Source of the DNA: a virus
Direction: 5' to 3' (one strand)
DNA: 30,346 nucleotides
Virus record (IMG/VR): IMGVR_UViG_3300044998_001421
Span: 1-30,346 of that record
The position numbers and the translations under genes are program-made. Each line of letters starts with the position of its first letter. The first letter of the stretch is position 1. Below the pieces are notes generated by a model. That model was given only the letters and a program-made list of their open reading frames with translations. It was not told the DNA's origin and did not search any database. Positions 1-30,346 of the stretch are shown here, piece by piece.

Positions 1-4
1 ACTG

Positions 5-32
5 CTCCAGACTCCCGGCTCCAGACTCACGT
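5..32. repeat. Heptameric repeat array (partial, at window edge)
   Basis: Four consecutive 7-nt units of the form CTCCNGA (sense strand GGAGWCN) run in perfect 7-nt register. The array supplies the last bases of the neighbouring tail gene, whose TGA lies at 27-29. It is the same repeat family as at 3234-3311 and 3722-3811. An opposing arm, if there is one, would lie left of the window. Confidence 0.75.
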
Positions 33-824
33 CCCAATCCCGAGGCCGCTGAAATCCCTGTACGGGTAGACCTGCTCCACGTAGGCGGCGATCGGTCGCT
101 GCACCAGCATCCTGGCGGTGCCGTCTTCGACGTCGGCGTACCGCACCCACAGGTAGTCCCACCCCCGCTTGTTGATCCCGGAGATACTCCCCACCGACAG
201 GCCGATGGCGTTCGGACTGGCGGCGAACTTGTAGGCGATCTCCCAGTCGTCCTGCCCCCGCTTCGATCCCGACGCCCCCAGAAACAGCACTTCCCCCGTG
301 TCGAACCCGCGGAACGGAAAGGCGTTCACGGTTCCGGTCAGCCGGAACAACGCCGCCTTGTAGGCGGGGGTCACCAGGTTCGCCGGGAGATAGTGCGTCT
401 CGCCGAAGTGGTAGACCGGGACGGTGACGTCGACGCCGTCGATCGAGTCCTTGCCGACGCCGATCGCGCCGTGAAAGTTGGGCGGCACCAGCCCCGGCGC
501 GGCCCACGCCCCGACCGTCCCCAGCGACTGCGTGATGTGCTGCGTCCCGCCGCCGGTGTCGAAGTTGAACGAGGAGTCCCCCGTTTGCGGCGGCTCGTAG
601 ACGCCGTAACGGACGGAGGCTTCCCAGGTCGTCTCGGCCAGCCGTTCGAGATGGCTCGACTGCCGCACCAGCCCGGCATACGTCGCCGGGGCGACGTTGA
701 GCAGTTCGAGATGCGCGGCCACATCGTCGTCGGTCCCGGAGACGACGAACCGCAGATCGATGGAGGCATCCTCCCCGATCTGATGCTCGCGGCTGTCCCA
801 CAGTTCCTGGACGGTGATTGGCAT
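27..824 (-). CDS. Phage tail protein of unknown specific role
   Basis: This 265-residue protein is encoded directly downstream of the tape measure gene (20-nt gap), where siphophages usually place distal-tail or baseplate proteins. No signal peptide or membrane segment is visible. The sequence is rich in Gly, aromatic residues and beta-prone stretches, as expected of a virion protein. The C-terminus carries Tyr/Trp-rich segments (for example DYLWVRY near residue 225). The start is ATG at 824. Its stop codon lies inside a 7-nt-period repeat array, so the repeat may have trimmed or replaced the original C-terminus. I do not recognise a named family; the tail assignment comes from gene order. 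Confidence 0.7.
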   Translation of the reverse strand: MPITVQELWDSREHQIGEDASIDLRFVVSGTDDDVAAHLELLNVAPATYAGLVRQSSHLERLAETTWEASVRYGVYEPPQTGDSSFNFDTGGGTQHITQSLGTVGAWAAPGLVPPNFHGAIGVGKDSIDGVDVTVPVYHFGETHYLPANLVTPAYKAALFRLTGTVNAFPFRGFDTGEVLFLGASGSKRGQDDWEIAYKFAASPNAIGLSVGSISGINKRGWDYLWVRYADVEDGTARMLVQRPIAAYVEQVYPYRDFSGLGIGT

Positions 825-844
825 TGGTCGTCATCAGTCTCTGC

Positions 845-2833
845 TTACGTGAACACGAGCTTGCCATGCTGCGATTGCTCCAGCAGACGCTTGGTGTTCT
901 TGGCGGTCTCTTCGGTGGCCTTGGCCGTGCGGTCGGCCGCGCTCCCGCCGCCGAACCCGCGCACCGCCGCCGCGTTGAACGTCCCCTGCGTCGAGACCCG
1001 CTCCTCGGCCAGTTGCGACAGCAGGTCGTCCATGCCGGCCAGCTCGCCCTGGGCGCGCCGCGTTCGATCGGGCGTGTTCGCTTCCACGTCCGCCCGTTTC
1101 TGCGCGGCTTCGTGGAGCGCGGCTTCCCACTCCTTCCGGGCCTCGGCCAGCGCGTCGCCGGTCGCCGTGAGGTCGGCGGCATTCTGCCGCTCGCGGGCTT
1201 GCCGATCCTCCTCCGCCATGCGGGCCACTTCGGACTGCGCGCCTTGGCGTTCGGTCTCGATCTGCGTCCGCTGCTCCTGGCGGCGGCGGTCCCGTTCGCC
1301 GATGGTCTGCTGAGTCTGGCGATCAGTGGCGGCCGTCTGCCGCTGGAAGTCCTCGTCGAGGATCTTCGACGCCGCTTCGACGTCGAGTTCGCTGTCGAAC
1401 AGCTTCATCAGCCGCAGGACGCCCTTGCTGATGAAGTTCTGCGCGGTGCTCCAGCCCTTGGTCAGGCTCGACGTGAACACGGTCCAGGCGTCGGCCAAGA
1501 ACGCGGTCGTCTCGACCCACGCGACCTGCAAACCGGCCCAGGCATCGATCAGGAATGAGACCGCGCCGTAGAACGCCTCGCTCGCCAGTGAGAGGAAGAA
1601 TTCCTTGAAGGCGATCCAGTGTTCCTGCAGGAACGCGACCCCCTTCTGCCATTCCATCCGCAGCGTCAGCCACAGAATCTTCGCCGCCAGGGCCAGATCG
1701 CCCGCGGCGAGGGCGTCCCCGATCCCTTTCCACGCCGCAAGGGCGTCATCCTTCAGGGTTTGGAACGTGTCGGCCAGCCAGCCCAGGGCCTGGGCGCCTG
1801 CGCCGGACACATAGAAGAGGTATGCGCCCAGCCCCACGACCGCCGCCGTGACCAGTCCGATCGGGGACAACAGGGCACCAATGATCGTGCCGACCACCCC
1901 CAAAACCGTGCCGACGCCGGTGATCACCGAGGCCGCCACGCCGAACGCTGCCCCCAAGCCGGAGATCAGCGTGCCGAGGACCACCAGCGCGGCCCCGCCC
2001 GCCGCCACGGCGGCGGCGATCTGGAACACGGTGACGATCAGGGCCTTGTTCTCGCGAATCCAGTCGGCGGTGACCTGGGCGATGCGGATCGCGCTCGTCG
2101 CCAGGTCCTGCAGCAGCGGCGCGAGCGCCGCGCCGATGGCGAACACGCCGCTCTTGATCACCTTCCACAGGTCGTCGAGCGTGTCGCCGAACGTCTCGGC
2201 CGCTTTCGCGTCTTCAGTGCTGATGACCAGCCCCAGATCGCGGGCCTGCTGGCGGAGCGCGGCGATCCCTTTCGCGCCATCCTGCATCAACGGCAGCAGC
2301 GACGTCCCCGTCTTGCCGAAGAGCTCCATCGCCGTCGCCGCCCGAATGGCCGGGTCCTGATTCTGCGACAGCCGGTCGGCCAGCAGTTCAAACTGCTGCT
2401 CCGGCGACAGGCTCCCCAGGTCGGCCAGCGACAATCCCAATCGCGTCAACGTCTGCTGCGCCGTGCTCGATCCCTCGGCCGCGTCGACGAGGAACTTCTG
2501 CATCTTGCGGACGCCCCCTTCGAGCGTCGCCAGGTCGGCCCCCGACTGCTCGGCGGCGTAGCCGAGTTCCGACAGCGACTCGACCGAGATGCCGGTCCGC
2601 GCCGACAGCTTGGCGAGTTGATCCCCCATCGCGGCGAACACGTTCGTCGTCGCCAGCAGCGACGCGACGGCCGCCGAGCCGAGACCGAAGAGCTTGGCGC
2701 CGATCGACTGCACGCCCGCCCCGAAGGCCTTGAGCCGCTTCTCCGCCGCCTTCAGTCCGCGCACGAGCTTCGTGTCGTCGGCGAACAGTTCCACGAACGC
2801 CCGTCCTGCGCGAATCCCTTGCGATGAAGCCAT
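845..2833 (-). CDS. Phage tail tape measure protein
   Basis: This 662-residue protein sets tail length and is threaded inside the tail tube. The N-terminus (residues 1-60) has the SQGIRAGRAFVEL start followed by a helical KGLKAAEKRLKAFG segment, as in other tape measures. A long hydrophobic, Gly/Ala-rich region (about 270-350) is compatible with membrane-inserting segments. The C-terminal third has a Gln/Arg/Glu-rich coiled coil (about 480-590). I chose ATG 2833 because the frame upstream of it is not conserved in character and the 2833 start matches a second copy of the same N-terminus at 2924. The gene lies downstream of the G/GT chaperone genes, the classic siphophage order. Confidence 0.93.
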   Translation of the reverse strand: MASSQGIRAGRAFVELFADDTKLVRGLKAAEKRLKAFGAGVQSIGAKLFGLGSAAVASLLATTNVFAAMGDQLAKLSARTGISVESLSELGYAAEQSGADLATLEGGVRKMQKFLVDAAEGSSTAQQTLTRLGLSLADLGSLSPEQQFELLADRLSQNQDPAIRAATAMELFGKTGTSLLPLMQDGAKGIAALRQQARDLGLVISTEDAKAAETFGDTLDDLWKVIKSGVFAIGAALAPLLQDLATSAIRIAQVTADWIRENKALIVTVFQIAAAVAAGGAALVVLGTLISGLGAAFGVAASVITGVGTVLGVVGTIIGALLSPIGLVTAAVVGLGAYLFYVSGAGAQALGWLADTFQTLKDDALAAWKGIGDALAAGDLALAAKILWLTLRMEWQKGVAFLQEHWIAFKEFFLSLASEAFYGAVSFLIDAWAGLQVAWVETTAFLADAWTVFTSSLTKGWSTAQNFISKGVLRLMKLFDSELDVEAASKILDEDFQRQTAATDRQTQQTIGERDRRRQEQRTQIETERQGAQSEVARMAEEDRQARERQNAADLTATGDALAEARKEWEAALHEAAQKRADVEANTPDRTRRAQGELAGMDDLLSQLAEERVSTQGTFNAAAVRGFGGGSAADRTAKATEETAKNTKRLLEQSQHGKLVFT

Positions 2834-2843
2834 AGTGCTGTTC

Positions 2844-2924
2844 TCAGAGTGAGCGTTCACCAACAAACCGGCCGGGCCGGGCGACGAACGCCTTGCCGGC
2901 ACGGATGCCTTGGGACGAGGCCAT
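2844..2924 (-). pseudogene. Remnant of a second tape-measure N-terminus (26 codons)
   Basis: ATG at 2924 overlaps the TGA of the T-type chaperone frame by one base (TGATG). The first residues read MASSQGIRAGKAFV, matching the live tape measure start (MASSQGIRAGRAFV at 2833) in 13 of 14 positions, while nearly every third codon base differs. After that the frame diverges and stops at 2844, 10 nt before the live ATG. The pattern suggests that the original coupled tape measure start survives as a stub upstream of an acquired or recombined tape measure. It could still act as a short coupling ORF that delivers ribosomes to 2833. Confidence 0.75.
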
Positions 2925-3187
2925 CAGCGGTCACCTCGGGGGAACGGTCCCCGGTCCACGAACACAGTTTTGAGGAGGGAGATGTCGGCTTTCGGTGGTG
3001 CGGGTGAGCTGGGGGTTGGTTTGCGGTGCGGATGAAAGTCTGCTGGTTTGAGGGGGCGGGTCTTCTTGGGATCGCGATGGGCGTTGGCCAGCAGCGCGAG
3101 CAGCGCGGCCGTGTGGTTCCAGGCGTCCGACTGCCGGGCCTCGGCCATCCAGACCAGTTCCCGGAGCGTCAGCGGCCCGGGGTTCAC
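2924..3187 (-). CDS. Tail assembly chaperone, T-type extension (GT)
   Basis: The 87 codons from GTG 3187 overlap the stop of the preceding chaperone by 4 nt (GTGA). The frame is also open far upstream with no ATG, GTG or TTG, back to a T TTT TTC slippery heptamer at 3430-3436 in the chaperone gene. It is therefore probably made mainly as a -1 frameshift fusion, like gpGT of lambda: 97 residues of the first protein plus 168 of this frame. Before the GTG, the frame reads DWVWRLVWQLAGVVG. After it come LTLRELVWMAEARQ and a DPKK-rich linker. This Trp-rich helical block fits a T domain that binds the tape measure or tube proteins. The position between tail tube and tape measure supports this. Confidence 0.8.
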   Translation of the reverse strand: MNPGPLTLRELVWMAEARQSDAWNHTAALLALLANAHRDPKKTRPLKPADFHPHRKPTPSSPAPPKADISLLKTVFVDRGPFPRGDR

Positions 3188-3720
3188 GCCGACGACGCCG
3201 GCGAGCTGCCAGACGAGTCGCCAGACCCAGTCGGGAGACCGGAGTCTGGAGACTGGAGTCGCAGACGGCGGCCGTTCTCCGGACTCCCGACTCCCGACTC
3301 CAGACTCTCTCGCATCTTCTGCTCCAGTTCGGTGCTCTCCAGCCGCCGCGTCGCCGTCTCCAGCGCGATCCCCTCCAGCTTCCTGAGCTTCTCCAGCGCC
3401 TTGCGGAAGACGGTCCGCTTCCCGCTCGGGAAAAAATCGACGAGTTCCTCCAGCAATGCCGTCGTGGCGTGGTCGAGGACGTCGCCGCCGAGCGCCCGGC
3501 CGAAGTCCTCGTCGCTGACGTTCTTCGCCTCGGCTTCGGGCTTCACGAGGGCGAACAGGATGTCGCAGAGCAGGACCGGATCGGTGACCAGCCGTTCGAG
3601 CAGCTTCCCTTCGATGGCATCGAGCAGGTCGATGTTAAGCAGCGACCGCACGCGGCGGATGGCATCGACGTTGATCGTGACGGTCCAGGTGCGGCCTTGT
3701 GTGTCGTGGAACGATTTCAT
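3184..3720 (-). CDS. Tail assembly chaperone (gpG-like)
   Basis: This 178-residue protein is encoded between the tail tube gene and the tape measure, and is expected to hold the tape measure soluble while the tube polymerises around it. Residues 1-95 are a compact domain (MKSFHDTQGRTWTV start, then helices with acidic and leucine-rich faces). The start is ATG 3720; the longer upstream frame would run through a repeat array and the tail tube gene. Residues from about 137 to 165 are encoded by a 7-nt-period repeat (3234-3311) and read as low-complexity Ser/Pro/Gly/Asp, so the true C-terminus has probably been disturbed. The stop overlaps GTG 3187 by 4 nt. A -1 slippery site lies at codons 95-97. 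Confidence 0.85.
   Translation of the reverse strand: MKSFHDTQGRTWTVTINVDAIRRVRSLLNIDLLDAIEGKLLERLVTDPVLLCDILFALVKPEAEAKNVSDEDFGRALGGDVLDHATTALLEELVDFFPSGKRTVFRKALEKLRKLEGIALETATRRLESTELEQKMRESLESGVGSPENGRRLRLQSPDSGLPTGSGDSSGSSPASSA
3234..3311. repeat. Heptameric inverted repeat array inside the chaperone gene
   Basis: Four GGAGWCN units (3234-3261), a 15-nt spacer and five CTCCNGA-type units (3277-3311) are in 7-nt register. The two arms face each other and can pair into a large hairpin. The array lies within both the zero and -1 reading frames of the tail chaperone, and neither frame contains a stop here. Confidence 0.8.
3430..3436 (-). other. Predicted -1 ribosomal frameshift site (T TTT TTC)
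   Basis: On the minus strand the codons GAT TTT TTC (residues 95-97 of the chaperone) form the heptamer T TTT TTC in the X XXY YYZ phase required for tandem -1 slippage. About 11 nt downstream a short hairpin can form (GCGGA, 6-nt loop, TCCGC). The -1 frame after the site is open to the stop at 2924. This is the arrangement of G/GT in many siphophages. Confidence 0.75.
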
Positions 3721-3721
3721 T

Positions 3722-3811
3722 GGAGGCTGGAGTCCGAAGTCGGGAGACCGGAGGAAAGGAAATTCCGCTTCAGAGAACTGGCCCTCCGGACTCCAGTCTC
3801 CAGACTCCCGA
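3722..3811. repeat. Heptameric inverted repeat array between tail tube and chaperone genes
   Basis: Five 7-nt units (3722-3756) face four complementary units (3784-3811). Pairing includes a perfect 9-bp stretch (CTGGAGTCC with GGACTCCAG) and an 8-bp one (GTCGGGAG with CTCCCGAC). The array fills nearly the entire spacer between the tail tube stop (3816) and the chaperone start (3720), and could act as a processing or attenuation hairpin between highly and weakly expressed genes. Confidence 0.8.
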
Positions 3812-3815
3812 CTGA

Positions 3816-4256
3816 TTACGGCACGGTCATCCATTCGGGCGCGTTGGCACTGTACGTTGGCTTGGCCGTGACGCTGACTTTGATCGCCTCTTCCAGCGGT
3901 TCCGACCGACTGAAATTGGTGATGGCCATCGAGGCCCGCAGCCCCTGCGAACCGGCGGCATTGCTGGCCCCGTCGAGGACGGCGAACTCGATCGGCGCGT
4001 TGGTGAGGAAGGCGGTGCGGATCGCCGTGAAGTCGTCGTCCGCCGTGTCCCACACCATCTCGAACTCGAGGCTGGCGTCCTTGAGCGTGGCGATGTTGGC
4101 CCGCCAGCCCCCGTTGCCGCGGGTCGACACGTCCGCTTCCCCCGCTTCGAGGTTGAGCGTCAGGTCTTTGACGTTCTTGACCTCGTTCCAGGCGGGAGCG
4201 GCATAGTTGCCCGTGTTGCGATAGAGCTTGGCGTCGAGTCCGAGTTTCACGCCCAT
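3816..4256 (-). CDS. Phage major tail tube protein
   Basis: This 146-residue protein has the size and composition of the TP901-1/lambda gpV-like tail tube family. The start MGVKLGLDAKLYRN leads into beta-strand-rich sequence. The segments VKDLTLNLEAGEADVSTRG and DASLEFEMVWDTADDDF are typical of tube subunits, in which a two-sheet sandwich forms hexameric rings. ATG 4256 is used. It sits upstream of the chaperone and tape measure genes, in the standard tail order. A strong inverted-repeat array follows its stop codon and may limit read-through or stabilise the abundant tube mRNA. Confidence 0.88.
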   Translation of the reverse strand: MGVKLGLDAKLYRNTGNYAAPAWNEVKNVKDLTLNLEAGEADVSTRGNGGWRANIATLKDASLEFEMVWDTADDDFTAIRTAFLTNAPIEFAVLDGASNAAGSQGLRASMAITNFSRSEPLEEAIKVSVTAKPTYSANAPEWMTVP

Positions 4257-4289
4257 GTGCTGGTCCTCTTGAATCTCGCTGTCGCGACG

Positions 4290-5225
4290 TTACGTCCCTG
4301 ACGGAGTGCCCGAGTGGTCCGACGGCCCGGCCGTCCCGCCCGCCCGCAGCGCTTGCAGCAATTGCTGGAACTGCTCGTCCGTGAGCAGCGTCCGCTGGCG
4401 GTTCTCGATGCGCCATTGGCGAACCGCCTGCAGGGCGCGCGGCAGGCCCCAGGCCAACAACAGCGTCAGCAGGGCTGTCGCGGTCACTGTTCCGGCGGTT
4501 CCCCAGCGGAACAGGGTCGGCACCAGCAGGTCGGGCGGGTTGAGGTTCGGAGGGATCAGCGGTCGCCGCTCGGGAAACACCGGCAGGAGGTCCGGCAGAG
4601 GCGGATCGACCTTGGGCGGCGGCTGCCAGGGGGGATCGATGCCGCCAGTCCCCTCAGGCGCACGCTGCGCCGGTGGCTGCGGAGGCTGTGATCCCTCGAG
4701 CTTCGCGACGTACTGCCGGATCGCCGTTGTGATCTGCCGCGCCAACTTCTCCGGGTCGCCGCCGTAGGTCCCCTGAAAGACGACCGTCCTGGGATCGCCG
4801 TAGCGCCCGCTGCGCGGGGGCTGCACGAGGATCGTCGGGTAGGCCTCGATCTGCAGGTTCCGAAACCGGAACGCCTGGCTCTGGTCCTCGCGGGCATAGA
4901 CGTTGTAATGCGCCCACGACTTCTTCGGATCATTGGGATCGGCCAGAGCCAAGAGCCAGGAGTTGCTCGCCCAGTCGGCCTTGAGCTTCACGCAGGGAGC
5001 GCACCCCTGCATCGTCAGCACCGAGATGAACCACTTGTCGGCATCGCTGGCCGGCGGCCCCATCGCCTCGACGAAGCGGGCCTCCGGGTCGCTGCCGACG
5101 CCGTCCACGTGCTGCACCATGTCCCCCAGCCGCAGCACCTCGGCGCGGTCCACCTCCACGTCCCGCCCCCAGGCGGGGGACGTGGCGAGCCACGCCGCGA
5201 TCAGCGTCGGCAGTCCTCGGTTCAT
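4290..5225 (-). CDS. Secreted or membrane-anchored thioredoxin-fold protein
   Basis: The 311-residue protein begins with a short signal-like segment (MNRGLPTLIAAWLATSPAWG). It has a thioredoxin-like domain with a CxxC active site, C75-A-P-C78 (in TMQGCAPCVK), and the cis-proline motif EAYPTILV at P130. A Pro-rich linker follows (about 180-235), then one transmembrane helix (about 244-262) and a cytoplasmic Gln/Arg-rich tail. ATG 5225 was chosen because residues upstream in the frame are not signal-like and overlap the preceding gene. It is probably an envelope disulfide reductase or isomerase, or a redox-inactive fold reused for binding. It follows a secreted papain-like protein by 29 nt. Neither is a usual siphophage tail gene, so the pair looks like an accessory cassette in the tail module. 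Confidence 0.82.
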   Translation of the reverse strand: MNRGLPTLIAAWLATSPAWGRDVEVDRAEVLRLGDMVQHVDGVGSDPEARFVEAMGPPASDADKWFISVLTMQGCAPCVKLKADWASNSWLLALADPNDPKKSWAHYNVYAREDQSQAFRFRNLQIEAYPTILVQPPRSGRYGDPRTVVFQGTYGGDPEKLARQITTAIRQYVAKLEGSQPPQPPAQRAPEGTGGIDPPWQPPPKVDPPLPDLLPVFPERRPLIPPNLNPPDLLVPTLFRWGTAGTVTATALLTLLLAWGLPRALQAVRQWRIENRQRTLLTDEQFQQLLQALRAGGTAGPSDHSGTPSGT

Positions 5226-5254
5226 GATCGTTGCTCCTGTTGACGGGGTTTCCT

Positions 5255-5815
5255 TCACCACCACGGGACGTACTGCGGCCGCGCGGGGTGCGGCGGGTAA
5301 TCGAGAATCACGACCCACGGACCGCTCGCCAGATGCAGCCGGCGGAACGCCGCCTCGTCATAGGCGTCGATCTTCTGGGGACTGTTGTTGTTGCAGACGT
5401 ACCAGACGCCGGTGCGCGGGTCGTAACCCACCAGCGTCTGGAAATGGGCCGTGCCGGCCCCGATCGCCGCGCCGCGGCCGGTTTCCGCGGCCCACTTCAT
5501 CCAGTCCCAGGTGCTCTGGCCGGTGACGTTGTAGATGCGGATGCCGCGACGCTGGCTGTATGCCGCCACGCGCGACGGATACGAGCCGCCGCGCTCGCGG
5601 GGGCCGTACTCCGTGTCCCACAGGAGCGTGGCGGCCGCAGGGACGTTCTGGTCGACGCCGCACATGCCGATCGAGCACTGCACGCACGAGCCGTCGTGAT
5701 TGCGGAACCACTGGCGGATTTCGGCCGGCAGATCGACGGCCAGGTGATCCTGTCCCCATGTGGCCCGAGGGGACCACAAGCCAAACAGAATCAGTCCAAA
5801 GGTCATGAGTCGCAT
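5255..5815 (-). CDS. Secreted papain-like cysteine peptidase (putative)
   Basis: This 186-residue protein has a signal peptide (MRLMTFGLILFGLWSPRATWG). Its core matches the papain layout: the nucleophile region GSC44VQCS resembles papain GSCWAFS, H124 lies in AHFQTLVGYD, and Asn142/143 in NNNSP resembles the papain NSW asparagine. The Trp replaced by Val-Gln and the extra cysteines (C47, C52) are unusual. ATG 5815 is preferred because AAGGA sits about 7 nt upstream; ATG 5830 in the same frame has no such site. It probably works outside the cytoplasmic membrane and may depend on the thioredoxin-like neighbour for its cysteines. A role in cell-envelope entry, lysis or superinfection exclusion is inference only. 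Confidence 0.72.
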   Translation of the reverse strand: MRLMTFGLILFGLWSPRATWGQDHLAVDLPAEIRQWFRNHDGSCVQCSIGMCGVDQNVPAAATLLWDTEYGPRERGGSYPSRVAAYSQRRGIRIYNVTGQSTWDWMKWAAETGRGAAIGAGTAHFQTLVGYDPRTGVWYVCNNNSPQKIDAYDEAAFRRLHLASGPWVVILDYPPHPARPQYVPWW

Positions 5816-5835
5816 GGAGTCATCCTTCATTGAGA

Positions 5836-6267
5836 TCAGTGGACCGAGTTCCGCCACAAGGCAGGCAACCGGGACTGTTCCTTCTCGAACGCCGGTCCCA
5901 TGTAGGGCCGGCGCTCATAGTTGATCCGCACGCGGCGGTTCCGTCGGCGACGGACCACCGTGTCTCCGTGTTCCAGGATGCGCGGCGCGTCGGTCCCCTT
6001 GTTCAGCAGAATGGGACCGATCACGACGCTCCGCGTCTCCGGAGAGAACACGAAGAAGATGTTTCGCTTGAGCAGCCCGGTGTGACTGCTGGGGGGCTGT
6101 CCCGGTTCCGAGACCGCCTTGCGCTTGCGGATGCTGGTCTTCGCCGTCTGACGGACGAACGCGCCGAATTTCGACAACACCTTCCGCGTGCCCCGATCCG
6201 CCGCGCTGGTGACGGCGGCCCGGTCGAAGAACAGGCGCTTGGCGTCGCTGAGCTTGATGCCGATCAT
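5836..6267 (-). CDS. HK97 gp10-like tail completion / head-tail joining protein
   Basis: The 143-residue protein has features of the HK97-gp10 family: an N-terminal helix (LSDAKRLFFDRAAVTSAADR), a central KFGAFVRQTAKTSIRKRK segment, a GLLKRNIFF motif, and a C-terminal block ending in a RRPYMGPAFEKEQ helix. Such proteins cap the neck end of the tail or join it to the head. ATG 6267 overlaps the stop of the upstream gene by 4 nt (ATGA), so translation is coupled. The neighbours are a tail-terminator-like protein and a secreted peptidase gene. Confidence 0.85.
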   Translation of the reverse strand: MIGIKLSDAKRLFFDRAAVTSAADRGTRKVLSKFGAFVRQTAKTSIRKRKAVSEPGQPPSSHTGLLKRNIFFVFSPETRSVVIGPILLNKGTDAPRILEHGDTVVRRRRNRRVRINYERRPYMGPAFEKEQSRLPALWRNSVH

Positions 6268-6692
6268 CGAAGCACCCGGTAGGTGAAGGTCAGGACGCTA
6301 GTGAACTGCCGCAATTCGGCCAGGTGCTCCTGGGCGTAGAGCACCGTCTGTTCGGTCTTGAGCCAGGCCGCGTCGGGATAGGAGGCGAGCCGTCGGCCGC
6401 GAAAGTGGTTGGTGATCTCCTCGGTGAGGTTCGTGAGCGCATCAAGTTCGGCGTTGTCGCCCGTCGTGAACTTCCGTTGGACCGCGACGTCGATGCTGTA
6501 ATCCCCCTGGCCGCGCGAACGATCGCCCGACGCCAGCACGACTCCCTTGGGGACGACCGTGACGTGCAGCGTCTGCATCTCCGGCAGGTCGAACCGCGGC
6601 AGGTAATGCCGCTCGGCCGTCACCGGCTGGCTCAACGTGGCGGTGTTGAGCTCCGCGACCAGCGCATCGGCAATGTCAGTGATCACGGCCAT
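6264..6692 (-). CDS. Tail terminator-like minor tail protein
   Basis: The 142-residue product starts MAVITDIADALVAELN and continues with alternating strands (LHVTVVPKGVV, YSIDVAVQRKF) and a C-terminal strand LTFTYRVLR. This layout resembles gpU/gp37-type tail terminators, which stop tube growth and join the tail to the neck. ATG 6692 overlaps the TGA of the preceding gene by one base (TGATG), and its own stop overlaps the next start by 4 nt. The family call rests on size, predicted fold pattern and position between head-tail connector and HK97-gp10-like genes. Confidence 0.75.
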   Translation of the reverse strand: MAVITDIADALVAELNTATLSQPVTAERHYLPRFDLPEMQTLHVTVVPKGVVLASGDRSRGQGDYSIDVAVQRKFTTGDNAELDALTNLTEEITNHFRGRRLASYPDAAWLKTEQTVLYAQEHLAELRQFTSVLTFTYRVLR

Positions 6693-7057
6693 CACAGGGT
6701 CTCCGTCCCGATGTGCTTGGTCTCGATCCGAAACGTCTGCCGGTAGGGGTCCGAGTACCGCCAGTCGATGACTTCGAACACGAGCATCTGTCCGTTCTGC
6801 GACTCGCGAATCCGGTCGCCCGCTTGCGGCGTGACCGCGTTGCCACTGAGCACGAGGTCCGCCGCCTGAATCAGAAAATCCCGTTCGGTGAAATCGACGC
6901 GGACCGCATGGCCGTCGTCGGTCTCGAACTGCGTCCGCCCCACCGTGGCCTTCACGACGATCGAGGCCGCGCCGCGCACATAGGTCACGTCGCGGGTGCA
7001 GTGCTTCGTGCGCTGCTCTTGCAGCCAGTGCACGCCTCGTTCGAGCAGGTCGGCCAT
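6692..7057 (-). CDS. Head-tail connector / stopper-like protein
   Basis: The 121-residue protein (MADLLERGVHWLQEQRTKH) has a short N-terminal helix, then beta strands (ASIVVKATVGRTQF, RVDFTERDFLIQAADL) and the segment PQAGDRIRE, which I recall from small phage neck proteins downstream of capsid genes. ATG 7057 is chosen because GGAGGA lies 4 nt upstream; a TTG four codons earlier has no better site. It follows the decoration protein gene by 12 nt and is coupled to the next gene by TGATG. A gpFII-like stopper is the likeliest role. Confidence 0.72.
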   Translation of the reverse strand: MADLLERGVHWLQEQRTKHCTRDVTYVRGAASIVVKATVGRTQFETDDGHAVRVDFTERDFLIQAADLVLSGNAVTPQAGDRIRESQNGQMLVFEVIDWRYSDPYRQTFRIETKHIGTETL

Positions 7058-7069
7058 CGCGTCCTCCAA

Positions 7070-7411
7070 TCACTGGCTCATGCGGACGCGGACCGTGGCG
7101 TCGTTGTCACCGGCCGCCTTGGTCGTCTTGCCGAGGAGCTTGTTGGCCCCCGCTTCGCTGTCGGTCTTGGCGACCGCTTCGGCGACGTCCCAATAGACGT
7201 TCACGCCGGCGGCGATCGCCGAACCGCCGCCGGTGGCTTTGGGGAAGTCGAACACCCCCTCGACCGACAGCGCTCCGGGTTCGTTGGCCGCGATCGGCCG
7301 CTTGGCCACGCCGATGAGGTCTCCCTGGACGACGACGTTCCCAGCCGCCACAGCGGCACCGGGCGTGTAGTCGATCGCACATCCGTCTTGCACAAACGTC
7401 GCTTGAGGCAT
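7070..7411 (-). CDS. DUF2190-type capsid decoration (cement) protein
   Basis: This 113-residue protein is typical of DUF2190/head fibre-like proteins. It opens MPQATFVQDGCAIDYTPG, continues with AAGNVVVQGDLIGVAKRPI and a GVFDFPKATG block, and ends with strands around GKTTKAAG. Members sit just downstream of the major capsid gene and decorate the capsid surface. Here it follows the protease-capsid fusion by 66 nt. ATG 7411 is the only reasonable start. Confidence 0.87.
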   Translation of the reverse strand: MPQATFVQDGCAIDYTPGAAVAAGNVVVQGDLIGVAKRPIAANEPGALSVEGVFDFPKATGGGSAIAAGVNVYWDVAEAVAKTDSEAGANKLLGKTTKAAGDNDATVRVRMSQ

Positions 7412-7477
7412 GAGTGAGTTCTCCGGTTATGGTCGTGTGGTCTCCGGCTGCCGCAGGCCCGAACCGCCCGCGGCGGC

Positions 7478-9472
7478 TTACGCTTCGCCCTTGCTCTTCA
7501 CGCCGCCGCGCGGGTCTTGGAGCGCCACGCCGAAGTCGTGGTAGCCGCGCATCTGCACCCCGAGCTGATTGAAGTCGGCGTCGGCCGTTTCGATCGTGGG
7601 GGACTCCTGGCCGTTGAGGAACGCGACCTCGATCACCGGCAGGTCGGTCGGTTCGGCCAGCAGATACCAGGCCTTCGCCGAGTTGCCGGCGTACTGCGCA
7701 TTGGCCAGGTAGCGGCTGACCTCGACGCGGAACTTCCCCTGGTGCGGGTTGGCGATGGGGAACTTGGCGTTGGCCGTCGTGTCCCGCAGTTCGAGCGACT
7801 TGTAGAGCTGCGACCCGATGGCCGACAGCGCCGTCGGCACGAGCGCGATGGCCGGCATGATGCCGATCGGCTTGCCGTCGGAATCGGTCTGGTCCATGAA
7901 GGCGACTTCCGCCTTCGTGAGGCCGTCGATCGACAGCGCCGTGTCGGCCCCGGTCAGGTAGTTCTTGTTGCCGACCGAAAAGAACGCGGCGTTGTTCAGG
8001 AACGTCGTCCAGAACACGTCGTTGATCTTGAGGCCCGACCCACGGCCGAGCTTCCGCGGTACGGTCGTGATGGCCCCCAGGTCGTCATTGATGATGTCCC
8101 GGCGATCGATGGACAGCACGAGGCCGTAGGTGTCGGCCTTGTTCGTGTACTGCTCGTTCCCCAGCGTGCCGTGCTTGAGCTCGCCGCCCGGCGCGACCAG
8201 CTCGTACTGGTCCTTGCCAATCAGGCGGTAGCTGGTGACGGTCTTGAAGTCGCTGACGTTGCGGACCGCGCAGATGTTTCGCCACGTCCGCTCGACGCTG
8301 AAGAATCCCTCGAGCAGGAACTTGTTGGCGACGTTCGAGAGGATGCCGCCGATGTCGATCGTCGAGAACGCCGCTTCGATCCCGCGGGCGAACGCGAACC
8401 GCAGCACGGATCGGCTATCCCGGAAGTTGCGGCCGGTGTAGCCGTTGGCCCAGGCCGCTTCGAGCAGCAGTTCCTGGAGGCCGATGCCGCCGCGGAACCG
8501 CCGCGAGGCCAGGTCGAGCGTCTGCACGTCATATGCCTCTTCGACATGCGCGGCCTTCGCGGTGAGCAGGCACGCCGCTTCGAGGACCAGGCCGTTGACC
8601 GAGTTGTCCGGCGCGTGGACGGCGGGGGCGGCCGGGCGCGTGGCCCGCAGGACTTCGAGTTCAGTGCGCTGGGCGTCCCAGCCGTCGCGGATGGCGCGGG
8701 CTTCGAGGGCCGCGTTCTTGCCGGCGCAGATCCGCCGGATCGCCGCGATCCGTTCGACCTCGGCCGCCGCCTGGGCGCGGATGTCCTGGACTGGATTCGC
8801 GGCGGTGCCGTTCGCGGCAGGCGTCGCCGGCGGCGTGGCCGGAGAGTTGTCGGCGGCGTTGGGTTCGTTGTCGTTCACGGTTTCGGTTCCTGCTTCGGGG
8901 TTGGCGATCGCCGCCACGCTGGCGCTGGTGGCTCCGTCCGCGCCGAGATCGACGAAGCTGATCTCGCCGAGGGTCGATTTGCGGACCACGTTGAGCGGGC
9001 CGCTGTACTGGCGACCGTTGACGGTCACCTGCTGGTGCTCCTTCACGAACTCGAACTCGTCCACGCTCGCGCCGACCGAGGCCTGCCACGGGAACCCGTT
9101 CTTGGAGCTGGTCACGACTTCGCGGGCGGCCGCCGTATCGCGCGACACGACGCCGCTAGCGAGCAGCTGCCCTTGTTCGATCCGGATCGAATCGGTGTGC
9201 CCGACGCCGGCGAGCGGGTCATGTCCGAACCGGATCGGGCGGGACTGCGCGGGGATCGACAGCCCCGCCAGGTCGATGATCACCGGATGCTTCCACCCGG
9301 CGATCCGCATCGGGCCGCCGGTGTAGGCCAGCATTTGAAACCGCGGCAGCGCATTCCCCGCACCGTCTCCGGCCGCCTCCACATCGATGCGGGCGGTCGC
9401 GGTGAGACACAGCGAGGTCGGCGTCGCCAGTAGGTCACTCGTCGCTGACCGGGACTTCTTCAGGGTCGGCAT
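7478..9472 (-). CDS. Prohead protease - major capsid protein fusion
   Basis: This 664-residue fusion carries maturation protease, linker/scaffold and capsid protein in one chain. Residues about 45-185 look like an HK97-type (S78-like) prohead protease: His84/His92 in FGHDPLAGVGH, Ser132 in PWQASVGA, and LGEISFVDLGADG (170-180), which resembles the conserved C-terminal motif. A Pro/Thr/Ala linker (190-228) leads to a charged helical scaffold-like segment (230-285). The rest (about 290-664) is the HK97-fold capsid domain, ending with DFGVALQDPRGG. ATG 9472 overlaps the portal gene by 38 nt. Autoproteolysis probably releases the capsid domain. Catalytic assignments are from motif appearance only. 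Confidence 0.9.
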   Translation of the reverse strand: MPTLKKSRSATSDLLATPTSLCLTATARIDVEAAGDGAGNALPRFQMLAYTGGPMRIAGWKHPVIIDLAGLSIPAQSRPIRFGHDPLAGVGHTDSIRIEQGQLLASGVVSRDTAAAREVVTSSKNGFPWQASVGASVDEFEFVKEHQQVTVNGRQYSGPLNVVRKSTLGEISFVDLGADGATSASVAAIANPEAGTETVNDNEPNAADNSPATPPATPAANGTAANPVQDIRAQAAAEVERIAAIRRICAGKNAALEARAIRDGWDAQRTELEVLRATRPAAPAVHAPDNSVNGLVLEAACLLTAKAAHVEEAYDVQTLDLASRRFRGGIGLQELLLEAAWANGYTGRNFRDSRSVLRFAFARGIEAAFSTIDIGGILSNVANKFLLEGFFSVERTWRNICAVRNVSDFKTVTSYRLIGKDQYELVAPGGELKHGTLGNEQYTNKADTYGLVLSIDRRDIINDDLGAITTVPRKLGRGSGLKINDVFWTTFLNNAAFFSVGNKNYLTGADTALSIDGLTKAEVAFMDQTDSDGKPIGIMPAIALVPTALSAIGSQLYKSLELRDTTANAKFPIANPHQGKFRVEVSRYLANAQYAGNSAKAWYLLAEPTDLPVIEVAFLNGQESPTIETADADFNQLGVQMRGYHDFGVALQDPRGGVKSKGEA

Positions 9473-10982
9473 CCGATTTCTCCGGGGTCGTGGGTGCGGC
9501 GGTGGGAGCGGAGGCAGTCAGTCCCAGCTCCGTCATCAGGGCCAGTTCCTTCGCGCGCTGGCGCAATTGGGCTTCCCAGTCCTGGCCTTTGCGGGCGTAT
9601 TCGTCGGCGAGCGTGGTGGTGTGCGACGCCAAGCGCGTGGCCTGCGCGTTGGCCTCCTTCTGGGGGTCCACATGCTCGTGACCGTCCCAGAACCACTGAT
9701 GCGGCCAGTCGGCCCGGCCCAGCCGGTTTGTTCGGGACGCAGCGCCCCCGATCCACCAGTCCCCGTCATATCGGGAGTCAGTGTGCCGGAACGGGCCCCC
9801 CGTGGGGGGACCGAGGCCGGACGGCAAGAGGCCGTCGACCAGCACCGCCTCGTCGAACCAGGCGGCCAGCATCCGGTCGAGGATCACCGTCTCGATCCGC
9901 GATTGATCGATGCGGAGCGACTTGAAGTAGGTCTGGTGATCAAGGCGACCGGAGGCGTAGTTGTAGGAGGCGCTGTTTCCTGCCGCGATGTTGAACGGCA
10001 TGTTGAGACAGCGGGCGATCTCGTTCAGCACCTCTCGCTTGAACTCGGCATACGTCCCCGTCGGCTGCTCCGCGTGCAGCTGGGCCATCTTCCAACCGCC
10101 GGGCATCGTCAGCAGCATGTTCCGATCGAGTTCAATCGGATCGAGCGCTTCGACCGGGTCGGTTTCGCCGTTGGGAGGCGCGTCGGTGTAGATGATTCCG
10201 GCGTAGTAGGCCGCCGCTTTCGCCGCATCGAGCGTCGCCAGCGAGTAGTCCCGCAGCATAGCGAACAGCGGCAGCGCCGGTGTGATCTCCGGGATGCCCC
10301 GGTGCTGTCCCGGACGATCCGCCCGGAACAGGTGCAGCACCGCCTCCGCCGGAACGCGATCGTACTCCTTGGACAACGATCGGCCGTCGCCGGGGTGCTG
10401 ACGAAGGACGTGATACTCAGTCGGGTTGCCGGCGGCGTCGAAGACGATGCCGTCCACGGCGCGGGCGTCGCTCCACCGCAGATCGGGCGTGGCGACCTGA
10501 TCGGCTTCGATCAGCCGCAGGTCGAGCTGGATCGGTGTGTCGAGGCCGGGGTTATTCACCAGGACTGCGAACGCCTCGCCGTCTTGAACCTGCGCCATCC
10601 GCAGCGTGCGGAGCTTCTCGGCCAGGCCGATCGACTTGGCCCAGCGGTTAAAGGCCCGTTCGATCTGGCGGTTGGCCTCGGCGTCTTCGGTGAGCAATTG
10701 CAACCGCGGGCCGGTGCCGACGATGTCGTTGGCTAGCGTGAGCACGATTCCACGGGCGTAGCTGTTGTTGGCGACTTCGTATCGCGCCCGGTTCCGCAGG
10801 ATGCGGCGGACCTCGGGGCTGTTGGCGGCGCTGGCGCTCAAGCCATCGGCATTGCCCCAGTGCCGTCGGTTGTTGTCGGTCGTCAGAGCCGAATCGTATT
10901 TGGCGCGGACGAGTCGTAGCCCCCGGCTCACGGCCGGACGTGGCGTTTTCGACGCGAACAGGCTGGAAATCCACGACCACAC
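9435..10982 (-). CDS. Phage portal protein (lambda family)
   Basis: This 515-residue portal forms the dodecameric ring at the capsid vertex through which DNA enters. Lambda-family marks include NNSYARGIVLTLANDIVGTGPRLQ-type sequence near residue 70, the QVQDGEAFAVL block, GIPEITPALPLFAMLRDYS, and FNIAAGNSASYNYASGR followed by DHQTYFKSLRIDQ. GTG 10982 (MWSWISSLFASK) is preferred. A longer frame to 11039 is encoded by a 5-nt-period repeat array and has no protein-like character. The end overlaps the capsid fusion by 38 nt. Confidence 0.93.
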   Translation of the reverse strand: MWSWISSLFASKTPRPAVSRGLRLVRAKYDSALTTDNNRRHWGNADGLSASAANSPEVRRILRNRARYEVANNSYARGIVLTLANDIVGTGPRLQLLTEDAEANRQIERAFNRWAKSIGLAEKLRTLRMAQVQDGEAFAVLVNNPGLDTPIQLDLRLIEADQVATPDLRWSDARAVDGIVFDAAGNPTEYHVLRQHPGDGRSLSKEYDRVPAEAVLHLFRADRPGQHRGIPEITPALPLFAMLRDYSLATLDAAKAAAYYAGIIYTDAPPNGETDPVEALDPIELDRNMLLTMPGGWKMAQLHAEQPTGTYAEFKREVLNEIARCLNMPFNIAAGNSASYNYASGRLDHQTYFKSLRIDQSRIETVILDRMLAAWFDEAVLVDGLLPSGLGPPTGGPFRHTDSRYDGDWWIGGAASRTNRLGRADWPHQWFWDGHEHVDPQKEANAQATRLASHTTTLADEYARKGQDWEAQLRQRAKELALMTELGLTASAPTAAPTTPEKSDADPEEVPVSDE

Positions 10983-11007
10983 GAAAGCTGGTCCCGCTCG
11001 AAACTCA

Positions 11008-11107
11008 AAGCCTTGCCATGCCCAGCCTGACCGCGGCAAGCCGCGTCGAGTCAGGCCCTACCTCGCCGCACCGAACCCGGCCTATGCCTGCCGCAACTCG
11101 CCAAGCC
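11008..11107. repeat. Pentameric (GGNNN)n array between the 65-aa gene and portal
   Basis: Twenty consecutive 5-nt units fit one register. All end in C on the plus strand, and 15 end in CC, so the transcribed strand reads GGNNN repeatedly. The array fills the spacer between the 65-aa gene (stop 11114) and the portal start (10982). It is the same family and sense as the arrays at 19896, 24127, 24786, 25550 and 26164. Confidence 0.85.
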
Positions 11108-11113
11108 GCGGAG

Positions 11114-11311
11114 TCAGTCCGAACCGGGCGGGATGATCCTGGTGAGCCGCAGGCCCAGGCGTTTCGATCTCATCGCCTCTCGGCTCTGGAGATACCGATC
11201 CGCTTCGATCTGGTCGGTCAGCGAATGCTGCTCGACGTTCACCGAGTCCACCGACGTCTTCGCCGGCTGCTGGGCGTTCTCGCGGATCGACTGTTCGAGG
11301 TCGTCGGCCAT
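11114..11311 (-). CDS. Small conserved head-module protein (65 aa)
   Basis: The protein starts MADDLEQSIRENAQQP, has a central VNVEQHSLTDQIEADRYL segment, and ends in a basic LGLRLTRIIPPGSD tail. I recall short proteins of this shape, lying between terminase and portal genes, in several prophages; they have no firm function, and a gpW-like head-completion role is only a guess. ATG 11311 is preceded at exactly 31 nt by a 43-nt element shared with the leader of the gene at 27306. The spacer also contains a perfect hairpin (11327-11343). This gene may be the first in a transcription unit for the portal and later genes. Confidence 0.75.
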   Translation of the reverse strand: MADDLEQSIRENAQQPAKTSVDSVNVEQHSLTDQIEADRYLQSREAMRSKRLGLRLTRIIPPGSD

Positions 11312-11342
11312 GCGGGTCTCACAGACGGCGACACCCTGTCGC

Positions 11343-11385
11343 CTATCTGGAGAGCTACCCGGCCGAGGTGCGGAATGACGGAGCG
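11343..11385 (-). promoter_or_regulatory. 43-nt two-block leader element, copy A
   Basis: On the minus strand the block CGCTCCGTCA (11376-11385), 11 unconserved bases and a 22-nt block containing GGGTAGCTCTCCAGATAG (11343-11364) match copy B at 27338-27380 perfectly in both blocks and in spacing. The element ends 31 nt before the ATG at 11311, the same distance as in copy B. In this copy the downstream bases add a perfect 7-bp hairpin (GGCGACA/TGTCGCC, 11327-11343), and CGGGT can pair with ACCCG next to the start codon. It is either a promoter for a phage sigma factor or a structured RNA leader. Confidence 0.7.
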
Positions 11386-11433
11386 CGCGTCAGAATGTGG
11401 GGGATCGTTCCAGATGTGGAACGGCGAGTGCGC

Positions 11434-11958
11434 TCACGGCTGCGCCATCATCGCCGCGAGCGTCTGCGAGCTGAGGAACAGACGGTAGGGGTTGCCCGGC
11501 AATTCGGCGAAGTCCCACCGCTGGTAGAACGTCTTGGCTCGATCGTCGATGCAGTCGAGAATCACCGCCACGAACGCAAACGTCTGCCCCGCCTCGTAGC
11601 AATCGCGGAGCGCCTGCGCGAACAACAGGTCGCCAAGCTGCTGGCCTTGATGAGCCAGACTCACCCCCAGCCAGGCCACGATGGCCACGGGAAGTGCCCG
11701 ACGGGGCAGCTTTCGCACGAGTTCGGAGGGCAGGTCTCCGAAATCGACCTGGCCCGTGGCCAGCGTGTAGAAGCCGGCGATCACGCCACTCGCATCGATC
11801 AACACCTTCGTGGCGGAGAGATGCTTGTCTTGATGTTGCAGCGCCTTGGTGCGCAGCCAGTCGTTGACGTCACCCTGGCCGCAGTCGAACTGGCGGCGGG
11901 GGTGACGTCGCTGCAACGGTTCGAGCCGGAAGCCCTTGGGAAAGGCGACCGCGTTCAC
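11434..11958 (-). CDS. GNAT acetyltransferase toxin (TacT-like)
   Basis: The 174-residue protein matches TacT/AtaT toxins, which acetylate the amino acid on charged tRNA and block translation. Visible marks are the C/D-rich N-terminal region (FDCGQGDVNDWLR), the central VGxFTLA-like strand (IAGFYTLATGQVDF), the acetyl-CoA-binding loop HQGQQLGDLLF, and the C-terminal AKTFYQRWDFAELPGNPYRLFL with the conserved Tyr. GTG 11958 is chosen because it overlaps the antitoxin stop by 4 nt (GTGA) and fits the family length. The loop has QGQQLG rather than the usual QGxGxG/A, a mild deviation. It is probably an accessory addiction or anti-phage module within the head genes. Confidence 0.9.
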   Translation of the reverse strand: MNAVAFPKGFRLEPLQRRHPRRQFDCGQGDVNDWLRTKALQHQDKHLSATKVLIDASGVIAGFYTLATGQVDFGDLPSELVRKLPRRALPVAIVAWLGVSLAHQGQQLGDLLFAQALRDCYEAGQTFAFVAVILDCIDDRAKTFYQRWDFAELPGNPYRLFLSSQTLAAMMAQP

Positions 11959-12248
11959 TTCTGCCCTCGCATGAGCGCTCCGAGCCGCTTCTGGGCGGGT
12001 GTGAGTTTCGGGGGCGCTTGCAGCGCCTGCCAGAAGGTCAGTTGCTCGTCGGGGCTCAGCAGGATCGTCTGATCGCGGGCGCTGGCGACCTCGCGGCGTG
12101 CCTGGGCGACGGTCACGGTGCGCACATAGTCGCTGACGCTGATTCGCCGCAATTCGGCGGCGGCGGTCAGCGCTTTCTTGCTCTCCGCGTCCAGGCGAAC
12201 CATCAGCGGGCTGGCCTTGGCGGCGGTCTCTGCGGTGCGTTTGGTCAT
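11955..12248 (-). CDS. DUF1778 ribbon-helix-helix antitoxin (TacA-like)
   Basis: The 97-residue antitoxin has an N-terminal ribbon-helix-helix (SPLMVRLDAESKKALTAAAE, then RRISVSDYVRTVT) for DNA binding, and a C-terminal toxin-neutralising tail containing LSPDEQLTFWQALQAPP. This is the standard DUF1778 layout paired with GNAT toxins. ATG 12248 has a GAGGAG site about 9 nt upstream. The promoter just upstream contains a perfect palindrome suited to autoregulation by the antitoxin-toxin complex. Confidence 0.92.
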   Translation of the reverse strand: MTKRTAETAAKASPLMVRLDAESKKALTAAAELRRISVSDYVRTVTVAQARREVASARDQTILLSPDEQLTFWQALQAPPKLTPAQKRLGALMRGQK

Positions 12249-12270
12249 GGCAAGAACTCCTCACCCCATA

Positions 12271-12298
12271 GTGTATTGCAAATCGCAATACAGTCAAG
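12271..12298 (-). promoter_or_regulatory. TacAT promoter with embedded operator palindrome
   Basis: On the minus strand, TTGACT (12293-12298), a 16-nt spacer and TACACT (12271-12276) form a sigma-70-type promoter. Between and overlapping the boxes lies a perfect inverted repeat, GTATTGC-N5-GCAATAC (12274-12292). A bound antitoxin complex would cover the promoter, giving the usual negative autoregulation of toxin-antitoxin pairs. Confidence 0.8.
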
Positions 12299-12306
12299 AG
12301 CGGGTC

Positions 12307-13119
12307 TCAGAGCGTCATGACGACAACGCGGGCGTCGACATTGAGAACTTGCAGGCCGCCATCGAATTCCGCGAACGGCTGCGGCCAATGCGCGTGGCCG
12401 CGAACGACGAGGATGTCGCCCGCTTTCTCCAGAGTCTCACGCACCTGCGAGAGACCAGGTTGACCTGGATCTGATCCATCCGGCCCTTCGTGCATCAGAA
12501 GGACGTCGGGGCGGGGATGCAGCAGACGGCGCAGCGTCGCCAGATAGTCGTCCTCGCTGCGACGATTCGGCCGGGTGGCTTTGCCGATGATTCCCCCCAG
12601 TCCCGCGATTCGCAGGCCATTGACCTCTGTGGCGTCGCCATCGAGAAAATGCATGTGCGAGGGAAACCTGGGCCTTCGCTGGGGAGGCTCGCCGAACGTG
12701 TCGTGATTGCCGGGAATGCCTGCAACCCACGCGAAGCAATCGGCAAACGCCCGCCAGACACTGGTGACGTCGCCGGTCCCGCCCCGCTTGTCAAGCGCCG
12801 GCACGGTGTAGAAGTCTCCGGCCAGGAGCACTCCCACCGGATCGGACTCACGAAGTGAAAGCGCCGGAAGGACTTCCCTCACCAGACGCTGCGGCAGCGC
12901 TTCGCCGAGCAGGCGAATCGAGCCACTGGGTGAATCTTCAAACCGCTCGCGCCCCTGGAGATCAGCCGTGGCGACCAGCGCCGTGATTCCCACTGGCAGT
13001 CGGTCGACGCGGGCGACATGCACCGGAAGCCGGTCTTCGTAGAACTGACCAGGTCCGCGACCGGCGTTGAGATAGCGGAACTCAAGAATTGGCTCCGCTT
13101 GGAATTCGACGATTTTCAT
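12307..13119 (-). CDS. Calcineurin-like metallophosphoesterase
   Basis: This 270-residue protein shows the binuclear-metal phosphoesterase motifs: AGDFY (about 102), GIPGNHD (about 138), LLMHEGP (about 209) and VVRGHAHW (about 242). The first motif is atypical, TADLQG rather than DxH, so one metal ligand may differ. The N-terminal 45 residues (FYEDRLPVHVARVDRLP) precede the catalytic core. ATG 13119 is used. The gene lies 59 nt downstream of a small HTH gene of a type I associate with PIN-domain toxin antitoxins, so it occupies the partner position. The substrate (nucleotide, RNA or phosphoprotein) cannot be told from sequence. Confidence 0.85.
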   Translation of the reverse strand: MKIVEFQAEPILEFRYLNAGRGPGQFYEDRLPVHVARVDRLPVGITALVATADLQGRERFEDSPSGSIRLLGEALPQRLVREVLPALSLRESDPVGVLLAGDFYTVPALDKRGGTGDVTSVWRAFADCFAWVAGIPGNHDTFGEPPQRRPRFPSHMHFLDGDATEVNGLRIAGLGGIIGKATRPNRRSEDDYLATLRRLLHPRPDVLLMHEGPDGSDPGQPGLSQVRETLEKAGDILVVRGHAHWPQPFAEFDGGLQVLNVDARVVVMTL

Positions 13120-13178
13120 ACTGTCGTTCCAGACACCACAGCCGACTCAGAGGTTCATGTCGGCTGGATACAACTTCG

Positions 13179-13424
13179 TCAGTATCCCATGTCGAGTTCT
13201 TGCGCCTGTGCGGCCAGTTCATCCAGCGCGGCACGCCGTCGCGCATCGAGCCGCCGTTGAAACTCAACAACTTCACCGCTGGCGATCCGCAGATCGCCTC
13301 CAGCGTTCCGGCACCTCAGGTTCCCGTCCGCGATCCACTGCAGGACAAACTCCAGGGACACACCCAGCCGGTCAGCGGCCTGCTGACAGGTGAGTTCGGC
13401 GTCGGACTCTGAGGGTGGCAACAT
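13179..13424 (-). CDS. Excisionase-type HTH DNA-binding protein (antitoxin-like)
   Basis: The 81-residue protein (from ATG 13424; GTG 13475 would add 17 residues) has a MerR/excisionase helix-turn-helix: LTCQQAADRLGVSLEFVLQWI, then a wing around GGDLRIASGEVVEF. The C-terminal helix is Arg/Ala/Leu-rich (RRLDARRRAALDELAAQAQEL). I recall this C-terminal helix, and the N-terminal PSESDAEL, from antitoxins of VapC/PIN toxins; here the usual segment between these two parts seems deleted. No PIN gene follows; a metallophosphoesterase does. Neither start has a clear ribosome-binding site. Confidence 0.75.
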   Translation of the reverse strand: MLPPSESDAELTCQQAADRLGVSLEFVLQWIADGNLRCRNAGGDLRIASGEVVEFQRRLDARRRAALDELAAQAQELDMGY

Positions 13425-13505
13425 GTGAAGCACGTACTTTGATCTGCAATCTGCGACCAGATGGTACTCCGACACCGTCGTCGCGAAACGGTTCGGCGTC
13501 GTTCG

Positions 13506-13682
13506 TCAGCCTCCGATGACTCGTTCCGTCGTGGTCACACGCCTGCCACAGTGCCGACATTCTTTCCGGCGAACGATCTTCTCGGCCCGCGGACGGGTAT
13601 AGACCACGTAGAAATGCCGGCAACCGCAGTTCGGGCAGATAAGTCCCTTCGGTTCGGCCGTTGGTTTGCTAGCCGCGGTCAT
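13506..13682 (-). CDS. Small NrdR-like zinc-ribbon protein (58 aa)
   Basis: The 58-codon gene starts at ATG 13682, overlapping the terminase stop by 4 nt (ATGA), with AAGGAG about 7 nt upstream. The protein reads CPNCGCRHFYVV near residue 16, continues with an RRKEC turn, and closes with CRHCGRRVTTTERV. This is four cysteines in the layout of the NrdR N-terminal zinc ribbon (CPxC, RRREC, CxxR-type). It lacks the ATP-cone of NrdR. It is probably a nucleic-acid-binding accessory protein of packaging or late transcription; the function is unknown. Confidence 0.8.
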   Translation of the reverse strand: MTAASKPTAEPKGLICPNCGCRHFYVVYTRPRAEKIVRRKECRHCGRRVTTTERVIGG

Positions 13683-15946
13683 CGTCGGCTCCTTTGCAGT
13701 GCAGACAATCGGACGCGCTCGCGGGGCTTGCGGTCCCGTTCATCGGTCCCGAACAGGATGCAGCCCTGCATGGAAGCCGCCACGGCGCAGCCCACGATGC
13801 CGTCGAGCCAATGGTTGTCGGACTGCTCGGGGCGAATCTTCCATTCGTCGACCGTGCGCCCACGTCCCTGAGTCTTCACGCGGTATTCCGCGGTCAGGTG
13901 CTCTGCGAACAACCGGTGCGCATCCGGGTTCGTGCCGAACAGCGACAGGCAACCTGGATCACCCTGCGCCACCAGCAGGCGGGCCTGGACGAATGACTTC
14001 CAGTAATTCGTGTCGAACACGACGTGCCGGACGGCGCGCTTGCCAGCTACGTTTGTCATGCGCCAATTGAGGCCCACGCGATCACCGGGTTTTTTGGTGT
14101 ACTCTGAGAACGGCCGACTCGACGCGCCGACGAACCGGCCGTGCGACGGCAGCACGATCCCGGCGTGCGCGGACTGCCGGCAGAACTGGTAGACCACATC
14201 GGTCGACGAACCCCAGTTGGCGTCGATCAAGCAGCGGTCGATCCGCAGCTCGGCCCCATCGTCCCGCCGCCAGCGCCGGGCAAGCAATTCGTTCGTCAGT
14301 GATTCCAGCCCGGCGTAGATCGCGCCTTCCAGTCCCGTCCCCTTCGCGGCGACAGACAACGTGCGAGTCGCATCCCGCAACGTGAAGTACGGCCGCCGCT
14401 GATCGGGGTAGGTGCCGTAATCGACGACGTACCCCGTGAAATCATCCTCCCACGCACAGACGACGAAGAACAACAGCTTCTGCTGGACGTCGATGAAGAC
14501 CGTCAGATGGTTGCAGCCGAGCGGGATCACACAGCGGTCCAGTCCGTGCGTCTTGGCGGCGATCTGATCGGCGGTCAACAGGTCGTCGTCGGCCGTCTTC
14601 TCCGGCAGCGGTTCGTTCTGGTACTCGGCGAAGAATGCGGCCTCGTTCTGCAGCCGCAGGTTCATCGCGTGCTGCACGGCGGTCAGCTCGTCCGGGTTGA
14701 AGCGTTCCGGCCAGGCGACGACCGCCCCTTCGTCCATTGCCTCCTGGTGTTGCCGATAGAACTCCGTCGCCTCGGCGAGGCCGCGTTCGTTCCGCAGCGC
14801 CTCAGCCCGGACCTGGCCGTACTGCTGCCAGAGCTTTTCGTTGGTGGGGAACGCATAGACCATCTTGGTCCGGTCCCCCTGCCACTGCGGGTGCTTGTCC
14901 CGATTCAGAATCCGGTCGGCCATGTCATCGGGCCGGATCACCGTGCAGGGCATGATGCCGGAGATCTTCCGTCCCGGACCGCCGAGGCCCAACACCGCGC
15001 CGGCGAGGATGCTTTCCCGTTGGGCGCACTGCGAGGGGGACCGGGCCGATTCGTCAGTTTGCGGGTCGTCGAGAATCACCAGCGACGGGCGCACGGTGTG
15101 GCCGTCTGCCCGCTTGTACTTCATGCCGCGGATGCGCCCGGTGATGCCGGCGACCTTGATGATTGCGCCTGACGCCTTCGAACCGGCGATCGTCGGCAAC
15201 ACGATCTCTTTCGCCGTCCATGCAATGTGCGTCCGTTCCCCCTGGTAGAGCTGACCGGCGCAGCGGTTGGCGATCCCCTCCAGGCACTGGATCGGAAACA
15301 CGGCTTCGGGGAAGTCTTCGAGCAGCGCGTCGTTGCCGTCGAGCTCCATTTTGATCGAGTCGAGCATCTCTTCCGCATGCACTTCGCTGGCGCCGATCAG
15401 CGCCACGAACTCGCGGTGCCCAAACAGGATCGCCCACAGGCAGGCGCACTCGGCGATCGTCGTCTTCCCCGAACCTCGCGGCATCGCCAGCGCGAACAAG
15501 CCGCCGTGCAACACCGCCTCTTCGATCTTGGCGATGACCTTCAGGTGGTCCGGGGACCACGGCAGGTGAAACGTCCGGGGAAAGTAAGTCTCGCAGAAGA
15601 ACCAAAAGCTGGCAGCGGCCTGCGCCTTGCGATCCGGGTTCACGACCGCCGGCATCTCACCGATGTCGCGCCCAGAGAGGGAGAGGAGTGCGTTGCGGGC
15701 GCGGGCCTGCTCCTTCATCGCGTCGTAGCCGGTCAGGCCTGCGGGGTCCGGCGGCGGAGCATGTCGCAGCCCGACCAGCCAGGCGACGTACCGGAACAGA
15801 TCGATGTGCCGGCCTTCGCCGATGCGGAACCCCGCGCGCGTGCGGTGCCGGTGCAACTGCCGTTCGCTGATCACCTCGCCGAGCGGCGTCGAGTTGAGCA
15901 GACGGCAGAGCTGCGTCGGTCCGAGTTGTCGGGGGTCAATCGCCAT
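13679..15946 (-). CDS. Terminase large subunit
   Basis: This 755-residue packaging motor has an ATPase with Walker A MPRGSGKTT (about residues 155-163), Walker B PSLVILDDPQTDE (about 280), and a C-terminal RNase H-like nuclease region with acidic residues (for example VFIDVQQ, LIDANWG). It cuts concatemeric DNA and pumps it through the portal. ATG 15946 (MAIDPRQLGPTQ) is chosen; upstream residues in the frame overlap another gene and are low-complexity. The N-terminal 70 residues (LCRLLN, GEVISERQLHRHR, LFRYVAWLVGL) resemble the whole of the 72-aa protein encoded just upstream, suggesting a shared DNA-recognition domain. Confidence 0.92.
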   Translation of the reverse strand: MAIDPRQLGPTQLCRLLNSTPLGEVISERQLHRHRTRAGFRIGEGRHIDLFRYVAWLVGLRHAPPPDPAGLTGYDAMKEQARARNALLSLSGRDIGEMPAVVNPDRKAQAAASFWFFCETYFPRTFHLPWSPDHLKVIAKIEEAVLHGGLFALAMPRGSGKTTIAECACLWAILFGHREFVALIGASEVHAEEMLDSIKMELDGNDALLEDFPEAVFPIQCLEGIANRCAGQLYQGERTHIAWTAKEIVLPTIAGSKASGAIIKVAGITGRIRGMKYKRADGHTVRPSLVILDDPQTDESARSPSQCAQRESILAGAVLGLGGPGRKISGIMPCTVIRPDDMADRILNRDKHPQWQGDRTKMVYAFPTNEKLWQQYGQVRAEALRNERGLAEATEFYRQHQEAMDEGAVVAWPERFNPDELTAVQHAMNLRLQNEAAFFAEYQNEPLPEKTADDDLLTADQIAAKTHGLDRCVIPLGCNHLTVFIDVQQKLLFFVVCAWEDDFTGYVVDYGTYPDQRRPYFTLRDATRTLSVAAKGTGLEGAIYAGLESLTNELLARRWRRDDGAELRIDRCLIDANWGSSTDVVYQFCRQSAHAGIVLPSHGRFVGASSRPFSEYTKKPGDRVGLNWRMTNVAGKRAVRHVVFDTNYWKSFVQARLLVAQGDPGCLSLFGTNPDAHRLFAEHLTAEYRVKTQGRGRTVDEWKIRPEQSDNHWLDGIVGCAVAASMQGCILFGTDERDRKPRERVRLSALQRSRR

Positions 15947-15948
15947 CT

Positions 15949-16167
15949 TCACGTCCCGGCTGTGCCGGCCAGCTCCCTCACCAGCCACGCGGCGTAATGC
16001 ACGAGGTTGATCGTCCCGTCCGGGTTCGTCGGCGCACCGTCCGCAACGTCTACCTCGAGCATCTCCACGGAGATCGGCTGGCCCCCGATCCGCGACAACA
16101 GCCATGCCGCGTCGCGCAGCGACAGCGCCGTGGGGCGCAGAGGCGATTTGTCTGGGTCATCAGCCAT
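15949..16167 (-). CDS. Putative small terminase-like DNA-binding protein (72 aa)
   Basis: The product has a helix-turn-helix-like pattern, LRDAAWLLSRIGGQPISVEMLE, then a turn with NPDGTINLVHYAAWLVRELA. The same layout occurs at the terminase N-terminus (IDLFRYVAWLVGL). ATG 16167 is used; the stop is 2 nt before the terminase start, so the genes are coupled. Position directly upstream of TerL suggests a TerS role in site recognition, but the protein is much shorter than a usual TerS. Confidence 0.6.
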   Translation of the reverse strand: MADDPDKSPLRPTALSLRDAAWLLSRIGGQPISVEMLEVDVADGAPTNPDGTINLVHYAAWLVRELAGTAGT

Positions 16168-16265
16168 CGGAACAACCTGCGGAATTCCTCTGAAATCGCT
16201 GCGAAACCGAGTGGATGTCGTTCCCGCGTCGAGGTAACTGATGTCACGTCGCCACGACGAACCGA

Positions 16266-16303
16266 ACCATGAAAGGACGAACCATGAAAGGACGAACCAT
16301 GAA
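16266..16303 (+). repeat. Tandem 15-bp repeat duplicating a translation start
   Basis: The unit ACCATGAAAGGACGA occurs twice and is followed by ACCATGAA. Each unit carries an ATG, and an AAAGGA ribosome-binding site for the next ATG. The 15-nt period keeps all three starts (16269, 16284, 16299) in one frame, adding MKGRT per unit. Confidence 0.85.
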
Positions 16304-16520
16304 CGCCGACCACGACGAACAACCCCGGAGTCTGAACTGCGCCTCGCTGCGGACGCTGCACGCCCTGCAGATGAAACTGCGAACGCAGATCAACGACCTG
16401 ATGGCGATCGAGTGCGAGGACATGGAGGCGGCGGACGCCCTGGTGTTCGCGATCGAATCGGCCCAGGGGGCCTTGGAAAAGGCCCGCGACGCCCGACGCA
16501 GAATCTTGCGTGGTGAGTGA
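16269..16520 (+). CDS. Small helical protein of unknown function
   Basis: The product has 83, 78 or 73 residues depending on which of three in-frame tandem starts is used. ATG 16284 and 16299 each have AAAGGA at proper spacing, whereas 16269 does not, so the 73- or 78-residue forms are likely. The body is a predicted helical hairpin or coiled coil ([19 protein letters not shown], then [25 protein letters not shown]). No family is recognised. It is divergent from the terminase operon and is followed by a strong terminator-like hairpin. Confidence 0.65.
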
Positions 16521-16522
16521 CC

Positions 16523-16549
16523 AGCCGGCCGTGTGGCCGGCTGATTTTG
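16523..16549 (+). terminator. Rho-independent terminator
   Basis: A perfect 9-bp stem, CAGCCGGCC-GTGT-GGCCGGCTG (16523-16544), is followed by ATTTTG. It lies 3 nt after the stop of the small helical protein and before the HARE-HTH gene. The U-tract is short, so partial termination is likely. Confidence 0.7.
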
Positions 16550-16582
16550 TATCTGGACCCCCGTTTCCGAAGGAGACGAACC

Positions 16583-17056
16583 ATGTCGACGAAGAAGACC
16601 ACTGCGAAGAAGGCCCCCAAGGCCGCGAAGCCCCAGGCTACGAAGAAGGCGGCGGCGAAAAAGGCCGAACCGAAGACCAAGGCCCCCCGCCAGCGCGAAG
16701 GCACGATGAGCGCGCTGGATGCCGCGGCCCAGGTGCTGGCGGACGCCAAGGAGCCGATGAACGCCAAGGGCATGATCGAGGCGATGGCGGCGCAGGGGCT
16801 GTGGACGAGCCCCGGCGGCAAGACGCCGCACGCCACGCTCTACGCCGCCATCCTGCGGGAGATCAACGACAAGGGGGCGGAGGCCCGGTTCGAGAAGGTC
16901 GATCGCGGGCAGTTCGCACGGAAGGGATCGGGGGCGAGCGCGAAGGCCGTTCCCGCCGCGAAGACCGCGGGCAAGAAGACCACCAAGAAGGGAAACGCCA
17001 AGCCCGCGGACGGGACGCCCGGTCCGAAGGCGGTCTCCGAACTCTTCAAGATCTGA
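16583..17056 (+). CDS. HARE-HTH domain protein with lysine-rich tails
   Basis: This 157-residue protein begins with a Lys/Ala-rich histone-like tail ([16 protein letters not shown]). A winged helix of the HARE-HTH type (HB1/ASXL/restriction endonuclease) follows at about 42-110: [18 protein letters not shown], then [12 protein letters not shown] and [14 protein letters not shown] second basic tail precedes a short end ([10 protein letters not shown]). The start is ATG 16583, with AAGGAG 7 nt upstream; the longer frame would run through the terminator hairpin. It probably binds DNA and may compact it or regulate transcription. It forms a small plus-strand operon with the zinc-ribbon gene 9 nt downstream. 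Confidence 0.85.
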
Positions 17057-17065
17057 GGTGCCGCG

Positions 17066-17350
17066 ATGACGAACCCCAACCAACTGGTGGTCGATGCCAT
17101 CCGCGAGGTCACCGCGTCGGTGCAGAAGGCGATCGCCGACGGCTACCGTTCGCGGGCGCTCGATGCTGATGACCTGGTCGAGGTGCTGTTGGCGATCGCC
17201 GACCGCCTCGACCCGCCGGTGCGGGACGAGGTCGCGCCGGAGTGCGCTTGCCCCGAATGCGGGGAACGGCACGTCGACCGCCTCGTGTGGGAGGACGACC
17301 TGGTCCGGTGCGCCTCCTGCGGGATCACGTTCGACCCGGCCGCGCGGTAA
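17066..17350 (+). CDS. Small zinc-ribbon protein
   Basis: The 94-residue protein has an acidic, helical N-terminal half (VVDAIREVTASVQKAIADGY, DDLVEVLLAIADRLDP) and a C-terminal zinc ribbon, CACPECGERHVDRLVW then CASCG, with paired CxxC motifs about 20 residues apart. No enzymatic motif is present. ATG 17066 follows the HARE-HTH stop by 9 nt, so the two are co-transcribed and may act together on DNA or transcription. The gene is followed by a terminator. Confidence 0.75.
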   Translation: MTNPNQLVVDAIREVTASVQKAIADGYRSRALDADDLVEVLLAIADRLDPPVRDEVAPECACPECGERHVDRLVWEDDLVRCASCGITFDPAAR

Positions 17351-17404
17351 CCCCGCGCGGGTCCCGGCCCCCGACGCCCGACGCGACCACCGCTCCGCGG
17401 CGGT

Positions 17405-17425
17405 GCCCGCACGTGCGGGCGTTTT
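17405..17425 (+). terminator. Rho-independent terminator
   Basis: A perfect 16-nt palindrome, GCCCGCACGTGCGGGC (17405-17420), is followed by GTTTTC. It sits between the plus-strand zinc-ribbon gene and the convergent minus-strand DUF1937 gene. Confidence 0.7.
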
Positions 17426-17445
17426 CTCGTTGACGGGGGAAACGT

Positions 17446-17817
17446 TCACGGCCGGTCCCCCGTGGCGACGTGGGCCAACGTGGGCGAACCCGTGGCCTCC
17501 GGGGCCAGATACCGGACCGGCTTCCCCAGTTCCGCGGCGATCCGGATTTCCGCCGCCACGCCGACGGACTCGCGCCAGCCGTCGAGCATCAGCACGACCA
17601 CCTCGTCGCACCGTTCCAGGTGGTCCCGGTCGATCCGTTCCCAGAAAGGCCAGTCCGTGGGCAGCCCGTGCCAGACGAGCGGGTGCCCATGCACGATCGG
17701 TGAAAATACGACGTGGCCGGATTGGATCAATTGAACGGTGGCGTAGCACGCCGCCATGAAGCGCCGCTCGCGTTCGTCGTCATCCGGATGCGAATAGGGA
17801 CTCGCGAGGTAAATCAT
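17446..17817 (-). CDS. DUF1937 protein (nucleoside 2-deoxyribosyltransferase-like)
   Basis: The 123-residue protein starts MIYLASPYSHPDD, with GGAGGTG just upstream of ATG 17817. It carries the DUF1937 pattern: YLASPYSHPD, FMAACYATVQLIQSGHVVFSP, HGHPL, DHLERCDEVVVLMLDGWRES and GVAAEIRIA. The fold is that of nucleoside deoxyribosyltransferase/LOG-like hydrolases acting on nucleoside N-glycosidic bonds, and phage members may remodel nucleotide pools. The last residues (SPTLAHVAT) are encoded by a 20-nt motif also present in the primase linker. It is divergent from the AbrB-Doc genes. Confidence 0.85.
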   Translation of the reverse strand: MIYLASPYSHPDDDERERRFMAACYATVQLIQSGHVVFSPIVHGHPLVWHGLPTDWPFWERIDRDHLERCDEVVVLMLDGWRESVGVAAEIRIAAELGKPVRYLAPEATGSPTLAHVATGDRP

Positions 17818-17862
17818 GAGCACCTCCGGGTTGCGGTCACGGGACAGGAAGACGATCCGATC

Positions 17863-17901
17863 TTGTCGGGTCCCTTGCGTTCGTATACACTGTGTGTATA
17901 C
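17863..17901 (+). promoter_or_regulatory. AbrB-Doc promoter and operator
   Basis: TTGTCG (17863-17868), a 17-nt spacer and TACACT (17886-17891) form a sigma-70-type promoter. A perfect inverted repeat, GTATACAC-TGT-GTGTATAC (17883-17901), covers the -10 box and the start region. This fits autorepression by an AbrB-type antitoxin. Confidence 0.8.
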
Positions 17902-17918
17902 CGCAAGGAGCACGGATC

Positions 17919-18146
17919 ATGAACAAGACGCTGATCAAGCACGGCAACAGCCTGGCGCTGGTGATCGACAAGCCGATTCTGGAGATGCTGCACATTACCG
18001 CGGATACGCCGTTGGAACTGACCACCAATGGCGACGCGATCCTGATCCGGCCGATCCGGGACAAGCGCCGGCAGCGCCAGCTCAAGGCCTCGCTGGACAA
18101 GATCAACGAGAAGTTCGGCGACGACCTGGAACGCCTGGCGCAATAG
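17919..18146 (+). CDS. SpoVT/AbrB-type antitoxin
   Basis: The 75-residue protein has the swapped-hairpin AbrB/MazE DNA-binding fold: MNKTLIKHGNSLALVIDKPILE, followed by a PLELTTNGDAILIRPI strand. A basic, helical C-terminal tail (RQRQLKASLDKINEKFGDDLERL) is suited to wrapping the toxin. ATG 17919 has AAGGAG 8 nt upstream; a longer frame would start inside the operator. Its stop directly abuts the Doc start. It probably neutralises Doc and represses the shared promoter. Confidence 0.92.
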   Translation: MNKTLIKHGNSLALVIDKPILEMLHITADTPLELTTNGDAILIRPIRDKRRQRQLKASLDKINEKFGDDLERLAQ

Positions 18147-18539
18147 ATGGACGACATCGACTTTCTGTCGCTGGACGACATCCTGTTCGCGCATCTGGAC
18201 CAGATCCAGCGGTACGGGGGCGATCCCGGATTGCGCGATCTGGGCCTGCTGGAGTCGGCCATTGCGCAGCCGCAGGCGACGTTCGGCGGCCAGCGGCTGC
18301 ACGCCTTTCCATTTGAGATGGCCGCAGCCTACCTGTACCACCTCGTGCAGAACCATCCGTTCGTCGACGGCAATAAGCGCACCGGAGCCGTGGCGGCGCT
18401 GTTGTTTCTGGATCTCAACGGCGTCGAGATCACTGCACCGCGTGGCGCGCTGTACGACATCACGATCGCCGTCGCGAACGGTGAAGCGGGCAAGCCGGAG
18501 ATCGCGGAGTTCTTTCGCGCTCATGCTGCCGGCTCCTGA
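18147..18539 (+). CDS. doc: Doc-type Fic toxin
   Basis: This 130-residue protein has the Doc motif HPFVDGNKRTG (H70, N76, K77, R78). The Lys in place of the Fic Gly is the mark of Doc, which phosphorylates and inactivates EF-Tu instead of AMPylating. Length and flanking helices (LHAFPFEMAAAYLYHL and GAVAALLFLDLNGV) match the family. ATG 18147 starts immediately after the antitoxin stop with no spacer. The 3' end overlaps the convergent methyltransferase gene by 19 nt. The pair probably acts as an addiction or anti-phage module. Confidence 0.92.
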   Translation: MDDIDFLSLDDILFAHLDQIQRYGGDPGLRDLGLLESAIAQPQATFGGQRLHAFPFEMAAAYLYHLVQNHPFVDGNKRTGAVAALLFLDLNGVEITAPRGALYDITIAVANGEAGKPEIAEFFRAHAAGS

Positions 18540-19837
18540 GCTTGAGCGATCCGCTCCGCCTTGCGGCCGGTGAACTTCTCCCAGCGAGCGACAATGACAT
18601 CCGCATACAAACCGTCAATCTCCATCAGGAACGCCTTGCGGCTGGTCTGCTCCGCGGCGATGAGTGTGCTGCCGGACCCGCCGAACAGGTCGAGGACGTG
18701 CTCGCCGGCCCGTGACGAGTACTGCAGCGCCCGCACGGCCAACTCGACCGGCTTCTCAGTCAGATGCACCATCGATTGCGGATTGACCTTCCTCACGGAC
18801 CAGACGTCGGTCGCATTGTTCGGGCCGAGGTAGACGTGAGCCGCTCCTTCACGCCAACCGTAAAAGCACCACTCGTGATTGCCCATAAAATCTTTCCGGG
18901 TCAACACGGGATGTTCCTTCACCCAGATGATCGCCTGCGAGAAGTACAGAGCGTGCTTCTTGAGAAACGGCGGGTAGTTCGCGCAATTCGCATAGCCGCC
19001 CCAGATGTAGAACCCGCGCCCCGGCTCCAGCACGCGGGCCATGTTGCCAAACCAGGCGTCGAGCAGGCGATCGAACTCTTCGTCCGACACGAAGTCGTTT
19101 GCCAGCGGCCGATCCTTCGCCCGTAGCTTCTTCCCGGTGGGCTTCGCCTTCTCCGGGTGCCGCTCGACATCGAGCTTCTGGTGATGCGTCGTCCCCTGGA
19201 ACGACGACAGGCCGGCGGCGATGGCGTTGTTGCTCCGCGGCTCGACCTTCACGTTGTACGGCGGGTCGGTGTTGACCAGGTGGATCGCCGCGCCGCCCAG
19301 CAGCCGGTCCACGTCCGAGGGCTTACTGCTGTCGCCGCAGAGCAGGCGGTGCTCGCCGAGCAGCCACAGGTCGCCTGGCTGGGTGACGGGTTCATCGGGC
19401 GGTTCGGGCACCTCGTCCGGGTCGCACAGGCCGTCTTTGACGCCGGGGTCAAGGAGTTTGGCCAGTTCGTCCTGGTCGAAGCCGAGCAAGTCGAGGTCGT
19501 AATTGCAGGCCTGCAGTTCGCCCAGCTCGATCGGCAGCAGGTCAAAATCCCACGTCGCCAACTCGTGCAGCTTGTTGTCGGCGATCCGAAAAGCACGGAC
19601 CTGTTCCGGCGTCAGGTCGTCGGCACGAATCACGGGAACTTCGGTCAGTCCCAGCTTGCGGGCTGCACGCAATCTCGTATGGCCGGCAATCAGCACAGCA
19701 TCAGCATCCACCAGCACCGGCCAGCGGAAGCCGAACTCTTGGATGCTTGCCGCGACCGGGGCGACGGCCGCGTCATTGTTGCGCGGATTCCGTTCGTATT
19801 CCTTGATCCGATCGATCGGCCAGGTCTCGATCTGCAT
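18521..19837 (-). CDS. ParB-like domain fused to DNA methyltransferase
   Basis: In this 438-residue protein the N-terminal 100 residues are a ParB/Srx-type domain (IAGHTRLRAARKLG; VRAFRIADNKLHE). The C-terminal part is an amino-methyltransferase with DPPY (191-194) before the SAM-binding DLFGGSGST (383-391), so the motif order is catalytic region first. It would methylate adenine N6 or cytosine N4. Such fusions are common in phages, and no partner restriction enzyme is visible, so it is probably an orphan enzyme for anti-restriction or gene regulation. ATG 19837 has AGGAGA and GAGGTG upstream. A hairpin and a GGNNN array lie in the leader. Confidence 0.92.
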   Translation of the reverse strand: MQIETWPIDRIKEYERNPRNNDAAVAPVAASIQEFGFRWPVLVDADAVLIAGHTRLRAARKLGLTEVPVIRADDLTPEQVRAFRIADNKLHELATWDFDLLPIELGELQACNYDLDLLGFDQDELAKLLDPGVKDGLCDPDEVPEPPDEPVTQPGDLWLLGEHRLLCGDSSKPSDVDRLLGGAAIHLVNTDPPYNVKVEPRSNNAIAAGLSSFQGTTHHQKLDVERHPEKAKPTGKKLRAKDRPLANDFVSDEEFDRLLDAWFGNMARVLEPGRGFYIWGGYANCANYPPFLKKHALYFSQAIIWVKEHPVLTRKDFMGNHEWCFYGWREGAAHVYLGPNNATDVWSVRKVNPQSMVHLTEKPVELAVRALQYSSRAGEHVLDLFGGSGSTLIAAEQTSRKAFLMEIDGLYADVIVARWEKFTGRKAERIAQAQEPAA

Positions 19838-19872
19838 ACGTCACCTCGTCTCCTGCGAACACGAGAATGCTC

Positions 19873-19895
19873 CCGGCGGGAGCTGATCCCGCCGG
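19873..19895 (-). other. Hairpin in methyltransferase leader
   Basis: A perfect 9-bp inverted repeat with a 5-nt loop (CCGGCGGGA/TCCCGCCGG) lies 35 nt upstream of the methyltransferase start, between it and the pentameric array. No T-run follows, so it is not a simple terminator. Confidence 0.6.
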
Positions 19896-19960
19896 CCTCC
19901 ATGCCACGCCTTGCCAAACCCGGCCGTGCCTGTCCCCTCCCATCCATGCCATGCCACGCC
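19896..19960. repeat. Pentameric (GGNNN)n array upstream of the methyltransferase
   Basis: Thirteen consecutive 5-nt units all end in CC on the plus strand, giving GGNNN on the transcribed strand without exception. This is the cleanest of the six arrays. It adjoins a 9-bp hairpin. Confidence 0.88.
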
Positions 19961-20056
19961 CCGGGTTCGGACACGCAAAACAAACTCTGCTGACAATGGC
20001 GACGGTTCCCGCACGCCTCTCCTTGCCCAGCTTGCCGGAAAGGAACCATGCGGCCA

Positions 20057-20278
20057 GGGGCTTATTGACTTTTTGCGCTTTTTGCAGGGGGCGCTCGCGC
20101 CCGCGCTCTCTCCCGCGCGCGTGCGCACTCCTGTGTGGTGAGAGGGGGGGTGTAATAACAACAATAAGTCCCTTGCGAGACGGGGGTGCAAAAACAACAA
20201 GAAGGTGCGTGTGCGGTCGTACTCATGGCCTCGCTTGGACTTCCAACGACTTTGGCCACGGTCTCGCGGGGCTTATTG
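20057..20278. other. Candidate replication origin or control region
   Basis: The roughly 510-nt space between the methyltransferase and the primase-helicase has no convincing gene. It contains two 19-nt direct repeats that differ at two bases (20146-20164 and 20182-20200, GGGGGTGYAAWAACAACAA), two exact copies of GGGGCTTATTG (20057-20067, 20268-20278) and an inverted near-copy CAATAAGTCCC (20162-20172). It is locally AT-richer than its surroundings and adjoins the primase gene. This fits an origin with iterons, or an operator region. Confidence 0.45.
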
Positions 20279-20348
20279 CGCCCGCAAGAACGATGGGCGT
20301 GATGCTGGGGTTGGTGGTCGTGGTTTCGCATGGGGTCTTCTGCGCGAA

Positions 20349-22475
20349 TCAAGAAGGGGTTGTTGCCGAGCTGCTGGGGACCAGCCGATACACCTCGCCG
20401 GGCCGGCCGCCGGACTGGTGTGTGCCGAACTCGATCAGCCGCTGGGCGACGAGCGTATCGCGGACCTCTTCGTGCTCCTTGCGCGACCAGGGGAGCTTGC
20501 GGTTGATCGTCCAGAACGGCATCCAGCGGTCACCGTGCTGGGCCTGCCACTTCGTGAGCACGTCGAGCAGCCGTTTGCGCTTGGCGTCGAAGTCGCTCTC
20601 GCTGGCATGGCTGCCGGCCATGAACAGCATCCGCCGCGTCTGGTGCTCGACAAACTCGCACGCCCACACCGCCGCGTCCCGGCCAATGAGGAGTGCGAGG
20701 TGGTTCGCGCTGCAGGCGTAGATCAGCGACAGCCGCCGCGCCTTCTCGTAGGCCCGCGCCCAGATCGCCATCGCTACCGCGTCGCCTCGATCTTCCGCGC
20801 GGGAATACTCGGCATCGGCGTATTCGCGGAACGCCCGCAAGACGCCGAGCGCCTCGTCGTTGGCGTGGACCAACTGCGGGACCGGATGCCAGGCGCTGAG
20901 GTTGCCCGCAGCGCCCGGTTGAAAGTTGGCCCACCAGCGGGCGGTGTCCAGAATCGGGTCCGGGATGGGGCCGACCGTTGCTTCGCGTCCCTGGCCGCGC
21001 TTCTGCGATTCCAGGATCAGCATCCGCGCCAGAAACCCGTTGGTCATCAGCCGCGGCGAGATCGCCTCGTAGAAGTGCTTGGGGACCGCCGTGCCGAAGA
21101 TGCACAGGCAGGGCTGATCGATGACGGTCCGCTCCTTGCCCGCCTTGGCCCTCATGACGTAGACGCTGCTGGCGCTCGAATACATCTGCAGCAGAATGCT
21201 GACGACCTGCTCGTGCCGGGCGTCCTTGGCCTGTGTGACCTTGAGCAAGAGACCGTCTAGCTCGTCCACTTGGAACAGCGCTGACGGCTGTACGAACAGG
21301 CGGTCCTCGATCCCTTCGCCGCTGGCGAACGAGTTCCCCAGGCATTCGGCCAGGTCGACCTCGAGCAGGATGCGCTGGTTGACCTTCCGCGGGTAATCCT
21401 TCCCCGCGCCGGAGTTCGCCAAGCCCAGGACATAAAGGTTCGTGCGGTTGTCGGCGGCGTCTCGGACCTTCCGCCCGGCCAACAGCGCCTGCAGCGACAG
21501 CGCGCCGCAGAACGCCAGCACCGGTTCGGGATAGGGAGCGGTCGCCAATGTGTAGTCGATGACGGCGTCGATGAAGCCCGGCACGCGCAACAGGCGCTCG
21601 GGGATCGGGCCGGGGTCGACAACGCCGGCCGCTTCCTCGCCGCCGGTGTCGACGTACATCTGCGCCCAGTGGTTTTCCGTCAGGGCGACGGCGATCTGGT
21701 CCGGCTCGTAGCGCGCGATGCTGGCGGCGATCTGTTCCACTTCGCGCGGGGCCAGGGGGGGGACGCACCGGTCGGTGTTGGCGCGGAGCAGCGCGGCCGT
21801 GATTTCGGGCTGGGACATCCCCACGCGGCGCATCGTCCCGCCCAGGCGGGCCAACGTGGCGTTCCGTTGGCCGCTGGGGATCTGGTTCGCCCCTCCCGCG
21901 TCGGTCGCCACGTGGGCCGACGTGGGCGGACTGGTGGCCTGGCACGAACGCGGGGCGTTCCGTGCCAACCCATCGAGTTGGGCGACGAGCCAACCGGGCG
22001 GTTCCGGGAGCCGGTCCGGGGAAACGTCGAGTTCCAGGCCCGGCACCCAACGGTAGTCGCCGTCGGGTCGGCGCGACGGAGGCGCGACGATGTAGCCGCC
22101 GTCCGCGCGGGTGTCGACGTGCGAGGCCAGCACGCTCTGTGTGCAGCGCCACGCCTTGCCCGCCGGTTGGCGGAACACGCGATGGCTGCCGCCGCCGGGC
22201 GTCGTGGCCATCGGTGCGATCGCCAGTTCGAGGCCGCGCTCCGCGCCGGGCCAGGGGTTCGACGCGCCGTCGACGTCGATCACCACCAGCCCCGCTGTCG
22301 GCAGGCCGATGTTGGCGCTCGGATGCTCGGTCCACCAGCGTTCGATCTGCTCCGGGTCGACGCTGGCGTTGTGAAAGCCGTGTTCCGTGATCGGCCGGCT
22401 GTCCCCCGGCGCGCACGGAAACACCGGATAGCCCAATTCGGCATACCGCAGTGCGGCGGCGAGAAGGTCGTTCAA
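20349..22475 (-). CDS. Bifunctional primase-polymerase / helicase
   Basis: The 708-residue replication protein has an N-terminal prim-pol domain with catalytic DVD (67-69), GGGSHRVF (about 94-101) and GGYIVAPPS. A PriCT-like region follows (about 200-260: GQRNATLARLGG to PPLAPREVEQIAASI). The C-terminal DUF3987-like P-loop ATPase has GLANSGAGK (351-359) and Walker B-like FQVDELDGLL. It would prime and unwind phage DNA. The start is TTG 22475, overlapping the helicase TGA by 4 nt (TTGA), with GAGGAGG upstream. The linker peptide PPTSAHVAT resembles the DUF1937 C-terminus. The gene is followed by the candidate origin. Confidence 0.9.
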   Translation of the reverse strand: MNDLLAAALRYAELGYPVFPCAPGDSRPITEHGFHNASVDPEQIERWWTEHPSANIGLPTAGLVVIDVDGASNPWPGAERGLELAIAPMATTPGGGSHRVFRQPAGKAWRCTQSVLASHVDTRADGGYIVAPPSRRPDGDYRWVPGLELDVSPDRLPEPPGWLVAQLDGLARNAPRSCQATSPPTSAHVATDAGGANQIPSGQRNATLARLGGTMRRVGMSQPEITAALLRANTDRCVPPLAPREVEQIAASIARYEPDQIAVALTENHWAQMYVDTGGEEAAGVVDPGPIPERLLRVPGFIDAVIDYTLATAPYPEPVLAFCGALSLQALLAGRKVRDAADNRTNLYVLGLANSGAGKDYPRKVNQRILLEVDLAECLGNSFASGEGIEDRLFVQPSALFQVDELDGLLLKVTQAKDARHEQVVSILLQMYSSASSVYVMRAKAGKERTVIDQPCLCIFGTAVPKHFYEAISPRLMTNGFLARMLILESQKRGQGREATVGPIPDPILDTARWWANFQPGAAGNLSAWHPVPQLVHANDEALGVLRAFREYADAEYSRAEDRGDAVAMAIWARAYEKARRLSLIYACSANHLALLIGRDAAVWACEFVEHQTRRMLFMAGSHASESDFDAKRKRLLDVLTKWQAQHGDRWMPFWTINRKLPWSRKEHEEVRDTLVAQRLIEFGTHQSGGRPGEVYRLVPSSSATTPS

Positions 22476-24121
22476 AACGGCACCTCCTCATCGGCAAACA
22501 CGTCGCCCGCAGGCACGGCCTCCGGCCGCGGGCCGAGGTCGTAGCCGATGATCCGGTCGAACCGTTCGCCCACCACGCTGCGAACGGTGATGGTGTGTGT
22601 GGGACACAGCGCACCGGCCTCGGCCAGCTCGACAGCGCGCTCCGCCGTGTCCGGGACCGGATCAGGGGACCGACGTTGCCACCAACCCTCGGCCTTCTGG
22701 CGGGCGTAGCCGTCGTGCTCGACGCAGATGAATTCCGACTGCCAGTGGTTCAGGCCCAGCCGGTAGTCGACGCGCATCGACTTGGGAGCATCCGGCGGCG
22801 CATCGCGCTTCGTGTGGACCGAGTACGAGATGTCCATCACCTCGTACTTTGTGTCGGTGACCTGGCCCGACAGAATGCCCGCCTCGGTCGCCTTCGCCTC
22901 GTGTTTCTGCCGCTCCGACGGCGGGAACTCGTAGCCGCAGTCGGGACATCGCGCATAGCCCGCCGCAATGACCGACAGGCACTCGGGGCATTCCTTGGCG
23001 GGTGCGGCTCCATTGCCGCCGGACCGTTCCTGGATGCGAATCGCATCCACCGGCCCGTGGCGGACGACGTTGCCGCCGAAGTCGAGCACCAAGCAGTTCG
23101 CTTTGCCGGGATGCAGCCGGAATCCGCGGCCCACCATCTGGTAATACAGACCCGGCGACAACGTCGGCCGCAGCAGGACGACGCAGTCGATGTGCGGCGC
23201 GTCGTAACCGATGCAGAGCACATTGACATTCACCAGGTACTTCAACTGTCCGGCTTGAAACCTGGCCAGCGTCTGGTCGCGGTCGTGGCTCGGCGTCTCG
23301 CCGGTCACAAAGCCGCACTCGATCCCGTGCCGCTCGCGCAGCGTCCGCACGATGTGCTCGCCGTGCCTGATGCCGCTCGCGAAGATCAGGACCGCCTTGC
23401 GGTCGGCGGCGTAGCCGACCATTTCGCCGCACGCCGCCTCGACCAGCCGGTCGTCGTCCATCAGACTCTCGACCTCGTCCGCCACGAACTCGCCGGCGCG
23501 AACGTGCAGACCGCCGAAGTCGGCCTTGTTGATCCCGGCCTTGCTGACCAGCGGCGACAGATAGCCCTGGACGATCAGCTCGCGGACGCCGACCTCGTAA
23601 CAGACATGGTTCAAAAACCCCTCCGGCGTGCAGATCGGACCGGTCTTCAGGCGATAGGGAGTGGCGGTAAACCCGATGACCCGCAGACGCGGGTTGACGG
23701 TCCGCGCCTCCGACAGGAATGCGGCGTACATGCTGTCGTCGCGGTTGTCGATCAGATGGCATTCGTCCACCAGCACCAGATCGAACGGCTCGAAGTCGCA
23801 GGCCCGCTTCCAGATCGACTGGATGCCGGCCACGATCACCGGCGCCTGTGTGTCGCGGCGCTTCAACCCGGCCGAGTACAGGCCGACGTCGAGTCGGTCG
23901 TTCACCAGCCGCAGCTTGTCGGCGTTTTGGGAGAGCAGTTCGCGGCGATGGGCCAGCACCAGCACGCGGCCGCCCCACAGCTGGGTGGCGTCGGACGCGA
24001 TCTGGGCGATGACCCAGGACTTGCCGCCGCCGGTCGGGATCACGCACACGGGAGCATCATCCCGCTCGCGCAAATGCCGGTAGACCGCCTCCACCGCTTC
24101 GTGTTGATAGTTCCTCAACAT
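22472..24121 (-). CDS. SF2 DEAD/DEAH-family helicase with zinc ribbon
   Basis: This 549-residue helicase shows motif I PTGGGKS (29-35), motif II VDECH, motif III FTATPYR, motif V-like NVLCIGYDAP and motif VI QMVGRGFR. After the RecA-like core comes a zinc ribbon (CPECLSVIAAG, CPDCGYEFPP) and a C-terminal domain of unknown role. It resembles phage DEAD/DEAH helicases of the RadD/UvsW type that act on branched DNA. ATG 24121 (MLRNYQ) is chosen; the longer frame covers a pentameric array and the RusA gene. The array edge provides the GAGGTG ribosome-binding site. Confidence 0.93.
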   Translation of the reverse strand: MLRNYQHEAVEAVYRHLRERDDAPVCVIPTGGGKSWVIAQIASDATQLWGGRVLVLAHRRELLSQNADKLRLVNDRLDVGLYSAGLKRRDTQAPVIVAGIQSIWKRACDFEPFDLVLVDECHLIDNRDDSMYAAFLSEARTVNPRLRVIGFTATPYRLKTGPICTPEGFLNHVCYEVGVRELIVQGYLSPLVSKAGINKADFGGLHVRAGEFVADEVESLMDDDRLVEAACGEMVGYAADRKAVLIFASGIRHGEHIVRTLRERHGIECGFVTGETPSHDRDQTLARFQAGQLKYLVNVNVLCIGYDAPHIDCVVLLRPTLSPGLYYQMVGRGFRLHPGKANCLVLDFGGNVVRHGPVDAIRIQERSGGNGAAPAKECPECLSVIAAGYARCPDCGYEFPPSERQKHEAKATEAGILSGQVTDTKYEVMDISYSVHTKRDAPPDAPKSMRVDYRLGLNHWQSEFICVEHDGYARQKAEGWWQRRSPDPVPDTAERAVELAEAGALCPTHTITVRSVVGERFDRIIGYDLGPRPEAVPAGDVFADEEVPF

Positions 24122-24126
24122 CCGTG

Positions 24127-24171
24127 ACACCTCGCCAAACCCCGCCGTGCCGTGGCAGACCACGCCTGACC
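24127..24171. repeat. Pentameric (GGNNN)n array between RusA and helicase genes
   Basis: Nine 5-nt units are in one register, eight ending in CC on the plus strand, with weaker units continuing to about 24186. The array fills the spacer between the RusA stop (24193) and the helicase start (24121). Confidence 0.82.
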
Positions 24172-24192
24172 ACAAGCGGCATCGCCACGCAA

Positions 24193-24744
24193 TCAACGCC
24201 CGCCATCGCTCGTCTGGTCGTTGGCCAGATCGGCGAGGGCTTCCCCGTTGTGCCGCTTGCGTCCCCTCTGAGACCGCAATTCCTCTTCCGTGACCCGCAG
24301 GCCGGCGTTGATCCGGGTGCACCGCGGACAGATGCGATGGCCGGGCCCCGTCGAATCGAACGGCTTGCCGCACTTCAGGCAGGTGCGAGGCTTGGCTTGC
24401 GTGGACAGCCTCCGCAGCCACACGCGCACCCGGCCCCCCTCCACAACATCCCCGCGCTCGATGGAGAGCCGGGCGATCTGTGCGTCGTCGTGGTACGCGC
24501 CGCCGTGGGCAAGCGCGTCCAAGAGGGCCTTCTGCAGGTTGTCGAGGTCGCGCCGCCGCCGGTCCGGAGGATGGACGTCAATCACGATCTCCAGGGGGCC
24601 GTCGAGCGGCCGGACGCCGCGCGCCGCGAGGATCGCGCCGACCGTTTGGCGGAAGGCCCGACCCCCGCGGCTGAGGAGCATCCGTGCTCCGACGCGACGC
24701 CACAGGTGATTCATGCTCGGCGGAAAGGGGAGTTCGAACTCCAT
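24193..24744 (-). CDS. rusA: RusA-family Holliday junction resolvase with zinc-ribbon extension
   Basis: The 183-residue protein has a RusA domain (about 1-120): MEFELPFPPSMNHLWR, RRRDLDNLQKALLDAL, and HDDAQIARLSIERG, holding the three acidic catalytic residues (two in RDLDN, one in YHDD). RusA cuts four-way junctions before packaging. A C-terminal extension carries a zinc ribbon (CLKCGKPFDSTG, ICPRC) and a basic helix, which is not part of typical 120-residue RusA. ATG 24744 is used. The region upstream is a degenerate pentameric array, and no separate ribosome-binding site is clear. Confidence 0.92.
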   Translation of the reverse strand: MEFELPFPPSMNHLWRRVGARMLLSRGGRAFRQTVGAILAARGVRPLDGPLEIVIDVHPPDRRRRDLDNLQKALLDALAHGGAYHDDAQIARLSIERGDVVEGGRVRVWLRRLSTQAKPRTCLKCGKPFDSTGPGHRICPRCTRINAGLRVTEEELRSQRGRKRHNGEALADLANDQTSDGGR

Positions 24745-24785
24745 GCCAACCAACCTCTTCTTGCCCTACCTCACCTCAGCCCGTG

Positions 24786-24850
24786 ACTCCCACCTGCTTC
24801 CGCCCGGCCGTGATCGAGCCACGCCGTGCCATGACCGGCCAAACCGTGCC
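24786..24850. repeat. Pentameric (GGNNN)n array, degenerate, upstream of RusA
   Basis: Seven units at 24816-24850 fit the register well (six end in CC). Weaker units extend left to about 24786 and beyond. The array lies between the unknown gene ending at 24883 and the RusA start at 24744. It is the most decayed of the six arrays. Confidence 0.7.
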
Positions 24851-24882
24851 CGCCTCTCCGAGCCAATACTGGCCACACCGAA

Positions 24883-25524
24883 TCAGTCCTCCAGCACCTC
24901 GAACCGCGTTACCTGAAAGCGTCCATAGGTCGGGCGAAAGTCGGCAATCCCGATCAGCCGGCCGGCGTCGCTGACGAGGCCATGCAGCATGCCGCTGGAC
25001 ACGTATTCGGGGAGATTGACCATCAGGAGAAAGGTCGCTGTCCAACCGGCGCTGACGGCCGGCCGCACGCGCGTCACGCCGTTGCGCTGGACCTGCACCC
25101 GGCAGCGGTGTTCGTAGTCCCAGGCGGTCACGCCCAGGCTGGCCAGCGGCGTCAGACTCACGACCGCCGCCTTGACCAGGTCCATCGCGCTCTTCCGCGG
25201 CGAGCGCGGGTCTTGCCGATACTTCGCGGCGGCGATGATCGCCTGCCGCAGATACTCACCGGGAACGCACAGTTCTCCGGCGCTGTTGCGGTACACGTAG
25301 GACTCGATGTCGTCGGTCTTCTTGGCCGCCGAACCCTTCGCCGCCTTCGACTTGGCCTCGACCGCCTCGCAGTTCCAGCGGTGGAAGAGCAGGTCGGCGT
25401 CCCCGCGGATCGTCACTTCCACGCGATAGGGAATCGACAACTCGATGCTGCCAGTCGCGCCATTGGTCACGTCCGGACCGAGGGCCGAGGTGCGTTTCGG
25501 TTTTCCATTCATCACGATTGTCAT
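24883..25524 (-). CDS. Unknown recombination-module protein, possibly RAMP/Cas7-like
   Basis: The 213-residue protein starts at ATG 25524 (MTIVMNGKPKRT), with GGAG upstream. Segments include VEVTIRGDADLLFHRWN, a Lys/Ala linker (KSKAAKGSAAKK), VPGEYLRQAIIAAAKYR, and a C-terminal GRLIGIADFRPTYGRFQVTRFE. The last segment, a Gly-rich loop before a beta strand, and the middle helix recall Cas7/RAMP-fold phage proteins I have seen near recombination genes. This is a weak resemblance. Its place between the DUF669 and RusA genes suggests a role in single-strand annealing or recombination. No catalytic motif is visible. Confidence 0.6.
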   Translation of the reverse strand: MTIVMNGKPKRTSALGPDVTNGATGSIELSIPYRVEVTIRGDADLLFHRWNCEAVEAKSKAAKGSAAKKTDDIESYVYRNSAGELCVPGEYLRQAIIAAAKYRQDPRSPRKSAMDLVKAAVVSLTPLASLGVTAWDYEHRCRVQVQRNGVTRVRPAVSAGWTATFLLMVNLPEYVSSGMLHGLVSDAGRLIGIADFRPTYGRFQVTRFEVLED

Positions 25525-25549
25525 TGGGAGCTCCGTCAGAACTGGAAAA

Positions 25550-25644
25550 GTGCCTCGCCATATCACGACACGCCGGAGCCCACCCAGCCCCGCCGGTCCA
25601 CGCCAAGCCATGCCTCGCCCAGCCTCGACTCACCAAGCCTGTGC
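25550..25644. repeat. Pentameric (GGNNN)n array between DUF669 and the unknown gene
   Basis: Nineteen units are in one 5-nt register; all end in C and 14 end in CC on the plus strand. The array fills the spacer from the DUF669 stop (25650) to near the next gene's ribosome-binding site. Confidence 0.86.
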
Positions 25645-25649
25645 TCAGG

Positions 25650-26126
25650 TCACGCCACTTGCGGAGGCCGCTTCCACGGCGGCGGACCGGAACCGTTGGC
25701 GCTCACCGCCGCAGCCGGGGGAGGCGGCGAATCCTTCTTGGCGTAGCCGCAGAGTTCGTTCGTGATTTCGCCGGTATCGGCGCGTCGCTTACATCGCACC
25801 GAAACCAGCAAGGGCAAGTTGTGGAGTTCGGTCGAATCCCTGGGGGCCATCACGCCGACCGCCCGACAAATGGCGGAGAGTTCCGCCCTGGCGATCTGCA
25901 CCGCCGTCGCATTCGGGTTGTCGAGGTTCAAGCGCGCCCAGAGCAGCCGGCCTTTGTGGGGACCGTCGAGCACCTGGAAGGTGAGCTGCAGGAAGTTCCC
26001 GGTGCCCGCCTTGGTGGGTTTCATCTCGCTGTCCACGATGGCCGCCTGATAACGGCCCGCCGGGAGCGGCTCAAAATTGGTGACGGGATCAACGTGGTTG
26101 GCATCGAATCCGTGGAGATTTGCCAT
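25650..26126 (-). CDS. DUF669 protein (ssDNA-binding, recombination)
   Basis: The 158-residue protein has the DUF669 pattern: PLPAGRYQAAIVDSEMKPTKAG, FLQLTFQVLDGPHKGRLLWARLNLDNPN, and IARAELSAICRAVGV. The C-terminal tail is Pro-rich. DUF669 proteins accompany Sak4-type ATPases and are thought to act as phage single-stranded DNA-binding partners. ATG 26126 has AAGGA about 9 nt upstream. It follows the Sak4 gene in the same operon, with a pentameric array between them. Confidence 0.87.
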   Translation of the reverse strand: MANLHGFDANHVDPVTNFEPLPAGRYQAAIVDSEMKPTKAGTGNFLQLTFQVLDGPHKGRLLWARLNLDNPNATAVQIARAELSAICRAVGVMAPRDSTELHNLPLLVSVRCKRRADTGEITNELCGYAKKDSPPPPAAAVSANGSGPPPWKRPPQVA

Positions 26127-26163
26127 CGAGTGGTGTCCTTCGGTTGTTCAAAGAGGGTGAGAG

Positions 26164-26238
26164 AAATCCTTGCCATGCCTCGGCGAACCTCGGCGTGCCA
26201 TGCCGCAACGCGTCAGACCTGGCCTTGCCCCTCCGCGC
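26164..26238. repeat. Pentameric (GGNNN)n array overlapping the Sak4 3' end
   Basis: Fifteen units are in one 5-nt register, all ending in C on the plus strand. The last units lie inside the Sak4 coding region, so the protein's C-terminal GAEGQGQV is encoded by the array. The rest fills the spacer to DUF669. Confidence 0.84.
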
Positions 26239-27004
26239 CGGACGGGGCTTCTTGAGCGAGGGCCGCCATGAAGGCAGGCCACGACAGAGGCAGCTCTTCA
26301 GGGAGAGAGAAGCGGTTCTTGGCGACGCACGACGGCCCGCCGATCGTGCGGATCACCCGCTCGCCGCCGTCTTTGCCGAGCGCGAACGCGACGCCGCGCT
26401 TGCGGTTGAATCCGGCGTCTTCGGCCTGCACGCGGATCTTCCGCGTGGCGAACATCACCGCGTCGGCCCATTCGCAGACCAGGCCGCAGGCGTGCTTGTT
26501 GAGCCGCGGGCTGTAGCGGTCGTAAGCCGTCGCCTCCGGGTCTTCAAACTTCTCGACCTTGGCGTGCGCGATGCAGAGCACCACCATGCCGCGCTCGATG
26601 CGGAGCCGGTTGAGCAGCGACAGCACCTTCCGCCAGTGAGTCAGCGCGTGCGTGTACCCCTTGGCGTAGCCCCCGTCGACCTTCTCGATCGACGTGACGT
26701 CGTATTGCCGGCAGAGCTCGTCGAAGATCAGCCGTTCCAGCCAGTCGAGCGAGTCGATGACCACCGACTGGTAGTCGTGCTGCTCGGCGACGAGCGCCGT
26801 CAGCGACGACACGACATCATCGAGCGTCGTGGCCAGCGGGAACTTGTCGCAGGCGATCTCGCTCAGACCGTCTTCGGTCTGCACGAACACCGGCGACGGG
26901 GCCTGCGACGCGAACGTCGATTTGCCGATGCCCTCGGTGCCGTACAAGATCAGCCGCGGCGGCAACGGCTGTTTGCCGCGGTGAATGCAGGTGAGCAGGC
27001 TCAA
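26213..27004 (-). CDS. Sak4-like single-strand annealing ATPase (AAA_24)
   Basis: This 263-residue RecA-like ATPase has Walker A GTEGIGKST (22-30), Walker B SVVIDSLDW, and a conserved RYSPRLNKHACGLVCEWADAV-type central segment. Sak4-like proteins pair complementary single strands during phage recombination, with an SSB-type partner (the DUF669 gene next door). The start is TTG 27004, overlapping the preceding TGA by 4 nt, with AGGAGGT at good spacing. The C-terminal residues come from the pentameric array, implying that the array has intruded into the gene end. Confidence 0.9.
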   Translation of the reverse strand: MSLLTCIHRGKQPLPPRLILYGTEGIGKSTFASQAPSPVFVQTEDGLSEIACDKFPLATTLDDVVSSLTALVAEQHDYQSVVIDSLDWLERLIFDELCRQYDVTSIEKVDGGYAKGYTHALTHWRKVLSLLNRLRIERGMVVLCIAHAKVEKFEDPEATAYDRYSPRLNKHACGLVCEWADAVMFATRKIRVQAEDAGFNRKRGVAFALGKDGGERVIRTIGGPSCVAKNRFSLPEELPLSWPAFMAALAQEAPSGAEGQGQV

Positions 27005-27306
27005 GCGCAGACCTCCTGGGGTTCGGGTTGCGGAACGGAATCGACTCGCGCGACGGTGAAGGCGTCCTCGCCGAATTCGCGGCGCAGGAAGCCGACGAAC
27101 AGCCGGTTCACGTCCCGGCCGACCGTCGTGCCCGCGTCGATCACGCAGGCCCGCCGATCCGCGTCGAGATAGTGCGACGCATCGAGGCGCACTTGGACTT
27201 CGCCGTGGAGACTCTCGGTGGCGAGCAGTGCCAAGAGCAGCGACGCCTCGACTTCGTCCAACGGCACCTCGGGCGGGAACTCATACCGATAGAGTTCCTT
27301 GGTCAT
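27001..27306 (-). CDS. Conserved-looking small protein of unknown function
   Basis: The 101-residue acidic protein starts at ATG 27306 (MTKELYRYEFPPEVP), with GAGGAG 7 nt upstream. Segments are VEASLLLALLATESLHGEVQVRLD, DADRRACVIDAGTTVGRDVNRLF and FLRREFGEDAFTV, an alpha/beta pattern without known catalytic motifs. Its stop overlaps the Sak4 TTG, so it is the first gene of the recombination operon. A 43-nt element ends exactly 31 nt before its start codon. Confidence 0.75.
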   Translation of the reverse strand: MTKELYRYEFPPEVPLDEVEASLLLALLATESLHGEVQVRLDASHYLDADRRACVIDAGTTVGRDVNRLFVGFLRREFGEDAFTVARVDSVPQPEPQEVCA

Positions 27307-27337
27307 CGTGGTCTCCTCGTGCCGGGCGGGTGCGTCT

Positions 27338-27380
27338 CTATCTGGAGAGCTACCCGGCCCGATCACGAGGTGACGGAGCG
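27338..27380 (-). promoter_or_regulatory. 43-nt two-block leader element, copy B
   Basis: It has the same two blocks, 11-nt spacing and 31-nt distance to the ATG as copy A (11343-11385). Here it lies between the sigma-factor gene (stop 27384) and the gene at 27306. The RNA could fold with CGGGT/ACCCG and CTCT/AGAG stems, plus an outer CTCGTG/CACGAG pairing, leaving the GAGGAG site partly in the outer stem. Confidence 0.7.
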
Positions 27381-27383
27381 ACA

Positions 27384-27995
27384 TCACAGGTAATCGCGCA
27401 GGCCCGCCTGCTCGAACCGCTGCCGCAAGCGGCGCACGGTGTCGTTGAGCGTCGTGCGCGGAACGCCGACGTCGCGGGCGATCGCCGAGATGGACTCGGT
27501 CTTCAGCCGCTCGGCCAAGTCACGCAGTTCCGCCGGGAGCGCCGCCACGACCTCGCCCAGGTCGCTGGCCAGTTGCGCGAGATCTTCGGCGCTGCGGGGA
27601 TCGCGGCAGCGCCGCGCGTTGAACTCGCGATCGCCAATCGTCTCCGCGAGTTCCGTCGGCCCCTCTTCCGTGACTTCGATCATCACGTGCAGCGAGCCGA
27701 TCCGATGGTGATCCCGCTTCTCGGCCTGCTTGTCGCGGAGGATGTTGGCCACGTCGCGCTCCACCACGGCGGTGACGAACGACTTGCGGTGGGCCACATC
27801 CGGGTCGAACGATTTCAGGCTCTGCAGCAGGCGCGTCAGCAGTTCCTGCTCCAGATCCTCGCGGTCCTGTTTCCTGAAGCCGGCGCGGCCGATGATCTGC
27901 CGGACCTTGCGTTTGACGATCCCGAACTCGAAACGACCGAGCTGGGGCTCGTGGCCGCACCTGGGGCCACGGCCATCGACATGAGAAGACTGCAT
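27384..27995 (-). CDS. Phage sigma-70-family (ECF-like) sigma factor
   Basis: The 203-residue protein has a region 2-like segment (REDLEQELLTRLLQSLKSFDP, SFVTAVVERDVANILRDKQAEKRDH) and a C-terminal region 4 helix-turn-helix (LPAELRDLAERLKTESISAI, ARDVGVPRTTLNDTVRRLRQRF). The linker between them lacks region 3. It probably directs RNA polymerase to phage promoters. ATG 27995 has AGGA upstream, but that site lies in the arm of a perfect hairpin, so translation may be controlled. The candidate target element lies 4 nt beyond its stop. Confidence 0.82.
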   Translation of the reverse strand: MQSSHVDGRGPRCGHEPQLGRFEFGIVKRKVRQIIGRAGFRKQDREDLEQELLTRLLQSLKSFDPDVAHRKSFVTAVVERDVANILRDKQAEKRDHHRIGSLHVMIEVTEEGPTELAETIGDREFNARRCRDPRSAEDLAQLASDLGEVVAALPAELRDLAERLKTESISAIARDVGVPRTTLNDTVRRLRQRFEQAGLRDYL

Positions 27996-27998
27996 TCG

Positions 27999-28019
27999 CT
28001 GTCCTGGGCCGGAGGACAG
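27999..28019 (-). promoter_or_regulatory. Hairpin sequestering the sigma-factor ribosome-binding site
   Basis: CTGTCCT and AGGACAG form a perfect 7-bp stem with a 7-nt loop, ending 3 nt before the ATG at 27995. The only Shine-Dalgarno-like AGGA lies in the 3' arm. The rest of the 27996-28191 spacer holds nothing I can assign. Confidence 0.6.
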
Positions 28020-28191
28020 GCCCTGGCAGCGAAACAGGTCGGGTTACTGCGCCTCGGAACGATTCCGCCGAACCACGCAGGCGCGACAAACGGCTGCCGG
28101 GTGATGAGCCTCACGGCCTCAGCCGGCGGCTGCGGTGTCGCAGTGGTGCGGTTTGCGCACGGCCGCGTCGCGCCTTAATCAGCAGCGCAAA

Positions 28192-29169
28192 TCATTTCTC
28201 CTTCGGTCGTTGGGACTGCACGATCGGCTTTCCATGCTTGTCGCGGTCCTGCGACGCGACACCGCGCACGATAGAGTCACTGTCGGCGCTGTTGAGCACC
28301 TCGCCCGGACCACCAGCCCGCGTGATGGCCCGCTGAACCCGGTCCTTAGAGACCACCTGCTGCGTCTCCTGTGTCAGGAAGTCCGCGGCCGCCCGGACCG
28401 ACTGACACTGCCGATATGCGGCAATCATGATGTCGTCGGTGAGGTGCGTCTTGGTTTCGGCTTTGATCTGCTGGCGAATCATCTGACTCAACTGCTGTTG
28501 GGTTAGGGCGGGGACTGAATCGGATGCCGCCAGCGCATCGGCGTCATGGATGGCCGCTGCGATCTCCAGGGATTCGACCTCGATCTGGTCGTTCATCAGC
28601 ATCGCCACGTGCGAGAGGACGAGAATCGGGGGAATGCGTCGCCAGACTTCGTCGGGAGGCCGCCGGAGCGGGACGAAGAGGATCGGCTTTCGGCTGCGTA
28701 CCGCGGCACCGCGAATGGCATCGCCATCGTCCCATTGAAGGCCCCTCGCCCAGAGGACGTCGCGGGATGTGCCTTGCCATTTGGTTCGCCCGAGCCGCCA
28801 GAGGCGACCCGGCACGAGTTCCGTGCACTTGCCGGTGAGCGATAGGCATTTGGCGAGCGCTGCAGCGGTCGCGGCCAGGTCCACGGTCCACTGCTGCAGC
28901 GCCCCTGCCGGCACATCGGCACGATGGACCTCTGGGCATGGCACGACGAATCGCGTCGAGCCGTTCGGCCCCGGAATGGCCAGCACTTCCTCCATGTGAG
29001 AAAAGCATTCGGGGCAAAGGACGCGAACGGCGTTTTCAGCCGGGCGCAGGAAACCAAGCCCAACGAGCCTCTGATGGACGCCGCTCGGCCAAGTCGCGAC
29101 GACATGCGCCGAGATGGTTGGATCGGGGGAGTCCACCATTGGCCACAGGTATTCCAGCGGATCAGTCAT
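28192..29169 (-). CDS. Unknown protein with Cys-rich N-terminal region and C-terminal HTH-like segment
   Basis: The 325-residue protein has a possible zinc site in residues 50-80 (VLCPECFSHMEEV, then VVPCPEVHR), a middle GRLWRLGRTKWQGTSRDVLWA block, an ILFVPLRRPPDE strand-turn, and a C-terminal segment, SVRAAADFLTQETQQVVSKDRVQRAI, resembling a helix-turn-helix. I recall similar proteins from planctomycete genomes without function. ATG 29169 overlaps the stop of the preceding gene by 8 nt, so the two form a pair. Confidence 0.7.
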   Translation of the reverse strand: MTDPLEYLWPMVDSPDPTISAHVVATWPSGVHQRLVGLGFLRPAENAVRVLCPECFSHMEEVLAIPGPNGSTRFVVPCPEVHRADVPAGALQQWTVDLAATAAALAKCLSLTGKCTELVPGRLWRLGRTKWQGTSRDVLWARGLQWDDGDAIRGAAVRSRKPILFVPLRRPPDEVWRRIPPILVLSHVAMLMNDQIEVESLEIAAAIHDADALAASDSVPALTQQQLSQMIRQQIKAETKTHLTDDIMIAAYRQCQSVRAAADFLTQETQQVVSKDRVQRAITRAGGPGEVLNSADSDSIVRGVASQDRDKHGKPIVQSQRPKEK

Positions 29170-30346
29170 TGAGAATCCCCCACGTGCGGATGCAACGGTC
29201 GCCGATCACCTGCATCTCCTCCGGCTTGCTCTTGAGATCGCACGTATTGGGACAGCTCACGTTGAACGTCATCGTCTTCGCCTTCTGATGGCCGTCGCTC
29301 ATGAACTGAAGCTGGATGCCGACCTGCGTCACCGAGACCTGCGTGCGGTCCAGGTTGTACGCGCTGAGCAGCCGACCGATGGCGGTCGTCACCTCGGAGT
29401 GCGTCGCCGACTCCTTGAACTTGGGTTCCAGATACTCGACCGCCGGCACAATCACTTTCGGCACCAGGCGAATGCGGCGCAGGCGCACGGCGGCGATACG
29501 GTCATCGGGCGCGGTTGTGAATGCGAACGCCGGGTCCAGCAGGTGGTCGAGGTGGTACGTCGCCCGCACGGGATCGTCGTCGTCGACTTCGATTCCCAGC
29601 ACGGCGCGGCAGAAGGCCTTGCGGAGCGGGAGGTGGACTTTCTTGCCCCCCTTGGCGATCAGTTCGAGGGCCCCGTCGGACGGCAGATAGACGAACACGT
29701 TGTTGAACGTGTAACTCTCCTCGCGCGGCGTGAGGTTGCCGTCGGAATCGAACACCAGGAGCTTGTCGGGCCAGTCGGGCAGGTAGGCGAAGAAGAACTC
29801 TGCGCCGCCCATCCGCCGGTAGTGATGCACGCGGCAGACTTCCCCGCGCAGCTCCTTGTTCCAGTAGTAGGCCCGCACTTCGTTCTCCAATGCCGTCTTC
29901 ATCGCTTCGGTGACGGTGATCGGCTGCTGCGGCAGGCCGTTCCAGCGGTTGGCAAACTGCCCGCTGCGCAGCGCCTCGGCGCGGGCGAAGATCGCCGCTT
30001 CATCGAACGCCTCGCTCGCGTCCAAATAGGCCCAGAGCGCCTTGTCGGCGGGGCTCTTGTGCGTCTGGAATTCCTCCAGTTTGTCCGGGCAGCGCCACCC
30101 CATTTCTTCGAGGAGCACCTTCTGGCCGCGCGGGTCCGCAAGTTCGTTGACGTCCTGCAGAACCACCTGGTAGTGCCGCCGGCCGTCCCCCATCGCCTTC
30201 CAGGCGACGACGATCGGCTCGACGTTGTGCGCGCCGAGCGAATCCCAGGGGACGTCCGCCATCGCGGGCACGTCGGCGAACAGACGCCGCAGGAGGCTGT
30301 TGTCATGCAGCTTGAGCTGCTTCCGAAGATCGAACGCCTTAGCCAT
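29162..30346 (-). CDS. Unknown protein, first member of an uncharacterised pair
   Basis: The 394-residue protein begins exactly at the window edge with ATG (MAKAFDLRKQLKLHDNSLLR), which looks like a true start, though upstream context is missing. It has an N-terminal domain (to about 170) with PWDSLGAHNVEPIVVAWKA and VVLQDVNELADPRG, a middle beta-rich domain (FFFAYLPDWPDKLLVFDSDG; SYTFNNVFVYLPSDG), and a C-terminal domain ending SCPNTCDLKSKPEE then CIRTWGILND. No nuclease, ATPase or HTH motif is evident. It overlaps the next gene by 8 nt. The function is unknown. Confidence 0.7.
   Translation of the reverse strand: MAKAFDLRKQLKLHDNSLLRRLFADVPAMADVPWDSLGAHNVEPIVVAWKAMGDGRRHYQVVLQDVNELADPRGQKVLLEEMGWRCPDKLEEFQTHKSPADKALWAYLDASEAFDEAAIFARAEALRSGQFANRWNGLPQQPITVTEAMKTALENEVRAYYWNKELRGEVCRVHHYRRMGGAEFFFAYLPDWPDKLLVFDSDGNLTPREESYTFNNVFVYLPSDGALELIAKGGKKVHLPLRKAFCRAVLGIEVDDDDPVRATYHLDHLLDPAFAFTTAPDDRIAAVRLRRIRLVPKVIVPAVEYLEPKFKESATHSEVTTAIGRLLSAYNLDRTQVSVTQVGIQLQFMSDGHQKAKTMTFNVSCPNTCDLKSKPEEMQVIGDRCIRTWGILND

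Follow-up and report, generated by a model that had tools for sequence, protein, structure and literature searches.

Why should a phage write the beginning of its tape measure gene twice? The question is raised by a virus record of 30,346 bases (the window, as the whole stretch of DNA that was analysed is called here) in which the recognised structural and replication genes are all on the minus strand: terminase, portal, capsid/protease, tail tube, chaperone frames, tape measure, a Sak4-like protein, primase and helicase. The tail length tape measure protein (TMP; 662 aa, 845..2833, minus strand; PHROG 8462, E 1.2e-42; 94% identical to its counterparts in the related contigs L002 and L003) is read from an ATG at 2833 and begins MASSQGIRAGRAFVEL. 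On the same strand, an ATG at 2924 opens a frame of 26 codons (2844..2924; MASSQGIRAGKAFVARPGRFVGERSL, with its stop at 2846-2844). The first 14 residues are MASSQGIRAGKAFV at ATG 2924 and MASSQGIRAGRAFV at the live start, 13 of the 14 being identical; the next best 14-codon stretch in the contig, with both strands searched, matches at 7 of 14 residues, so that the likeness of the two starts is far beyond chance. Their spelling is another matter: over codons 2-14, 11 of 39 nucleotides differ, 9 of them at third positions (9 of the 13 third positions are changed).

The two starts are also differently placed for translation. The TGA of the upstream T-like frame (2926-2924) overlaps ATG 2924 as TGATG, behind a Shine-Dalgarno sequence GAGGTG (2932..2937, minus strand) with a calculated duplex energy of -10.2 kcal/mol, the value also given by L002, L003, L004 and L009. 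The live ATG lacks such a junction, and its duplex energy is -2.7 kcal/mol against a contig background mean of -3.9. To this extent a first-pass annotation, made from the letters alone, read the locus correctly: it described two near-identical starts with recoded third positions, diverged homologues and not a recent tandem copy, with the coupled junction at the short frame and not at the live gene. The feature is real, and its bounds need shifting by one base, from 2793-2924 to 2792-2924 (minus strand).

The surroundings are those of a tail module. Directly before the TMP lies the T-like part of the tail assembly chaperone (2924..3187, minus strand), whose PF06223 (Phage_tail_T) match, E 1e-4, falls under the curated cutoff, and whose position and frame fit a lambda-type T; its tail codons read TVFVDR, a site of the kind that would pair with TMP codons FVE in the model proposed below. 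Between it and the tail tube protein is a G-like frame of 178 aa (3184..3720, minus strand), for which PHROG and Pfam profile searches gave no family match. The T-like frame is open upstream to 3634, but the stretch 3184-3634 has no ATG, GTG or TTG between the upstream stop and GTG 3187; the frame is thus probably reached by frameshifting out of the G-like frame. L002, L003, L051, L058 and L061 all keep the run GATTTTTTCCCGA in their G frame. Two more insertions relative to L002/L003, at 3236-3286 (51 nt) and 3744-3813 (about 70 nt), among the minus-strand genes, consist of GGAGTC/GACTCC palindromic repeats, of which a further copy lies near window position 1-30; the 51-nt insertion falls where the two chaperone frames overlap, and neither the G-like nor the T-like frame is closed by it. 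An Rfam search of the window gave no match. The host is probably a planctomycete, since related tape measures occur in planctomycete genomes. (In one of these, the TMP N-terminus is matched eleven times on the same contig, G358:C1, with several matches equal in score; the genome may carry a multi-copy prophage or a tailocin-like array.)

Native start, imported start

Which of the two starts is the original one? The single-start relatives supply the answer. In L002, L003 and L007, whose TMPs are 93-94% identical to that of the window, the sole start is at the TGATG and leads directly into the same TMP (...AFVELFADDTK); L004, L006 and L009 likewise have single starts. Copy 1, at ATG 2924 (2883..2924, minus strand), differs from L002 at 3 of 39 nucleotides, all synonymous, and copy 2, at ATG 2833 (2792..2833, minus strand), at 11 of 39. 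By this comparison the stranded start is the native one and the live start is foreign, which turns the earlier reading around: the short frame had been taken for the fossil of a lost tape measure.

Relative to L002/L003, the complete insertion is 91 bp (2792..2882, minus strand), made up of a 49-bp foreign spacer (2834..2882), which starts with the palindromic GCCCGGCCCGGCCGGTTT, and the recoded codons 1-14. The 26-codon ORF is copy 1 extended by codons of the spacer. Foreign sequence reaches to about codon 15 (GAA, 2789-2791), the junction reading GTG GAA where the relatives have GTC GAG. On both sides the segment is flanked by native sequence: DNA identity to L002/L003 near the junction is about 92% on either side, TMP codons 15-40, just past the patch, differ from the relative at 2 of 78 nucleotides, and the TMP is 662 aa long in the window, L002 and L003 alike. 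As judged from this alignment, the body of the TMP gene has not been replaced, the import being limited to 91 bp after codon 14, and tail length should be unchanged. The change of tail length that had been proposed thus finds no counterpart in the protein. Phages whose tape measure begins with the supposed fossil and continues do exist, in the form of L002, L003 and L007, and they run into the same TMP lineage.

The same arrangement in two other phages

When IMG/VR was scanned for the motif of the TMP start, two further double-start contigs came to light, L061 and L051. The patch follows the same codon in all three; the two copies are 94 nt apart in L061 and in L051, and 91 in the window. The native copy of L051 reads MATASGIRAG, as in its relative L069. 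The nearest relatives (L058 of L061, L069 of L051) have single starts, and identity is again uniform across the flanks, at about 90% for L061/L058 and about 80% for L051/L069. The three spacers begin alike (GCCCGGCCCGGCCGGTTT in the window, GACCGGCACGGCCGGTTT in L051, GACCGGCACTGCCGGTTT in L061): over its first 20 nt the window spacer matches L051 at 18 and L061 at 16 positions, values reached by none of 20000 shuffles, and clear homology is limited to those 20 nt. The second copies of the three contigs differ from one another at 5-8 of 39 nucleotides (7-8 between the window and the other two), the native first copies at 10-14. An upstream extension of the TMP to GTG 2902 was considered and set aside; it is open in the window and closed by stops in L051 and L061.

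A tree built without the insert region rejects a single clade of double-start contigs: its well supported branches force three changes between single and double start. L079 and L019 have long branches in it, but neither sits at the forks near the window and L061 on which this count depends. On this phylogeny the three double starts are separate occurrences. A purely ancestral double start followed by many losses is compatible with the tree taken alone, but codons 14-15 oppose it for the window and L061, which have the patch junction GTG GAA CT in common: the single-start kin and the outgroups read GTC GAG at this place, a distribution that favours import over loss elsewhere.

A gene junction as the probable source of the patch

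Where do such patches come from? The setting is suggestive. The collection comprises 128 distinct TMP starts, 19 of them immediately preceded by a gene recognisable as T-like; double starts make up three of these 19 and none of the other 109 (one-sided p = 0.003). The T genes at these loci mostly end ...LKTVFVDR..., with the DNA TTCGTsGAC, and TMP codons 13-15 are TTCGTCGAG (FVE, TTCGTsGAG), so that the short identical sequence TTCGTsGA is available at both joints. The spacer starts exactly at this codon 13-15 site; in L051 and L061 it goes on GACCGG, like a T tail, and closes, in the manner of a T gene, with a stop codon 1 nt ahead of the second ATG. T tail and spacer have 21 identical nucleotides in L061 (TTCGTCGACCGGCACTGCCGG), which indicates that sequence has moved between FVD and FVE sites; in the window the two have just TTCGT in common.

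The account that is probably correct, with a fair margin left for error, is that out-of-register recombination at short homology brought in the T-tail/TMP-start junction of another phage. A 91-bp patch of a related phage would have recombined into the native TMP gene right behind codon 14. The donor piece would start with the conserved FVD(R) codons that close a T gene, take in the T stop and the TMP start of the donor, and finish with the FVE codons in the donor's TMP; the donor would be a phage with a T gene ending in FVDRHGRFVLDAAITIGS and a stop, followed by a TMP start spelled like copy 2. Both ends of the piece would be TTCGTsGA, also found in recipient TMP codons 13-15, and out-of-register pairing of this 8-9 bp homology would insert exactly one junction unit. 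The native start would retain its coupling and its ribosome site and stop after 26 codons, leaving the TMP to be read from the imported start, 10 nt past the short ORF stop. The machinery for such an event may be at hand: the window encodes a Sak4-like ssDNA annealing protein (26213..27004, minus strand; PHROG 124, E 3.8e-40; PF13479), a candidate recombinase for it, and a single-strand DNA binding protein/DUF669 (25650..26126, minus strand; PHROG 6015, E 4.8e-43; PF05037). Several points count against this account: three events at one codon are a lot for chance recombination, clear spacer homology ends after 20 nt, the T tail and spacer of the window have so little in common, and the searches described below met no single-start donor.

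L061 offers two observations of its own. At its junction (9822-9846), GCCGGTCGA and TCGACCGGC are perfect inverted repeats of each other over 9 bp, around a loop of 7 nt in the predicted fold, and copying templated by this hairpin could be a further seed of the spacer. Within its TMP (10018-10078), 61 nt repeat the 3' end of the L061 tail-tube gene exactly and in frame; they encode VSVTAKPTYAANAPEWM, take the place of a segment found in L058, and are joined at GCCATCGG. Short-homology transfer within the tail module is thus not a one-off.

Searches for the donor gave the following. A single-start donor with the window spacer was found neither in IMG/VR nor in 398 genomes of one planctomycete class; an exact search of IMG/VR with the spacer gave no match. 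Among named phages, the DNA search returned chance matches only and the TMP search distant TMPs only, under 60% identity. Spacer-plus-start DNA met, in the 398 genomes of the one class, ordinary TMP starts or chance matches of 24-29 nt (L102, L103), and the double-start pattern was absent from 170 genomes of one order. (In L012, on the minus strand, a frameshift shortly past codon 22 interrupts the TMP, whose start lies at about 4766 in the reversed locus; the near-identical L039 has an intact TMP, and the break in L012 is either a sequencing error or the mark of a dead copy.)

Translation of the split start, and rival explanations

What does the insertion do to expression of the tape measure? 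The live ATG of the window is 10 nt past the stop of the short ORF, the gap in L051 and L061 being 1 nt (TGA-C-ATG). In the two organisms tested, E. coli and Haloferax, reinitiation drops steeply as the distance grows (PMC10666635). Given that dependence, the 10-nt gap and the weak Shine-Dalgarno sequence, the stranded ORF probably relays ribosomes to the weaker TMP start at reduced efficiency. Could the short ORF, then, be a selected translational leader, which would lower TMP per chaperone by two-step termination-reinitiation? Three phages carry it, it stays open, it ends close before the TMP in each, and in the window it places a strong ribosome site at the first start and a weak one at the second, in a process known to respond to spacing. 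Yet it occurs at 3 of 128 distinct TMP starts, with the nearest relatives doing without; its length (26 aa in the window, 30 aa in both L051 and L061) and its distance from the TMP vary; and differences between the L051 and L061 spacers, in a sample of three double-start cases in all, are spread 5/3/5 over codon positions 1/2/3, which gives no sign of peptide selection. A short frame conserved at one length in many phages, which the first-pass annotation associated with a functional leader peptide, is thus seen in part, L051 and L061 agreeing in length among three cases in all. The leader is an unlikely explanation. A related proposal, that the double start is a recurrent selected state (an imported cassette replaces the direct coupling of the TMP by a relay in two steps, which tunes TMP against chaperone supply and can be undone by recombination between the 14-codon copies), is also to be regarded with considerable doubt.

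Recurrence at one codon might instead bespeak a very small mobile cassette of 91-94 bp, with TTCGTsGA at either end, which enters at TMP codon 14, perhaps as a circle, and rebuilds the start with recoded codons. The homologous palindromic beginnings of the spacers and the restored gene start fit this, but the unit encodes no mobility function, its spacer motif (CCGGC-n3-GCCGG) has no match as a REP-like repeat in three planctomycete genomes and is not repeated in the fetched loci, and neither the IMG/VR searches nor the collected TMP starts gave a copy of the patch beyond the T-TMP junction; such an element is improbable. The scar of a tape-measure replacement, in which recombination put another TMP in the place of the old one and altered tail length, would account for two diverged starts with one of them stranded, and its general premise of recombination with another phage survives in the best explanation; replacement itself does not, the TMP body sharing its lineage with that of the single-start relatives and the pattern recurring in L061/L058 and L051/L069. 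For the window it is, on these alignments, already refuted by L002/L003, and it keeps very little probability in general. All three contigs are metagenomic, which brings assembly artefacts to mind; homologous inserts in contigs from different samples, and a join with 8-9 bp in common, far under usual assembler word lengths, make this explanation highly improbable. Least credible is a +1 frameshift at the short ORF stop (CTC TGA G in the window), fusing the short ORF to the TMP in an N-terminally doubled protein: in all three contigs the reading phase of the TMP is indeed +1 relative to the short ORF (distances 91, 94, 94), but the stop contexts in L051 and L061 (AGC/AGT TGA) are not slippery, the common phase follows from a common origin, and the relatives' TMPs start at the same residues.

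If recombination between gene junctions is the right account, the locus is a base-level record of phage gene shuffling, in which FVD-ending and FVE-starting neighbours can pair out of register and a foreign gene start can be imported while the gene body stays as it was. Since copy and flanks lend themselves to separate comparison, mosaicism by the short-homology route is testable here, and the three phages are natural constructs for asking how TMP supply depends on coupling to the chaperone gene.

How does this compare with known systems? The lambda-type tail module has the order G - GT - H (the tape measure) with overlapping stop and start. The window has the same order of tail tube, G-like and T-like frames and TMP, with the native TGATG junction, but its T stop couples to the 26-codon stranded start instead of the TMP. 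With gene pairs coupled by termination-reinitiation at ATGA/TGATG junctions (PMC6728339, PMC10666635) it shares the classic 1-nt overlap at the native junction, and L051 and L061 add their 1-nt gap between short ORF and TMP; in the window, with its wider gap and weak ribosome site, coupling is expected to be reduced. Lambda Red recombines DNA diverged by 22%, with joints in homology down to 2 bp, and RecET uses 5-13 bp (PMC2327257). Like the mosaics they generate, the window has a short foreign patch, joined where a few bases are identical, in otherwise collinear, diverged genomes, and encodes an annealing protein of its own. Unlike them, it would have arisen by out-of-register pairing between the ends of neighbouring genes, with two starts left behind, three times at one codon: ordinary phage mosaicism, yet unusually recurrent.
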